DNA of 64,000 bases from Burkholderia savannae. Its GTDB lineage: Bacteria; Pseudomonadota; Gammaproteobacteria; Burkholderiales; Burkholderiaceae. The stretch is taken from NCBI RefSeq assembly GCF_001524445.2, contig NZ_CP013417.1, forward strand, positions 124,001 through 188,000, in the 5' to 3' direction. Below are positions 1-64,000 of this stretch, piece after piece (position 1 is the stretch's first letter; every line of letters begins with the position of its first letter). Position numbers and translations under genes: made by a program. A model generated the notes under the pieces. It made no database searches. It saw only the letters and a list, made by a program, of their open reading frames with translations, and was not told where the DNA came from.

Positions 1-1
1 C

Positions 2-130
2 AAGCGTAACCGCTGCGCGATCACGGGCCGTCCGCGCGGCACGTTCCGCAAGTTCGGCCTCGCGCGCAACAAGATTCGTGAAATCGCATTCCGTGGCGAG
101 ATTCCTGGCCTGACCAAGGCGAGCTGGTAA
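2..130 (+). CDS. rpsN: 30S ribosomal protein S14 (3' part)
   Basis: Only the last 42 codons are present; the 5' end lies before the window. The reading frame begins [13 protein letters not shown] and ends at a TAA stop. The [12 protein letters not shown] and [13 protein letters not shown] segments are characteristic of the C-terminal half of S14, a protein of the 30S head. It sits 14 bases before rpsH, the usual spc operon order (rplE-rpsN-rpsH-rplF). The fragment does not show the CxxC pairs of the short zinc form, so this looks like the long zinc-independent type; the N-terminal half is not visible. Confidence 0.95.
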
Positions 131-144
131 TAGGAGAAACATAA

Positions 145-540
145 ATGAGCATGAGTGATCCTATCGCCGATATGCTGACTCGCATCCGCAACGCGCAGAT
201 GGTCGAGAAGGTTTCGGTGTCGATGCCCTCGTCGAAGGTCAAGGTTGCGATCGCGCAGGTCCTGAAGGACGAAGGTTATATCGACGATTTCGCCGTGAAG
301 GCGGAAGGCGCGAAGGCCGAGCTGAACATCGCGCTGAAGTACTACGCGGGCCGTCCGGTCATCGAGCGCCTCGAGCGCGTGTCGAAGCCGGGTCTGCGCG
401 TGTACCGCGGCCGTAACGAGATTCCGCAGGTCATGAATGGCCTCGGTGTGGCAATCGTGTCGACGCCGAAGGGCGTGATGACCGACCGCAAGGCGCGCGC
501 TACCGGCGTCGGCGGCGAAGTCATCTGCTACGTCGCTTAA
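145..540 (+). CDS. rpsH: 30S ribosomal protein S8
   Basis: Protein of 131 residues, the normal bacterial S8 length. It starts [18 protein letters not shown] and carries the conserved C-terminal segment [10 protein letters not shown]8 binds helix 21 of 16S rRNA early in 30S assembly, and in enterobacteria it also represses the spc operon at rplE. A GGAGAA Shine-Dalgarno sits just upstream of the ATG. It lies between rpsN and rplF in the spc operon. Confidence 0.98.
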
Positions 541-560
541 AGCCGAAAGGAGAGAGGAAC

Positions 561-1091
561 ATGTCTCGAGTAGGTAAGAGCCCGATCGCGCTGCAAGGCG
601 CGGAAGTCAAGCTGGCCGACGGTGCGATCATCGTCAAGGGTCCGCTGGGCACCATCACGCAAGCGGTCAATCCGCTCGTGAACGTGGCGAACAACGACGG
701 CACGCTGAACCTGTCGCCGGTCGACGACAGCCGCGAAGCAAATGCACTGTCGGGCACGATGCGCGCGATCATCGCGAATGCCGTGCACGGCGTGACCAAG
801 GGTTTCGAGCGCAAGCTGACGCTGGTTGGCGTCGGTTATCGTGCGCAGGCGCAAGGCGACAAGCTGAACCTGTCGCTGGGTTTCTCGCACCCGGTGGTGC
901 ACCAGATGCCGGAAGGCGTCAAGGCTGAAACCCCGACGCAAACCGAAATCGTGATCAAGGGGATCGACAAGCAGAAAGTCGGCCAAGTCGCTGCCGAAGT
1001 GCGCGGCTACCGTCCGCCCGAGCCGTACAAGGGCAAGGGCGTGCGCTATGCCGACGAGGTTGTGATCCTCAAAGAAACGAAGAAGAAGTAA
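561..1091 (+). CDS. rplF: 50S ribosomal protein L6
   Basis: Protein of 176 residues starting [11 protein letters not shown], the usual L6 N terminus. The two repeated L6 folds are followed by the signature [15 protein letters not shown] near residues 152-166, the segment that binds 23S rRNA near the factor-binding site. A strong AGGAGAGAGG ribosome binding site precedes it. It lies 20 bases after rpsH and 12 bases before rplR, co-transcribed in the spc operon. Confidence 0.98.
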
Positions 1092-1103
1092 GGGTGCGCA
1101 ATC

Positions 1104-1469
1104 ATGGATAAGACTCAATCTCGCCTGCGCCGCGCTCGCCAGACGCGTATCAAGATCGCTGAGTTGCAGGTCGCGCGTCTCGCCGTGCATCGCACGAACA
1201 CGCACATCTACGCTCAGGTGTTCTCGCCCTGCGGCACCAAGGTGCTGGCCAGCGCGTCGACGCTCGAAGCCGAAGTGCGCGCTCAGCTCGCCGACAAGTC
1301 GGGCAAGGGCGGCAACGTCGCCGCTGCCACGCTGATCGGCAAGCGTATCGCCGAAAAGGCCAAGGCCGCCGGCATCGAATCCGTCGCCTTCGACCGCTCG
1401 GGCTTCCGCTACCACGGCCGCGTGAAGGCGCTGGCCGAGGCAGCTCGCGAAGCTGGGCTCAAGTTCTAA
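1104..1469 (+). CDS. rplR: 50S ribosomal protein L18
   Basis: Protein of 121 residues beginning [15 protein letters not shown], a basic N-terminal tail typical of L18, with the C-terminal motif [25 protein letters not shown]18 binds 5S rRNA in the central protuberance of the 50S subunit with L5 and L25. It is embedded in the spc operon between rplF and rpsE. Confidence 0.98.
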
Positions 1470-1482
1470 GGAAGGAATCGTC

Positions 1483-2001
1483 ATGGCAAAGATGCAAGCG
1501 AAAGTTCAGGCTGACGAGCGCGACGACGGCCTTCGCGAAAAGATGATCTCGGTCAATCGCGTGACCAAGGTCGTGAAGGGTGGCCGTATTCTCGGCTTCG
1601 CCGCACTGACCGTGGTTGGCGATGGCGATGGCCGCGTCGGCATGGGCAAGGGCAAGGCGAAGGAAGTGCCGGTTGCCGTCCAGAAGGCGATGGAGCAGGC
1701 CCGCCGCAACATGTTCAAGGTGCCGCTGAAGAACGGCACGCTGCAGCACGAAGTGCACGGCAAGCACGGTGCGTCGACGGTTCTCCTCGCTCCGGCGAAG
1801 GACGGTACCGGCGTGATCGCCGGCGGCCCGATGCGCGCGGTGTTCGACGTGATGGGCGTGCAGAACGTCGTCGCGAAGAGCCACGGCTCGACGAACCCGT
1901 ACAACCTCGTTCGTGCGACGCTGGACGGCCTGCGCAAGCAGTCGACCCCGGCCGACATCGCGGCGAAGCGCGGCAAGTCCGTCGAAGAAATTTTGGGCTA
2001 A
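1483..2001 (+). CDS. rpsE: 30S ribosomal protein S5
   Basis: Protein of 172 residues. The N-terminal double-stranded-RNA-binding fold contains [19 protein letters not shown] and the glycine-rich loop [18 protein letters not shown], followed by the C-terminal S5 domain with [16 protein letters not shown]5 contributes to decoding accuracy and mRNA unwinding at the 30S entry site. An AAGGAA ribosome binding site precedes the ATG. It sits in the spc operon between rplR and rpmD. Confidence 0.98.
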
Positions 2002-2016
2002 GCCCAGGTGGTCACC

Positions 2017-2199
2017 ATGTCTGAAAAAACTGTCAAGGTTCAGCTCGTGAAGAGCCTGATTGGGACCCGCGAATCGCACCGCGCCACCGTGCGCGGTCTG
2101 GGTCTGCGCCGTCTCAACTCGGTCAGCGAACTGCAGGATACGCCGGCGGTGCGCGGGATGATCAACAAGGTCTCGTACCTTGTGAAGGTCATCGGTTAA
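2017..2199 (+). CDS. rpmD: 50S ribosomal protein L30
   Basis: Small protein of 60 residues, the typical bacterial L30 length. It begins [17 protein letters not shown] and contains the conserved GLGLRRLNS turn. An in-frame GTG nine bases earlier is possible, but the ATG at 2017 gives the family length and follows an AGGTGG ribosome binding site. It lies between rpsE and rplO in the spc operon. Confidence 0.97.
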
Positions 2200-2227
2200 G
2201 CGGCCGACTACGGATCAAGGAGTTGAT

Positions 2228-2662
2228 ATGGAATTGAATAACCTGAAGCCGGCGGCAGGCGCTAAGCATGCGAAGCGTCGCGTTGGCCGCGGCATCGGTT
2301 CCGGCCTCGGTAAGACGGCCGGCCGTGGTCACAAGGGGCAGAAATCGCGTTCGGGCGGCTTTCACAAGGTCGGCTTCGAAGGCGGTCAGATGCCGCTGCA
2401 GCGTCGTCTGCCGAAGCGCGGCTTCACGTCCCTGACGAAGGAATTCGTCGGTGAAGTGCGCCTCTCCGACCTCGAAAAGCTGCCGGTCGACGAAGTCGAT
2501 CTGCTCGCTCTGAAGCAAGCCGGCCTCGTCGGCGAGCTGACCAAGAGCGCGAAGATCATCGCGACGGGCGAGCTGAAGCGCAAGATCGTCGTCAAGGGTC
2601 TCGGTGCGACGAAGGGTGCGCGCGCCGCGATCGAGGCGGCCGGCGGTTCGTTTGCCGAGTGA
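2228..2662 (+). CDS. rplO: 50S ribosomal protein L15
   Basis: Protein of 144 residues. The glycine- and basic-rich N-terminal extension ([21 protein letters not shown]), which threads into 23S rRNA, is followed by the L15 signature [19 protein letters not shown]15 is a late 50S assembly protein. A CAAGGAG ribosome binding site lies upstream of the ATG. It directly precedes secY, the standard spc operon arrangement. Confidence 0.98.
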
Positions 2663-2706
2663 CACGCAACGCGTGCCGTCACTAGCATTTGCATCGGAGA
2701 AGATAC

Positions 2707-4053
2707 TTGGCTAACAGCCCGAGTCTCGCAAAACCCGGTCGAAGCACGGCGAAGTTCGGCGATCTGCGTCGGCGTGCAATGTTCTTGCTGCTGGCGCTGA
2801 TCGTCTATCGCATCGGCGCGCACATCCCGGTGCCGGGCATCGACCCGGATCAACTGGCGAAGCTGTTCCAGAGCCAGGCGGGCGGCATCCTGGGCATGTT
2901 CAACATGTTCTCGGGTGGCGCGCTGTCTCGCTTTACGATCTTCGCGCTGGGGATCATGCCGTATATCTCGGCGTCGATCATCATGCAGCTGATGGCGATC
3001 GTGTCGCCGCAGCTCGAGGCGCTGAAGAAGGAAGGGCAGGCCGGACAGCGGAAGATCACGCAGTACACGCGGTACTTCACCGTGGTGCTCGCGACGTTCC
3101 AGGCTTTCGGCATCGCGGCCGCGCTGGAGAATCAGCCGGGGCTCGTGACCGATCCGGGCGCGGTGTTCCGTCTGACGACGGTCGTCACGCTGGTGACGGG
3201 AACGATGTTCCTGATGTGGCTCGGCGAGCAGATCACCGAGCGTGGTCTCGGCAACGGCATCTCGATCATCATCTTCGGCGGGATCGCAGCAGGGTTCCCG
3301 AATGCCGTCGGTGGGTTGTTCGAGCTGGTGCGCACGGGTTCGATGAGCATCATTTCGGCGATCATCATCGTCGTTCTGATCGCCGCGGTGACTTACCTGG
3401 TCGTGTTCATCGAACGCGGTCAGCGCAAGATCCTCGTGAACTACGCGAAGCGCCAGGTCGGCAACAAGATTTACGGCGGGCAGTCGTCGCACCTGCCGCT
3501 GAAGCTGAACATGTCGGGCGTGATTCCGCCGATCTTCGCATCGTCGATCATCCTGTTCCCGGCGACGATCCTGAGCTGGTTCAGCTCGGGCGAGCGCAAG
3601 GGCTGGCTGTCCGACACGCTGCACAACGTCGCGGAAGCGCTGAAGCCGGGCCAGCCGGTCTATGTGCTGCTTTACACGCTGGCAATCGTGTTTTTCTGCT
3701 TCTTCTACACCGCGCTGGTGTTCAACAGCAGGGAAACCGCGGACAACCTGAAGAAGAGTGGCGCGTTCGTGCCGGGCATCCGTCCGGGCGACCAGACCGC
3801 GCGATACATCGACCGGATTCTCACGCGTCTCACGCTGGCCGGTGCGATCTACATCGTCTTCGTGTGTCTGCTGCCGGAGTTCCTGGTGTTGCGCTGGAAC
3901 GTGCCGTTTTATTTTGGTGGAACGTCGCTGCTGATCATTGTCGTCGTCACGATGGACTTCATGGCGCAGGTGCAGTCGTACGTTATGTCGCAACAGTATG
4001 AGTCGCTGCTCAAGAAAGCCAATTTCAAGGGCGGCAACATCCCAATGCGTTAA
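2707..4053 (+). CDS. secY: Protein translocase subunit SecY
   Basis: Protein of 448 residues from a TTG start, chosen because it follows a GGAGAAG ribosome binding site and gives the usual N terminus (M)[12 protein letters not shown]. An upstream in-frame TTG at 2689 lacks a good site. SecY is the channel subunit of the Sec translocon with SecE and SecG. About ten membrane segments are visible, starting with [21 protein letters not shown], a conserved SecY signature. The C-terminal cytosolic tail ends in [13 protein letters not shown]. The last integral spc operon gene, it is followed 9 bases later by infA. Confidence 0.97.
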
Positions 4054-4062
4054 AAAGGACTT

Positions 4063-4281
4063 ATGGCCAAAGACGATGTAATCCAGATGCAGGGTGAGGT
4101 GATCGAAAACCTTCCGAATGCGACCTTCCGGGTGAAGCTGGAAAACGGCCATGTCGTATTGGGACATATCTCCGGAAAGATGCGGATGCACTATATCCGT
4201 ATCCTTCCCGGCGACAAGGTGACGGTTGAATTGACGCCTTACGATCTGTCTCGTGCGCGGATCGTGTTCCGGGCGAAGTGA
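4063..4281 (+). CDS. infA: Translation initiation factor IF-1
   Basis: Protein of 72 residues, exactly the family length, forming a single S1/OB-fold. It starts [30 protein letters not shown] and contains the conserved [27 protein letters not shown] block. IF-1 binds the 30S A site during initiation. Its position between secY and rpmJ is usual in betaproteobacteria, whereas in E. coli infA lies elsewhere. Confidence 0.98.
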
Positions 4282-4301
4282 TTTAGAAAAAGGGTAATAT
4301 C

Positions 4302-4418
4302 ATGAAAGTGATGGCATCGGTTAAGCGCATTTGCCGCAATTGCAAGATCATCAAGCGCAAGGGCGTGGTTCGCGTGATCTGCAGCTCGGATCCGCGTCAC
4401 AAGCAGCGTCAAGGCTGA
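4302..4418 (+). CDS. rpmJ: 50S ribosomal protein L36
   Basis: Very short gene of 38 codons starting [15 protein letters not shown] and ending in KQRQG. The zinc-ribbon ligands Cys11, Cys14, Cys27 and His33 (CxxC...C...H) are all present, so this is the zinc-binding form. L36 is the smallest 50S protein. It has an AAAGGG ribosome binding site and lies between infA and rpsM, its normal place at the spc/alpha junction. Confidence 0.97.
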
Positions 4419-4456
4419 CTGCGCGTTTGTTTGCGCTTTTTGTTTGAGGAAAAACA

Positions 4457-4822
4457 ATGGCTCGTATCGCAGGGGTTAACATCCCGAACCACCAGCATAC
4501 CGAAATCGGTCTGACGGCGATTTTTGGTATCGGCCGCACGCGCTCGCGCAGCATCTGCGTGGCTTCTGGTGTGGCTTTCTCGAAGAAGGTCAAGGACCTG
4601 ACCGACGCAGACCTCGAAAAGCTGCGTGAAGAAGTGGGCAAGTTTGTCGTCGAAGGCGATCTGCGCCGTGAAGTGACGATGAACATCAAGCGCCTGATGG
4701 ACCTCGGCTGCTACCGCGGCGTGCGCCATCGCAAGGGCTTGCCCATGCGCGGCCAGCGTACGCGTACGAACGCCCGTACTCGCAAGGGTCCGCGTCGTGC
4801 AGCGCAAGCGCTGAAGAAGTAA
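4457..4822 (+). CDS. rpsM: 30S ribosomal protein S13
   Basis: Protein of 121 residues starting [19 protein letters not shown], with the helix-two-turn-helix core and the basic C-terminal tail [18 protein letters not shown] that touches P-site tRNA. S13 forms intersubunit bridges from the 30S head. It is the first gene of the alpha operon, 38 bases after rpmJ. A short T-rich stretch at 4437-4445 precedes its GAGGAAAA ribosome binding site. Confidence 0.98.
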
Positions 4823-4850
4823 GCGGAACTGACAGTTACAGGAAAACGTA

Positions 4851-5252
4851 ATGGCTAAGGCTTCGAACACCGCGGCGCAACGCGTTCGCAAGAAAGTCAA
4901 GAAGAACGTCGCTGAAGGCGTGGTTCACGTTCACGCGTCGTTCAACAACACGATCATCACGATCACCGATCGCCAGGGCAATGCGCTGGCGTGGGCGACG
5001 TCGGGCGGCCAGGGCTTCAAGGGCTCGCGCAAATCGACGCCGTTCGCCGCACAGGTGGCTGCCGAGTCGGCCGGCCGCGTGGCGATGGAATATGGCGTGA
5101 AGAATCTGGAAGTGCGGATCAAGGGCCCCGGCCCGGGCCGCGAGTCGGCAGTGCGCGCACTGCACGGTCTCGGCATCAAGATCACCGCGATTTCGGACGT
5201 GACGCCGATTCCGCACAACGGCTGCCGTCCGCCGAAGCGTCGCCGCATCTAA
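4851..5252 (+). CDS. rpsK: 30S ribosomal protein S11
   Basis: Protein of 133 residues. It contains [19 protein letters not shown] near the N terminus and the C-terminal signature [23 protein letters not shown] sequence (here [20 protein letters not shown]). S11 lies on the 30S platform and helps shape the mRNA exit channel. It is followed by a 152-base gap before rpsD, unusually long for this operon. Confidence 0.98.
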
Positions 5253-5404
5253 CGATGCGTTGGCGCCTTGCCTGTCGCCGCTTTGCGTCGACGGGCTGCG
5301 CTTTTTTGATTGCGCATTTGATTGATTAAGCCCACCGTTCGCCCCAAAGGGCGCGAACTAGCGCGGATTCCGGTTCGCGTCATAGATAGATAGAGGAATG
5401 CAAA
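5253..5404 (+). promoter_or_regulatory. rpsK-rpsD intergenic leader, possible autoregulatory element
   Basis: A 152-base gap inside the otherwise tightly packed alpha operon. It holds a T run at 5311-5316, an imperfect hairpin at about 5337-5358 (GTTCG...CGAAC around CCCCAAAGGG), and a short GATA microsatellite at 5381-5393 just before the rpsD ribosome binding site. S4 is the known feedback repressor of alpha operons in other bacteria. That this gap is its target here is inference from position and structure. Confidence 0.3.
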
Positions 5405-6028
5405 GTGGCACGTTATATCGGCCCTAAAGCCAAGCTGTCTCGCCGTGAAGGCACCGATCTGTTCCTGAAGAGCGCGCGCCGCTCGCTCGCCGATAAGTGC
5501 AAGCTCGACAGCAAGCCCGGTCAGCACGGCCGCACCTCGGGTGCGCGCACGTCGGACTACGGCACGCAGCTCCGCGAAAAGCAGAAGGTCAAGCGCATTT
5601 ACGGCGTGCTGGAGCGTCAGTTCCGCCGCTACTTCGCAGAAGCCGACCGCCGCAAGGGCAACACGGGTGAAAACCTGCTGCAACTGCTCGAGTCGCGTCT
5701 CGACAACGTCGTGTACCGCATGGGCTTCGGCTCGACCCGCGCTGAAGCGCGTCAGCTCGTGAGCCACAAGGCGATCACCGTCAACGGCATCGTCGCGAAC
5801 ATCCCGTCGCTGCAAGTGAAGTCGGGCGACGTGATCTCGATCCGTGAAAAGGCAAAGAAGCAGGCGCGTATCGTCGAAGCGCTGTCGCTGGCCGAGCAAG
5901 GCGGCATGCCGAGCTGGGTTGCGGTCGATGCGAAGAAGTTCGAAGGCACGTTCAAGCAAATGCCGGAGCGCGCCGACATCGCGGGCGACATCAACGAAAG
6001 CCTGATCGTCGAATTGTATTCGCGTTAA
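5405..6028 (+). CDS. rpsD: 30S ribosomal protein S4
   Basis: Protein of 207 residues from a GTG start preceded by an AGAGGAAT ribosome binding site. It begins [27 protein letters not shown]. The S4 RNA-binding domain includes [30 protein letters not shown] near residues 98-127. S4 nucleates 30S 5'-domain assembly and in many bacteria represses its own operon. It lies between rpsK and rpoA, each side with a long structured gap. Confidence 0.98.
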
Positions 6029-6039
6029 TCCGATTGATG

Positions 6040-6095
6040 GCCGAGGAATCCTGTTCATTGCGTCGCGCAAGGCAGGGCCTCGGCTGTTCATTTTC
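6040..6095 (+). promoter_or_regulatory. Extended stem-loop between rpsD and rpoA
   Basis: Nested inverted repeats lie in the 127-base rpsD-rpoA gap: outer arms GCCGAGG (6040-6046) and CCTCGGC (6078-6084), middle arms CCTG (6050-6053) and CAGG (6073-6076), inner arms TTGCG (6058-6062) and CGCAA (6066-6070). The structure is followed by TGTTCATTTTC, too poor in T for a strong terminator. It may be a partial terminator, an RNA processing site or a regulatory element that sets the rpoA to ribosomal-protein ratio. The role is inferred. Confidence 0.4.
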
Positions 6096-6155
6096 AGGTT
6101 GTTACCGGTCAGCCTTATCGGTGTAACGAGCCGAGGGTATTGAAAAGGAAAACCT

Positions 6156-7133
6156 ATGCAAACCAGTTTGTTGAAACCCAAGATCATCGCCGTGGAATCG
6201 CTGGGCGAGAACCACGCGAAGGTGGTGATGGAACCGTTCGAACGCGGTTACGGCCACACCTTGGGCAATGCGCTTCGCCGCGTGCTGTTGTCGTCGATGG
6301 TCGGTTACGCGCCGACCGAAGTGACGATCGCCGGCGTCGTGCACGAGTATTCGACGCTTGATGGTGTGCAAGAGGACGTCGTCAACCTGCTGCTGAACCT
6401 GAAGGGCGTGGTGTTCAAGCTGCATAACCGCGACGAAGTCACGGTGACGCTGCGCAAGGAAGGCGAAGGCGTCGTGACGGCCGGCGATATCGAACTGGCT
6501 CACGACTGCGAAGTCATCAACCCGAATCACGTGATCGCGCATCTGTCGAAGGGCGGCAAGCTCGACGTGCAGATCAAGGTCGAGAAGGGCCGCGGCTACG
6601 TGCCGGGCAACGTGCGCCGTTACGGCGACGAGACGGCGAAGATCATCGGCCGCATCGTCCTGGACGCGTCGTTCTCGCCGGTTCGCCGCGTGAGCTATGC
6701 GGTCGAGAGCGCGCGCGTCGAGCAGCGTACCGACCTCGACAAGCTCGTGATGAACATCGAAACGAGCGGCGTTATCACGCCGGAAGAAGCGATCCGCCAA
6801 TCGGCACGCATCCTCGTCGACCAGCTGTCCGTGTTCGCCGCGCTGGAAGGCACGGAAACGGCCGCGGAAGCGCCGTCGCGCGCGCCGCAGATCGACCCGA
6901 TCCTGCTGCGCCCGGTCGATGACCTCGAGCTGACCGTCCGTTCGGCGAACTGCCTGAAGGCCGAGAACATCTACTACATCGGCGACCTGATCCAGCGCAC
7001 GGAAAACGAGCTGCTGAAGACGCCGAACCTCGGCCGCAAGTCGCTCAACGAGATCAAGGAAGTGCTCGCTTCGCGCGGTCTCACGCTGGGCATGAAGCTC
7101 GAGAACTGGCCGCCGGCCGGCCTCGACAAGTAA
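6156..7133 (+). CDS. rpoA: DNA-directed RNA polymerase subunit alpha
   Basis: Protein of 325 residues starting [42 protein letters not shown]. The N-terminal dimerisation and assembly domain covers about residues 1-230. A linker follows, then the C-terminal domain (about 250-325) with [42 protein letters not shown] split over the helices that contact UP elements and activators. It is followed by a strong intrinsic terminator before rplQ. Confidence 0.98.
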
Positions 7134-7156
7134 TCCCGGTTGCCGCGGTAACTGGT

Positions 7157-7200
7157 CAAGATGCGGATTTTCTTTTAAAATCCGCATCTTGCTTTTTTTC
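7157..7200 (+). terminator. Strong intrinsic terminator between rpoA and rplQ
   Basis: A perfect 15-bp stem is formed by 7157-7171 and 7177-7191 (arms around AAGATGCGGATTTT and AAAATCCGCATCTT) with a 5-base loop. A run of seven T follows at 7193-7199. It is a textbook Rho-independent terminator placed inside what is usually one alpha operon transcript. Confidence 0.85.
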
Positions 7201-7273
7201 ATACCGGCCCGTGCGCCTGATTTTCTCGCGCGATAGAAGAGCTGGATCAAAACTTTGAATCAAGGAAACTGAA

Positions 7274-7669
7274 ATGCGTCACCGTCATGGTCTGCGGAAA
7301 CTGAACCGCACGAGCAGCCACCGTCTGGCTATGCTCCGCAACATGTCCAACTCGCTGATCGAGCACGAAGTCATCAAGACGACGCTGCCGAAGGCGAAGG
7401 AACTTCGTAAGGTGGTCGAGCCCCTCATCACGCTCGGCAAGAAGCCGTCGCTCGCGAACCGCCGGCTGGCGTTCAACCGCCTGCGCGATCGCGATTCCGT
7501 CGCGAAGCTGTTCGACGTGCTCGGCCCGCGCTTCGCGAACCGTCCGGGCGGCTATCTGCGCATCCTGAAGTTCGGTTTCCGCGTCGGCGACAACGCGCCG
7601 ATGGCGCTCGTCGAGCTGCTCGACCGTCCGGAAGTCGGCGAGACCGAAAACGTCCAGGAAGCCGAATAA
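7274..7669 (+). CDS. rplQ: 50S ribosomal protein L17
   Basis: Protein of 131 residues starting [24 protein letters not shown], with [21 protein letters not shown], the conserved L17 core. L17 lies near the peptide exit tunnel. A CAAGGAAA ribosome binding site precedes it. Since a strong terminator separates it from rpoA, it is probably expressed by readthrough or from its own promoter in 7200-7260; I could not identify a convincing promoter there. Confidence 0.98.
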
Positions 7670-7691
7670 GCGTCTTCCCGCACGTAGCACG

Positions 7692-7719
7692 AAGGGCCAA
7701 GCAATGCTTGGCCCTTTTT
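7692..7719 (+). terminator. Terminator of the alpha operon after rplQ
   Basis: Perfect 11-bp stem AAGGGCCAAGC (7692-7702) and GCTTGGCCCTT (7706-7716) with a 3-base loop, followed by more T. It is a Rho-independent terminator ending the ribosomal region. Confidence 0.9.
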
Positions 7720-7826
7720 GTTTTCGTTGACCGATTTCGTGCGTCGGATTGACGCGCACGCGCGGCCCACGCGCTCACCCGACGTGCGATACGATATGAC
7801 GTTTCAACGAGCACACGGAGGCGCGA

Positions 7827-8153
7827 ATGGTGATCGTGATGATGTTGACGACCGTGCCCGACGCCGCCGTCGCCCGCGCGCTCGCCGACGGCGCGCTGTC
7901 GGCCCGGCTCGCCGCGTGCGTATCCGAGCTCGGCGCGATCCGTTCGAGCTACCATTGGCAGGGCAAGGTCGAGATGGCCGACGAGATCCAGTTGCTGTTC
8001 AAGACGAGCGCCGTGCGGGCGCTCGAGCTCGAACGCTATATCCAGTCGCACCACCCGTACGACGTCCCGGAAATCGTCTCGTGGCAGGCGACGGCGTCCG
8101 CCGCCTACGGCCAGTGGGTGGCTACCGAAACTCAGCGTCTATTTCATGTTTAA
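7827..8153 (+). CDS. cutA: Divalent-cation tolerance protein CutA
   Basis: Protein of 108 residues of the CutA1 family, a trimeric ferredoxin-like fold. The core motifs are LAACVSELGAIRSSYHWQGKVE, LLFKTS and the HHPYDVPEIVSW signature near residues 76-87. In E. coli the cutA locus affects copper tolerance, but the molecular role is unsettled. A GGAGG site lies upstream of the ATG. Its last codons overlap dsbD by 8 bases, and the same cutA-dsbD pairing occurs in E. coli, so it may relate to envelope metal and thiol homeostasis. Confidence 0.93.
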   Translation: MVIVMMLTTVPDAAVARALADGALSARLAACVSELGAIRSSYHWQGKVEMADEIQLLFKTSAVRALELERYIQSHHPYDVPEIVSWQATASAAYGQWVATETQRLFHV

Positions 8154-10032
8154 CCGTATTCCGCTTTACGCGCAGTCCCGCCTTTGCTTCCTGCTCGCCG
8201 TCGTCGCGCTGCTCGGTGCGCTGCTCGGTGCGTCGTTCGCGGCGCGCGCCGCGGACGACTTCCTCGACCCTTCCGTCGCGTTCAAATTCAGCGCGAGCGA
8301 GGCGCCGGGGCAGGTCGACATTCATTTCAAGATTGCCGACGGCTATTACATGTATCGCGAGCGCTTCGCGTTCGCCGTGAAAAGCGGCTCGGCGACGCTC
8401 GGCGAGCCGCAACTGCCCGCCGGGCACGTGAAGTTCGATCCGACGTTCCAGAAGAACGTCGAGACCTACCGCGGCGACCTGACGATCCATCTGCCCGTCA
8501 AGCAGGCGGCGGGGCCGTTCGAGCTGGCGGTGACGTCGCAGGGCTGTGCGGACGAGGGGATCTGCTATCCGCCCGCCGAGCACGTCGCGCGGATCGACGG
8601 CGCGGCGCTCGGCGCAGCCGGCGCGCGCCCCGTCGCGGCGGCGGCCGGAGCCGATCCGGCCGCCGCCGACGGCGGCAGCTGGTACGAGCGCGTGACGAGT
8701 GCCGACTACGCACGTTCGTTGCTCGAAGGCCACGGATTCCTGACGATCGTCGCGCTCTATTTCGTGGCCGGCATGGTGCTGAGCCTGTTGCCGTGCTCGT
8801 ATCCGATGATCCCGATCTTGTCGGCGATCATCGTCGGCGAAGGCGCGCATGCGACGCGCACGCGCGCGTTTGCGCTATCGCTCACCTATGTGATCGGCAT
8901 GGCGCTCATCTATACGGCGCTCGGCGTCGCGGCGGCGCTCGTCGGGCAGAGCCTCGGCGCGTGGCTGCAGAATCCGTGGGTGCTCGGCGCGTTCGCGCTG
9001 CTCCTCACGGTGTTCGCGCTGCTGCTGATCGGCGGAATCGACATCACGTTGCCGCAGCGCTGGCAGAGCGGCGCCGCGCAGACGACCGGGCCGCGCAAGG
9101 GCGGACGCTTCGCGGCCGTCGCGACGATGGGCGCGCTGTCGGCGCTCGTCGTCGGCGCGTGCATGACCGCGCCGCTTTTCGCCGTGCTCGCGTTCATCGC
9201 GCACACCGGCAGCGCGTTCCTCGGCGGCGCCGCGCTCTTCTCGATGGGCGTCGGCCTCGGCGTTCCGCTCCTCGTCATCGGGATCGGCGCGGGCACACTG
9301 TTGCCGCGCGCCGGCGCGTGGATGGACGGCGTGAAGGTGTTCTTCGGCGTCGTGCTGCTCGCCGCTGCGCTGTGGATCGTCTGGCCGGCGCTGAACGCCG
9401 CGTCGCAGCTCGGTCTGGGCGCGTTGTGGCTGCTGATCGCCGCCGCCGCGCTCGGGCTCTTCACGCCGCATTCGGGCTCGTCGTCGATCTGGCGTCGCCT
9501 TGGGCGCGGGCTCGGTGCGGCGCTCGCGATCTGGGCCGCGACGCTCCTCGTCGGACTCGCGGCGGGCTCGACCGATCCGCTGCGCCCGCTCGCGGTGCTC
9601 GCGGCGCGCGCGGCGCCGGTCGGCGCGGCCGCCGCGAGTGCCGGCTCGGTTGCGCATGAAGGGCCGGCGTTCGCGCCGGTGCGCTCGCTCGCCGAGCTCG
9701 ACGAGATCGTGAAGACGTCGACGCAGCCGGTAATGCTCGACTTTTATGCGGACTGGTGCGTGAGCTGCAAGGAGATGGAGCATCTGACGTTCAGCGACGC
9801 GCGCGTCGGCGCGCGGCTCGCACAAATGCGTCTCGTGCGCGCGGACGTGACGGCGAACACGCCGGACGATCAGGCGCTCTTGAAGCGCTTCGGCCTGTTC
9901 GGACCGCCGGGCATCATCGTGTTCGAGCGGAACGGGCAGGAGCGCGGTCGCGTCGTCGGCTATCAATCCGCCGATCGGTTCCTGCGCAGTCTCGATCGGA
10001 TGTCGCTGCCGGCTGCGTTGTCGGCGTCGTGA
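8146..10032 (+). CDS. dsbD: Thiol:disulfide interchange protein DsbD
   Basis: Inner-membrane reductant conduit of 628 residues that moves electrons from cytosolic thioredoxin to periplasmic partners such as DsbC and cytochrome c maturation proteins. An N-terminal signal (to about residue 35) precedes the periplasmic alpha domain with Cys134 and Cys140 (GCADEGIC). A membrane beta domain of about eight segments follows with Cys217 (LPCSYP) and Cys339 (GACMTAP). The C-terminal thioredoxin-like gamma domain has Cys538 and Cys541 (DWCVSC). All six redox cysteines are present. It overlaps cutA by 8 bases and is probably translationally coupled. Confidence 0.96.
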   Translation: MFNRIPLYAQSRLCFLLAVVALLGALLGASFAARAADDFLDPSVAFKFSASEAPGQVDIHFKIADGYYMYRERFAFAVKSGSATLGEPQLPAGHVKFDPTFQKNVETYRGDLTIHLPVKQAAGPFELAVTSQGCADEGICYPPAEHVARIDGAALGAAGARPVAAAAGADPAAADGGSWYERVTSADYARSLLEGHGFLTIVALYFVAGMVLSLLPCSYPMIPILSAIIVGEGAHATRTRAFALSLTYVIGMALIYTALGVAAALVGQSLGAWLQNPWVLGAFALLLTVFALLLIGGIDITLPQRWQSGAAQTTGPRKGGRFAAVATMGALSALVVGACMTAPLFAVLAFIAHTGSAFLGGAALFSMGVGLGVPLLVIGIGAGTLLPRAGAWMDGVKVFFGVVLLAAALWIVWPALNAASQLGLGALWLLIAAAALGLFTPHSGSSSIWRRLGRGLGAALAIWAATLLVGLAAGSTDPLRPLAVLAARAAPVGAAAASAGSVAHEGPAFAPVRSLAELDEIVKTSTQPVMLDFYADWCVSCKEMEHLTFSDARVGARLAQMRLVRADVTANTPDDQALLKRFGLFGPPGIIVFERNGQERGRVVGYQSADRFLRSLDRMSLPAALSAS

Positions 10033-10108
10033 CGGAATCGAAGCGGGCCCTGCGAGCGAATGCGCGGCGCGCGCCGCCATCGCCGCCGAAGTCGATCGGG
10101 CGCAAATA

Positions 10109-10140
10109 AAAATGGCGAGGCATCGAGCCTCGCCATTTTC
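10109..10140. terminator. Bidirectional terminator between dsbD and hemB
   Basis: Perfect 13-bp stem AAAATGGCGAGGC (10109-10121) and GCCTCGCCATTTT (10127-10139) with a 5-base loop. A and T flanks on both sides let it serve the converging dsbD (+) and hemB (-) transcripts. Confidence 0.85.
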
Positions 10141-10194
10141 GATTTCGCTATTCGCGCGTTCCGCTTCGCTTGCGCAAACGCCCGCGTCTGACGC

Positions 10195-11384
<1,190 letters not shown>

Positions 11385-11446
11385 GGCCGCACGAATCGAG
11401 ACATCCGTCAGGTGGGACGTGCGTCACGCAGCACGTCGCGCGATCG

Positions 11447-12106
11447 TCATTCTGCTACAGCCGCGCGATCTTCGTCGGCGGCCGCGGGCCGCACCCAGCT
11501 CTCGATCAGCGCGTGCGCGTCGTCGAGCCCCGTGCGCTTGAGCGCCGAGAAAAGCTGCACCGTTAGCTTGCCTGCGTAACCCGCGTCCCGATACGCGTCG
11601 AGCCCCTTTTGCGTCGCACGCAGCGCGTTGATGCTCTCCTGCCGCGTCAATTTGTCGCACTTCGTCAGAAGCGTGTGAATCGGCTTGCCGGTCGGCGCGA
11701 ACCATTCGATCATCCGGCGATCGAGTTCGGTGAGCGGCCGGCGCGAGTCCATCATCAGGATCATCCCGCGCAACTGCGGGCGCGATTGCAGGTACGTCGA
11801 CAGCAATTGCTCCCAGTGCGCCTTCGCCGCGCCCGGCACCTCCGCGTAGCCGTAGCCCGGCAGATCGACGAGGTGCGCGACGGGCTCCGCGGCCGGGCCG
11901 ACCGAGAAATAGTTGATGTGCTGCGTGCGCCCGGGCGTCTTCGACGCGAAAGCGAGCCGCTTCTGATTGCAAAGCACGTTGATCGCCGTCGATTTGCCGG
12001 CATTCGAGCGGCCTGCGAACGCGATTTCGGGCTGCGCGGTCGGCGGCAGGTCGCGCAGATGATTGACGGTCGTGAAGAAGCGGGCTTGATGGAGCAAGAA
12101 GGCCAT
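11447..12106 (-). CDS. engB: Ribosome biogenesis GTP-binding protein EngB/YsxC
   Basis: GTPase of 219 residues needed for 50S assembly in many bacteria. G1 is GRSNAGKST (residues 32-40), the G2 region includes the threonine of [13 protein letters not shown]3 is DLPGYG and G4 is TKCDK, all conserved. The N terminus [21 protein letters not shown] is typical of the proteobacterial family. It lies on the minus strand, divergent from the cytochrome c gene, with a shared 215-base region that holds a perfect palindrome. Confidence 0.96.
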
Positions 12107-12153
12107 GGGACAGGAGGCGACGGGCGGCGTGGGCCGCGCGGTGGAAGGCGGGG

Positions 12154-12209
12154 AGCCCCGAAGTAGCCCTGATGGGCATCGGGGCTTTCATCGGGGTATT
12201 GTACAATAC
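12154..12209. promoter_or_regulatory. Palindrome and hairpin in the engB / cytochrome c divergent region
   Basis: A perfect 14-bp palindrome, GTATTGTACAATAC, lies at 12196-12209, and each strand contains TACAAT, a good -10 hexamer. Immediately beside it a hairpin-forming repeat pairs AGCCCCGA (12154-12161) with TCGGGGCT (12179-12186), enclosing GCCC TGAT GGGC. No clear -35 box is visible for either direction. It may be overlapping divergent promoters or a dimeric regulator operator, with the hairpin in the engB leader. This is inference from symmetry. Confidence 0.4.
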
Positions 12210-12321
12210 GGCGCATTTGCCGCAGCCGGCGGAAGCTGATGAGCGCGCTTCTACGGTAGACTGGGCGCCGTCGTTTTTTTCAGAACCTCACTACTCCCAC
12301 AAGACGAAACAAGGTGTGCGA

Positions 12322-12969
12322 ATGAATCGACTGAGCAAGTCTTCGGTGGTGCTTCAGTTCGCAGTAGCAGGGCTCGTTGGTTTCATGGCGGAGGCAAAGG
12401 CGGCGGATGCGGCGAAGCCGGATCTCGACCGGGGCAAGGCGATCGCGACGCAGGTGTGCGCGGCGTGCCACGGTGCCGACGGCAACAGCGCGACGGGTTC
12501 GTTCCCGAAGCTCGCCGGCCAGCATCCCGATTACCTCGTCAAGCAGTTGCACGATTTCAAGACGCAGCCGGGCGCGAAGGGGCCGGTGCGCGTCAACGCC
12601 GTGATGGTCGGATTCGCGAGCGCGCTGAACGATCAGGACGCGCGCAATGTCGCCGCCTATTACGGGTCGCAGTCGGCCAAGCTCGGCGCCGCGCGCGACG
12701 CGGCCACCGTGCCCGCCGGGCAGAAAATCTATCGCGGCGGCATCACCGAGAAGGGCGTGCCCGCCTGCGCGAGCTGCCATGGGCCGACGGGACAAGGGAT
12801 TCCGATCCAGTATCCCCGGTTGTCGGGGCAGTGGGCCGACTACACGGTCGCGCAGCTGACCGCGTTCCAGCAGGGCACGCGCAGCAACGAGGCGATGCAT
12901 CAGATCGCGCTGCGGCTGACGGACGGCGAGGTCAAGGCCGTCGCCGATTACATCGCCGGCCTGCACTGA
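12322..12969 (+). CDS. Di-haem cytochrome c (cytochrome c4 type)
   Basis: Periplasmic electron carrier of 215 residues. The start MNRLSKSSVVLQF follows an AAGGTG site and gives a signal peptide ending near AKA (about residue 27). Two c-type haem sites are present, CAACH at residues 46-50 and CASCH at 149-153, one per half as in cytochrome c4, with internal similarity between halves (FPKLAGQHPDYLVKQL and YPRLSGQWADYTVAQL). Cytochrome c4 shuttles electrons to terminal oxidases. The next genes, resB and ccsA, attach haem to such proteins. Confidence 0.93.
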   Translation: MNRLSKSSVVLQFAVAGLVGFMAEAKAADAAKPDLDRGKAIATQVCAACHGADGNSATGSFPKLAGQHPDYLVKQLHDFKTQPGAKGPVRVNAVMVGFASALNDQDARNVAAYYGSQSAKLGAARDAATVPAGQKIYRGGITEKGVPACASCHGPTGQGIPIQYPRLSGQWADYTVAQLTAFQQGTRSNEAMHQIALRLTDGEVKAVADYIAGLH

Positions 12970-13033
12970 GCCGATTTCGGTTCGCGAGCCGAATGAACGA
13001 GCCGTCCGCGTGCGCGGCGGCCGCTAGAACAAG

Positions 13034-13079
13034 AAAAGGGTGGGGCGCCGTCGAAGCACGGCCGCCTTGCCCTTTTTTG
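13034..13079 (+). terminator. Terminator-like hairpin between cytochrome c and resB
   Basis: Arms AAAAGGG (13034-13040) and CCCTTTT (13070-13076) enclose a second GCCGT/ACGGC pairing, followed by more T. It resembles a Rho-independent terminator that would separate or attenuate transcription into resB, whose ATG lies 19 bases later. Confidence 0.6.
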
Positions 13080-13097
13080 CTGTGAGTTGGAGTTTGA

Positions 13098-15278
13098 ATG
13101 AGCGTTACCACGTCGGGGTTGCAGTCGAGAGCGGGACAGTCCGCAGTCAAGCGCGCGGTCGAGCTGCTGAGCTCGATGCGTTTTGCGATCGCGCTGCTCG
13201 TCGTGCTGTCGATCGCGAGCATCATCGGCACGGTCCTCACGCAGGACGATCCGTACCCTAACTACGTCAACCAGTTCGGCCCGTTCTGGGCGGACATCTT
13301 CCGCGCGCTCAGCCTCTACACGGTCTACAGCGCGTGGTGGTTCATGCTGATCCTGATCTTCCTCGTCGCGTCGATCTCGCTGTGCGTGATCCGCAACGCG
13401 CCGAAGATGCTCGCCGACGTGAAGAGCTGGAAGGACAAGGTCCGCGAAGGCAGCCTGCGCGCGTTCCACCACAAGGCCGAATTCGCGGTTTCGGGGGATC
13501 GCGCGCGCGCGACGCAGACCGTCGCAGCGTTCGTCGCGAAGGCGGGCTACAGGCACGTCGTGCGCGAGTCGGACGGCGCGACGCTCGTCGCCGCGAAGCG
13601 CGGCGCGCTGACGAAGTTCGGCTACATCGCCGCGCACCTCGCGATCGTCGTGATCTGCATCGGCGGCCTGCTCGACAGCAACCTGCCGATCAAATTCCAG
13701 ATGTGGATGTTCGGCAAGAGCCCCGTCAACTCGAGCGCGACGATCAGCGAGATCGGGCCCGAGCACCGGCTGTCCGCGTCTAACCCGACGTTCCGCGGCT
13801 ACGCATGGGTGCCGGAGGGCCAGTACGTGTCGACCGCGATCCTCAATCAGCCGACCGGCTCGCTGATCCAGGATCTGCCGTTCTCGATCCAGCTCGAGAA
13901 ATTCATCGTCGACTACTACTCGACCGGCATGCCGAAGCTCTTCGCGAGCGACATCGTCGTCGTCGATCGCGAGACCGGCAAGCGGATTCCCGTGCGCGTC
14001 GAGGTCAACAAGCCGTTCACGTACAAGGGCGTGTCGATCTATCAGTCGAGCTTCCAGGACGGCGGCTCGCTGATGGAAATGACCGCGTATCCGATGGCCG
14101 GCTCGAGCGCCGCGACGTTCCCGTTCAAGGGCACGATCGGCAATTCGGCGCCGCTGCCGATGGCGGGCGCCGACGGCGAGACCGTCGAGTTCTCCGATTT
14201 CCGCGCGATCAACGTCGAGAACGTTACCGACGCGAACGGCAAGACCGACGCGCGCGGCGTCGCGGCGAACCGCTCGATCAAGGAGATCTTCGACGAGCGG
14301 CTCGGCTCCGGCGCGAAGACGTCGAAGCCGCTCGAACTGCACAACATCGGGCCGTCGGTCCAGTACAAGGTGCGCGGCAAGGACGGCCAGGCGCGCGAGT
14401 TCAACAATTACATGCTGCCCGTCGACATGGGCGGCGATCGCGTGTTCCTCGCCGGCGTGCGCGCGAGCCCGAACGATCCGTTCCGCTATCTGCGGATTCC
14501 GGCCGACAGCCGCGACACCGTCGGCGAATGGATGCGGCTGCGCGCGACGCTCGAGGACCCGGCGGCGCGCACCGAGGCGGCGCGGCGCTTCGCGCAGCAT
14601 TCGCTGAGCGCCGGCGATGCCGCGTTGCGCGACCGGCTCGAAGACAGCGCGCAGCGCGTCCTGACCCTTTTCGCCGGCGCGGACGGCGGCATCGGCCGCG
14701 GCGCCGACGGCAATCCGGTGGGCGGCTTCCAGGCGGTCGCGACCTTCATCGACCGTTCGGTGCCGAAAGACGAGAAGGAGAAGGCCGCCGCGCTGCTGTT
14801 GCGGATGCTCGAGGGCTCGATGTGGGAAGTGTGGCAAATCGCGCGCGAGCGCGCGAGCGAGCCGCCCGTTCAGCAGACGCAGGACACGGTGCGCTTCGTG
14901 CAGAACGCGATCAACGCGCTGTCGGACAGTTTCCTGTACGGCGCGCCCGTCTATCTGCAGCTCGATTCGTTCAAGCAGGTGCAGGCGTCGGTGTTCCAGC
15001 TGACGCGCGCGCCGGGCAAGAATCTGGTGTATCTTGGCAGCCTGCTGCTCGTCGCCGGCATCTTCGCGATGTTCTACGTGCGCGAGCGACGCCTCTGGTT
15101 CTGGCTCAAGGATACGGGCGCGGGCGTCAGCGTGCTGATGGCGATGTCCTCCGCGCGCAAGACATTCGACTTCGAAAAGGAATTCGTGCAGACGCGCGAC
15201 GCGGCCGGCGCCGCACTCGGCGCGCCGCCTGCCTCCCGCGCGCCCGACAGCGCCGGTTCCAAGGACTCGACTCGGTAA
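13098..15278 (+). CDS. resB: Cytochrome c biogenesis protein ResB (Ccs1 family)
   Basis: System II cytochrome c maturation factor of 726 residues; with CcsA it carries haem across the membrane and joins it to apocytochromes. Membrane segments are visible near residues 29-47, 80-98, 174-192 (with His180, a likely haem ligand) and 641-660. A large periplasmic domain lies between the last two. Length and topology fit betaproteobacterial ResB. It is followed 4 bases later by ccsA, its functional partner. Confidence 0.95.
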   Translation: MSVTTSGLQSRAGQSAVKRAVELLSSMRFAIALLVVLSIASIIGTVLTQDDPYPNYVNQFGPFWADIFRALSLYTVYSAWWFMLILIFLVASISLCVIRNAPKMLADVKSWKDKVREGSLRAFHHKAEFAVSGDRARATQTVAAFVAKAGYRHVVRESDGATLVAAKRGALTKFGYIAAHLAIVVICIGGLLDSNLPIKFQMWMFGKSPVNSSATISEIGPEHRLSASNPTFRGYAWVPEGQYVSTAILNQPTGSLIQDLPFSIQLEKFIVDYYSTGMPKLFASDIVVVDRETGKRIPVRVEVNKPFTYKGVSIYQSSFQDGGSLMEMTAYPMAGSSAATFPFKGTIGNSAPLPMAGADGETVEFSDFRAINVENVTDANGKTDARGVAANRSIKEIFDERLGSGAKTSKPLELHNIGPSVQYKVRGKDGQAREFNNYMLPVDMGGDRVFLAGVRASPNDPFRYLRIPADSRDTVGEWMRLRATLEDPAARTEAARRFAQHSLSAGDAALRDRLEDSAQRVLTLFAGADGGIGRGADGNPVGGFQAVATFIDRSVPKDEKEKAAALLLRMLEGSMWEVWQIARERASEPPVQQTQDTVRFVQNAINALSDSFLYGAPVYLQLDSFKQVQASVFQLTRAPGKNLVYLGSLLLVAGIFAMFYVRERRLWFWLKDTGAGVSVLMAMSSARKTFDFEKEFVQTRDAAGAALGAPPASRAPDSAGSKDSTR

Positions 15279-15282
15279 CATC

Positions 15283-16473
15283 ATGGATCTGACCCAAGTT
15301 TCGCCATCCCGCGCGCCGCGCGCTTCCGACGCGGCCGGGCGGGCGCTCTTCGACGATCGGCCGTTCCTGCGCCGCCTGTCGCTCGTCGACTGGCTGTTCG
15401 CACTGGCGCTCGTGGCGGGCGCGGGCTTCGCGCTCGCGCAGTACCACGCGCACATGGATTACTACGACAAGGCCGTGCTGATCGGCACCGTGCCCGCGCT
15501 CGTCGCGCTCGGCTGGCGCTGGAAGCCCGCGCGGCTTCTGATGGCCGCGATCGCCGCGCTGTCGCTGCTGTCGTTGCAGATCTATCACGGCGATCTCGCG
15601 CGCGCCGATTCGGCATTCCTGCTCAAGTACTTCCTGTCGAGCCAGTCGGCGATCCTCTGGATGAGCGCGCTCTTCGTGCTCGCGACCCTCTTCTACTGGA
15701 TCGGCATGCTGTCGCGCTCCGAATCGGGCGGCGCGATCGGCCAGAAGCTCACGTGGGTCGCCGTGCTGATGGGCTTCACGGGCTTGATGGTGCGCTGGTA
15801 CGAGTCGTATCTGATCGGCTCGGACGTCGGCCACATTCCGGTGTCGAACCTGTACGAAGTCTTCGTGCTGTTCAGCCTCATCACCGCGCTCCTCTATCTG
15901 TACTACGAAGGGCACTACGGCACGCGCGCGTTGGGCGCGTTCGTGCTGCTCGTGATCAGCGCGGCCGTCGGCTTCCTGATGTGGTACTCGATCGCGCGCG
16001 ACGCGCAGCAGATTCAGCCGCTCGTTCCCGCGCTGCAGAGCTGGTGGATGAAGATTCACGTGCCCGCGAACTTCATCGGCTACGGCAGCTTCGCGCTGTC
16101 CGCGATGGTCGCGGTCGCGTATCTGGTGAAGGAGCGCGGCGTGCTCGCCGATCGGCTGCCGGCGCTCGAGGTGCTCGACGACGTGATGTACAAGTCGATC
16201 GCGGTGGGCTTCGCGTTCTTCACGATCGCGACGATTCTCGGCGCGCTGTGGGCGGCCGAGGCTTGGGGCGGCTACTGGAGCTGGGACCCGAAGGAAACCT
16301 GGGCGCTCATCGTGTGGCTGAATTACGCAGCGTGGCTGCACATGCGTCTGATGAAAGGGCTGCGCGGCACGGTCGCCGCGTGGTGGGCGCTGACGGGCCT
16401 GCTCGTCACGACGTTCGCGTTCCTCGGCGTCAACATGTTCCTGTCCGGCCTGCACAGTTACGGCAAGCTGTAA
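15283..16473 (+). CDS. ccsA: Cytochrome c biogenesis protein CcsA/CcsB (ResC)
   Basis: Haem-handling membrane protein of the System II synthetase, 396 residues with several hydrophobic segments. The tryptophan-rich haem-binding motif WGGYWSWDPKETW lies at about residues 328-340. Conserved histidines flank it in KIHVPANF and near the C terminus in FLSGLHSYGKL. It forms an operon with resB. Naming varies (CcsA, CcsB or ResC) among databases; the family is clear. Confidence 0.95.
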   Translation: MDLTQVSPSRAPRASDAAGRALFDDRPFLRRLSLVDWLFALALVAGAGFALAQYHAHMDYYDKAVLIGTVPALVALGWRWKPARLLMAAIAALSLLSLQIYHGDLARADSAFLLKYFLSSQSAILWMSALFVLATLFYWIGMLSRSESGGAIGQKLTWVAVLMGFTGLMVRWYESYLIGSDVGHIPVSNLYEVFVLFSLITALLYLYYEGHYGTRALGAFVLLVISAAVGFLMWYSIARDAQQIQPLVPALQSWWMKIHVPANFIGYGSFALSAMVAVAYLVKERGVLADRLPALEVLDDVMYKSIAVGFAFFTIATILGALWAAEAWGGYWSWDPKETWALIVWLNYAAWLHMRLMKGLRGTVAAWWALTGLLVTTFAFLGVNMFLSGLHSYGKL

Positions 16474-16498
16474 GATCCGCGCCGCTCGAACGACTAAT

Positions 16499-16532
16499 AA
16501 CCGCCGACGCACTGCGTGCTCGGCGGTTTTTT
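16499..16532 (+). terminator. Terminator after ccsA
   Basis: Stem AACCGCCGA (16499-16507) with TCGGCGGTT (16520-16528), extended internally by GCAC/GTGC with one bulged C, followed by a T-rich run to 16532. It ends the resB-ccsA transcript. Confidence 0.85.
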
Positions 16533-16635
16533 CTTGTACCGTCCGTTTGGCGCTAAGCTGTCGAAACGGTCGGTGCGGAACTGGGTCCAAGGTTTGTCGG
16601 GGCGCGCGCTCCGACTGGCAGAACGGAGCATCGAC

Positions 16636-17631
16636 ATGTTGATCAAGAAGACGCTGCGCGCCATGCTTGCGGGCGACGACATCCCGCGCAGCGAAATCAC
16701 GCCGCAAGCGGTGTTCGAGAACCGCCGGCGCATCCTGCAGGCGGCGGGCGCCGCCGCGGCGGGCGGGCTGGTCGGCGCGCACCGGCTCGCGCTCGCCGCG
16801 TACACGTCCCCGGAGCCGAAGGCGCGCAAGCTCGCCGCGCCGACCAATCCGAAGTTCGTCGTCCCGGAGAAGGTGACGTCGTTCAAGGACATCACGACCT
16901 ACAACAACTTCTACGAATTCGGTACCGACAAGGGCGATCCGTCGCGCTACGCCGGCACGCTGCGGCCGCGTCCGTGGCGCGTGTCGGTCGAGGGCGAGAT
17001 CAGGAATCCGAAGGTGTACGACATCGACGAGCTGCTGAAGCTCGCGCCGCTCGAAGAGCGCGTGTACCGGCTGCGCTGCGTCGAAGGCTGGTCGATGGTG
17101 ATTCCGTGGATCGGCTTTCCGCTCGCCGAGCTCATCAAGCGCGTCGAGCCGACCGGCAACGCGAAATACGTGCAGTTCGTCACGCTCGCGGACCCGTCGC
17201 AGATGCCGGGGCTGTCCGCGCCGATCCTCGACTGGCCGTATTCGGAAGGACTGCGGATGGACGAGGCGATGAACCCGCTGACGCTGCTCACGATGGGCGT
17301 CTACGGCCAGGTGCTGCCGAATCAGAACGGCGCGCCCGTGCGGGTGATCGTGCCGTGGAAATACGGCTTCAAGAGCGCGAAGTCGATCGTGAAGATCCGT
17401 TTCGTCGACCGGCAGCCGCCGACGAGCTGGAACACGTACGCGCCGAACGAATACGGCTTCTATTCGAACGTCAATCCGAATGTCGACCACCCGCGCTGGA
17501 GCCAGGCGAGCGAGCGGCGCATCGGCGAGGACGGCTTCTTCACGCCGAAGCGCAAGACGCTGATGTTCAACGGCTACGGCGATTGGGTCGCGTCGATGTA
17601 TCGCGGCATGGATCTGAAGAAATATTTCTGA
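16636..17631 (+). CDS. msrP: Protein-methionine-sulfoxide reductase catalytic subunit MsrP
   Basis: Periplasmic molybdopterin enzyme (formerly YedY) of 331 residues that reduces oxidised methionines in envelope proteins. The start [23 protein letters not shown] is preceded by a CGGAG site; an upstream ATG at 16516 would fall in the terminator. A Tat-type signal is visible at [19 protein letters not shown] (about residues 29-47). The molybdenum-ligand cysteine is Cys148 in [10 protein letters not shown]. Its membrane haem partner msrQ follows. Confidence 0.96.
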
Positions 17632-17652
17632 GTACGGCGAATGGAGAACGAC

Positions 17653-18363
17653 ATGCAACCCACGACATTCGCCGGGACGACCGCGAACGCCGGCGCGCCG
17701 GGGCGCGCGCCGCGCCGTGACGCCGGCCGCGCGGGCGGCGCGCCGCGCTGGCTTGCGCCCGTGAAGATCGCCGTATTCGTCGCATCGCTGTACCCGCTCG
17801 CGCGCATCGTGTTCTTCGGGATGACCGACCGGCTCGGCGCGAATCCGATCGAATTCATCACGCGCTCGACGGGGCTCTGGACGCTCGTGTTCCTGTGCAT
17901 CACGCTCGCCGTCACGCCGCTGCGGCGTCTGACGGGCGTCAACGCGCTGCTGCGGCTGCGGCGCATGCTCGGGCTTTACGCGTTCTTCTACGCAGTGCTG
18001 CACTTTACGACCTACGTTTGGTTCGACAAGTGGTTCGACGTGATGGACATCGCGAAGGACGTCGTCAAGCGCCCGTTCGTCACGGTCGGCTTCGCCGCGT
18101 TCATGCTGCTGATTCCGCTTGCCGCGACATCTCCGCGCGCGATCGCGAGGCGGCTCGGCCGGCACTGGCAGACGCTGCACAAGGCGATTTACGCGATCGC
18201 CGCGTTCGGCATCCTGCATTTCTGGTGGATGAAGGCGGGCAAGCACGATCTCGTGCTGCCGAAGCTGTACGGCGCGATCGTGCTCGTGCTGCTCGGCTGG
18301 CGCGTGGCCGTGTGGGCGCGGCAGCGGTGGCGTGGGGCCCGGGTGGGCGGGCGCGTGTCGTAA
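17653..18363 (+). CDS. msrQ: Haem-binding membrane subunit MsrQ
   Basis: Integral b-type haem protein (formerly YedZ), about 236 residues, that passes quinol or flavin-derived electrons to MsrP. About six hydrophobic segments are present, with histidines in FYAVLHFTTYVW, HWQTLHKAIYAI and FGILHFWW as likely haem ligands. I take the ATG at 17653 because TGGAGA lies 6 bases upstream; an in-frame ATG at 17641 would add four residues. An alanine-rich N-terminal tail of about 35 residues precedes the first segment. It lies 21 bases after msrP. Confidence 0.93.
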   Translation: MQPTTFAGTTANAGAPGRAPRRDAGRAGGAPRWLAPVKIAVFVASLYPLARIVFFGMTDRLGANPIEFITRSTGLWTLVFLCITLAVTPLRRLTGVNALLRLRRMLGLYAFFYAVLHFTTYVWFDKWFDVMDIAKDVVKRPFVTVGFAAFMLLIPLAATSPRAIARRLGRHWQTLHKAIYAIAAFGILHFWWMKAGKHDLVLPKLYGAIVLVLLGWRVAVWARQRWRGARVGGRVS

Positions 18364-18435
18364 GCGAGACTTGCTCGGCGCGCGGGATTCGCGATTCGCG
18401 CGAGCGCCGTGGGCGGGATCGCGCGGCGCGCAAAA

Positions 18436-18469
18436 AGAAAGGCGATGTCCGGTTGGACATCGCCTTTTC
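18436..18469. terminator. Bidirectional terminator after msrQ
   Basis: Perfect 13-bp stem AAAGGCGATGTCC (18438-18450) and GGACATCGCCTTT (18455-18467), loop GGTT. Read leftward it is followed by TTCTTTTTG. It could serve both msrQ (+) and lysA (-). Confidence 0.85.
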
Positions 18470-18528
18470 CGATCGGGCCCGACAGGCCGCGGGCTTGGCG
18501 ATTCAGCGAAGCGCCGAAGCTACGATTG

Positions 18529-18632
18529 GCCGAAGTGCCGAAGTGCCGAAGTGCCGAAGTGCCGAAGTGCCGAAGTGCCGAAGTGCCGAAGTGCCGAAGT
18601 GCCGAAGCGCCGAAGTGTCGAAGTGTCGAAGT
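18529..18632. repeat. 8-bp tandem repeat (GCCGAAGT)n
   Basis: Thirteen contiguous units: nine perfect copies of GCCGAAGT (18529-18600), then GCCGAAGC, GCCGAAGT, GTCGAAGT and GTCGAAGT. Degenerate units extend left (GCCGAAGC at 18513-18520). It lies in the 3' region of lysA, 26 bases beyond its stop and before the shared terminator. Not being a multiple of three, the unit reads through all frames and codes for nothing obvious. It has the form of a variable-number tandem repeat. Confidence 0.95.
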
Positions 18633-18657
18633 GCCGCGCGAGCGAGCCGGTTCTCGA

Positions 18658-19929
18658 TTACTGGCCGTCGGGCAAGACCGCCTCGCGCTCGAACAGGCTT
18701 TCGATCGTTTCGCGCGGACGCACCAGATAGGCGTTCACGCCGTCGACGATCACTTCGGCCGCGCGCGGCCGCGTGTTGTAGTTCGAGCTCATCGTGAAGC
18801 CGTACGCGCCCGCCGAGCGGATCGCGAGCAGATCGCCCGGCGCGATCGCGAGCGAGCGCTCGCGCCCGAGCCAGTCGCCGCTTTCGCAGACGGGGCCGAC
18901 GATGTCGTACACCGCCGCCGCTACGTCCGTGCGCGGCTTCACCGGCTCGATCGCGTGAAACGCCTCGTACATCGCCGGACGCGCGAGATCGTTCATCGCC
19001 GCGTCGACGATCGCGAAGTTCTTCTCTTCGCCTTGCTTCAGGAATTCGACACGCGTGAGCAGAATGCCGGCGTTGCCGGTCAGCGAGCGGCCCGGCTCGA
19101 ACCAGATTTCGCGATGGCCGTGGCCGCGCGCGTCGATGCGCTCGAGCACCGCGCGCACGTAAGCGCCGATGTCGGGCGGCGTTTCGGCGTCGTACGTGAT
19201 GCCGAGCCCGCCGCCGACGTCGACGTGACGGATCTTCACGCCGTCCGCCTCGATCTGCTCCACGAGGTCGAGCAGCTTGTCGATCGCGTCGAGGTACGGG
19301 CTCAGTTCGGTGATCTGCGAGCCGATGTGGCAATCGATGCCGACGACGTCGAGGTTCGGCAGCGCGGCCGCCGCGCGGTACGTCGCGCGCGCGTCGTCGA
19401 ACGCGATGCCGAACTTGTTCGCCTTGAGCCCTGTCGAGATGTACGGATGCGTCTTCGGATCGACGTCCGGATTCACGCGCAGCGACACGGGCGCGCGCTT
19501 GCCGAGCGACGCCGCGACCGCGTTCAGCCGGTCGAGCTCCGGAATCGATTCGACGTTGAAGCACTTGACGCCCGCTTCGAGCGCAGCGCGCATCTCGTCC
19601 GCGCTCTTGCCGACGCCCGAGAACACGACATCCTGTGCGCGGCCGCCTGCGGCGAGCACGCGGGCGAGTTCGCCGCCCGACACGATGTCGAAGCCCGCGC
19701 CGAGCCGCGCGAACACGTTCAGCACGCCGAGATTGCTGTTCGCCTTCACGGCGACGTGAATCGACGCGCGGCGGCCCGCGCAGGCTTTCGCGTAAGCCTC
19801 GTAGGCGGCCGTCAGCGCGGCGCGCGAATAGACGAAGAGCGGGGTGCCGAAACGCTCGGCGAGGTCGGCGGCGCGGACGCGCTCGGCGTGGAGCGCGCCG
19901 TCGACATAGTCAAATGCAGCTTGAGTCAT
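18658..19929 (-). CDS. lysA: Diaminopimelate decarboxylase
   Basis: Last step of lysine synthesis, meso-diaminopimelate to lysine plus CO2. Protein of 423 residues in the alanine-racemase-like fold. The PLP lysine is Lys62 in HVAVKANSN; the glycine-rich phosphate loop is DVGGGLGI, and the second-subunit active-site cysteine lies in GPVCESGDWL. It is the distal gene after lptM, 10 bases apart, as in many proteobacteria. The 8-bp repeat array lies just past its stop codon. Confidence 0.97.
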   Translation of the reverse strand: MTQAAFDYVDGALHAERVRAADLAERFGTPLFVYSRAALTAAYEAYAKACAGRRASIHVAVKANSNLGVLNVFARLGAGFDIVSGGELARVLAAGGRAQDVVFSGVGKSADEMRAALEAGVKCFNVESIPELDRLNAVAASLGKRAPVSLRVNPDVDPKTHPYISTGLKANKFGIAFDDARATYRAAAALPNLDVVGIDCHIGSQITELSPYLDAIDKLLDLVEQIEADGVKIRHVDVGGGLGITYDAETPPDIGAYVRAVLERIDARGHGHREIWFEPGRSLTGNAGILLTRVEFLKQGEEKNFAIVDAAMNDLARPAMYEAFHAIEPVKPRTDVAAAVYDIVGPVCESGDWLGRERSLAIAPGDLLAIRSAGAYGFTMSSNYNTRPRAAEVIVDGVNAYLVRPRETIESLFEREAVLPDGQ

Positions 19930-19939
19930 TTAGGATCGA

Positions 19940-20221
19940 TCATTGGACGGAAGAAGCGCTCGGCGCGGGGGCCGCCTTCGGTGCGCGCTGCGTCGACAGG
20001 CCGGGCGACAGCGTGAGCGGCGCATCGGCGGCGCCGGATGCGCCGTTCTCGCGCGCCGAAGCCGTTTCCGCATCGGGCGTCACGTCCGACGGCGGCTGCG
20101 TCTGTTCAGTCGGCTTGGGCGGCAGCGGCGGCACGACCGGCATGTAGAGCGGGCCGCGCTGGCCGCAGCCCGCGAGCGCCAAAGCCGCTACAATCGCGCT
20201 CATCTGGAAAACGATACGCAT
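19940..20221 (-). CDS. lptM: Small lipoprotein LptM (YifL family)
   Basis: Lipoprotein of 93 residues. The signal MRIVFQMSAIVAALALAGC carries a lipobox LAGC with Cys19, followed directly by the family motif GQRGPLYMP that in E. coli inserts into the LptD/LptE translocon and helps its disulfide maturation. The rest is a proline/alanine-rich tail longer than the E. coli protein. An AGGGAC site precedes the ATG; the ATG at 20203 is an alternative. It is upstream of lysA and divergent from cyaY, with only 36 bases between. Confidence 0.88.
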   Translation of the reverse strand: MRIVFQMSAIVAALALAGCGQRGPLYMPVVPPLPPKPTEQTQPPSDVTPDAETASARENGASGAADAPLTLSPGLSTQRAPKAAPAPSASSVQ

Positions 20222-20257
20222 GACCGTCCCTAAACAATTGAATCGATAGAGTTTAGC

Positions 20258-20584
20258 ATGTCCGATACCGATTACCTGACCCTGGCCGAGGCCGTGCTGG
20301 CGGCCGTCGAGCGGTCGGTCGACGAAGCCAACGAAGGCGACGCCGACATCGATCTCGAGCGCAACGGCAGCGTGCTCACGCTCACGTTCGAGAACGGCTC
20401 GAAGATCATCGTGAACCTGCAGCCGCCGATGCAGGAAGTCTGGATCGCCGCGAAGGCGGGCGGTTTCCATTACCGGTTTGTCGACGGCGCGTGGCGCGAT
20501 ACGCGCAGCGGCCAGGAGTTATTCGCGGCGCTGACGGGCTACGCGACCCAGCAGGCCGGGATGCCGGTCACGTTCAGCGCGTGA
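20258..20584 (+). CDS. cyaY: Iron-sulfur cluster assembly protein CyaY (frataxin)
   Basis: Bacterial frataxin of 108 residues. An acidic first helix ([26 protein letters not shown]) supplies the iron-binding face. The sheet motif [27 protein letters not shown] and the conserved GGFHYRF follow. CyaY modulates IscS activity in Fe-S cluster assembly. It is divergent from lptM-lysA, the same neighbourhood as in E. coli. Confidence 0.96.
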
Positions 20585-20656
20585 CGCGCGCGTCGGCGGG
20601 AGGGCGAAGGCGGCGCATCGAGCGCGAGCGCGGCCGAGCCGAGCCCATTTGGCAAG

Positions 20657-20685
20657 AAAAAAGCGGCCCGAAGGCCGCTTTTTCC
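20657..20685. terminator. Bidirectional terminator between cyaY and mrcA
   Basis: Stem AAAAAGCGGCC (20658-20668) and GGCCGCTTTTT (20673-20683) with a CGAA loop. A and T flanks allow it to end both the cyaY (+) and mrcA (-) transcripts. Confidence 0.9.
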
Positions 20686-20702
20686 TTTGGGGCGAACGGC
20701 GC

Positions 20703-23102
20703 TCAGTTGCCGCCGCGGAACAGGTTCATGATGTCCTGCTTCTCCTGCTCGTCGACGTGCCCGGGCACGACGCTGGCGGAATCGGGCGGCGCGGCCGGCA
20801 TGTTCACGCCGACCGTCGAGACGAAGCCGTGGCCCGGCGTGAACTGACTGAAATACAGCTCGCCGCCGAGCGTCGCGACGCCGTCGGGCATCGGCATCTT
20901 GTATTCCGGCACGTTCTTCAGCGCGGGGCCCATGTAGTCGATCCACACGGGCAGCGCGAGGCCGCCGCCGGTTTCGCGATCGCCGAGGCTGCGCGGGCTG
21001 TCGTAGCCCATCCACGCGATCGCCGCGAGCGTGTGCTGATAGCCGCCGAACCACGCGTCGCGCGAATCGTTCGTCGTGCCTGTCTTGCCCGCGAGATCGG
21101 TGCGCTTCAGCACGTTCGAGCGCGCGCCCGTGCCGCGCTGCGCGACGCTCTGCAACAGGCTGTTCATCACGTACGCGTTGCGCGGGTCGATCGCGCGCGG
21201 CGCATTCTGCTCGGCGACGAGCGGCTGCGCGCGCGCGACCATGTTGCCGCTCGGATCGGTCACTTCGGCGATCAGATACGGATTGATCCGGAAGCCGCCG
21301 TTCGCGAACACCGAGAACGCGCCCGCCATCTGCAACGGCGTGACGAGGCCCGCGCCGAGCGCCATCGGCAGATAGGCCGGGTGGCGATCCGCGTCGAAGC
21401 CGAAGTGCGTGATGTATTGCTGCGCGTACTTGGGGCCGATGTGGTTCAGGATGCGGATCGACACCAGGTTGCGCGAGCGCTGCAGCGCGACGCGCATCGA
21501 CATCGGGCCGTCGAAGCCGCCGCCGTAGTTTTTCGGTTCCCACGGCTGGCCGCCCGTTTCGGCGGCACTGAAGTAGAGCGGGCCGTCGTTGATGATCGTT
21601 GCGGGGCCGAGCCCCTTGTCGAGCGACGCCGAATAGATGAACGGCTTGAACGACGAGCCCGGCTGCCGCCAGGCCTGCGTCACGTGGTTGAACTTGTTCT
21701 TGTTGAAGTCGAAGCCGCCGATCAGCGAGCGGATCGCGCCGTCCTGCGGGACGATCGAAATGAACGCGCCTTCGACCTGCGGCAACTGGCCGATCGCCCA
21801 CGAGCCGTCGTCGTTCTTGAACACGCGCACGATCGCGCCGGGGCGGATTCGCTTGTTCGGCTGCGCGTTCGCGGACAGCGAGCTCGCGGCGAAGCGGAGG
21901 TCGTCGCCGCTCACCGTCGCGTCGCTGCCGTTCGAGAACACGACGCGAATCTGTCGAGGGCTCGCTTCGGTGACGACGGCCGCGATCAGCTCGCCGTTGT
22001 CCGGATGGTCGACGAGCGCGTCGTCGATCGCCTGCTCGCGGTCGTCCGCGTTCGCGGGCAGCTCGATGAAGCCCTCCGGCCCGCGATAACCGTGACGACG
22101 GTCGTACGTCATCAGGCCCTTGCGCAGCGCGCGGTACGCGAGGGTCTGGTCTGCGGAATCGATCGTCGTGACGACGTTCAGCCCGCGCGTGTATGCCTCG
22201 TCCTTGTACTGCGCGTACATCATCTGCCGCACCATTTCCGCGACGTATTCCGCGTGCACGCTGTATTCGCGGCTCGCGCTCTTGATGACGAGCGGCTCGG
22301 CGATCGCCTCGTCGTACTGCTCGCGTGTGATGAAGTTCAGCTCGAGCATCCGTTGCAGGATGTATTGCTGCCGGACCTTCGCGCGCTTCGGATTCGCAAC
22401 CGGGTTGTACGCGGACGGCGCCTTCGGCAGGCCCGCGAGCATCGCGGCCTCGGCGAGCGTCACGTCCTTCAGGTCCTTGTTGAAGTACGCGTGCGCGGCG
22501 GCCGCGAAGCCGTATGCGCGCTGCCCCAGATAGATCTGATTCATGTAGACCTCGAGAATCTGATCTTTCGTGAGCGCGCGCTCGATCCGGTAGGCGAGCA
22601 GCATCTCGTAGATCTTGCGCGTGTACGTCTTCTCGCTCGACAGGAAGAAATTGCGCGCGACCTGCATCGTGATCGTGCTTGCGCCCTGGGTCGCGTGGCC
22701 GTTCGTCAGTGCGACGATGCCGGCGCGGATGATGCCTGTCAGGTCTACGCCGCCGTGTTCGTAGAAGCGTGCGTCCTCGATCGCGAGCACCGCTTTCTTG
22801 AGCGAATCGGGCACGTCCTGCAGGCGGACGATGTCGCGGCGCTCCTCGCCGAATTCTCCGATGAGCACGTGATCGGCCGTGTAGATGCGCAGCGGCACCT
22901 TCGGGCGGTAGTCGGTCAGCGCGTCGAGCGACGGCATGTTCGGCGACGCGACGACGAGCGCGTAGCCGAGCACGAGCCCGGCGCAGACTGCGAGCGCCAC
23001 GCACACGCCTGCGACGCCGAGCACGAGCGTCAGCCACAGTGGGCGGCGGCGCGGTTCGGGCGGGGGAGGCGGGGACGTAGGATTCGTAGATTGCATAGGC
23101 AT
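20703..23102 (-). CDS. mrcA: Penicillin-binding protein 1A
   Basis: Bifunctional peptidoglycan synthase of 799 residues. A proline-rich cytosolic tail and one membrane segment (about residues 22-48) precede the GT51 transglycosylase domain with EDARFYEHGGVD and GASTITMQVARN. The transpeptidase domain contains the SxxK serine Ser483 with Lys486 (GSSFKPF) and the KTG triad at Lys673. The ATG at 23102 or 23096 could be used. A TATAAT lies just upstream. The divergent pilM-like gene is the classical ponA-pilM arrangement. Confidence 0.96.
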   Translation of the reverse strand: MPMQSTNPTSPPPPPEPRRRPLWLTLVLGVAGVCVALAVCAGLVLGYALVVASPNMPSLDALTDYRPKVPLRIYTADHVLIGEFGEERRDIVRLQDVPDSLKKAVLAIEDARFYEHGGVDLTGIIRAGIVALTNGHATQGASTITMQVARNFFLSSEKTYTRKIYEMLLAYRIERALTKDQILEVYMNQIYLGQRAYGFAAAAHAYFNKDLKDVTLAEAAMLAGLPKAPSAYNPVANPKRAKVRQQYILQRMLELNFITREQYDEAIAEPLVIKSASREYSVHAEYVAEMVRQMMYAQYKDEAYTRGLNVVTTIDSADQTLAYRALRKGLMTYDRRHGYRGPEGFIELPANADDREQAIDDALVDHPDNGELIAAVVTEASPRQIRVVFSNGSDATVSGDDLRFAASSLSANAQPNKRIRPGAIVRVFKNDDGSWAIGQLPQVEGAFISIVPQDGAIRSLIGGFDFNKNKFNHVTQAWRQPGSSFKPFIYSASLDKGLGPATIINDGPLYFSAAETGGQPWEPKNYGGGFDGPMSMRVALQRSRNLVSIRILNHIGPKYAQQYITHFGFDADRHPAYLPMALGAGLVTPLQMAGAFSVFANGGFRINPYLIAEVTDPSGNMVARAQPLVAEQNAPRAIDPRNAYVMNSLLQSVAQRGTGARSNVLKRTDLAGKTGTTNDSRDAWFGGYQHTLAAIAWMGYDSPRSLGDRETGGGLALPVWIDYMGPALKNVPEYKMPMPDGVATLGGELYFSQFTPGHGFVSTVGVNMPAAPPDSASVVPGHVDEQEKQDIMNLFRGGN

Positions 23103-23122
23103 ACCAGAAAAACAGTCCCGCG

Positions 23123-23165
23123 ATTATAGCCGCCCGGTTTTACCGGACTCCGGAAGGGTTCCGGA
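23123..23165 (-). promoter_or_regulatory. mrcA promoter region with inverted repeat
   Basis: On the minus strand a perfect TATAAT (23128-23123) sits about 21 bases before the mrcA ATG, implying a very short leader. No good -35 is seen. Instead a perfect repeat, TCCGGAA (23149-23155) and TTCCGGA (23159-23165), occupies the -35 area, as expected for an activator or repressor site. The regulator is unknown. Confidence 0.4.
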
Positions 23166-23334
23166 TGGGAACCGGCGCGCCGCGGCCGGGCGGCGTGCCG
23201 ACGATTCATCGTAGCGCGCTTGCGGCCCGACGGCGCACGCGTTGGCCGTTCGGCAGACTCCCGGCGCGCCGGCCGGCTTCGCAAAATGGCTCCGTAACGT
23301 GCCTCGACGGGAGGCGCGCTCATGGAGGACTGGG

Positions 23335-24282
23335 ATGCAACAACGTTCGTGGTGGTCGATCGGCCGGCGCTTCGCGGCGGGGATCGACGTGAACCGGCGC
23401 GCGGTGCGGATCGCGGTGTTGAGCCGGCGCGCTCGCGGCGGCACGGTGCGGCTCGAGGCGCTCGACGCGGAGCCGTTGCCGGCCGGCGTGTTCGACGAGT
23501 CGGCCGACGCCGATTGGACGGCCGTCGCCGCCGCGATGACCGCGGCGTTCGACCGGGCGCCGCAGGTGCGGCGGGCGGGCGTCGCGCAGCGAACGATCGC
23601 GGGCGTGATGGCGCTGCCGGACGGCGCATTCTCGACCGCGACGCTCGCGTGGCCGCGCGAAGAAGCCGGGGCGGCCGTCGAGCCTGCCGTGCGTGCGGCG
23701 GCCGAGCGGCTCACCGGGCTCGCGCGCGACGCGCTCGCGGTCGACTGGTGCGTCAACGACGCCGCCGCGACGCGCGAGGTGGCGTTCGCGACCGCGGCGC
23801 ACGTGCATCTCGACGTGCGGATCGAGGCGGCCGCGTCGGCCGGCATCGAACTCGTCGCGATCGACGGCGAGCCGCTCGCCGCATTGCGGGCGATGCGCCA
23901 TGTTGCCGCGCGCGAGATCGACGAAGGCGAGCCGTATCTCGGTGTCTGGATCGGTGAGAGCGGTGTGCATGGCTGGCTCGTGTCGGCTGGCGCGGTCACC
24001 GCGCAGATTCGCTATCCCGCGCCCGAGCACGCGGATCTCGCGGATGCGCTGCGCGAGCTTGCCCGGGCCGGTGCTCCGCGCTGCGCATTCGTCGCCGGCG
24101 ATCCGGAATGGCTCGGCGGCGCGCGGATCTCGCTTGCCGACGTCGGCGATCTGCTCGGCTGCATCGTGTTGCCGTTCGAATGCGCGGCCTGCGGGCCGCT
24201 CGGCGCGGTCGACGACGGGTTTGCACGCTCGCCGGGTTTCGCCGTGGCGTTCGGGCTTGCGTTGCGCGGGGTGTTCGAATGA
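23335..24282 (+). CDS. pilM: PilM-like type IV pilus assembly protein (divergent)
   Basis: Protein of 315 residues starting MQQRSWWSIGRRFAAGIDV after a GGAGG site. The N-terminal AGIDVNRRAVRIAVLS corresponds to the actin-like phosphate-1 motif of PilM (GLDISSSSVKLVELS-type), and a second ATPase-like block is YLGVWIGESGVHGWLV. PilM is the cytosolic partner that binds the N-terminal tail of PilN at the inner membrane. The assignment leans on gene order: it is divergent from mrcA and first in a pilMN(OP)Q-aroKB run. Sequence similarity looks weak, and GspL/ComA-type naming is possible. Confidence 0.75.
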   Translation: MQQRSWWSIGRRFAAGIDVNRRAVRIAVLSRRARGGTVRLEALDAEPLPAGVFDESADADWTAVAAAMTAAFDRAPQVRRAGVAQRTIAGVMALPDGAFSTATLAWPREEAGAAVEPAVRAAAERLTGLARDALAVDWCVNDAAATREVAFATAAHVHLDVRIEAAASAGIELVAIDGEPLAALRAMRHVAAREIDEGEPYLGVWIGESGVHGWLVSAGAVTAQIRYPAPEHADLADALRELARAGAPRCAFVAGDPEWLGGARISLADVGDLLGCIVLPFECAACGPLGAVDDGFARSPGFAVAFGLALRGVFE

Positions 24283-24959
24283 CGCCGAGCACCGCGAGCG
24301 GCGCGGTGCCGCGTGATCCGAGGATGCGGCGCGCGTGGCTGGGCGGCTTCAATCTGCTGCCGTACCGGGCGCGCGATGTCCGCCGGGCGCGGCGGCGCGT
24401 GCTCGGCGAATTGACGGCTGCGGCATGCGCGGGGCTCGCGGGCGCCGCGCTTTGGCGCGTCGGCCGCACGTTCGAGCGCGCGCGTTTCGATGCGCAGCGT
24501 GCGCTGATGGAGCGTCGGCTCGCCGCTTGGGCGCCGCAACTGAAAGAAGCGGAGCAGGCGGCGCGCTTGCGCGACGCCGAGCGCGAACGCGCGGCGCTGG
24601 CTGCCGAGCGGGCCGGGCCGCGCGCGCGCACGGTCGAGCTGTTCGATGCGCTTCGGCAACTGCGTTACGACGGCGTGCGGCTGCGCTCGATCCGCTGCGA
24701 CGGGCGCGGTGCGTTGCTCGAAGCGAGCGCGCTCGATCCCGCATCGGCCGAACGATGGCTGACGGAGCTCGACGCAGCACGGCGCGGCTGGACGATGGAG
24801 GTCGCGGGGCTGCAGGCAGTGAGAACTGCGTGGGGGCGCGATGCGGACGGTGGCCGGTCGCTCTCTTTCTCGGTGCGAATTCGCTGGCCCGGCGTGACGC
24901 ATGGCCGTGTCGCGAGCGTTGCGGCACGTCTACGGGCGGCGGCACGGGAGGGCGCGTGA
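24279..24959 (+). CDS. pilN: PilN-like inner-membrane pilus assembly protein
   Basis: Protein of 226 residues overlapping pilM by ATGA. The segment FNLLPYRARDVRRAR near residues 20-34 matches the conserved INLLPWR motif by which PilN binds PilM. A single hydrophobic segment (about 40-58) and an alanine/arginine-rich coiled coil (about 65-115) follow, then a small alpha/beta periplasmic domain. This is typical PilN layout. PilN-PilO heterodimers form the alignment complex of type IV pili. Confidence 0.78.
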   Translation: MTPSTASGAVPRDPRMRRAWLGGFNLLPYRARDVRRARRRVLGELTAAACAGLAGAALWRVGRTFERARFDAQRALMERRLAAWAPQLKEAEQAARLRDAERERAALAAERAGPRARTVELFDALRQLRYDGVRLRSIRCDGRGALLEASALDPASAERWLTELDAARRGWTMEVAGLQAVRTAWGRDADGGRSLSFSVRIRWPGVTHGRVASVAARLRAAAREGA

Positions 24960-24961
24960 GC

Positions 24962-25834
24962 ATGTCGGCTGAACGATCGGCGGCGTGGCTCGCCTGGCGG
25001 CGATTGGCCGATTCGCACGTGCTGTCGGGTTTCGCGTGGCGCGCTTCGGCGGGCGCGGCGCTCGCCTGCGGCGTGTTGGCGTGGGGTGTTTACGTCGGCC
25101 GAGACGCGGACTGGGGCGGCGTGGAACGAAGCCGGACGGCGCTTGAAGCGGTCGCGTCGCGTGAAGCCCGCGCGCGGCGGCTCCTGGCCGAGCCGTCCGC
25201 GCGACCTGCGTCGCCGGCGCGCGCCGGCCGCCTGCCGGGCGAACGGCAGACGCCTGCGGATTTCGCGTTGCGGCTCGCCGGCCATGCGGACGCGAGCGGG
25301 CTGCGGGTGCGCAAGCTCGAACGGCTCGAAGGCGCGCGCGCGGGCGAGGGCGAGGGGCGTGACGACAGCGGCGTCTACGCATTTGCGATCAGCGCGGAAG
25401 GCGACTTCGGCGCGCTGTGCCGCTTTCTGTCGGGGCTCGCTGCGCTGCCCGCGCTCGCGGTGCCGGTCGCGTCGAGCGTCAAGCGCGACGGCGGCGCCAC
25501 GATGCTGGACGCAACGCTCGACGTGTGGCCGGCATTGCCGGGCGGTGGCGACGAGCGGCCTGCCGATGCGCGCGAGGCGCCGCTCGCTGATCCTTTTGCC
25601 GCGATGCCGATGCTGGCGGCCGAAGACGCAGCCGACGCCGCGCGGCTCGTCGGCGTGATGCGCGATCGGCGCAGCGGGCTTGCGCTATTCGAGCGCGGCG
25701 ATGCCGCGTGGTCCGTCGCGCCAGGGCAGTTGATCGGCGGCGGGCGTCTCGCCCGGCTTCGCGCCGACGGCGTCACGCTTGCGACGCACGGCGGCGGGCG
25801 TCGCGAGATGACGGTAGGCGGAGCGACGGGATGA
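24962..25834 (+). CDS. PilO-PilP-like fusion protein of the pilus alignment complex
   Basis: Protein of 290 residues, 2 bases after pilN and overlapping pilQ by ATGA. The first half resembles PilO: a cytosolic start, one membrane segment (about 27-45), a helical stretch, and a ferredoxin-like domain (about 95-190). The last about 65 residues (LVGVMRDRRSGLALFERGDAAWSV to the end) resemble the PilP/GspC homology domain that docks on the secretin, with the glycine-rich GQLIGGGRLARL turn. No separate pilP gene exists between here and pilQ, so one polypeptide seems to do both jobs. This is inferred from layout and motifs. Confidence 0.65.
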   Translation: MSAERSAAWLAWRRLADSHVLSGFAWRASAGAALACGVLAWGVYVGRDADWGGVERSRTALEAVASREARARRLLAEPSARPASPARAGRLPGERQTPADFALRLAGHADASGLRVRKLERLEGARAGEGEGRDDSGVYAFAISAEGDFGALCRFLSGLAALPALAVPVASSVKRDGGATMLDATLDVWPALPGGGDERPADAREAPLADPFAAMPMLAAEDAADAARLVGVMRDRRSGLALFERGDAAWSVAPGQLIGGGRLARLRADGVTLATHGGGRREMTVGGATG

Positions 25835-27546
25835 TGCGCGGATTCGCTCTACTTTTGGTGGGGTGTGCGATCGGAGCGGCGGATGCGGCCGCCGCGTCGT
25901 TGCCGCCTCTGCCCGCAGGCGGGCCTGTCGGGTGGTCGGCGAGCATGCCGGGTGGTGCTGCCGGCCGTGCGCCGTTGCCGGAGGTTGCCGTGTCGACATG
26001 GCGAAACGACTTCGCGAGCACGTCCGCGGCGGCATCGCTGCCGGACATGGGCGGCGAGGGCGAGCCAACGGGCGAATTCGCCGACGATGCGCCGCGGGCC
26101 GGCACGTCCGCAGCCGGAGCGGAGGCGCCGGCTGATTCGGCCGCGGCCGGCGTCGCATCGGCAAGCGGACGGGCGCCGGGTTCTGCACGAGCGGCGGACG
26201 CCGCGCTGGAAGGGCCGCCCATCCCGCTCTCGCCCGAGCAGCGAATGAGCGACGAGCGCCGTTCGCCGTCGCCGCCGCCGCCGCCGCCGAGCGCCGATGC
26301 CGCGACGGTTCCTCACGATGTCGCTGCCGAATCAGACGACGATCGCCCGATTTCCCTCAATCTGCAACAGGCGAGCCTCGCCGCGGTCTTCGACGCGTTC
26401 GCGCGATTCACGGGCCTCAATATAGTCGTCAGCGAGCGCGTGCGCGGAACAGTGTCGTTGCGTTTGAACGATGTGCGCTGGCGCAGCGCGTTCGACGCGC
26501 TCCTGGATGCGCACGGTCTCGCGATGGCGCGGCGCGGCAGCGTGATATGGATTGCGCCTGTCGCGGAGCTCGCCGAGCGTGAGCGCCTGCGTTTCGATGC
26601 GCACGCGCGCGCCGCGGAGCTGGAGCCGCTTTCGAGCCGCAGCTTCGTGCTCCGTTATGCGCGAGCGGCCGATGTGCAGCGCCTGCTTGCCGGCTCGGCC
26701 GGGCAGCGGATTTTGTCGAAGCGCGGCTCGGTGCTGGCCGATCCTCGGACGAATCTGCTGTTCGTCACCGATATGTCCGGGCGTCTCGCGCAAATCGCCG
26801 ATCTGATCGGCCAGCTCGATACGCCGTCGCGACAGGTGTTGATCGAAGCGCGGATCGTCGAGGGCGACCGCGGGTTCTCGCGCAATCTCGGCGCGCGCCT
26901 CGCGCTGCGTGCGCCCGACGCGGGCGACCGCGCGACGGGTGTCGTCGCCGGCCGAGGCGGCACGTTGGCCGACCTCACGGCAAGGCCGATCGGCGGATTC
27001 GACGCCGCCACTGCCGGCCTCACGCTGTTCGCCGCGCGCGCGAGCCGCCTGCTCGATGTCGAGCTGAGCGCGCTCGAGTCGCAGGGGCGGGGACAGATCG
27101 TGTCGAGCCCGCGCGTCGTGACGGCGGACCGGACCAAGGCCGTCGTCGAGCAGGGCGCCGAGCTGCCGTACCAGGCGAAGGTCGGCAACGGCGTGTCGGG
27201 CGTTCAGTTCCGGCGTGCGACGCTCAAGCTCGAAGTCGAGCCGCAGATCACGCCCGACGGGCGTGTGATTCTCGATCTTGACGTGGCGAAGGACAGCATC
27301 GGCGAGGAGACCGCATCCGGCCCCGCGATTCATACGAAGCACGTGCAGACGCGTGTCGAGGTCGAAAACGGCGGAACCGTGTCGATCGGGGGGATTTTCG
27401 AGAGCGACGACCGCGACGATGTGACTCGGGTGCCGCTCTTGGGCAAAATACCGGTGTTGGGCGCGCTTTTCAGGCACCGAGCACAGCGCGCGCAGCGCAG
27501 CGAACTCGTCGTCTACATTACGCCGACCGTCGTGATCGGGCCCTGA
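25831..27546 (+). CDS. pilQ: Type IV pilus secretin PilQ
   Basis: Outer-membrane secretin of 571 residues. A short signal ([12 protein letters not shown]) contains a possible lipobox at Cys12. A long low-complexity Ala/Pro region follows to about residue 160, including seven consecutive prolines. The STN domain starts near 170 ([27 protein letters not shown]), an N1/NolW domain spans about 265-335, and the secretin core about 400-570 carries [15 protein letters not shown] and [12 protein letters not shown], hallmarks of the family. It overlaps the pilOP fusion and precedes aroK, the normal pilQ-aroK order. Confidence 0.93.
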
Positions 27547-27626
27547 ACCCCATGGGAGCCAGGCTCGACAAGGCAGGCGCTTTGCCAGTAAGCTGCGCGA
27601 CACACTCATTGAAGCAGAGGACGCCG

Positions 27627-28181
27627 TTGCAAGCGCGGGACCCACACGTGAACGTAATTTTCGTCGGGCTCATGGGGGCGGGTAAAACCACCGTGGGCCG
27701 GGCGGTCGCGCGCCGGCTCGACAGGCCATTCTTTGATTCGGATCACGAGATCGAGGCGCGCACGGGTGCGCGCATACCGGTCATCTTCGAGCTCGAAGGC
27801 GAGACGGGCTTTCGCGAGCGCGAGGCGCAGATGATCGCCGAGCTCACGCAGCGCGAGAACATCGTGCTTGCGACGGGCGGCGGCGCGATCCTGCGTGCCG
27901 AGAACCGCAAGCTGCTTCGCGAGCGCGGCCTCGTCGTCTATCTGCGCGCGAATCCGCACGACCTCTGGCTGCGCACGCGCAAGGACAAGAACCGCCCGCT
28001 GTTGCAAACCGACGATCCGAAAGCCAAGCTCGAAGCGCTGTACGAGGCGCGCGATCCGCTCTATCGCGAATGCGCGCACTTCGTCATCGAAACCGGCCGT
28101 CCATCCGTCAACGGGCTCGTCAACATGGTGCTGATGCAGCTCGAGATGGCGGGCATCGTCGCCAAGCCAATACAAGCATGA
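27627..28181 (+). CDS. aroK: Shikimate kinase
   Basis: Phosphorylates shikimate in the chorismate pathway. Protein of 184 residues from a TTG start at 27627 preceded by CAGAGG, giving (M)[21 protein letters not shown], the N terminus I recall for Burkholderia AroK. A longer frame opens upstream but lacks family similarity. The Walker A motif is GLMGAGKTT, the shikimate-binding DSDHEIE follows, and TGGGA is present. It overlaps aroB by ATGA. Confidence 0.95.
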
Positions 28182-29257
28182 TTACCGTCAACGTCGACCT
28201 GGGCGAGCGCGCCTATCCGATTCACATCGGCGCCGATCTGATCGGCCGTACCGAACTCTTCGCGCCGCATATCGCCGGCGCGTCGGTCACGATCGTCACG
28301 AACGCGACCGTCGATCCGCTCTATGGCGACAAGTTGCGCGCGGCGCTCGCGCCGCTCGGCAAGCGCGTGTCGACCGTCGTGCTGCCCGACGGCGAGGCGT
28401 ACAAGAACTGGGAAACCCTCAATCTGATCTTCGACGGCCTGCTCGAGCAGCACGCGGACCGCAAGACGACGCTGATCGCGTTGGGCGGCGGCGTGATCGG
28501 CGACATGACGGGCTTCGCGGCCGCGTGTTACATGCGTGGCGTGCCGTTCATCCAGGTGCCGACGACGCTCCTGTCGCAGGTCGATTCGTCGGTCGGCGGC
28601 AAGACGGGCATCAATCACCCGCTCGGCAAGAACATGATCGGCGCGTTCTATCAGCCGCAGGCGGTGATCGCCGACATCGGCGCGCTGTCGACGCTGCCCG
28701 ATCGCGAGCTCGCGGCGGGCGTGGCCGAGATCATCAAGACAGGCGCGATCGCCGACGCGGAATTCTTCGATTGGATCGAAGCGAAAGTCGATGCGCTCAA
28801 TCGGCGCGATCCGGATGCGCTCGCGCACGCGGTCAAGCGCTCGTGCGAGATCAAGGCGAGCGTCGTCGCCGCGGACGAGCGCGAGGGCGGCTTGCGCGCG
28901 ATCCTCAATTTCGGCCACACGTTCGGGCACGCGATCGAGGCGGGGCTCGGCTACGGCGAGTGGCTGCACGGCGAGGCGGTCGGCTGCGGGATGGTGATGG
29001 CGGCCGATCTGTCGGTGCGCACCGGCCATCTCGACGAAGCGTCGCGCGCGCGGCTGCGCAAGGTCGTCGAGGCCGCGCACCTGCCCACGCGCGCGCCCGA
29101 TCTCGGCGACGCGCGCTACGTCGAGCTGATGCGCGTCGACAAGAAGGCGGAGGCGGGCGCGATCAAGTTCATCCTGCTCTCGCGCTTTGGCGAGACGATC
29201 ATTACCCAGGCGTCGGACGACGCCGTATTCGCGACACTGGCGGCCGCTACCCAGTAA
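28178..29257 (+). CDS. aroB: 3-dehydroquinate synthase
   Basis: Second enzyme of the shikimate pathway, converting DAHP to 3-dehydroquinate with NAD and a divalent metal. Protein of 359 residues. It has the NAD-binding [13 protein letters not shown] motif and [21 protein letters not shown], and its metal ligands include the glutamate of [13 protein letters not shown] and the histidines of [11 protein letters not shown]. It overlaps aroK by 4 bases and is followed by dgt after 47 bases. Confidence 0.98.
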
Positions 29258-29304
29258 CGCGAAGCGGGCCGATCCGGCGCATTTGACGTGGAGGACACGA
29301 CACG

Positions 29305-30534
29305 GTGAGCGAAATACCCGGCGGCATCCCGCGCGACACCCGCGACGCGCCGCCCTCGCAAGCGGGCGGCGAGCAGGCGATTCCCGTCGCCGCGCCGACC
29401 ACCGCCGCGCTCGAAGCGCATCTCGCGCCGTATGCGGCGCACGCGTCGCAGTCGCGCGGCCGGCGCCATCCCGAACCGCCGCCCGCCGCGCGCACCGAGT
29501 TCCAGCGCGATCGCGACCGCATCGTGCACTCCACCGCGTTCAGGCGCCTCGAATACAAGACGCAAGTGTTCGTGAACCACGAAGGCGACTTGTTCCGCAC
29601 GCGTCTCACGCATAGTCTCGAAGTCGCGCAGATCGCTCGTTCCGTCGCGCGCAACCTGCGCCTGAATGAAGACCTCGTCGAAGCGATCTCGCTCGCGCAC
29701 GATCTCGGCCACACGCCGTTCGGCCATGCGGGGCAGGACGCGCTCAACGCGTGCATGCGCGACTACGGCGGCTTCGAGCACAACTTGCAGAGCCTTGCCG
29801 TCGTCGACGAGCTCGAAGAGCATTACGGCGCGTTCAACGGCCTGAATCTGTGCTTCGAGACGCGCGAAGGGATTCTCAAGCATTGCTCGCGCGAGAACGC
29901 GCGCAGGCTCGGCGAACTCGGCGAGCGATTTCTGCAGGGCCGGCAGCCGTCGCTCGAGGCGCAACTCGCGAACATCGCGGACGAAATCGCTTACAACAAT
30001 CACGACGTCGACGACGGCCTGCGCTCGGGCCTCATCACGATCGAGCAGCTTGCCGAAGTCGAGCTGTGGCAGGGGCATTACGAAGCCGCGCTCGCCGAGT
30101 ATCCGCATCTCGAAGGCCGCCGTCTCGTGCACGAGACGGTGCGCCGGATCATCAACACGCTGATCGTCGATCTGATCGACGCGACCACGCGCAATCTCGT
30201 GCGGCACGCGCCGTCGTCGCTCGACGACGTGCGCGCGGCGCCGCCCCTCGTCGCGCACGGCGAGCGGATCGCCGCGCAGGCGGCGGCGCTCAAGCGCTTC
30301 CTGTTCAAGAACCTGTACCGCCACTATCGCGTGATGCGGATGGCGAGCAAGGCGCAGCGGGTCGTCACCGGCCTCTTCAACGCGTTCACGAGCGACCCGC
30401 GCCTGCTGCCGCCCGATTACCAAGCGGCCGACGCCGCGCAGCAACCGCGCCTCGTCGCGCATTACATCGCCGGCATGACCGATCGTTTCGCCCTGAAAGA
30501 GTATCAACGCTTGTTTGTCATAGACGAAAACTAG
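29305..30534 (+). CDS. dgt: Deoxyguanosinetriphosphate triphosphohydrolase-like protein
   Basis: HD-domain dNTPase of 409 residues from a GTG start with a GGAGGA site. The metal-binding motifs are in [16 protein letters not shown] and [13 protein letters not shown], with a further [14 protein letters not shown] block. It belongs to the Dgt-like group that hydrolyses dNTPs to deoxynucleosides and triphosphate. The first about 55 residues are a low-complexity extension before the conserved [27 protein letters not shown]. It follows aroB, as commonly seen in this genus. Confidence 0.93.
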
Positions 30535-30618
30535 ACTGTCCGGCTTGCCGGGTCCGGCGCGGGCGCAGCTGTGGTGCGGCGCGCGTTGTCCGGACTGAGG
30601 AGAAAAGGAGAGAGGTCC

Positions 30619-31944
30619 ATGAAATACAAGACGCTGGTTCGTTCGCTCGCGTGCGGGGGCGTGCTTTGGTTCGGCGCGCAGCAGGCGGCGTGCGCCGCCA
30701 CCGAAATCCAGTTCTGGCATGCGATGGAGGCGGCGCTCGGCGAGCGCGTGAACGAGATCGCCTCGCAGTTCAACGCGTCGCAAAGCGATTACAAGATCGT
30801 GCCGGTCTTCAAGGGAACCTACGACCAGGCGCTCGCGGCTGGCATCGCCGCGTACCGCAGCGGCAACGCGCCGGCGATCCTGCAGGTGTACGAAGTGGGC
30901 ACGGCGACGATGATGCAGGCGAAGAAGGCGGTGCTGCCCGTGTCCGACGTGTTCCGTCAGGCGGGCGTGCCGCTCGACGAGAAGGCGTTCGTGCCGACGA
31001 TCGCGAGCTACTACAGCGACGCGAAGACGGGGCGCCTCGTGTCGATGCCGTTCAACAGCTCGACGCCCGTGCTGTACTACAACAAGGACGCATTCAAGAA
31101 GGCGGGCCTCGATCCGAACCAGCCGCCGAAGACGTGGGCCGACGTGAAGGCCGACGCGGAAAAGCTGAAGAAGGCGGGCTACGCGTGCGGCTACACGACG
31201 GGCTGGCAAGGCTGGATTCAGCTCGAGAATTACAGCGCGTGGCACGGCCTGCCGTTCGCGACGCGCAACAACGGCTTCGACGGCGCCGACGCGACGCTCG
31301 ATTTCAACAAGCCGCAGCAGATCGCGCACATCCAGTTCCTGCAGGACATGGCGAAGGACGGCACGTTCACGTACGTCGGCCGCAAGGACGAGGCGACCGC
31401 GAAGTTCTACAGCGGCGACTGCGCGATCATGACGACCTCGTCCGGCGCGCTGGCGACAGTCCACAAGTACGCGAAGTTCGACTTCGGCACCGGGATGATG
31501 CCGTACGACGCGAACGTGAAGGGCGCGCCGCAGAACGCGATCATCGGCGGCGCGAGCCTGTGGGTGCTCGCGGGCAAGGACCCGGGCACGTACAAGGGCG
31601 TCGCGAAGTTCCTCGCGTATCTAAGCTCGCCCGCCGTCGCCGCGAAGTGGCACGAGGACACGGGCTATCTGCCCGTGACCACGGCCGCGTACGATCTCGC
31701 GCGCGAGCAGGGCTTCTACGCGAAGCATCCGGGCGCGGACACGGCCATCAAGCAGATGATGAACAAGCCGCCGCTGCCGTACACGAAGGGGTTGCGGCTC
31801 GGCAACATGCCGCAGATCCGCACGATCGTGGACGAGGAGCTCGAACAGGTGTGGGCGCAGAAGAAGACGCCGAAGGCGGCGCTCGATTCGGCCGCCGCGC
31901 GCGGCGACGAGTTGCTGCGCCGCTTCGAGAAGTCGGGCGGTTGA
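30619..31944 (+). CDS. ugpB: sn-Glycerol-3-phosphate ABC transporter substrate-binding protein UgpB
   Basis: Periplasmic binding protein of 441 residues. The ATG at 30619 follows a GGAGAGAGG site, and the signal peptide ends near ACA before [10 protein letters not shown]. Conserved family features include [23 protein letters not shown] and [12 protein letters not shown]. It captures glycerol-3-phosphate for the UgpAEC importer encoded next. In E. coli the operon responds to phosphate starvation; I see no convincing Pho box here. Confidence 0.95.
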
Positions 31945-31952
31945 GCCTGCGC

Positions 31953-31976
31953 CGCCGGCGTGCGTCGTCGCCGGCG
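31953..31976 (+). repeat. Hairpin in the ugpB-ugpA gap
   Basis: Inverted repeat CGCCGGCG (31953-31960) and CGCCGGCG (31969-31976) with an 8-base loop, 8 bases after the ugpB stop and without a T run. Such hairpins behind binding-protein genes often stabilise the upstream mRNA and keep it more abundant than the permease mRNA. That role here is inference. Confidence 0.4.
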
Positions 31977-32074
31977 CGGCCCTTTCGCGCGTGCGGTTTC
32001 GCGAGCGAACGGGTTGCGCCGGCGGCCGCGCCCGGCGGCATTCGTCTGACTTCCGTCCGTTCGGAATCCTGCTG

Positions 32075-32959
32075 ATGACACCCCATTCCCGTTTTGGCGC
32101 GAGCGCGCTGCCGTACCTGCTCGTCGCGCCGCAGCTCGCGATTACCGCGATCTTTTTCCTCTGGCCGGCGGGCGTCGCGCTCTGGCAGTCGACTCAGATG
32201 CAGGACGCGTTCGGCACGTCGAGCGAGTTCGTCGGCTTCGCCAATTTCGCACACCTGTTCGCCGATCCGCTCTATGTCGAATCGTTCAAGACGACGCTCG
32301 TGTTCAGCGCGAGCGTGACCGTCTGCGGGCTCGTCGTGTCGCTCTTGCTCGCCGCGTGCGCCGATCGCGTGATCCGCGGCGCTCGCGCGTACCGCACGCT
32401 CCTCATCTGGCCGTACGCGGTCGCGCCGACGATCGCCGCCGTGCTGTGGGCGTTCCTGTTCAACCCGAGCATCGGCGTGATCACGTATGTGCTCGCGCGC
32501 GCCGGCATCGTCTGGAATCACGCGCTGAACGGCGGCGAGGCGATGCTGCTCGTCGTGATCGCGTCGGTGTGGAAGCAGGTCAGCTACAACTTCCTGTTCT
32601 TCTATGCGGGGCTGCAGGCGATTCCGCGCTCGCTGATCGAGGCGGCCGCGATCGACGGCGCGGGCCCCGTGCGGCGCTTCTTCCACATCGCGCTGCCGCT
32701 GCTGTCGCCGACGAGTTTCTTCCTGCTCGTCGTCAATCTCGTCTATGCGTTCTTCGACACGTTCCCGGTGATCGACGCCGCGACCGCGGGCGGCCCGGGC
32801 CAGAGCACGAAGACGCTGATCTACAAGATCTACGCGGAAGGCTTCCAGGGGCTCGACATCGGTAGCTCGGGCGCGCAATCGGTGGTGCTGATGGCGATCG
32901 TCGTCGCGCTGACGGTGGTCCAGTTCCGCTTCGTCGAACGCAGGGTGCAATACGCATGA
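32075..32959 (+). CDS. ugpA: sn-Glycerol-3-phosphate ABC transporter permease UgpA
   Basis: Inner-membrane permease of 294 residues with six hydrophobic segments starting [20 protein letters not shown]. The EAA loop that contacts the ATPase is [22 protein letters not shown]. The ATG at 32075 gives the family length; an upstream ATG would add a non-hydrophobic arginine-rich stretch. It overlaps ugpE by ATGA. Confidence 0.95.
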
Positions 32960-33801
32960 TCGAAAATCGCAAGGGCTTCGACCTGTTCTGCCATGCGGTG
33001 CTGATCGCCGGAATCGTCGTGATCGTGTTTCCGGTGTACGTCGGCTTTTGCGCGGCGACGATGAACGCGCGCGAGGTGTTCACGGTGCCGCTCTCGCTCG
33101 TGCCGAGCACGCATCTTGTCGAGAACGTCACGTCGATCTGGCAGCGCGGCAGCGGCGGCATGACGACGCCGTTCGGCACGCTGCTCGTCAACAGCATCGT
33201 GATGGCGCTCGTGATCGCGGCGGGCAAGATCGCGGTGTCGATCCTGTCCGCGTACGCGATCGTCTATTTCCGCTTTCCGCTGCGCAACGCCGCGTTCTGG
33301 CTGATCTTCGTCACGCTGATGCTGCCCGTCGAGGTGCGGATCTTCCCGACCGTGCAGGTGGTGTCGACGCTGCATCTGACGAACAGCTACGCGGGCCTCA
33401 CGTTGCCCCTCATCGCGTCGGCGACGGCGACCTTCCTGTTCCGGCAGTTCTTCATGACGCTGCCCGACGAGCTCGTCGACGCCGCGCGCATCGACGGCGC
33501 GGGGCCGCTGCGCTTCTTCTGGGACGTCGTGCTGCCGCTGTCGAAGACGAGCATCGCCGCGCTGTTCGTGATCACCTTCATCTACGGCTGGAACCAGTAT
33601 CTGTGGCCGATCCTGATCACGACCGACGCGTCGCTCACGACGGCCGTCGTCGGCATCAAGTCGATGATCGCGAGCGGCGACGCCGCGACCGAATGGCATC
33701 TCGTGATGGCGGCGACGCTCGTCGCGATGCTGCCGCCCCTCGTCGTCGTGCTCGCGATGCAGCGCTGGTTCGTGCGCGGTCTCGTCGATTCGGAAAAATG
33801 A
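32956..33801 (+). CDS. ugpE: sn-Glycerol-3-phosphate ABC transporter permease UgpE
   Basis: Second permease of the Ugp importer, 281 residues with about six membrane segments and the EAA-type loop [25 protein letters not shown]. Its 4-base ATGA overlap with ugpA suggests coupled translation at equal amounts. It is followed 25 bases later by ugpC. Confidence 0.95.
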
Positions 33802-33826
33802 AACGCAATCTGGAGGATGTCGGAGC

Positions 33827-34912
33827 ATGGCCGCGCTGAGCTTGAAGGGCGTCAGGAAAAGTTACGACGGCGCGCAATACGTGCTGCACGGGATCGACGT
33901 CGACATCGCCGACGGCGAGTTCGTCGTGCTCGTCGGGCCGTCGGGTTGCGGGAAATCGACGCTGTTGCGGATGATCGCCGGCCTCGAGACGGTGACGGAG
34001 GGCGAGATCGCGATCGGCGGGCGCGTCGTCAACGCGCTCGAGCCGAAGGATCGCGACATCGCGATGGTGTTTCAGAACTACGCGCTGTATCCGCACATGA
34101 CGGTCGCGCAGAACATGGGCTACGGGCTCAAGATTCGCGGCGTCGAGCGCGCGCTGATCGACGCGCGCGTGCAGGCGGCCGCGCAGATCCTCGAGCTCGG
34201 GCCGCTGCTTGCGCGGCGGCCGCGCGAGCTGTCGGGCGGGCAGCGGCAGCGGGTCGCGATGGGGCGGGCGATCGTTCGCGAGCCGGCGGTGTTCCTGTTC
34301 GACGAGCCGCTGTCGAACCTCGACGCGAAGCTGCGCGTGCAGATGCGCCTCGAGATCCAGCGGCTGCACGCGCGGCTCGCGACGACGAGCGTCTACGTGA
34401 CGCACGACCAGATCGAGGCGATGACGCTCGCGCAGCGCGTGATCGTGATGAATCGCGGCTACGCGGAGCAGATCGGCGCGCCCGTCGACGTGTACGAGAA
34501 GCCGGCGACGACGTTCGTCGCGAGCTTCATCGGCTCGCCCGCGATGAACCTGCTGCACGGGCGGCTGTCGGAAGACGGCGCGACGTTCGAGGTTGCGGAC
34601 GGCGGCCCCCGGCTGCCGGTAGCGGGCGCCGCGGGCGTGGGCGGCGAGGTCGCGCCGGGGCGCGAATGGATACTCGGCGTGCGGCCCGAGCACATGACGC
34701 CGCAGCCGGGCGCCGCGCCCGCGACGCTCGCGGTCGATTCGTGCGAGCTGCTCGGCGCGGACAATCTCGCGCACGGCCGCTGGGGCGCGCGCGACGTCGC
34801 GGTGCGGCTGCCGCACGCGCTGCGTCCGGCGCGCGGCGAGACGCTGCCCGTCGCGTTGCCTGCGCAGCATCTGCATTTCTTCGATCCGGCGACGGGCAAG
34901 CGCGCCGGCTGA
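33827..34912 (+). CDS. ugpC: sn-Glycerol-3-phosphate ABC transporter ATP-binding protein UgpC
   Basis: ATPase of 361 residues of the MalK/UgpC class. Walker A is GPSGCGKST (residues 39-47), the signature is [14 protein letters not shown], Walker B is [12 protein letters not shown], and the H-loop is YVTHDQ. The C-terminal TOBE-type regulatory domain (about 240-361) is present. A GGAGGA site precedes it. It powers UgpAE uptake. Confidence 0.96.
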
Positions 34913-34973
34913 TTCGATCGGCCGAGTTCACAATCCACTGGTCCACCGGTCCACCGCTTCCGACGAGACTGCG

Positions 34974-35735
34974 ATGACGATCCTGCAAGCCTGGCCTTAT
35001 CCGCGCGTGGTCGCGCACCGCGGCGGCGGCGCGCTGGCTCCCGAGAACACGCTCGCCGCGCTCGACACGGGCGCGCGCTACGGACACTCGATGGTCGAAT
35101 TCGACGCGAAGTTGTCGGCGGACGGCGTCGCGTTCCTGCTGCACGACGACACGGTCGAGCGCACGTCGAACGGCGCCGGGGCCGCGTGCGAGCTGCGCTA
35201 CGCGGCGCTCGAGGCGCTCGACGCGGGCGCGTGGTTCGACGCGCGTTTTTCCGGCGAGCGGATGCCGACGCTCGCGCAGGCGGCAGCACGGTGCGCCGCG
35301 CTCGGCCTCATGGCGAACGTCGAGATCAAGCCGTGCCCGGCGCGCGACGAAGAGACGGGCCGCGTCGTCGCGGCGGAGGCGGCCGCGCTGTGGCGCGACG
35401 CCGCCGTGCCGCCGCTGCTGTCGTCGTTTTCGGCGCAGGCGCTCGGCGCGGCGCGCGCGGCCGCGCCGGAGCTGCCGCGCGGGATGCTGTATGAGGAGAT
35501 CCCGGCCGATTGGCTGGAGCAGACGCATCGGCTCGGCTGCGTCTCGCTGCACGCGCATCACGCGCAATTCAACGAGGCGCTCGTGCGCGACGTGAAAGCG
35601 GCGGGGTTGCGCATTCTCGCGTACACGGTGAACGATCCCGTGCGGGCGCGCGAACTTGCGGATTGGGGCGTGGATCTCGTCTGCACGGACCGGATCGACC
35701 TGATCGGCCCGGGCCTCGCCGGCCGGGAAGGATGA
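34974..35735 (+). CDS. ugpQ: Cytosolic glycerophosphodiester phosphodiesterase UgpQ
   Basis: TIM-barrel GDPD of 253 residues that hydrolyses imported glycerophosphodiesters to glycerol-3-phosphate and an alcohol. The metal and catalytic residues are in VAHRGGGALAPENTLAAL (His and Glu) and EFDAKLSADGVAFLLHDDTVERTSNG (Glu, Asp, His), split around the first barrel strands. There is no signal peptide, as expected for UgpQ. It completes the ugpBAECQ operon, same order as in E. coli. Confidence 0.95.
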   Translation: MTILQAWPYPRVVAHRGGGALAPENTLAALDTGARYGHSMVEFDAKLSADGVAFLLHDDTVERTSNGAGAACELRYAALEALDAGAWFDARFSGERMPTLAQAAARCAALGLMANVEIKPCPARDEETGRVVAAEAAALWRDAAVPPLLSSFSAQALGAARAAAPELPRGMLYEEIPADWLEQTHRLGCVSLHAHHAQFNEALVRDVKAAGLRILAYTVNDPVRARELADWGVDLVCTDRIDLIGPGLAGREG

Positions 35736-35770
35736 AACCGACGGTTTGCGCGCAACGCGCGAACGAAACT

Positions 35771-35794
35771 GCTCCGGCGGGGCCCCGCCGGAGC
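35771..35794. repeat. Perfect 24-base palindrome after ugpQ
   Basis: The arms GCTCCGGCGGGG and CCCCGCCGGAGC abut with no spacer, giving a very stable GC-only hairpin 35 bases after the ugpQ stop. There is no T run on the plus strand. It could be a Rho-dependent stop or mRNA stabilising element of the ugp operon. Confidence 0.7.
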
Positions 35795-35819
35795 AAGAGG
35801 TGATGGCCGCCTCGTAACC

Positions 35820-35853
35820 TCAAGAAAATTCCGCTACAAATTGCAGCGGAATT
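35820..35853 (-). terminator. Terminator of ompW
   Basis: Arms AATTCCGCT (35827-35835) and AGCGGAATT (35845-35853). Read on the minus strand the stem is followed by TTCTTG. It is 27 bases past the ompW stop codon, so it probably ends that transcript. Confidence 0.65.
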
Positions 35854-35880
35854 AACCATTCCCCAAATATTCGACTACGC

Positions 35881-36612
35881 TTAGAAACGGTAGCCGATGT
35901 TCAGGTAGGTCACGATCGGATTCAGCGTGATCTTCGCTTGCGAGGTCTGCGTGAGCGTGCCGATCGGCGTCGGGCGCTGCGTCGTCAGCGTGGCCGTCAG
36001 GCTGACGGGGATGTACGACACCGACAGCCCGCCGAACCAGTGATCGGTGAAGTTGTAAGTGAAGCCTGCATTGAAAACGGGCGCCCACTGATTGCTGGTC
36101 TGCACGCTGGTCGGGCCGCCGAGCGCGCCGCGCTCGAATGCGCTGTTGGTGATCTTCGCGCCGGTGAACCAGATGTACGACGCGCCGATGCCGACGTAAG
36201 GCCGGAACTTCGCCTTCGCGTCGTTGAAGTAGTACTTGAGGAGGAGCGCCGGGCTCCATTGGTAAGCATGGCCGAGCACGCCGAACTGTTCGAGCGAGCC
36301 TTTGCCGTTCAGATTGAACCTTGGCGGGATCCCGGCGACCAATTCAGTGGCGATGTGATCCGTCACGAAGTAGCCGGCGGCGAAGCCGATGGTGTCCGCA
36401 TTGTCGATGCCCGCGCCCGTGTTGGGCACCTCGTGATTGACCGGCGTGCCGCCGACGTTCATGACCTTGAGCGGATCGCTGCTGTCTTGAGGCGCGAGAT
36501 GGAACCAGCCGGTCGTGACGTAGAAGCTGCCTGCGGATTGCGCGTGCGCCGTGCTCGCGGCTGCCGCGAAAGCGAGCGCGACGGCCCCCGTAATGGCCAT
36601 TTTTTGTTTCAT
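35881..36612 (-). CDS. ompW: OmpW family outer-membrane protein
   Basis: Eight-stranded beta-barrel of 243 residues. The ATG at 36612 follows an AGGAGA site and opens a signal peptide MKQKMAITGAVALAFAAAASTAHA. The mature part alternates polar and aromatic residues; the family core KYYFNDAKAKFRPYVGIGASY is present and the C terminus is IGYRF, the terminal phenylalanine recognised by BAM. OmpW proteins form narrow hydrophobic channels and often respond to oxygen or osmotic change. It lies alone between ugp and the RAYT-like gene. Confidence 0.92.
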   Translation of the reverse strand: MKQKMAITGAVALAFAAAASTAHAQSAGSFYVTTGWFHLAPQDSSDPLKVMNVGGTPVNHEVPNTGAGIDNADTIGFAAGYFVTDHIATELVAGIPPRFNLNGKGSLEQFGVLGHAYQWSPALLLKYYFNDAKAKFRPYVGIGASYIWFTGAKITNSAFERGALGGPTSVQTSNQWAPVFNAGFTYNFTDHWFGGLSVSYIPVSLTATLTTQRPTPIGTLTQTSQAKITLNPIVTYLNIGYRF

Positions 36613-36803
36613 CCTTTGTCTCCTCCGATAAAAGGCGTGCTCATTATGACGACGGTGTTTCAAACAGGACAGAGTTGTAAGCTAGAGCGTTTTCCCTAGA
36701 ATTCGCACGACCGTACGTATTCCCGCACCGCGGCGGGCTTTGGCGCGGACGCACTTATACGAGCCTTCGGGTATTTCCTAACGCGATCAAATGGACATTC
36801 AGC

Positions 36804-37517
36804 ATGGCACGGCTAGCACGACTTTACGTACCTGATCAGCCGCAGCACGTGATTCTACGCGGCCTTGATCAGCAACCGGCGTTCGTCGACGACCAGGATT
36901 ACGAATTATTCATCGATTGCCTGAAGGCGGCGGCGCGCGATCATCATCTGGCGGTGCACGCATACGTGCTGCTGCCGCGCCAGGTCCAGCTCCTCGTGAC
37001 GCCGAGCGACGAGGCGAGCCTGCCGAAGGCGATGCAGGCCGTCGGCCGTCGCTACGTCGCGCATTTCAACCGGCGCTATTCGCGGCGCGGCACGTTGTGG
37101 GAAGGGCGCTATCGCGCGACCGTCATCGAGGGCGAGCGCTACTTCCTGCTCGCGAGCCGCGTCGTCGAGATGAGCCCGGTGCGCGCGCAGCTCGTGACGA
37201 GCGCGGACGCGTACCGCTGGTCGAGCTATCGGCATCACGTCGGCCTTACCGTCGACAGCCTGATCACCGACCACCCACTCTACTGGGCGCTCGGCAACAC
37301 GCCGTTCGAGCGACAGCGCGCGTACAAGGAGCTGTGCGAGCAGCCGCTCGACGAGCGTCAGGCCGATCAGCTCCAGCAGGCGACGTTGAAGGGCTGGGTG
37401 CTCGGCGGCGAAACCTACCGCGAATGGGCGGCGCGCACCGCGAACCGGCGCGTGTCGCCGCTGCCGCGCGGACGGCCCCGCAAGGTGCGCGAGAACACGC
37501 CGCCCATCCAGCAGTGA
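36804..37517 (+). CDS. Y1-transposase/RAYT-like protein lacking catalytic residues
   Basis: Protein of 237 residues of the IS200-like Y1 (TnpA_REP, RAYT) family: MARLARLYVPDQPQHVILRGLDQQPAF, then GTLWEGRYRATVIEGERYFLLASRVVEMSPVRA and YRWSSYRHH. In active members the metal-binding HUH motif reads PNHVHLL. Here it is PRQVQLL, with Gln60 and Gln62 in place of both histidines. The catalytic tyrosine of the RYIELNPVRA block is Val120 (SRVVEMSPVRA). The reading frame is intact and no insertion-sequence ends are visible. It is probably a domesticated, non-catalytic nucleic-acid-binding protein, directly upstream of gltB. Confidence 0.85.
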   Translation: MARLARLYVPDQPQHVILRGLDQQPAFVDDQDYELFIDCLKAAARDHHLAVHAYVLLPRQVQLLVTPSDEASLPKAMQAVGRRYVAHFNRRYSRRGTLWEGRYRATVIEGERYFLLASRVVEMSPVRAQLVTSADAYRWSSYRHHVGLTVDSLITDHPLYWALGNTPFERQRAYKELCEQPLDERQADQLQQATLKGWVLGGETYREWAARTANRRVSPLPRGRPRKVRENTPPIQQ

Positions 37518-37540
37518 GCGCGCGGGCGGCGCGGCGCGAG

Positions 37541-37568
37541 GCGGCATCCGTGGATGCCGCTCATTTTT
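37541..37568 (+). terminator. Terminator after the RAYT-like gene
   Basis: Stem GCGGCATC (37541-37548) and GATGCCGC (37553-37560) with a CGTG loop, followed by TCATTTTTG. It separates this gene from the gltB promoter region. Confidence 0.75.
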
Positions 37569-37648
37569 GCCCCATTTTGATGCAGCCCCAATAAAATGAT
37601 GTGATCGTGCACCAAGTTTGTAATTGGGGATCGAACATCGGGATTTAG

Positions 37649-37678
37649 TTGCTATTCCTTTGATTCGTCGCGTATATT
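37649..37678 (+). promoter_or_regulatory. Candidate sigma-70 promoter of gltBD
   Basis: TTGCTA (37649-37654) and TATATT (37673-37678) are separated by 18 bases, giving a predicted start near 37685 and a leader of about 125 bases before gltB. It is the best promoter match in the 291-base gap. No sigma-54 GG-N10-GC signature was found. Confidence 0.5.
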
Positions 37679-37808
37679 CCGAATTCCGGCAATCGCAGCC
37701 CCACCCATTCCTGCACCGGCCGGCCGCGTCGCGATCCACACGAAGGGGGACGACGGGCAACAAGTACATGGTTCAACGGCCGCGAGGCCCCTTTCCGACG
37801 GTGTCCCC

Positions 37809-40800
37809 ATGATCGACCATCAGCAGTCGAAGAGCGCGCTTCCCGCCGCGCAAGGTCTGTACGACCCGCAAAACGAGCACGACGCCTGCGGCGTCGGCTT
37901 CGTCGCTCACATCAAGGGCAAGAAAAGCCACGAAATCATCGAGCAGGGTCTGAAGATCCTCGAGAATCTCGATCACCGCGGCGCGGTCGGCGCCGATCCG
38001 CTGATGGGCGACGGCGCGGGCATCCTGATCCAGATCCCGGACGCGTTCTACCGCGAGGAAATGGCGAAGCAGGACGTGACGCTGCCGCCCGCCGGCGAAT
38101 ATGGGGTTGGGATGATCTTCCTGCCGAAGGAGAGCGCGTCGCGGATCGCGTGCGAGCAGGAGCTCGAGCGCACCGTGAAGGCGGAAGGCCAGGTCGTGCT
38201 CGGCTGGCGCGACGTGCCGGTCGACCATGCGATGCCGATCTCGCCCGCGGTGAAGGCGAGCGAGCCCGTGATCCGCCAGATCTTCATCGGCCGCGGCAAG
38301 GACGTGATGGTGACGGACGCGCTCGAGCGCAAGCTCTACGTGATCCGCAAGACCGCAAGCCACCGGATTCAGGCGCTCAAGCTGAAGCACGGCAAGGAAT
38401 ACTTCGTGCCGTCGATGTCGGCGCGCACGGTCGTCTACAAGGGGCTGCTGCTCGCGGGCCAGGTCGGTGTCTACTATCGCGATCTGCAGGACGAGCGCGT
38501 CGTGTCGGCGCTCGCGCTCGTGCACCAGCGCTTCTCGACGAACACCTTCCCGGCGTGGGAGCTCGCGCACCCGTACCGGATGATCGCGCACAACGGCGAG
38601 ATCAACACGGTGAAGGGCAACGTCAACTGGCTGAACGCGCGCACCGGCGCGATCGCGTCGCACGTGCTCGGCGACGATCTGCCGAAGCTCTGGCCGCTCA
38701 TCTATCCCGGCCAGTCCGATACGGCCTCGTTCGACAACTGCCTCGAGCTGCTCGTGATGGCGGGCTATCCGCTCGTGCACGCGGTGATGATGATGATTCC
38801 GGAGGCGTGGGAGCAGCACACGCTGATGGACGACAACCGCCGCGCGTTCTACGAATACCACGCCGCGATGATGGAGCCGTGGGACGGCCCCGCCGCGATC
38901 GCGTTCACCGACGGCCGCCAGATCGGCGCGACGCTCGACCGCAACGGCCTGCGCCCGGCGCGCTACATCATCACCGACGACGATCTCGTGATCATGGCGT
39001 CGGAAGCGGGCGTGCTGCCGATCCCCGAATCGAGGATCGTCAAGAAGTGGCGCCTGCAGCCGGGCAAGATGTTCCTGATCGACATGGAGCACGGCCGGAT
39101 CATCGACGACAAGGAACTGAAGGACAACCTCGCGAACGCGAAGCCGTACAAGAGCTGGATCGACGCGGTGCGCATCAAGCTCGACGAGATCGAGCCGCAG
39201 GACGAGGACGTGGCCGCCGCGCGCCGCTCGTCGGCCGTGCTGCTCGACCGCCAGCAGGCGTTCGGCTACACGCAGGAGGACCTGAAGTTCCTGATGGCGC
39301 CGATGGCGCAGCAGGGCGAGGAAGCGGTCGGCTCGATGGGCAACGATTCGCCGTTGGCCGTCATGTCGAACAAGAACAAGACGCTCTACCACTACTTCAA
39401 GCAGCTGTTCGCGCAGGTCACGAACCCGCCGATCGATCCGATCCGCGAAAACATGGTGATGTCGCTCGTGTCGTTCATCGGCCCGAAGCCGAACCTGCTC
39501 GACACGAACAACATCAACCCGCCGATGCGCCTCGAAGTGTCGCAGCCCGTGCTCGACTTCAAGGACATCGCGAAGATCCGCTTGATCGATCGCTACACGG
39601 GCGGCAAGTTCAGCGCGTACGAGCTGAACATCTGCTATCCGGTCGCGTGGGGCAAGGAAGGCATCGAGGCGCGCCTCGCGTCGCTGTGCGCGGAAGCCGT
39701 CGACGCGGTGAAGTCGGGCTACAACATCCTGATCGTGTCCGATCGCAAGACGGATGCGGAGAACGTCGCGATTCCGGCGCTTCTCGCGACGTCGGCGATC
39801 CACACGCACCTCGTGCAGCAGGGCCTGCGCACGAGCACGGGCCTCGTCGTCGAGACGGGTTCCGCGCGCGAGACGCACCACTTCGCGCTGCTCGCCGGAT
39901 ACGGCGCGGAGGCCGTGCATCCGTACCTCGCGATGGAAACGCTCGCGAAGATGGCGCAAGGCCTGCCGGGCGACCTGTCGCCGGAGAAGGCGGTCTACAA
40001 CTTCACGAAGGCGGTCGGCAAGGGCCTGCAGAAGGTGATGTCGAAGATGGGCATCTCCACGTACATGTCGTACACCGGCGCGCAGATCTTCGAGGCGCTC
40101 GGCCTGTCGACCGAGCTCGTCGACAAGTACTTCAGGGGCACGGCGTCGAAGGTGGGCGGCATCGGCCTGTTCGACGTGGCCGACGAAGCGATCCGCCTGC
40201 ACCGCGACGCGTTCGGCGACAACCCGGTTCTCGCCGACATGCTCGACGCGGGCGGCGAATATGCGTTCCGCGTGCGCGGCGAGGATCACATGTGGACGCC
40301 CGATTCGATCGCGAAGCTGCAGCACGCGACGCGCGGCAACTCGTACCAGACGTACAAGGAATACGCACACCTGATCAACGATCAGACGAAGCGCCACATG
40401 ACGCTGCGCGGCCTGTTCGAGTTCAAGGTCGATCCGATGAAGGCGATTCCGATCGACGAGGTCGAGCCGGCCAAGGAGATCGTCAAGCGCTTCGCGACGG
40501 GCGCGATGTCGCTCGGCTCGATCAGCACGGAAGCGCACACGACGCTCGCGATCGCGATGAACCGGATCGGCGGCAAGTCGAACACCGGCGAAGGCGGCGA
40601 GGACGAGAACCGCTATCGCAACGAGCTGCGCGGCATTCCGATCAAGGTCGGCGACACGCTGAAATCGGTGATCGGCGACGAAATCGTCCGCGACATTCCG
40701 CTGAAGGAAGGCGATTCGCTGCGCTCGAAGATCAAGCAGGTCGCGTCGGGCCGCTTCGGCGTGACGGCCGAGTATCTCGCGTCGGCGGACCAGATCCAGA

Positions 40801-42512
40801 TCAAGATGGCGCAGGGCGCGAAGCCGGGCGAGGGCGGCCAGCTGCCGGGCCACAAGGTGTCCGAATACATCGGCAAGCTGCGCTATTCGGTGCCGGGCGT
40901 CGGCCTCATCTCGCCGCCGCCGCACCACGACATCTATTCGATCGAGGATCTCGCGCAACTGATCCACGACCTGAAGAACGTCAATCCGGTCGCGAGCATC
41001 TCGGTGAAGCTCGTGTCGGAAGTGGGCGTCGGCACGGTCGCGGCGGGCGTCGCGAAGGCGAAGGCCGATCACGTCGTGATCGCGGGCCACGACGGCGGCA
41101 CGGGCGCTTCGCCGCTGTCGTCGGTCAAGCACGCGGGCACGCCGTGGGAGCTCGGCCTCGCCGAGACGCAGCAGACGCTCGTGCTGAACCGCCTGCGCGG
41201 GCGCATCCGCGTGCAGGCCGACGGCCAGATGAAGACGGGCCGCGACATCGTGATCGGCGCGTTGCTCGGCGCGGACGAATTCGGCTTCGCGACGGCGCCG
41301 CTCGTCGTCGAAGGCTGCATCATGATGCGCAAGTGCCATCTGAACACGTGCCCGGTCGGCGTCGCGACGCAAGACCCGGTGCTGCGCGCGAAGTTCTCGG
41401 GCCAGCCCGAGCACGTCGTCAACTACTTCTTCTTCGTCGCCGAGGAAGCGCGCGAGATCATGGCGCAGCTCGGCATCGCGAAGTTCGACGATCTCGTCGG
41501 CCGCGCCGATCTGCTCGACATGCGCCGCGGCGTCGAGCACTGGAAGGCGAAGGGCCTCGACTTCTCGCGCGTGTTCTACCAGCCGGAAGGCTGCGAAGGC
41601 ATCGCGCGCCGCCACCTCGAATCGCAGGACCACGGCCTCGAGCGCGCGCTCGATCACACGCTGATCGAGAAGGCGAAGGCCGCGATCGACAAGGGCGAGC
41701 ACGTGTCGTTCATCCAGCCGGTGCGCAACGTGAACCGCACGGTCGGCGCGATGCTGTCCGGCGCGATCGCGAAGAAGCACGGCCACGACGGCCTCGCCGA
41801 CGACGCGGTCCACATCCAGCTGAAGGGCACGGCGGGCCAGAGCTTCGGCGCGTTCCTCGCGAAGGGCGTGACGCTCGACCTCGTCGGCGACGGCAACGAC
41901 TACGTCGGCAAGGGGCTGTCGGGCGGCCGGATCATCATCCGTCCGACCAACGACTTCCGCGGCAAGTCCGAGGAAAACATCATCTGCGGCAACACGGTGA
42001 TGTACGGCGCGCTCGAGGGCGAGGCGTTCTTCCGCGGCGTCGCGGGCGAGCGCTTCTGCGTGCGCAACTCGGGGGCGACGGCCGTCGTCGAGGGCACGGG
42101 CGACCACGGCTGCGAATACATGACGGGCGGCACGGTCGTCGTGCTCGGCGAGACGGGCCGCAACTTCGCGGCCGGCATGTCGGGCGGCGTCGCGTACGTG
42201 TACGACCCGGACGGCACGTTCGCCGCGAAGTGCAACAAGTCGATGGTCGCGCTCGATCCGGTGCTGCAGCAGGCCGAGCAGGAGCGCACGATCGATCCCG
42301 CGCTCTGGCATGCGGGCGCGACGGACGAAGCGCTGCTCAAGGGGCTCGTCGAGCGCCACTTTCAGTTCACCGGCTCGCCGCGCGCGAAGTCGCTGCTCGA
42401 AAACTGGGATGCGGCGCGCCGCCAGTTCGTGAAGGTGTTCCCGCACGAATACAAGCGCGCGCTCGGCGAAATCGGCGCGAAAAAGAAAGCGGGCGAGGTG
42501 CTCGCCGCCTGA
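37809..42512 (+). CDS. gltB: Glutamate synthase (NADPH) large subunit
   Basis: Makes glutamate from glutamine and 2-oxoglutarate. Protein of 1567 residues. A 26-residue propeptide precedes Cys27 ([10 protein letters not shown]), the N-terminal nucleophile of the glutaminase domain. Central and FMN-binding synthase domains follow, with [20 protein letters not shown] and [13 protein letters not shown]. The 3Fe-4S cysteines are Cys1170, Cys1176 and Cys1181 ([12 protein letters not shown]), and the C-terminal GXGXG beta-helix domain ends the protein. It forms the holoenzyme with GltD downstream. Confidence 0.98.
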
Positions 42513-42540
42513 CGCAAAGCAGCTCGACGACATAGCGAAC

Positions 42541-42563
42541 GCGCCCGTCCGATGGGCGGGCGC
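42541..42563 (+). repeat. Hairpin between gltB and gltD
   Basis: Arms GCGCCCG (42541-42547) and CGGGCGC (42557-42563) in the 93-base gap, without a T run. It may stabilise gltB mRNA or reduce readthrough into gltD. Function unknown. Confidence 0.45.
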
Positions 42564-42605
42564 GGGTCCCCCTTACTCGATTCAACAGATTCAGAAGAGA
42601 ACCTC

Positions 42606-44072
42606 ATGGGCAAGATCACCGGTTTTCTGGAGTACGAGCGCCGTCACGAGGCGTACGAAGCGCCGCTCACGCGCGTGAAGCACTACAAGGAATTCGTCGC
42701 GGCGCTGACCGACGAGGACGCGAAGATCCAGGGCGCGCGCTGCATGGACTGCGGCATCCCGTTTTGCAACAACGGCTGCCCCGTCAACAACGTCATTCCG
42801 GACTTCAACGATCTCGTGTACCGCCAGGACTGGCGGCAGGCGATCGACGTGCTGCACTCGACCAACAACTTCCCCGAGTTCACGGGCCGCATCTGCCCGG
42901 CGCCGTGCGAAGCGGCGTGCACGCTCGGGATCAACGACGACGCCGTCGGCATCAAGTCGATCGAGCACGCGATCATCGACAAGGCGTGGGCGCAAGGCTG
43001 GGTCGAGCCGCAGCCGGCCGCGCACAAGACGGGCAAGAAGGTCGCGGTCGTCGGCTCCGGCCCCGCGGGCCTCGCCGCCGCGCAGCAGCTCGCGCGCGCG
43101 GGCCACGACGTGACGGTGTTCGAGAAGAACGACCGGATCGGCGGCCTGTTGCGCTACGGGATTCCCGACTTCAAGCTCGAGAAGTGGCTGATCGACCGCC
43201 GGATGCGCCAGATGGAAGCGGAAGGCGTGACGTTCCGCACGAGCGTGTTCATCGGCCGCGATCCGCTGCCCGAGTCGATCGGCAACATGGCGAAGGAGAC
43301 GATTTCGCCGCAGACGCTGAAGGACGAATTCGACGCGGTCGTGATCGCGGGCGGCTCGGAGACGCCGCGCGATCTGCCGGTGCCGGGCCGCGAGCTCGCC
43401 GGCATTCATTACGCGATGGAGTTCCTGCCGCAGCAGAACCGCGTGAACGCGGGCGACAAGGTGGCCGATCAACTGCTCGCGAAGGGCAAGCATGTCGTCG
43501 TGATCGGCGGCGGCGACACGGGCTCGGACTGCGTCGGCACGTCCAACCGCCACGGCGCGAAGCAGGTCACGCAGTTCGAGTTGCTGCCGCAGCCGCCCGA
43601 AGCGGAGGACAAGCCGCTCGTGTGGCCGTACTGGCCGATCAAGCTGCGCACGTCGTCGTCGCACGAGGAAGGCTGCGAGCGCGACTGGGCGGTCGCGACG
43701 AAGCGCTTCGAAGGCAGGAACGGCAAGGTCGAGAAGCTGATCGCGGTGCGCGTCGCGTGGGTCGACGGCAAGATGCAGGAGGTGCCGAATTCCGAGTTCG
43801 AGATCAAGGCCGATCTCGTGCTGCTCGCGATGGGCTTCACGCAGCCGGTTGCGCCCGTGCTCGAGGCGTTCGGCGTTGCGAAGGACGCACGCGGCAACGC
43901 GCGCGCGGGCACCGAAGGCGACCGCGCGTACTACACGTCGGTCGACAAGGTGTTCGCCGCGGGCGACATGCGCCGCGGCCAGTCGCTCGTCGTCTGGGCG
44001 ATCCGCGAAGGCCGCCAGTGCGCGCGCTCGGTCGACGCGTACCTGATGGGCAGCTCGGAACTGCCGCGCTGA
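42606..44072 (+). CDS. gltD: Glutamate synthase (NADPH) small subunit
   Basis: FAD and Fe-S flavoprotein of 488 residues that passes NADPH electrons to GltB. The start [17 protein letters not shown] is preceded by an AGAGAA site. N-terminal cysteines of two 4Fe-4S clusters are in [17 protein letters not shown] and CPAPCEAAC. The FAD-binding [26 protein letters not shown] and the NADPH-binding [11 protein letters not shown] motifs are present. It is co-transcribed with gltB and followed by a strong terminator. Confidence 0.97.
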
Positions 44073-44110
44073 ACGCGCCGGCGTTCGCCGCAGCGCCGCT
44101 TCGACGAACA

Positions 44111-44139
44111 GGGCGTCCGCATGGACGCCCGTTTTTTTT
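44111..44139 (+). terminator. Terminator after gltD
   Basis: Perfect stem GGGCGTCC (44111-44118) and GGACGCCC (44123-44130) with a GCAT loop, followed by G and eight T. It ends the gltBD operon. Confidence 0.9.
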
Positions 44140-44352
44140 GCGCGATCGCTTCGCCGTGCGCGCTTTGCAGGCATCGCGCGGCTCGCGGCGGCGGAGCCGG
44201 CGGCGCGCGCCGCACCCGGCGCGCGGCCTTTCATCTTCCTCTACAAAAATTTCATTTTGTAAGAGTCGGCGAAACCTGTCATATCATGTCGGCCCTCGGC
44301 CGGCTAAGACCGGAATCAAGACAAAATCCGACCCCAAATCAGGAGATGATGG

Positions 44353-45867
44353 ATGGAAGGCTTCGTGCATGCGTTGATCGACGGCATCAACGGCATTCTC
44401 TGGAACTACGTGCTGATTGCGCTGCTGCTGGGCGCGGGCGTGTGGTTCACGCTGCGCTTCAGGATGATCCAACTGCGCGCGCTGTTTCTCAGCATGCGCC
44501 TCGTCGGCAGCAAGGGCGAGCCGGGCAGTATCTCGTCGTTCCAGGCGTTCGCGACCGGGCTCGCGAGCCGCGTCGGCACGGGCAACATCGCGGGCGTCGC
44601 GGTCGCGATGACGGTAGGCGGCCCGGGCGCGATCTTCTGGATGTGGGTGACGGCGCTCGTCGGGATGTCGTCGGCGTTCGTCGAGGCGACGCTCGCGCAA
44701 ATCTTCAAGGTGTCGCATCATGACGGCACGTATCGCGGCGGCCCCGCGTACTACATCCAGATCGGGCTGCGCTCGCGCGGCTTCGGCGTGCTGTTCTCGC
44801 TGTCGCTGATTCTCGCGTTCGGCTTCGTGTTCAACGCGGTGCAGGCGAATGCGATCGCCGAGGCGTTCAACACGTCGTTCGGCGTGAGCCGCGCCGCGGT
44901 CGGGCTCGGGCTCGTCGTGCTGACGGCGCCGATCATCTTCGGCGGCATTCGCCGGATCGCGCATGTCGCGCAGGTGATCGTGCCCGTGATGGCGATCGGC
45001 TATCTCGCGCTTGCCGTCTATGCGGTCGCGACGCACGTCGCGCTCGTGCCGGACATGATCGTGCTCATCGTGAAGAGCGCGTTTGGCTTCGAGCAGGCGG
45101 CGGGCGGCTTCGCCGGCTACGCGGTGAGCCAGGCGGTGTCGATCGGCGTGAAGCGGGGCCTCTTCTCGAACGAGGCCGGGATGGGCAGCGCGCCGAACGC
45201 GGCCGCGACCGCCAGCACGCGGCATCCGGTCACGCAGGGCCTGATTCAGATGCTCGGCGTGTTCGTCGACACGATCGTGATCTGCAGCGCGACCGCGTTC
45301 GTGATCCTGTTGTCGGGGCAGTACGAGGCGGGCACGTCGATGGAAGGCGCGGCGCTCACGCAGCGCGCGATCTCGAGCCACGTCGGCGATTGGGGAGGCA
45401 TCTATATGGCGGTGGCGATCTTCTTCCTCGCGTTTTCTTCGGTGATCGGCAACTACGCGTATGCGGAAGGCAACGTCGAATTCGTCACGAGCCGGCGCGG
45501 CGCGCTGCTGGTGTTCCGCCTCGCGGTGCTCGGGATGGTGATGTTCGGCAGCGTCGGCCAACTGCCGCTCGTGTGGGCGATGGCCGATACCAGCATGGGC
45601 CTGATGGCGCTCATCAACCTGCTCGCGATCCTCATGCTCGGCAAGTACGCGCTCGCCGCGTGGCGCGATTACCAGCGCCAGCGCGCGGCGGGCGTGACCG
45701 ATCCGGTGTTCACGCGCAGGACGATTCCCGAGCTCGCGAAGGTGCTCCCGGACGACGTGTGGGGCGAGCACGGGCCGCTGCCGCAGGGCGACAAGCTCGC
45801 GGCGGGACGCGGCGCGGGCGCGGCCGGGGCAACGGGGGTCGCGGAGCCGTTCGGCTCCGCACGGTAA
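44353..45867 (+). CDS. Alanine/glycine:cation symporter (AGCS family)
   Basis: Sodium-coupled amino-acid importer of 504 residues with about eleven membrane segments. Family motifs are TGLASRVGTGNIAGVAVAM near residues 68-86, GGPGAIFWMWVTALVG, and GLFSNEAGMGSAPNAAATA, which form the substrate and Na+ sites in AGCS proteins. The ATG at 44353 follows AGGAGA with good spacing; two other ATGs lie within 7 bases. The substrate is probably alanine or glycine; glutamine is also possible in this family. An 8-bp hairpin (45841-45860) covers its last codons. The 280-base upstream gap has the gltD terminator and no clear promoter. Confidence 0.93.
   Translation: MEGFVHALIDGINGILWNYVLIALLLGAGVWFTLRFRMIQLRALFLSMRLVGSKGEPGSISSFQAFATGLASRVGTGNIAGVAVAMTVGGPGAIFWMWVTALVGMSSAFVEATLAQIFKVSHHDGTYRGGPAYYIQIGLRSRGFGVLFSLSLILAFGFVFNAVQANAIAEAFNTSFGVSRAAVGLGLVVLTAPIIFGGIRRIAHVAQVIVPVMAIGYLALAVYAVATHVALVPDMIVLIVKSAFGFEQAAGGFAGYAVSQAVSIGVKRGLFSNEAGMGSAPNAAATASTRHPVTQGLIQMLGVFVDTIVICSATAFVILLSGQYEAGTSMEGAALTQRAISSHVGDWGGIYMAVAIFFLAFSSVIGNYAYAEGNVEFVTSRRGALLVFRLAVLGMVMFGSVGQLPLVWAMADTSMGLMALINLLAILMLGKYALAAWRDYQRQRAAGVTDPVFTRRTIPELAKVLPDDVWGEHGPLPQGDKLAAGRGAGAAGATGVAEPFGSAR
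45841..45860 (+). repeat. Hairpin overlapping the 3' end of the AGCS symporter gene
   Basis: Perfect stem GCGGAGCC and GGCTCCGC with a GTTC loop, ending 4 bases before the stop codon and 9 bases before the thpR ATG. It could hinder or couple initiation of thpR, since no other ribosome binding site is visible. Confidence 0.5.
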
Positions 45868-45869
45868 AG

Positions 45870-46424
45870 ATGGCGGGCGACCGGCTGCGCTGCTTCGTCG
45901 CGCTGACGCTCGATCCGGCGTCGCGCGACGCGCTCGCGGCGTTCCCTGTCGCCGCCGGCGCGCGGCGCACGCCGCGCGATCAGCTGCACGTGACGATCGC
46001 GTTCCTCGGCGCGATCGAGCGGACGAAGAGCGAGCGGCTCGGCGCGCGCCTCGCCGGGCTCGCGGCCGTCGACGCGGTGCCGCCCGTCGGCGTCGAGCGC
46101 GTCGTCTGCTGGCCGAGCACCGCGCATGCGCGGCTCGTCGTCGCGGAGCTCGCGCCGCAGTCCCGGTTGCTCGCGCTCGGCGAGCGCGTGGCCGGCGCGC
46201 TCGCCGAGCTCGGCTTGCCGCCCGACAGCCGCGCGTTCAAGCCGCACGTGACGATCGCGCGATTCCCGCGCGACGCGCATCGCGTGGCGCCCGACGGCGC
46301 GAACGATGGTGCGAGCCGCATGCCGCTCGCGTTGCGGTTCGAAACGCTCACGCTCTACGAGAGCGTCCTCACGCGCGCGGGCGCCGAGCATCGGGTGCTC
46401 GCGGCGGCGGCGCTGCCGGAGTGA
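45870..46424 (+). CDS. thpR: RNA 2',3'-cyclic phosphodiesterase (2H phosphoesterase)
   Basis: Protein of 184 residues of the ThpR/LigT family. The two catalytic HxT motifs are HVTIAFLG (residues about 34-41) and HVTIARFP (about 124-131), spaced as in 2H phosphoesterases. The N terminus MAGDRLRCFVALTL is typical. It hydrolyses 2',3'-cyclic phosphates in vitro; the physiological target is uncertain. It starts 2 bases after the symporter stop, so translation is likely coupled. Confidence 0.92.
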   Translation: MAGDRLRCFVALTLDPASRDALAAFPVAAGARRTPRDQLHVTIAFLGAIERTKSERLGARLAGLAAVDAVPPVGVERVVCWPSTAHARLVVAELAPQSRLLALGERVAGALAELGLPPDSRAFKPHVTIARFPRDAHRVAPDGANDGASRMPLALRFETLTLYESVLTRAGAEHRVLAAAALPE

Positions 46425-46438
46425 CGGCGGCGCGTCTA

Positions 46439-46470
46439 CGCAGCTACGCAGGCGGGCTTGCGTAGCTGCG
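46439..46470. repeat. Perfect 12-bp inverted repeat after thpR
   Basis: CGCAGCTACGCA (46439-46450) and TGCGTAGCTGCG (46459-46470) with an 8-base loop, 14 bases after the thpR stop. No T run follows. It could be a Rho-dependent stop, a mobile-element scar or a protein site. Confidence 0.75.
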
Positions 46471-46585
46471 CGGGCTTAGCATGCTGTCCGACGGCGGCTC
46501 GGCCATCGTCCTTGCATCGTTCGACGTCATGCTTCGACTCGGCCGGGGAACAGGTCCTAGCCGAATGCGTTTGCGTTAGGCGCTT

Positions 46586-46615
46586 GCCAACGCCAACGCC
46601 AACGCCAACGCCAAC
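46586..46615. repeat. 6-bp tandem repeat (GCCAAC)5
   Basis: Five perfect consecutive copies of GCCAAC in non-coding DNA between thpR and the SDR remnant, a small microsatellite that probably varies by slippage. Confidence 0.95.
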
Positions 46616-46653
46616 GCGGCCGTTCGAACCGTTTCGTTAATCCGCCGGCACGT

Positions 46654-46903
46654 TCAGCCGAGCGTCAACCCGCCGTCGATGTGAATCACCTGCCCGGTGA
46701 TGTGGCGCGCTTCATCGGAGAGTAGAAACGCGATCAGCGCCGCGACGTCGTCCGGCTCGGCGATGCGGCCAAGCGGCGTCGCCTGCGCCGCGCGCGTGCA
46801 GCATCATCGCGACGCCGGGCGCGGCGAGCCTGGCTGCGAGCGCCGCGCCGATCCCCGAGCCCGCGCCCGTGATCAGCACGACGCGCTCGCGCGCGCCGCT
46901 CAC
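46654..46903 (-). pseudogene. Short-chain dehydrogenase/reductase remnant (internal deletion and frameshift)
   Basis: Read leftward, a GTG at 46903 opens VSGARERVVLITGAGSGIGAALAARL, the Rossmann TGxxxGIG motif of an SDR. After about 45 codons the frame ceases to match. In another frame the canonical SDR C terminus [20 protein letters not shown] then [16 protein letters not shown] ends at a TGA (46656-46654). A normal SDR has about 250 residues; here about 150 central residues including the YxxxK catalytic site are missing. The start overlaps the stop of the upstream ABC transporter gene. Confidence 0.82.
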
Positions 46904-48666
46904 GCGGCGACTCTCGCTTCGTCGCGGCGCACGTCGAGCGTCTGCTCGTGGAACGACGCAACCGATTCGCGGTGCGCGATGCTGACGATCGCCGCCTTCG
47001 GCAGCCGCTCGTCGAAGAGCCGGTAGAGGCGCGCTTCGTTGTCGGCGTCGAGCGCGCTCGTCGCCTCGTCGAGGAACAGGTAATCGGGCTTGTGCAGCAG
47101 CACGCGCGCGCCCGCGAGGCGTTGCTGCTCGCCGGGCGACAGGATGCGCGTCCAGTGGCCCGTCTCGGCGAGCCGCTCGACGTAGTCGCCGAGGCCGCAC
47201 GCGCGCAGCGCGTCGCGGCACGCGTCGTCGCTGAACGTGTCGACGGCCGACGGATACGCGAGCGCCGCCTTCAGCGTGCCGATCGGCAAATAGCTCTGCT
47301 GCGGAACGAACATCATCCGCGCGTCGACGGGCGCGTCGATCGCGCCGTCGCCGAACGGCCAGAGCCCCGCGAGCGCGCGCATCAGCGTGCTCTTGCCGGA
47401 GCCGGACGGCCCGCGCACGAGCCAGCGCGAGCCGGGCTCGATCGCGACGTCGCCGATCGACGCGAGCGCGGCGCCGTTCGGCAGCGCGAGCTTCAGGCCC
47501 GACGTCGTGATCTGCGGCGCGTCGACGTAGTGCAGGTTGATGCCGCCGCGCTCGGTCGCGGGCGACATCGCTTCCTTCAGATGCGACGCGCCCATCACGC
47601 GCTTGAATTCGCGCAGACGGTTGACGGTCGCGCGCCACTCGGCGAGCGTGCCGTAACTGTTGATGAACCACGAGAACGAGTCGCTGACGGTGCTGAACGC
47701 GCGGCTGATCTGGATCAGCACGCCGAACGTGAACGCGCCCGCGAAGTAGCGGGGCGCGGCGACCGCGATCGGAAAGAGGCTCGCGAGCTGCGCATAGAAG
47801 TTCAGCACGAACGTGAGGCGCTTCGTGTAGCGCATCACGCGCCACCAGTTTTCGCGGATTCGCTGAAACAGGTTCTGCTCGTGCGCGGTTTCGACGGGCT
47901 CGCCGTTGTAGAACGCGATCTGCTCGGCGTTCTCGCGGATGCGGATCAGGCTGAAGCGGAAGTCCGCCTCGACGCGCTGCTGCTGGTAGTTGATCGACAC
48001 GAGCGGATGGCCGAAGCGGTGCATCACGTAGGAGCCCGCGATCGCGTAGATCATCGCGACCCACACCATGTAGCCGGGAATCGTGATCGCGTGGCCGCCG
48101 AGCGAGATCGTCGCCGCGCCGGCGATCGACCAGAGGATCGTCGCGAACGAGACCAGCGTGACGACCGTCGACAGCAGATCGAGCGATAGCGACAGCGTCG
48201 TCGACGCGAGCGATTGCAGGTCGTCCGCGATCCGCTGATCGGGGTTGTCGGCGAGCCGGTCGCGCTCGATCCGGTAGAAGTTGCGCTCGCCGAGCCATTC
48301 GTGCAGGAAGCGCGTCGTCAGCCACTGGCGCCAGCGGAAGCCGAGCATCTGGCGCAGATAGAGGCCGTACACCGCGAGGATGATGAACGCGAACGCGAGC
48401 ACGGCGAACGTGATCAGCAGGCTCGGGAAGTCGCGCACGTCCTTCGATTGCAGCGCGTTGTAGAACGATGCGCTCCACGAGTTGATCCGCACGTTGATCC
48501 ACACGAGCGTCAGGTTGATCGCGACGATCGTGACGAGCAGGCCCCACGCGACTTTCCACTCCTCGGAAACCCAATAGGGCTTGATGAGGCTCCACGTGGA
48601 TACGGGAGGCGGGGATTGCGTCGGGCCGTCCGGGACGGGGGCGAGGACTTGCATCGATTGAGTCAT
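46900..48666 (-). CDS. SbmA/YddA-type ABC transporter, fused permease and ATPase
   Basis: Protein of 588 residues. The start MTQSMQVLAPVPDG follows an AGGA site; an upstream ATG at 48705 is less likely. The N-terminal half has about six membrane segments of the ABC_membrane_2 (SbmA/BacA-like) type, with WINVRINSWSASFYNALQSKD, FLHEWLGERNFYRIE and DNPDQRIADDLQ. The C-terminal ATPase has Walker A GPSGSGKST, the variant signature LSPGEQQRLAGAR, and Walker B LFLDEATSALD. Relatives include peroxisomal ABCD proteins, YddA and a mycobacterial B12/peptide importer. The substrate is unknown. Confidence 0.9.
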   Translation of the reverse strand: MTQSMQVLAPVPDGPTQSPPPVSTWSLIKPYWVSEEWKVAWGLLVTIVAINLTLVWINVRINSWSASFYNALQSKDVRDFPSLLITFAVLAFAFIILAVYGLYLRQMLGFRWRQWLTTRFLHEWLGERNFYRIERDRLADNPDQRIADDLQSLASTTLSLSLDLLSTVVTLVSFATILWSIAGAATISLGGHAITIPGYMVWVAMIYAIAGSYVMHRFGHPLVSINYQQQRVEADFRFSLIRIRENAEQIAFYNGEPVETAHEQNLFQRIRENWWRVMRYTKRLTFVLNFYAQLASLFPIAVAAPRYFAGAFTFGVLIQISRAFSTVSDSFSWFINSYGTLAEWRATVNRLREFKRVMGASHLKEAMSPATERGGINLHYVDAPQITTSGLKLALPNGAALASIGDVAIEPGSRWLVRGPSGSGKSTLMRALAGLWPFGDGAIDAPVDARMMFVPQQSYLPIGTLKAALAYPSAVDTFSDDACRDALRACGLGDYVERLAETGHWTRILSPGEQQRLAGARVLLHKPDYLFLDEATSALDADNEARLYRLFDERLPKAAIVSIAHRESVASFHEQTLDVRRDEARVAA

Positions 48667-48948
48667 GAGCTTCCTGATGTGAGGCCGGCGACGCCGGGCG
48701 GACAACCGGGCCGCGCCCGGCGCGTCCGTTCGGCGCCGCGCGCGGCGTGCGTGCCGCGGATTCTGGCGAGCGCGCCTTAAACGGCGCTTAATGCCGCGAA
48801 CGGCACTGGCTCGGCGCCGCGGCGATGCTCGCTCGCGCGCCGTGCCCAGCGGGCATTGTGCCAGCGCCGCCGCGCGGCAGGCGAATTTGCCGCAGCGCGA
48901 GGTTTGCGGCCGTTTCCGCTTTTATGGTCTAATGACCGCCGACGAAAC
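48667..48948. other. Divergent non-coding region before the TPP riboswitch
   Basis: About 280 bases between the ABC transporter start (minus) and the riboswitch. The first part is GC-rich with no convincing coding frame. An AT-richer patch (TTTATGGTCTAATGA, 48922-48936) just before the riboswitch is the likely thi promoter -10 area, but I cannot assign a clean -35. Nothing else was recognised. Confidence 0.5.
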
Positions 48949-49060
48949 AGGGGTGCTTCGCGTGCCTCGGCCCTGCCGAATCGGCGTGGCCGGATGCGCG
49001 GCGAGGCTGAGAGAGACCCTTCGCACCCGATCCGGGTAATACCGGCGCGGGAAGTTTCCG
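48949..49060 (+). promoter_or_regulatory. TPP (THI-box) riboswitch
   Basis: Thiamine-pyrophosphate sensor on the plus strand upstream of thiO. The conserved blocks are CAGGGGTGC (about 48949-48957), GCTGAGA (49006-49012), and ACCCGATCCGGGTAATACC followed by GGCGCGGGAAG, the pyrimidine-sensor and pyrophosphate-sensor helices of the THI box. TPP binding should lower expression of thiOSGE. About 235 bases separate it from the thiO ATG. This stretch contains a TCGC-TTCG-GCGA hairpin (49086-49097) and a T-rich run at 49138-49149 after a GC stem that could be the expression platform. Confidence 0.93.
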
Positions 49061-49295
49061 ATCCCGCCGGGCCATGCCCGCGCCGTCGCTTCGGCGAGCC
49101 GCGCGCATCGCGAGTCCCGGCCGGCCTCAGTCGCCGGTTTCGTCCTTTTGGGTGCGCATCTTCGCGCGTGACGGAAGGTATCGATGACCGTGCAATCTTC
49201 AGTTCTTTTGCTTCGCTGCGAGCCGTCGGCCGCGGCGGATTTCCCGGCTCCCGCTTCGAGCCGCTTTCATGTGACGAACACGACGGGCGGATGCG

Positions 49296-50432
49296 ATGAA
49301 CCTGCGTGCGTCTGAGCCCGATTTCGCGGTGCTGGGCGGCGGCCTCGTCGGCCGCCTGATCGCATGGCGTCTCGCGGGCGCGGGGCACCGCGTCGCGCTG
49401 TACGAGCGCGGCGACGCGGCAGGCTCGGGCTCCGCCGCGTGGGTCGCGGCGGCGATGCTCGCGCCGCTCGCCGAAGCGGCGAGCGCCGAGCGCTTCGTCA
49501 CCGATCTCGGCGTCGCGTCGTTCGATCTCTGGCCGCGCTGGCTCGCGGAGCTGCCCGAACCCGTGTTCTTCCAGCGCAACGGCACGCTCGTCGTCTGGCA
49601 TCACGCGGACCGCGCGGAAGCGCCGCTCTTCGAGCGTCGCGTGCGCGCGAACGCGAGCGCCGAGTTGCTCGACGGCGGCCTCGTCGCGCTCGCGGGCGCG
49701 CAGGTCGACGCGGCCGAGCCGGCGCTCGCCGGGCGCTTCGCGCACGGCCTGCTGCTGCCGCGCGAGGGCCAGCTCGACAATCGACAGGTGCTGCGCGCGC
49801 TCGCCGCGGGCCTTGCGGAGCGCGGCGTCGATGCGCACTGGAATACGGCGATCGAGCCGCAGGCGGCGCCCGCCGCGCGCATCACGATCGACTGCCGCGG
49901 GCTCGGCGCGAAGGCGCAGATGCCGACGCTGCGCGGCATCCGCGGAGAGGTCGCGCGCGTGCATGCGCCGGGCATCGGCCTCACGCGCCCCGTGCGGCTG
50001 CTGCACCCGCGCTATCCGCTCTATGTCGCGCCGAAGGAGAACGATCTTTACGTGATCGGCGCGACCGAGATCGAAGGCGAGGACATGTCGCCCGTCAGCG
50101 TGCGCTCCGCGCTCGAGCTGCTGAGCGCCGCGTTCTCGGTGCACCCGGCGTTCGGCGAGGCGCGCATTCTCGAACTGAATTCGCAATGCCGGCCGACGCT
50201 GCCGGACCATCGCCCGGCGCTCGTCTGGGACGGCGGCGCGACGCTCGCGGTCAACGGCCTGTATCGGCACGGCTTCATGATCGCGCCGGAAGTCGCCGAT
50301 ACGGCGGCGCGCTTCGCGCAGGCGCTCGTCGAACGCACGGTGAGGGACGCCGACACGTTCGCCGCGTGGCGGTGCGACGCGCGCTGGCCGGCGCTGCTGC
50401 AGCACGGCGCCGCGCACCACGCGCCTGCCTGA
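49296..50432 (+). CDS. thiO: Glycine oxidase / FAD-dependent oxidoreductase ThiO
   Basis: DAO-type flavoprotein of 378 residues that supplies dehydroglycine for the thiazole ring of thiamine. The N-terminal FAD motif is VLGGGLVGRLIAWRLAGAG with the ribose-binding glutamate in LYERG; the C-terminal segment NGLYRHGFMIAP matches the family. It is the first gene of the riboswitch-controlled operon thiO-thiS-thiG-thiE. Oxygen-dependent ThiO rather than ThiH fits an aerobic host. Confidence 0.93.
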   Translation: MNLRASEPDFAVLGGGLVGRLIAWRLAGAGHRVALYERGDAAGSGSAAWVAAAMLAPLAEAASAERFVTDLGVASFDLWPRWLAELPEPVFFQRNGTLVVWHHADRAEAPLFERRVRANASAELLDGGLVALAGAQVDAAEPALAGRFAHGLLLPREGQLDNRQVLRALAAGLAERGVDAHWNTAIEPQAAPAARITIDCRGLGAKAQMPTLRGIRGEVARVHAPGIGLTRPVRLLHPRYPLYVAPKENDLYVIGATEIEGEDMSPVSVRSALELLSAAFSVHPAFGEARILELNSQCRPTLPDHRPALVWDGGATLAVNGLYRHGFMIAPEVADTAARFAQALVERTVRDADTFAAWRCDARWPALLQHGAAHHAPA

Positions 50433-50473
50433 GCGCGGCCCGACGAACCGATCAACCGACATCGACAGCCATC

Positions 50474-50671
50474 ATGGACATCCAGATCAATCAACAGACG
50501 CTCTCGCTGCCCGACGGCGCGACGGTCGCCGACGCGCTCGCGGCGTACGGCGTGCAGCCGCCGTTCGCGGTCGCGGTCAACGGCGCGTTCGTCGCGCGCA
50601 CGCAGCACGCGGCGCGCGCGCTCGCCGCGGGCGACAAGCTCGACGTCGTGCATCCGGTCGCGGGCGGCTGA
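50474..50671 (+). CDS. thiS: Thiamine biosynthesis sulfur carrier protein ThiS
   Basis: Ubiquitin-like protein of 65 residues. It starts MDIQINQQTLSLPDGATVADALAAYG and ends in the essential Gly-Gly tail (VHPVAGG) that is adenylated and converted to the thiocarboxylate donating sulfur to ThiG. It is 41 bases after thiO and 52 before thiG. Confidence 0.95.
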   Translation: MDIQINQQTLSLPDGATVADALAAYGVQPPFAVAVNGAFVARTQHAARALAAGDKLDVVHPVAGG

Positions 50672-50723
50672 TGCGCCGGCGCGCCGGCATCGCCTCCGCA
50701 CCCCGTTCCCACAGGATCTTCCG

Positions 50724-51539
50724 ATGACGCCTCTTTCCTCCGCCGACACGCTCACGCTGCACGGCAAAACCTTCGCGAGCCGCGTGCTGCTCGGCACGTC
50801 GCGCTATCCGTCGCTGCAGTCGCTGTCCGATTCGATCGCGGCCGCGCGGCCGGGCATGGTGACGGTCGCGCTGCGGCGCCAGATGAACGCCGGCGCGGCC
50901 GAGGCCGGCTTCTTCGATCTGCTCAAGCGCCACGACGTGCCGCTGTTGCCGAACACCGCGGGCTGCCAGACGGTGGCCGAGGCAGTGACGACCGCGCAGA
51001 TGGCGCGCGAGGTGTTCGAGACCGACTGGATCAAGCTCGAGCTGATCGGCGACGACTACACGCTGCAGCCGGACCCCGTCGGCCTCATCGAAGCGGCGAC
51101 GCTGCTGGTCAAGGAAGGCTTCAAGGTGCTGCCGTACTGCACCGAGGATCTCGTGATCGGCCGGCGCCTGCTCGACGCCGGCTGCGAGGTGCTGATGCCG
51201 TGGGGCGCGCCGATCGGCACCGGCAAGGGCGTCGTGAATCCGTACGGGCTGCGCGTGCTGCGCGAGCGGCTGCCGGATGTGCCGCTCATCGTCGACGCGG
51301 GGCTCGGCGTGCCGTCGCACGCGTGCCAGGTGATGGAGTGGGGCTTCGACGGCGTGCTGCTCAACACGGCCGTGTCGCAGGCGACGCATCCGGAGATCAT
51401 GGCGCGCGCGTTCGCGCAGGGCGTCGAGGCCGGGCGCGCCGCGTATCTCGCGGGGGCGATGGAGGCGCGCGAGACCGCGCACGCGAGCACGCCCGTCGTC
51501 GGGATGCCGTTCTGGCACCAGGACGGGAGCCACGCATGA
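50724..51539 (+). CDS. thiG: Thiazole synthase
   Basis: TIM-barrel enzyme of 271 residues that combines DXP, dehydroglycine and ThiS thiocarboxylate into the thiazole phosphate. Conserved motifs are [27 protein letters not shown], the Schiff-base lysine in [34 protein letters not shown] and [11 protein letters not shown]. It overlaps thiE by ATGA. Confidence 0.97.
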
Positions 51540-52639
51540 GCCCGGCGCTCCCCAACGCATTCTGGCCGCCCGCCGACGAGCTCACCGAGACCGCCGAGCG
51601 GATTCGCGCGACGCTCGGCGTATGGCCGTCGCCCGACATGCGCACGCGCATTTGCCTCGCGCCGCCCGAGCATCCGCGCGCGGGCGACCTGTGGGTCGAG
51701 ATCGCGGGCGACGCCGATGCGCACGCCGCGCACATCGCGCGGCTGACGGCGGCGGGCGCGCAGGCGATCGTGATCGATGACGTATCGGCGACGCTCCACA
51801 CGGGTGCGGCGCGCCATGCGCTCGCCGCGCGCGGGCCGCTCGCCGACGACTGGATCGCGGCGCTCGCCGCGTTTCTCGATTGCGGTTTTCCGGCGTCCGA
51901 CGCGCTCGTGCTCGCGCTCGCGTGGCGCGACGGCGACGATGCGCGCGGCGACGATCCGTGGCCCGTCGATGCCGCGCGCTTTCCCCGCGCGCTCGGCGTG
52001 CCCGCCGCGCCGAAGCCCGCGTTCCCGCCGTGTCCGCAGCGGCTCGGCCTGTATCCGGTGCTGCCGAGCGCCGAGTGGATCGAGCGCGTGCTCGACTGCG
52101 GCGTGAAGACCGTGCAACTGCGCGTGAAGGACGCGTCGCCCGATGCGCTGCGCGCGGAGGTCGAGCGGGCCGTGGCCGCGGGCCGCCGCCATCCGGACGC
52201 GCGCGTGTTCATCAACGATCACTGGCGGCTCGCGCTCGACGCGGGCGCGTACGGCGTGCACCTCGGCCAGGAGGATCTCGAGACCGCCGATCTGGCGGCG
52301 ATCGCGCGAGCGGGCGTGCGCCTCGGCCTGTCGAGCCATGGGTACTACGAAATGCTGGTCGCGCTGCAGTTGAAGCCGAGCTACCTCGCGCTCGGCCCGA
52401 TATTCGCGACCGCGACGAAGGCGGTCGCCGCGCCGCCGCAGGGGCTCGCGCGGCTCGCGCGCTATACGCGCTTCGCCGGGCCGCAGGCGCCGCTCGTCGC
52501 GATCGGCGGAATCGCCGTCGACACCCTCGGCGCGGTGCTGGCGGCGGGCGTCGGCAGCGCGGCCGTCGTCAGCGCGATCACGGGCGCGGCCGACTACCGG
52601 GCGGCGATTGTTGCGTTGCAGCAAAAATTCGGACGATAA
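51536..52639 (+). CDS. thiE: Thiamine-phosphate synthase ThiE with long N-terminal extension
   Basis: Joins the pyrimidine diphosphate and thiazole phosphate to thiamine phosphate. Total length is 367 residues, about 155 more than a normal ThiE. The catalytic TIM barrel runs from about residue 168 ([58 protein letters not shown]). Residues 1-165 are of uncertain nature; [17 protein letters not shown] (about 114-130) faintly resembles the C-terminal part of ThiD-type kinases. The start at 51536 overlaps thiG by 4 bases and fits coupled translation. Confidence 0.9.
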
Positions 52640-52700
52640 TTTGACAATCTCTGACTGGAACGCTTGAGAAGCCTTCACGACATCATTCCGAGGCAGGCCC

Positions 52701-52706
52701 TATAAT
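52701..52706 (+). promoter_or_regulatory. -10 element of the mla operon promoter
   Basis: A consensus TATAAT lies 33 bases before the mlaF GTG, giving a transcript start near 52713. No good -35 at 16-18 bases; TTCACG at 52674 is too far. It marks the beginning of the mlaFED-AC-B operon after thiE. Confidence 0.45.
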
Positions 52707-52738
52707 TCGGCGTTCTGCGTATAAGGATTGTCAGCTCC

Positions 52739-53557
52739 GTGAGCTCCTCCTCCGAGTCCCTGCTAGAGCTTCGCGACGTCGCTTTCGGCTACGGCGAGCG
52801 TCTCGTCCTGTCGAACTTGAACATGCGTTTCGCGCGCGGCCAGGTGGTCGCGGTGATGGGCGGTTCGGGCTGCGGCAAGACCACCGTGCTGCGCCTGATC
52901 GGCGGGCTCGTGCGCGCACGTCGCGGCCAGGTGTTGTTCGACGGCGCCGATGTCGGCGCGCAGACGCGCGAGGGTCTCTACGCGCTGCGCCGCAAGATGG
53001 GCATGCTGTTCCAGTTCGGTGCGCTCTTCACCGACATGTCGGTGTTCGACAACGTCGCGTTCGCGCTGCGCGAGCACACGGATCTGCCGGAAGAGCTGAT
53101 CCGCGATCTCGTGCTGATGAAGCTCAACGCGGTCGGCCTGCGCGGCGCGCGCAACCTGATGCCGTCCGAGGTGTCGGGCGGGATGGCGCGGCGCATCGCG
53201 CTCGCGCGCGCGATCGCGCTCGATCCGCAGCTCATCATGTACGACGAGCCGTTCGCGGGCCTCGACCCGATTTCGCTCGGCATCACGGCGAACCTGATCC
53301 GCACGCTGAACCACGCGCTCGGCGCGACGTCGATCCTCGTCACGCACGACGTGCCGGAATCGTTCGCGATCGCCGACTACGTCTACTTCCTCGCGAACGG
53401 CGGCGTTCTCGCCGAGGGCACGCCCGACGCGCTGCGCGCGTCGACCGATCCGAGCGTGCGCCAGTTCATCGACGGCGCGCCGGACGGCCCGTTCAAATTT
53501 CACTACATGAGCCAGCCGCTCGCGGCGGATTTCGGCCTTGGCGGAGGGCGCAGATGA
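52739..53557 (+). CDS. mlaF: Phospholipid transport ATPase MlaF
   Basis: ATP-binding subunit (272 residues, GTG start) of the MlaFEDB complex that moves phospholipids between inner membrane and periplasm to keep outer-membrane asymmetry. Walker A is GGSGCGKTT, the signature [14 protein letters not shown], Walker [13 protein letters not shown], and the H-loop VTHDVPE. It overlaps mlaE by ATGA. Confidence 0.95.
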
Positions 53558-54321
53558 TCAGCGCGATCGGACGTTTCGTGCTCGGCGGACTCGAGCGCAC
53601 GGGCTACGCGACCCGGATGTTCGTGCGCGTCGTGCTCGAGTTCTTCTCGCTCCTGAGGCGGCCGCGGCTCGTCACGAAGCAGATCCATTTCCTCGGCAAT
53701 TACTCGTTCGTGATCATCGCCGTGTCGGGGCTGTTCGTCGGTTTCGTGCTCGGCCTGCAGGGCTACTACACGCTGAACCGCTACGGCTCCGAGCAGGCGC
53801 TCGGCTTGCTCGTCGCGCTGTCGCTCGTGCGCGAGCTCGGCCCCGTCGTGTCGGCGCTCCTGTTCGCGGGGCGCGCGGGCACGTCGCTCACGGCCGAGAT
53901 CGGCCTCATGAAGGCGGGCGAGCAACTGACCGCGCTCGAGATGATGGCGGTCGATCCGCTGAAGAACGTGATCGCGCCGCGGATGTGGGCGGGCGTCATC
54001 GCGATGCCGCTCCTCGCCGCGATCTTCAGCGCGGTCGGCGTGCTCGGCGGCTACGTCGTCGGCGTGCTGTTGATCGGCGTCGATCCCGGCGCGTTCTGGT
54101 CGCAGATGCAAGGCGGCGTCGAAGTGTGGGCCGACGTCGGCAACGGCGTGATCAAGAGCGTCGTGTTCGGCTTCGCCGTCACGTTTATCGCGCTGTTTCA
54201 GGGTTACGAAGCGAAGCCGACGCCCGAGGGCGTGTCGCACGCGACGACCAAGACTGTCGTGTACGCGTCGCTCGCCGTACTCGGCCTCGATTTCCTGCTG
54301 ACCGCGTTGATGTTCAGCTAA
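53554..54321 (+). CDS. mlaE: Phospholipid transport permease MlaE
   Basis: Membrane subunit of 255 residues with about five to six hydrophobic segments. Family motifs are [32 protein letters not shown] and [27 protein letters not shown], the coupling and pore region of MlaE/YrbE proteins. It overlaps mlaF by 4 bases and is 12 bases before mlaD. Confidence 0.96.
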
Positions 54322-54333
54322 GCCTTTTCTGGG

Positions 54334-54867
54334 ATGACGATGAAAAAGACTGCTCTCGACTTCTGGGTCGGCCTCTTCGTGGTGTTGGGCTTTCTCGCGC
54401 TGCTGTTCCTCGCGCTGAAGGTCGGCAACATGAGCTCGCTGTCGTTTCAGCCGACCTACGCGGTGAAGATGAAGTTCGACAACATCGGCGGCCTGAAGCC
54501 GCGCGCGGCCGTGAAGAGCGCGGGCGTCGTGGTCGGCCGCGTGAAGGCGATCGGCTTCGACTCGAACACCTACCAGGCGCTCGTCACGGTCGATCTCGAC
54601 AAGCAATACCCGTTTCCGAAGGATTCGTCGGCGAAGATCCTCACGTCGGGCCTGCTCGGCGAGCAGTACATCGGCCTCGATCCGGGCGGCGACACGGAAA
54701 TGCTGAAGGCGGGCGACACGATTACGATGACGCAGTCGGCGATCGTGCTCGAGAACCTGATCGGGCAGTTCCTGTACAGCAAGGCCGCGGACGCGGGCGG
54801 CGCGAAGCCGGCCGCCGCGGCGCCGGGCGCGCCTGCGCCCGCGGCATCGGGCGCGGCCGCGCAGTGA
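54334..54867 (+). CDS. mlaD: Phospholipid-binding MCE protein MlaD
   Basis: Inner-membrane anchored periplasmic protein of 177 residues. One membrane segment (about residues 9-31) precedes the MCE domain (about 40-118) with FDNIGGLKPRAAVKSAGVVVGRV, and an alanine/proline-rich tail closes the protein. MlaD hexamers form the lipid pore above MlaE. An ATG 6 bases downstream (54340) is an equally plausible start. Confidence 0.95.
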   Translation: MTMKKTALDFWVGLFVVLGFLALLFLALKVGNMSSLSFQPTYAVKMKFDNIGGLKPRAAVKSAGVVVGRVKAIGFDSNTYQALVTVDLDKQYPFPKDSSAKILTSGLLGEQYIGLDPGGDTEMLKAGDTITMTQSAIVLENLIGQFLYSKAADAGGAKPAAAAPGAPAPAASGAAAQ

Positions 54868-54914
54868 GCGTCGCGCAAGCGGAATCCGAGAGAAGAACCG
54901 AGGGGAAGAACATC

Positions 54915-55880
54915 ATGCAGACGATCCGCATCAGACACGCGGTGCTGGCGATCACGGCCGCCGCGGCATTGAGCGGTTGCGCGACGGTCCAGACGCCGAC
55001 GAAGGGCGATCCGTTCGAAGGCTTCAACCGGACGATGTATACGTTCAACGACAAGGTCGACCAGTACGCGCTCAAGCCGGTCGCGCGCGGCTACCAGTGG
55101 GCGGTGCCGCAGCCGGTGCGCGACAGCGTGACGAACTTCTTCTCGAACATCGGCGACGTGTACGTCGCCGCGAACAACATCGTGCAGCTGAAGATCGCCG
55201 ACGGCGTCGGCGACATCATGCGGGTCGTGATCAACACCGTGTTCGGCGTCGGCGGCCTGTTCGACGTCGCGACGCTCGCGAAGCTGCCGAAGCATACGAG
55301 CGACTTCGGCGTGACGCTCGGCCACTACGGCGTGCCGAGCGGTCCGTATCTCGTGCTGCCGTTGCTCGGCCCGAGCACGATTCGCGACACGGCTGGCCTC
55401 GCCGTCGATTACGCGGGCAATCCGCTCACCTACGTGCGGCCCGACAGCGTGAGCTGGGGGCTGTTCGGCCTGAACCTCGTCAACACGCGCGCGAACCTGC
55501 TCGGCGCGGGCGACGTGCTCGAGGCGGCCGCGATCGACAAATATTCGTTCGTGCGCAACGCGTACCTGCAGCGCCGCCAGGCGCTGATCGGCGGCGGCGC
55601 GAGCGCGCAGTCGAACCTGCCGGATTACGGCAACGAAGCGCCGCCGCCGAATTACGAAATGCCGGAAGAGGGCGCCGCGGCGCCGGCGAGCGGCGCGGCT
55701 GCCGCGTCGGCGCCGGCGGCCGCGTCCGTGCCTTCGGCGGCGTCGGGCGCGGCGCCGGCCGTGGCGGCGCCCGCATCGGCCGCGGCGCCGAACCCGAGCA
55801 GCGCGACCAACGTGCCTGCTCAACAGGTCGTGCCGCCGTCGCCGGGCGGCATCCGTTTCCCGAGCATCCGGCTGCATTGA
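54915..55880 (+). CDS. mlaA: Outer-membrane lipoprotein MlaA (VacJ)
   Basis: Lipoprotein of 321 residues. The signal ends at the lipobox ALSGC with Cys22. The conserved DPFEGFNRTMYTFNDKVDQYALKPVARGY and the YGVPSGPYLVLPLLGPSTIRD core identify MlaA, the OM component that extracts mislocalised phospholipids. A tail of about 85 residues after NLPDYGNEAPPP is nearly all Ala, Pro and Ser. In E. coli mlaA lies away from the operon; here it is between mlaD and mlaC. Confidence 0.95.
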   Translation: MQTIRIRHAVLAITAAAALSGCATVQTPTKGDPFEGFNRTMYTFNDKVDQYALKPVARGYQWAVPQPVRDSVTNFFSNIGDVYVAANNIVQLKIADGVGDIMRVVINTVFGVGGLFDVATLAKLPKHTSDFGVTLGHYGVPSGPYLVLPLLGPSTIRDTAGLAVDYAGNPLTYVRPDSVSWGLFGLNLVNTRANLLGAGDVLEAAAIDKYSFVRNAYLQRRQALIGGGASAQSNLPDYGNEAPPPNYEMPEEGAAAPASGAAAASAPAAASVPSAASGAAPAVAAPASAAAPNPSSATNVPAQQVVPPSPGGIRFPSIRLH

Positions 55881-55995
55881 CCCCGGCACTTACATTCGTT
55901 ACAGCCGGAAACGATTCTGGCGGCGGCCGGCGCGAACTTGCGCCGCCGCCGACGGTTCAAAGTTTGGCATTGACCCACATAAGCAGGGCATACCT

Positions 55996-56628
55996 ATGAA
56001 GAAACTGTTTCTGATCCCCGTCTTTGCCGCGCTGTTTTCGTTTGGCGCGGCCGCCGCGCACGCGGAAGTCGACCAGTCGAATCCGCAGGCGCTGATCAAG
56101 TCCGCGACGCAGCAGGTGCTCGACGAAGTGCGCGCGCAGACGATCAGGCAGGGCGATACCGCCCGCATCATCACGATCGTCAACAAGGACATCCTGCCGT
56201 ACACCGATTTCCGCCGCACGACGCAGCTCGCGATGGGCCGCAACTGGCGCACCGCGACGCCCGCCCAGCAGCAGCAGGTGATCGAGCAGTTCAAGCAGCT
56301 GCTGATCCGCACTTATTCGGGCGCGCTCGCGCAGCTGAAGCCGGACCAGCAGATCCAGTACCCGCCGTTCCGCGCGGATTCGGACGCGACGGATGTAGTC
56401 GTGCGCACGGTCGCGATGAACAACGGCCAACCGGTGCAGATCGACTATCGGCTGTACAAGACGGCGCAGGGCTGGCGCGTCTATGACCTGAACGTGCTGG
56501 GCGCCTGGCTGATCCAGACCTACCAGCAGCAGTTCAACGAGAAGATCCAGCAAAGCGGCGTCGACGGCCTGATCCAGTTCCTGACCGAGCGCAACCAGCA
56601 GCTTGCCTCGGGCAAGCAGGCATCGTGA
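55996..56628 (+). CDS. mlaC: Periplasmic phospholipid-binding protein MlaC
   Basis: Soluble lipid shuttle of 210 residues between MlaA and MlaFEDB. The signal peptide MKKLFLIPVFAALFSFGAAA ends near AHA. Family blocks are NKDILPYTDFRRTTQLAMGRNWRTATPAQQQQVIEQFKQLL and IDYRLYKTAQGWRVYDLNVLGAWLIQTYQQQF. It overlaps mlaB by GTGA. Confidence 0.95.
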   Translation: MKKLFLIPVFAALFSFGAAAAHAEVDQSNPQALIKSATQQVLDEVRAQTIRQGDTARIITIVNKDILPYTDFRRTTQLAMGRNWRTATPAQQQQVIEQFKQLLIRTYSGALAQLKPDQQIQYPPFRADSDATDVVVRTVAMNNGQPVQIDYRLYKTAQGWRVYDLNVLGAWLIQTYQQQFNEKIQQSGVDGLIQFLTERNQQLASGKQAS

Positions 56629-56894
56629 GCCGCTTCGACTCCGGCGCGACGTTGACCCACGCGAGCGCGAAGGCCGCGCTCGCGCAAGGGCTCGCGCGCA
56701 TCGACGCGGGCGCGACGGCCGTCGATTGCGGGGCGCTCGCGCAATTCGATTCGTCGGCGCTCTCGGTGCTGCTCGCCTGGCAGCGCGCCGCGCGTGCGCG
56801 CGGCGTGACGCTCGACATCCTCAATCTGCCGCCGAAGCTCGCGAGTCTCGCGCAGGCGTACGGCATCGACACGCTTCTCTCCGGGCGACATTGA
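56625..56894 (+). CDS. mlaB: STAS-domain protein MlaB
   Basis: Cytosolic regulator of 89 residues, GTG start, overlapping mlaC by 4 bases. The single STAS domain has VDCGALAQFDSSALSVLLAWQRAARARG, where the serines flanking the loop occupy the position of the anti-sigma-antagonist phosphosite. MlaB stabilises and activates MlaF. It is the last gene of the mla set. Confidence 0.93.
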   Translation: MSRFDSGATLTHASAKAALAQGLARIDAGATAVDCGALAQFDSSALSVLLAWQRAARARGVTLDILNLPPKLASLAQAYGIDTLLSGRH

Positions 56895-57196
56895 CGCCCG
56901 CGTCCGGGTTCGCCGGCGGCCGTTGCGCCGTTCGCGAGCCCGTCTTCGTTCCGCTGATCGATGAGGCAGGGCCCGCCGCCCGCCCGGGCCGGGCGCGGCG
57001 AATGCGCCGAAGCGAGCGCGCGACGCGTTTGCGACGCGCATCATGCGCCCGGGCTCCGGCTACGGGTTCCCACGACGATCGGCTTCGCCGGTTTGCCCTA
57101 TAATCAACCGTTTTGCGGGGCTGCCGAACGGTCCCCAATTCCCCCTTTCGCATCGAGCATAAAGAAGGCGTCGCGGCCGTCGTGCCGCGCTCAGTC
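56895..57196 (+). promoter_or_regulatory. Intergenic region with promoter of the yadGH-type exporter
   Basis: A 302-base gap without a credible gene. A consensus TATAAT at 57099-57104 lies about 95 bases before the ATPase start and is the probable -10; the -35 position (CGATCG) is poor. The rest is GC-rich with nothing recognised. Confidence 0.45.
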
Positions 57197-58123
57197 ATGT
57201 CAGCCATAGAAATCCGTCACGTCAAGAAGCGCTACAAGTCGCTTCAGGCGCTCAAGGGCGTCAGCCTGTCGGTCGAGGAAGGCGAGTTTTTCGGTTTGCT
57301 CGGCCCGAACGGCGCAGGCAAGACCACACTCATCAGCATTCTCGCCGGCCTCGCGCGCGCCGACGAAGGCACCGTCACCGTGCGCGGCCACGACGTCGTC
57401 AAGGATTTCCGGGCGGCGCGGCGCGCGCTCGGCGTCGTGCCGCAAGAGCTCGTGTTCGATCCGTTCTTCACGGTGCGCGAGACGCTGCGCATCCAGTCCG
57501 GCTACTTCGGCCTGCACCGCAACGACGACTGGATCGACGAAGTGATGGCGAACCTCGACCTCACCGAAAAGGCCGACGCGAACATGCGCGCGCTGTCGGG
57601 CGGGATGAAGCGGCGCGTGCTCGTCGCGCAGGCGCTCGTGCACCGGCCGCCCGTGATCGTGCTCGACGAGCCGACCGCGGGCGTCGACGTCGAGCTGCGC
57701 CAGACGCTGTGGAAGTTCATCTCGCGGCTCAATCGCGAAGGCCACACGATCGTGCTGACCACCCACTATCTCGAGGAAGCGGAGTCGCTCTGCGACCGCA
57801 TCGCGATGCTCAGGCGCGGCGAAGTCGTCGCGCTCGACCGCACACGCGCGCTGCTGCAGCGTTTCTCGGGGCTGCAGCTGTTCCTGCGGCTGTCGCACGG
57901 CGTGCTGCCCGCCGAGTTGCGCGCGCTCGAAGCGGAGGCCGCGCCCGCCACGGCGCCCGAGCATCTGCTGCGGATCGCCGATTACGACGAGGTCGAGCGG
58001 ATCTTGTCGCTCTGCCGCGCGGCCGGCTGCGGCTTCGACGAGATCGAAATCCGCAAGGCCGATCTGGAGGATGTGTTCGTGCAGGTGATGAACGGCGCCG
58101 ATGTGATCGAGGGGTTGGCATGA
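57197..58123 (+). CDS. ABC transporter ATP-binding protein (YadG-like)
   Basis: ATPase of 308 residues. The ATG at 57197 (MSAIEIRHVKKRYKS) gives family length. Walker A is GPNGAGKTT, the signature LSGGMKRRVLVAQA, Walker B VIVLDEPTAGVD, and the H-loop LTTHYLEEAE. This is the DrrA/YadG subclass that pairs with ABC-2 permeases to export lipids, polysaccharides or drugs. It overlaps its permease by ATGA. Location between mla and murA suggests an envelope role; the substrate is unknown. Confidence 0.93.
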   Translation: MSAIEIRHVKKRYKSLQALKGVSLSVEEGEFFGLLGPNGAGKTTLISILAGLARADEGTVTVRGHDVVKDFRAARRALGVVPQELVFDPFFTVRETLRIQSGYFGLHRNDDWIDEVMANLDLTEKADANMRALSGGMKRRVLVAQALVHRPPVIVLDEPTAGVDVELRQTLWKFISRLNREGHTIVLTTHYLEEAESLCDRIAMLRRGEVVALDRTRALLQRFSGLQLFLRLSHGVLPAELRALEAEAAPATAPEHLLRIADYDEVERILSLCRAAGCGFDEIEIRKADLEDVFVQVMNGADVIEGLA

Positions 58124-58875
58124 GCGGGTTTCGCACGCTGTTCTACAAGGAAATTCTGCGGTTCTGGAAGGTGTCGTTCCAGACGGTGCTCGCGCCCGTC
58201 GTCACTGCGCTGCTCTATCTGACGATCTTCGGCCATGCGTTGACGGGGCGCGTCGAGGTGTATCCGGGCGTCGAGTACGTGAGCTTCCTCGTGCCCGGCC
58301 TCGTGATGATGAGCGTGCTGCAGAATGCGTTCGCGAACAGCTCGTCGTCGCTGATCCAGTCGAAGATCACGGGCAACCTCGTGTTCATGCTGCTGCCGCC
58401 GCTGTCGTACGCGGACATCTTCGGCGCGTACGTGCTCGCGTCCGTCGTGCGCGGGCTCGCGGTCGGCGCGGGCGTGTTCGTCGTCACGGTCTGGTTCATT
58501 CCGATGAGCTTCGCCGCGCCGTTCTACATCGTCGCGTTCGCGCTGTTCGGCTCGGCGATTCTCGGCACGCTCGGGCTGATCGCCGGCATCTGGGCCGAGA
58601 AGTTCGACCAGCTCGCCGCGTTCCAGAACTTCCTCATCATGCCGCTCACGTTCCTGTCGGGCGTGTTCTATTCGACGCACTCGCTGCCGTCCGTGTGGCG
58701 CGAGGTGTCGCGGCTCAATCCGTTCTTCTACATGATCGACGGCTTCCGCTACGGGTTCTTCGGCGTCGCCGACGTGAATCCGCTCGCGAGCCTCGCGATC
58801 GTCGCCGGCTTCTTCGCGCTGCTCGCGCTGATCGCGATGCGGCTGCTCGCCACCGGCTACAAACTGCGTCATTGA
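58120..58875 (+). CDS. ABC-2 type permease (YadH-like)
   Basis: Membrane protein of 251 residues with about six hydrophobic segments. ABC-2 features include FRTLFYKEILRFWKVSFQTVLAPVV at the N terminus and the conserved FLSGVFYSTHSLPSVWREVSRLNPFFYMIDGFRYGFFG block. It starts within the ATPase stop (ATGA overlap) and forms the exporter with it. Confidence 0.93.
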   Translation: MSGFRTLFYKEILRFWKVSFQTVLAPVVTALLYLTIFGHALTGRVEVYPGVEYVSFLVPGLVMMSVLQNAFANSSSSLIQSKITGNLVFMLLPPLSYADIFGAYVLASVVRGLAVGAGVFVVTVWFIPMSFAAPFYIVAFALFGSAILGTLGLIAGIWAEKFDQLAAFQNFLIMPLTFLSGVFYSTHSLPSVWREVSRLNPFFYMIDGFRYGFFGVADVNPLASLAIVAGFFALLALIAMRLLATGYKLRH

Positions 58876-58969
58876 TATGAATCGACGGCCGCGCGCCGCG
58901 TTCGCCGCCGCCCCGCCGCGCGCGCCGAATCGCGCCGGGCGGCCCAGCGCGTACTGACAGGAGCATTTC

Positions 58970-59209
58970 ATGTTGCCGACTCCCGAACTGGTCAAGCAAT
59001 ACATCGCGGCGGGCCTTGCCTGCACGCATCTGGAAGTCGAAGGCGACGGCCAGCATTTCTTCGCGACGATCGTGTCGCCCGCCTTCGAGGGCAAGCGGCC
59101 GATTCAGCGGCATCAGCTCGTCTACGCGGCGCTTGGCGATCGCATGAAGCAGGAAATCCACGCGCTCAGCATGAAGACGCTGACGCCCGCCGAATGGCAG
59201 AATGCATAA
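58970..59209 (+). CDS. ibaG: BolA family protein IbaG
   Basis: Small protein of 79 residues with the BolA fold; [33 protein letters not shown] covers the core including the conserved histidines that bind Fe-S clusters with monothiol glutaredoxins. Like E. coli ibaG (yrbA) it lies just before murA and near mla genes. A GGAGC site precedes the ATG. Confidence 0.93.
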
Positions 59210-59222
59210 ACGGAAACAGTCA

Positions 59223-60572
59223 GTGCAAGTCACCGTCAACGAACGCGACGCCGTCGAGCGCGTCGCCACGGAAACCCCGGCCGGCAATCGGCAAGCGCAT
59301 GCGCACGGAACGGACAAGCTCGTGATCGAGGGCGGCCGGCGCCTTGCCGGCGAGATCGCCGTGTCGGGCGCGAAGAACGCCGCGCTGCCGATCCTCTGCG
59401 CGGGCCTGCTGAGCGCCGAGCCCGTGCGCCTCGAGAACGTGCCGAACCTGAAGGACGTGCGCACGACGCTCGCGCTGCTCGGCCAGATGGGCATGCGCGA
59501 GGAGACGGACGGCGCGCGGGTGTTGCTCGATGCGTCGCGCGTCGACAACCCGGTCGCGCCTTACGAGCTCGTGAAGACGATGCGTGCGTCGATCCTCGTG
59601 CTCGGCCCGCTGCTCGCGCGCTTCGGCTACGCGAAGGTGTCGCTGCCGGGCGGCTGCGCGATCGGCGCGCGCCCAGTCGACCAGCACATCAAGGGCCTGC
59701 AGGCGATGGGCGCCGAGATCCGCATCGAGCACGGCTACGTCGAGGCGCGCGCGAAGCGCCTGAAGGGCGCGCGGATCGTCACCGACATGATCACCGTCAC
59801 GGGCACCGAGAACCTGCTGATGGCGGCGACGCTCGCCGACGGCGAGACGGTGATCGAGAACGCCGCGCGCGAGCCGGAAGTGACGGACCTCGCGCATCTG
59901 CTCGTCGAAATGGGCGCGAAGATCGACGGGATCGGCACCGACCGGCTCGTGATCCAGGGCGTCGAGCGCCTGCACGGCGCGACGCATGCGGTGATCCCGG
60001 ACCGGATCGAGGCGGGCACGTTCCTTTGCGCGGTCGCGGCGGCGGGCGGCGACGTGACGCTCACCGGCATGCGTGCACACATCCTCGACGCGGTGATCGA
60101 CAAGCTGCGCGAAGCGGGCGCGACGATCGAAGAGGGCGCCGACACGCTGCGCGTGAAGATGGATCGCCGGCCGAGCGCGGTCGCGATCCGCACGTCCGAG
60201 TATCCGGCGTTCCCGACCGACATGCAGGCGCAGTTCATGGCGCTGAACGCGGTCGCGGACGGCTCCGCGCAAGTGATCGAGACGATCTTCGAGAACCGCT
60301 TCATGCACGTGCAGGAGCTGAACCGCCTCGGCGCGAGCATCGCGGTCGACGGCAACACGGCGCTCGTCACGGGCGTGCCGAGGCTCTCGGGCGCGAGCGT
60401 GATGGCGACCGACCTGCGCGCGTCGGCGAGTCTCGTGATCGCCGGCCTCTGCGCGCAAGGCGAGACGCTCGTCGACCGCATCTATCATTTGGACCGCGGC
60501 TACGACCGGATGGAGACGAAGCTGACGGCCGTCGGCGCGAGCGTGCGCCGCATTTCAGGGAGCGAAGCATGA
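59223..60572 (+). CDS. murA: UDP-N-acetylglucosamine 1-carboxyvinyltransferase
   Basis: First committed enzyme of peptidoglycan synthesis, target of fosfomycin. I take the GTG at 59223, (M)[13 protein letters not shown], 449 residues, since GGAAAC lies upstream. An ATG at 59202 overlapping ibaG would add 7 residues. A 35-residue extension precedes the catalytic start [29 protein letters not shown]. The active-site cysteine is in [12 protein letters not shown], so fosfomycin sensitivity of the enzyme is expected. It overlaps hisG by ATGA. Confidence 0.95.
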
Positions 60573-61225
60573 CTGCACCGCTGACGCTGGCGCTGTCGAA
60601 AGGGCGTATCTTCGAGGAAACCGTGCCGCTTCTTGCGGCGGCGGGCGTGACGGTCGCCGAGGACCCGGAAACCTCGCGCAAGCTGATCCTGCCGACCACC
60701 GATCCGAACCTGCGCGTGATCGTCGTGCGGGCGACCGACGTGCCGACCTACGTCGAGTACGGCGCGGCCGATTTCGGCGTCGCCGGCAAGGACGTGCTGC
60801 TGGAGCACGGCGGCGGCGGGCTGTATCAGCCGATCGATCTGAACATCGCGCGCTGCCGGATGTCGGTGGCCGTGCCGGCGGGCTTCGATTACGCGAACGC
60901 GGTGCGCCAGGGTGCGCGGCTGCGCGTCGCGACGAAGTATGTCGAGACCGCCCGCGAGCACTTCGCCGCGAAGGGCGTGCACGTCGACCTGATCAAGCTG
61001 TACGGCTCGATGGAGCTCGCGCCGCTCGTGGGCCTCGCCGACGCGATCGTCGATCTCGTCAGCTCGGGCGGCACGCTGAAGGCGAACAATCTGGTCGAGG
61101 TCGAGGAGATCATGCCGATCTCGTCGCGCCTCGTCGTGAACCAGGCCGCGCTCAAACTGAAGCGCGCCGCGCTGAAGCCGTTCCTCGACGCGTTCGAACG
61201 CGCGTCGCAGCGGAGCGGAGCCTGA
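60569..61225 (+). CDS. hisG: ATP phosphoribosyltransferase, short form
   Basis: First step of histidine synthesis. Protein of 218 residues: both catalytic lobes are present ([56 protein letters not shown]) but the C-terminal histidine-binding domain of about 80 residues is absent. This short type needs the HisRS-like subunit HisZ for activity and feedback; no hisZ lies in this window. It starts within the murA stop codon. Confidence 0.96.
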
Positions 61226-61265
61226 CCCTCGCGGCTTTCGGCGCATTACCGGAACGGATGACAGC

Positions 61266-62603
61266 ATGGCTATCAAGATTCGCAAACTCGATTCGGCAAG
61301 CGAAGGCTTCGCGGCCGAATTGCGCGCGGTGCTCGCGTTCGAGGCGAGCGAAGACGAAGCGATCGAGCGCTCGGTCGCGCAGATCCTCGCGGACGTGAAG
61401 GCGCGCGGCGACGCCGCGGTGCTCGACTACACGAACCGCTTCGACCGGCTGAACGCCCGGAGCGTCGCGGCGCTCGAGTTGCCGCAGGACGCGCTCGAGG
61501 CGGCGCTCGAGGGCCTCGAGCCGAAGCGCCGCGCGGCGCTCGAGGCGGCGGCCGCGCGCGTGCGCGGCTACCACGAGAAGCAGAAGATCGAATGCGGCAG
61601 CCATAGCTGGCAATACACGGAAGCCGACGGCACCGTGCTCGGCCAGAAGGTGACGCCGCTCGACCGCGCCGGCCTGTACGTGCCGGGCGGCAAGGCCGCG
61701 TACCCGTCGTCGGTGCTGATGAACGCGATTCCCGCGCGCGTCGCGGGCGTCGGCGAGATCGTGATGGTCGTGCCGACGCCGGACGGCGTGAAGAACGACC
61801 TCGTGCTCGCCGCGGCGCTGTTGGGCGGCGTCGACCGCGTGTTCACGATCGGCGGCGCGCAGGCGGTGGCCGCGCTCGCGTACGGCACGGCAACGGTGCC
61901 CGCCGTCGACAAGATCTGCGGCCCCGGCAACGCGTACGTCGCGTCGGCGAAGCGCCGCGTGTTCGGCACGGTCGGCATCGACATGATCGCCGGGCCGTCC
62001 GAGATCCTCGTGCTGTGCGACGGCACGACCGATCCGTCGTGGGTCGCGATGGACCTCTTCTCGCAGGCCGAGCACGACGAGCTCGCGCAATCGATCCTGC
62101 TGTGCCCGGACGACGGGTTCATCGAGCGCGTCGAGAAGGCGATCGACGAGCTGTTGCCGACGATGCCGCGCCGGGACGTGATCCGCGCGTCGCTCGAGGG
62201 CCGCGGCGCGCTTGTCAAGGTGCGCGACATGGCCGAGGCGTGCAAGATCGCCAACGACATCGCGCCCGAGCACCTCGAAATCTCCGCGCTCGAGCCGCAG
62301 CAATGGGGCAAGCAGATCCGCCATGCGGGCGCGATCTTTCTCGGCCGCTACACGAGCGAAAGCCTCGGCGACTACTGCGCGGGCCCGAACCACGTGCTGC
62401 CGACGTCGCGCACCGCGCGTTTCTCGTCGCCGCTCGGCGTCTACGATTTCTTCAAGCGCTCGAGCGTGATCGAAGTGAGCGCCGAAGGCGCGCACACGCT
62501 CGGCGAGATCGCATCGGAGCTCGCGTACGGCGAAGGATTGCAGGCGCACGCGAAGAGCGCCGAGTACCGGATGAAAGGGGCGGGCGACCGCCAGAAAGGC
62601 TAA
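61266..62603 (+). CDS. hisD: Histidinol dehydrogenase
   Basis: NAD-dependent zinc enzyme of 445 residues for the last two steps of histidine synthesis. Signatures are [75 protein letters not shown] and [25 protein letters not shown], carrying the zinc and catalytic Glu/His residues. It follows hisG by 40 bases. Confidence 0.98.
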
Positions 62604-62756
62604 AGGTAAGCCGGGCGCACCGGAAGCGCGATACGAGACCAGCCAACAACGACGACAACCCGAGACCGCCCGGCGAGGCGGCCCGCCGCGCGGCGCAGGC
62701 GTCGCGCGAGGGCGCTTCGGCCGGGGCCACGCCGGCGCCTGCGCGCCGCTGCCGAC

Positions 62757-63827
62757 ATGACTACGCCAGAAGACATCATCCGCCGCGACGTGCTCGCGAT
62801 GACGAGCTACCCGGTGCCGGACGCCACGGGCTTCGTGAAGCTCGACGCGATGGAGAACCCGTATTCGCTGCCCGCGCCGCTTGCGGCGGAGCTCGGCGAG
62901 CGGCTCGCGCACGTCGCGCTGAACCGCTATCCGGCGCCGCGTCCCGCCGCGCTGATCGACAAGCTGCGCGCGGCGATGGGCGTGCCCGCCGCGTGCGACG
63001 TGCTGCTCGGCAACGGTTCCGACGAGATCATCAGCATGCTCGCGATGGCGTGCGCGAAGCCGGGCGCGAAAGTGCTCGCGCCGCTGCCGGGCTTCGTGAT
63101 GTACGAGCTGTCGGCGAAGTTCGCGCAGCTCGAGTTCGTCGGCGTGCCGCTCGCGGCGGATCTGACGCTCGACGTCGACGCGATGCTCGCGGCGATCGCC
63201 GAGCACCGGCCGGCGCTCGTCTATCTCGCCTATCCGAACAACCCGACGGGCACGCTGTATCCGGACGAGGACATCGAGCGGATCATCGCGGCGGCGAGCG
63301 CGAGCCTCGTCGTGATCGACGAGGCTTACCAGCCGTTCGCGCAGCGCAGCTGGCTGCCGCGCGCGGCGGCGTTCGACAACGTCGTCGTGATGCGCACGAT
63401 GTCGAAGCTCGGCCTCGCGGGCATTCGCCTCGGCTATCTGGTCGGGTTGCCCGCGTGGCTCGCGCAGTTCGACAAGGTGCGCCCGCCGTACAACGTGAAC
63501 GTGCTGACGCAGGCGGCGGCCGAATTCCTGCTCGAGCGCCTCGACGTGCTCGACGCGCAGGCCGCGCAACTGCGCGACGCGCGCGCGGCGCTCGCGCACG
63601 CGATCGGTGCGCTGCCGGGCGCGACGGTGTTCCCGAGCGCGGGCAATTTCCTGCTCGTGCGGGTGCCGGACGCGGCCGCCGTGTTCGACGTACTTTTGAC
63701 CGAGCGGGTGCTGATCAAAAACGTGAGTAAAATGCACCCATTGCTCGCCAATTGCGTGCGCGTAACGGTTGGGTCTCCCGAAGAAAACGCGCGCCTGCTG
63801 GCCGCATTGAAGTTGGCGCTGCCCTGA
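62757..63827 (+). CDS. hisC: Histidinol-phosphate aminotransferase
   Basis: PLP-dependent fold-type I aminotransferase of 356 residues. It has [11 protein letters not shown] near the N terminus, the NPTGTLYP motif, [11 protein letters not shown] with the PLP aspartate, and the PLP lysine in [18 protein letters not shown] 153-base gap to hisD contains no other gene. It is third in the his operon. Confidence 0.97.
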
Positions 63828-63891
63828 CGGGCCACCCCGGGGCGCCGCCTTTCCCGTCCCCCATTTACACCAGTCAATTCAAGGAATCACC

Positions 63892-64000
63892 ATGCGCGTG
63901 GCGGAAGTCGTTCGCAATACCAGCGAAACGCAGATCCGTGTGAAGCTCGACCTCGACGGCACCGGCAAGCAGAAGCTCGCGACGGGCGTCCCGTTCCTCG
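63892..64000 (+). CDS. hisB: Imidazoleglycerol-phosphate dehydratase (5' part)
   Basis: Only the first 36 codons are in the window: [36 protein letters not shown], split here by the window end. This is the conserved N terminus of HisB (RNTxET..I...L.LDGTG). An AAGGAA site precedes the ATG. Following hisC, it continues the histidine operon beyond the window. Confidence 0.95.

What the first reader, a model, noticed from the sequence alone, without database searches (positions are those of the whole stretch)
36804..37517. Domesticated RAYT/Y1 transposase homologue with both catalytic motifs lost, locked to gltBD
The reading frame is complete (237 codons) and clearly of the Y1/TnpA_REP family, but the HUH motif is QVQ (residues 60-62) and the catalytic tyrosine position is Val120. 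Loss of all catalytic residues with an intact frame, normal host codon use, its own terminator and no insertion-sequence ends suggests selection for a non-transposase role. It may bind hairpin DNA or RNA. It sits directly upstream of the gltB promoter, so regulation of glutamate synthase is one hypothesis.
Basis: partly seen in the sequence, partly recalled or inferred. Interest (0 to 1): 0.7.

Follow-up and report, generated by a model that had tools for sequence, protein, structure and literature searches.

The report
Dead transposase turned glutamate-synthase switch
A former DNA-cutting transposase that has lost its cutting residues is kept, almost unchanged, beside the glutamate-synthase genes of Burkholderia, and it likely now acts as a DNA-binding switch that would control those genes through two conserved DNA sites just in front of them.

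Summary
In detail: the 237-codon frame at 36804-37517 is a Y1/TnpA_REP-fold protein with QVQ instead of HUH and Val120 instead of the catalytic Tyr. It is an old gene with a W-x-x-GNTPF-x-R and C-terminal GRP signature, mostly 0.1-1 kb upstream of gltBD in several Burkholderiales families. Catalytic residues were lost repeatedly (12 changes on one tree, at least 7 forced), while 40 of 40 relatives not tied to gltB keep them. In Burkholderia dN/dS is 0.04, below gltB (0.07).

The region before gltB carries two copies of an ~18-bp site like the terminal repeats of TIRYT transposons, at rigid spacing: direct pairs 48-50 bp apart in most families, inverted pairs with 42-bp offset in Burkholderia sensu lato. 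The pair persists where the transposase is dead (55/58; 35/36 in Burkholderia s.l. outside the training genus) or has moved away (6/7), and was found in 0/19 gltB regions without a RAYT beside them. Dispersed copies of the site (3 or more) occur only in genomes with an intact enzyme (8/34 vs 0/24).

Best reading: transposon ends became an operator and the transposase its binding protein. Binding and regulation are inferred, not shown.

The parts
36804..37517 (+). Catalytically dead Y1/TIRYT-type transposase homologue, 237 aa: QVQ at 60-62, V120; signature W161-x-x-G164-N-T-P-F168-x-R170 and C-terminal G223-R-P225
36675..36702 (+). Promoter-like site upstream of the gene (TTGTAA-16-TAGAAT), consensus match only
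37540..37561 (+). Terminator-like hairpin after the gene
37579..37596 (+). Distal copy of the conserved site (GATGCAGCCCCAATAAAA)
37620..37636 (-). Proximal, inverted copy of the conserved site (GTAATTGGGGATCGAAC on +)
37586..37629 (+). 44-bp core of the site pair; one copy per genome in the 43 of 65 Burkholderia genomes that match the pattern, spacer always 26
37649..37689 (+). gltB promoter-like block TTGCTATTCCTTTGATTCGTCGCGTATATTCCGAATTCCGG, nearly invariant in 36 Burkholderia loci
37809..42512 (+). gltB, glutamate synthase large subunit; proposed target
42606..44072 (+). gltD, glutamate synthase small subunit (start inferred)

Best explanation
The gene at 36804-37517 encodes a descendant of a TIRYT-type Y1 transposase that lost its HUH and tyrosine residues while staying under strong purifying selection beside gltBD, and it likely works as a DNA-binding regulator of gltBD. 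Shown by sequence: the loss, the selection, the synteny, and a rigidly spaced pair of ~18-bp sites between this gene and gltB that persists when the enzyme is dead or has moved away. Inferred: the protein binds this pair as double-stranded DNA, probably through its conserved C-terminal part (W-x-x-GNTPF-x-R, GRP tail), and so adjusts transcription of gltB from the promoter just downstream. The history proposed is that a TIRYT element settled upstream of gltB in an ancestor of several Burkholderiales families, its end repeats became the operator, and the ability to cut DNA then became dispensable and was lost many times. Whether it activates or represses is not known; the sites lie upstream of the predicted -35 box, which would suit an activator or a modulator.
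For: (1) Linkage: in an order-wide sample, a same-strand RAYT gene lies within 6 kb upstream of gltB in 49 of the 149 genomes with a listed gltB: 11/11, 10/10, 10/10, 5/5 in families f1, f7, f47, f17; 6/10 f4, 3/9 f9, 2/9 f19, 1/1 f3, 1/1 f31; 0 in 17 other families (lists capped). Genus: gene in 65 of 65. (2) Vertical descent: RAYT and gltB distances correlate, Spearman 0.586, n=128 distinct, 0 of 499 permutations as high. (3) Repeated loss: tree of 161 rows, 12 changes of catalytic state, at least 7 forced by supported branches; 18 on a 256-row FastTree. Distinct linked rows: 62 intact, 67 lost; unlinked relatives of the same sample: 40 of 40 hits in 32 genomes intact; 27 top-scoring loci outside the order: all intact, none with NTPF, none beside gltB. 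(4) What stays: in the 133 linked rows, W161, T166, P167, F168, R170, G223, R224, P225 do not vary (gaps not counted), while 60, 62, 120, 124 are free in dead ones. (5) Selection: dN/dS 0.040 (RAYT) vs 0.070 (gltB 5') and 0.164 (ompW-like) in 36 distinct Burkholderia loci. (6) Sites: tandem pair upstream of gltB in 84/84 distinct intact-linked, 55/58 dead-linked, 6/7 relocated-dead, 2/2 with an intact gene elsewhere, 0/19 without a RAYT beside gltB. Burkholderia s.l.: inverted pair; a model from 24 Burkholderia loci finds it in 35 of 36 loci of related genera, offset 42 in 34 and 43 in one though 37-45 was allowed. In Burkholderia one copy per genome in 43 of 65 genomes, 68-74 bp after the last codon, spacer always 26, reversed-pattern control 0. 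(7) Site and enzyme: 3 or more copies away from the locus in 8 of 34 Oxalobacteraceae with an intact enzyme vs 0 of 24 dead (Fisher p 0.016; 123 vs 3 copies), in a Collimonas-like genome mostly as inverted pairs (24 of 32 copies), the three examined folding as ~65-nt hairpins. (8) The end upstream of the gene is kept less often after loss of catalysis (54/84 vs 25/58, p 0.016) than the gltB side (82/84 vs 51/58). (9) Co-absence: of 15 family genomes without the gene, 14 lack gltB too; 15 of 15 others checked have gltB.
Against: No binding or expression data. Sites are known only by conservation; the site model was trained on the intact-linked group, so 84/84 is partly built in. Genomes are related, so Fisher values overstate independence. 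The window's own pair is diverged from the TIRYT consensus, and with the general model only 6 of 31 Burkholderia s.l. loci passed. 22 of 65 Burkholderia genomes do not match the exact pattern; 12 of 36 loci did not fit the training expression. In g20, g21 and g6 the gene is no longer beside gltB, which loosens the 'locked' claim although sites stay in 6 of 7; L044 (g14) failed the inverted-pair model. The gltB side is better kept than the upstream end in intact lineages too (82/84 vs 54/84), so part of that contrast is not due to catalytic loss. Two dead Oxalobacteraceae have SDTPF or SDAPF instead of GNTPF (G575, G602). G065 has gltB with neither gene nor sites. Co-absence is confounded by genome reduction. 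26 of 34 intact Oxalobacteraceae do not show 3 or more dispersed copies. The C-terminal piece gave a weak model (pTM 0.49), no PDB match and no Pfam HTH. Solved Y1 complexes are with DNA hairpins (titles), not spaced duplex sites.
Confidence: 0.68

Rival explanations
1. The site pair is part of the gltB promoter (an A/T-rich activating element or the site of another regulator) inherited from the old element, and the dead protein has a separate, unknown role.
For: In Oxalobacteraceae the proximal site abuts the predicted -35 box (judged by eye in 53 printed regions), so its loss could hurt gltB regardless of the protein; no binding data exist.
Against: Pair found in 0 of 19 gltB upstream regions without a RAYT beside gltB; 3 or more dispersed copies only where the enzyme is intact; both half-sites carry the same variant in some Burkholderia s.l. 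loci, e.g. GGAACC in L215.
Confidence: 0.15
2. It binds single-stranded DNA or RNA hairpins (for example the gltB leader or replication-fork DNA) rather than duplex operator DNA.
For: Fold closest to TnpA_REP bound to a REP hairpin; dispersed copies in a Collimonas-like genome fold as long hairpins.
Against: At gltB the sites are direct pairs in most lineages, not such hairpins, and lie upstream of the predicted promoter, so they would not be in the gltB leader.
Confidence: 0.09
3. A decaying selfish gene that simply has not been deleted yet.
For: Catalysis lost; broken or shortened copies are likely in two small genomes, G085 and G145.
Against: dN/dS 0.04; gene in 65 of 65 genomes, no stop codons in the best match, 95-100% identity across the genus; conserved signature over many dead lineages.
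Confidence: 0.03
4. Still a DNA-processing enzyme that uses other residues for chemistry.
For: Fold is complete; some linked lineages lost only one of the three residues.
Against: In Burkholderia both histidines and the tyrosine are gone, as are N124 and N59 of the intact consensus; none of 24 dead Oxalobacteraceae has more than 2 copies of the site away from the locus.
Confidence: 0.03

Closest known systems
TIRYT / TnpAY1 subclass 2.1 (Bertels group 1, as cited in PMC6006769); PMC6006769 (abstract, section 4 part 1, sections 10, 11, section 15 part 1 read) and PMC3733652 (passages read)
   Same: Length (median 238 there), Y1 core, SS serines after the core, GGGGWSAS-like end repeats in relatives, C-terminal extension
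   Different: HUH and Tyr gone here; PMC6006769 takes sequences without the core motifs as non-functional and kept 722 of 924, PMC3733652 reports HUH and Tyr in all its TIRYTs; here fixed, single-copy, beside gltB, with an own W-x-x-GNTPF-x-R signature
TnpA_REP of E. coli (4ER8) and its REPs; PMC8266576 (passages read)
   Different: Active on single-stranded hairpins; REPs spread over the genome; here catalysis is lost and, in Burkholderia genomes that match, the site pair is found once
TldR, nuclease-dead TnpB regulators; PMC13418256 (passages read)
   Same: Works alike in outline: several independent catalytic losses, retained nucleic-acid binding (inferred here), new tie to a neighbouring host gene
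   Different: TldR is RNA-guided and TnpB-derived; this is TnpA-derived, no guide RNA indicated, and the proposed operator is the old element end
IS200/IS605 TnpA (IS608, ISDra2)
   Same: Y1 HUH fold
   Different: Mobile and multicopy, short, active residues (from PMC6006769, section 15)

Membership tests
TIRYT / TnpAY1 subclass 2.1 | Y1 core fold | tested here: met
TIRYT / TnpAY1 subclass 2.1 | HUH motif (NHVH or NH[YF]H) | tested here: not met
   RQVQ in window; Q60 and Q62 in 36 of 36 Burkholderia loci
TIRYT / TnpAY1 subclass 2.1 | Catalytic Tyr (YIELNP) | tested here: not met
   VVEMSP; V120 in 36 of 36
TIRYT / TnpAY1 subclass 2.1 | Conserved serines after the core (SS) | tested here: met
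   W139-S140-S141 conserved in intact and dead rows
TIRYT / TnpAY1 subclass 2.1 | Flanking GGGGWSAS terminal repeats | tested here: inconclusive
   Clear in many intact linked relatives; in the window only diverged copies on the gltB side, upstream end 0 of 31 in Burkholderia s.l.
Active IS200/IS605 mobile element | Several near-identical copies at scattered places | tested here: not met
   One copy in own genome; beside gltB in 36 of 36 Burkholderia loci read
Transposase-derived transcription regulator (TldR-like mode of action) | Catalytic site lost, fold and gene kept under selection | tested here: met
Transposase-derived transcription regulator (TldR-like mode of action) | Binds DNA at the neighbouring gene and changes its expression | not testable with these tools
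   Only indirect: conserved site pair
TldR family proper | TnpB/RuvC fold, RNA-guided | tested here: not met
   Y1 fold; the only Pfam and NCBIfam hits are Y1_Tnp and REP_Tyr_transpos

The most novel reading that the evidence does not exclude
An HUH transposase has been turned, in place, into a dedicated transcription factor of glutamate synthase: the transposon's terminal repeats became the gltB operator, cutting was lost many times independently, and Burkholderiales hold every stage, from genomes whose intact enzyme still spreads hairpin copies of the site, through dead enzymes with the pair confined to gltB, to dead enzymes acting in trans.
Probability: 0.55. Interest if true: 0.87.

Novelty: new variant of a known kind. 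Interest (0 to 1): 0.78.

Why it matters
Glutamate synthase is a main entry of nitrogen into amino acids (general knowledge), and my paper searches showed no title or abstract that ties a RAYT or TIRYT protein to it (open-licence library only; of the two papers, opened for passages, one matched an author's name and the other held no RAYT term in its main text). Proteins like this are named 'transposase' by sources, and one survey set catalytic-site-less ones aside (PMC6006769). If the reading holds, it offers a replicated natural series of how a transposase and its ends become a regulator and an operator, the TnpA counterpart of nuclease-dead TnpB regulators, and it predicts a testable controller of nitrogen assimilation in several bacterial families.

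Tried and rejected
Sequence search of PDB chains gave nothing. Rfam found one sub-threshold hit on this stretch. The idea that the 41-bp gltB promoter block is the shared element was dropped: outside Burkholderia s.l. and partly Pandoraea it matches little or no better than shuffles. A strict expression for the site under-counted (38 of 64 intact, 19 of 35 dead, 3 of 31 Burkholderia s.l.) and was replaced by a weight matrix. A general direct-pair model failed for Burkholderia s.l. (6 of 31) until the inverted geometry was modelled. A fold search of the C-terminal piece alone found no match (weak model, so inconclusive), and Pfam gave no HTH. Simple decay was rejected by dN/dS. Frameshift as a general feature was rejected (no stops in the best match of any of 65 genomes); likely broken copies exist in G085 and G145. 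Second, remote RAYT relatives in G008 and G034 were not followed.

Limits of counts: RAYT and gltB place lists were cut at 150 rows each, so one search gives lower bounds. For the tree, of 226 loci 8 had no RAYT, 4 were short and 53 near-copies or overlapping fetches were dropped, leaving 161, of which 157 distinct. Ten double entries in the intact-linked group (94 rows) were found on recount; the report uses 84 distinct, and for the two ends the recount 54/84 and 25/58 instead of 61/94 and 23/58 (shuffles are random). The 40 unlinked controls, from 32 genomes, are the fetched part of the listed hits, from the top of the list. Of the 20 gltB control regions, 2 came from genomes with an intact NTPF-type gene elsewhere and were put in their own group; G065 was added, giving 19. 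That the remaining 18 lack any NTPF-type gene was not checked genome by genome. Family names for f7 (Oxalobacteraceae) and genus names for g codes are inferred from their place among named loci; the search gave codes only.

Full report

HOW WIDE IT IS. All 65 Burkholderia genomes searched have it at 95-100% identity; 234 of 249 family genomes have a relative. Of the 15 without, 14 also lack gltB. In the order, 49 of 149 genomes with a listed gltB have a same-strand RAYT gene within 6 kb upstream: 11/11 in f1, 10/10 in f7, 10/10 in f47, 5/5 in f17, 6/10 in f4, 3/9 in f9, 2/9 in f19, 1/1 in f3 and f31, none in 17 other families. Named loci put Burkholderia, Paraburkholderia, Caballeronia, Trinickia, Pandoraea, Cupriavidus, Herbaspirillum, Collimonas, Massilia, Duganella, Janthinobacterium, Undibacterium, Polaromonas, Curvibacter, Ramlibacter and others in this set. 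Protein distances follow those of gltB (Spearman 0.586 over 128 distinct loci, 0 of 499 permutations as high), as expected of vertical descent.

CATALYSIS WAS LOST MANY TIMES. Burkholderia has RQVQ/V, Paraburkholderia mostly GAVQ/V, Caballeronia mostly GAVH/V; Pandoraea, Cupriavidus and the Ralstonia-like g23 are intact and equally linked; some Massilia and Duganella (GELH, Tyr kept), Janthinobacterium (DQLH, Tyr kept), Noviherbaspirillum (SRVQ/L), families f4, f17, f19 and others lost residues elsewhere on the tree. On a tree built without the motif columns the state changes 12 times, at least 7 of them forced by supported branches (the root is not inferred, so loss rather than regain is inferred from intact outgroups). 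Relatives not linked to gltB differ: 40 of 40 hits, in 32 genomes of the same order sample, and 27 of 27 top-scoring loci from other orders keep H, H and Y. Linked proteins, dead or alive, share a signature the others lack, W-x-x-G-N-T-P-F-x-R; in 133 linked rows W161, T166, P167, F168, R170 and G223-R-P225 do not vary (gaps not counted), while residues 60, 62, 120 and 124 are free in dead ones. In the later Oxalobacteraceae set of 58, two dead genomes have SDTPF or SDAPF and one intact has ANTPF. Over 256 proteins NTPF is found in 102 intact and 95 dead; without NTPF 54 intact and 5 dead.

SELECTION. In 36 distinct Burkholderia loci median dN/dS is 0.040 for this gene, 0.070 for the 5' part of gltB and 0.164 for the ompW-like neighbour; 0.073 in Paraburkholderia plus Trinickia, 0.063 in Caballeronia (counting method, pairs not independent). 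Codons 60, 62 and 120 read Q, Q, V in 36 of 36, with synonymous variation at 62 and 120.

THE SITES. Between the gene and gltB most linked lineages carry ACTCTGTCCCYAATTAA and, mostly 48-50 bp on, ACTCYGACCCYAATTATT. This fits the reverse complement of GGGGWSAS, the motif shared by several TIRYT end repeats (PMC3733652, passages). With 60 shuffles per region the pair is found in 84/84 distinct intact-linked loci (partly the training set), 55/58 dead-linked ones outside Burkholderia s.l., 6/7 genomes where a dead gene has moved away from gltB, 2/2 where an intact gene lies elsewhere, and 0/19 gltB regions without a RAYT beside them. In Oxalobacteraceae the proximal site abuts a predicted gltB -35 box in dead as in intact genomes (judged by eye). 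In Burkholderia s.l. the pair is inverted: a model from 24 of 36 Burkholderia loci finds it in 35 of 36 loci of related genera, at offset 42 in 34 and 43 in one. In Burkholderia the exact core occurs in 43 of 65 genomes, exactly once each, 68-74 bp after the last codon, always 44 bp long although 36-52 was allowed, control 0; in the window at 37586-37629, 0 expected.

WHY THE SITE BELONGS TO THIS PROTEIN. In Oxalobacteraceae, copies of the site away from the locus number three or more in 8 of 34 genomes with an intact enzyme and in 0 of 24 with a dead one (123 against 3 copies in all; Fisher p 0.016, relatedness ignored). In a Collimonas-like genome 24 of 32 copies form 12 inverted pairs 32-45 bp apart, and the three examined fold as ~65-nt hairpins, which looks like a short element spread by the intact enzyme; subclass 2.1 has been reported without REP-like repeats near the gene (PMC6006769, section 15), though PMC3733652 reports moderately abundant TIR families in some species. 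The element end upstream of the gene is kept less often when catalysis is lost (54/84 against 25/58; Burkholderia s.l. 0/31) than the gltB side (82/84 against 51/58; Burkholderia s.l. 9/31 with the general model). The gltB side is the better kept one in intact lineages too, so this contrast is suggestive only.

MECHANISM. Shown: catalytic loss, selection, synteny, rigid site pair, and dispersal of the site (3 or more copies) only with an intact enzyme. Inferred: the protein binds the pair and changes gltB transcription. Two bound molecules at fixed spacing would suit a regulator; direction is unknown. The C-terminal part is the best candidate for duplex binding: it holds the most conserved signature, and PMC6006769 (section 11) notes helix-turn-helix similarity in subclass 2.1.2 tails, but my own checks of it were inconclusive.

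WHAT IS KNOWN. Membership in TIRYT/TnpAY1 2.1 is by descent; the two catalytic features are not met, so it is not filed as a working member. In mode of action it resembles TldR, nuclease-dead TnpB regulators (PMC13418256, passages). Searches for RAYT with gltB, for RAYT-type transposase with glutamate synthase and transcription, and for TIRYT listed no paper whose title or abstract describes this link (open-licence library only; PMC3686654 was not opened).

Noticed in passing
L379-L381 (G287:C1), L382 (G499:C2): Collimonas-like and Massilia-like genomes with an intact gltB-linked enzyme hold 25-32 exact copies of its site, in G287 mostly as inverted pairs; three examined fold as ~65-nt hairpins: a REPIN-like family for TnpAY1 subclass 2.1.
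   Followed up: partly
L224, L225, L226: Some Paraburkholderia-type genomes carry a second, also catalytically dead paralogue (DAVQ/V or GGVH/L) with a decayed signature; no gltB in the stretch fetched.
   Followed up: no
L180-L185, L172: In g20 and g21 the dead gene lies away from gltB yet the gltB upstream region keeps the site pair; in g6 the gene is 13 kb off.
   Followed up: partly
window 37649-37689: 41-bp gltB promoter block nearly invariant across 36 Burkholderia loci, including spacer and bases after the -10 box, more than a bare promoter needs.
   Followed up: partly
P0009, P0112 and other long rows: Many orthologues of Paraburkholderia type are 300-360 aa long; those printed have a Gly/Ser/Pro-rich extension after the GRP tail.
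   Followed up: no
L079, L081 and L347, L348 (g124): An intact NTPF-type gene sits away from gltB (0.73 Mb in G459) while the gltB upstream region has the tandem sites, a natural trans arrangement.
   Followed up: partly
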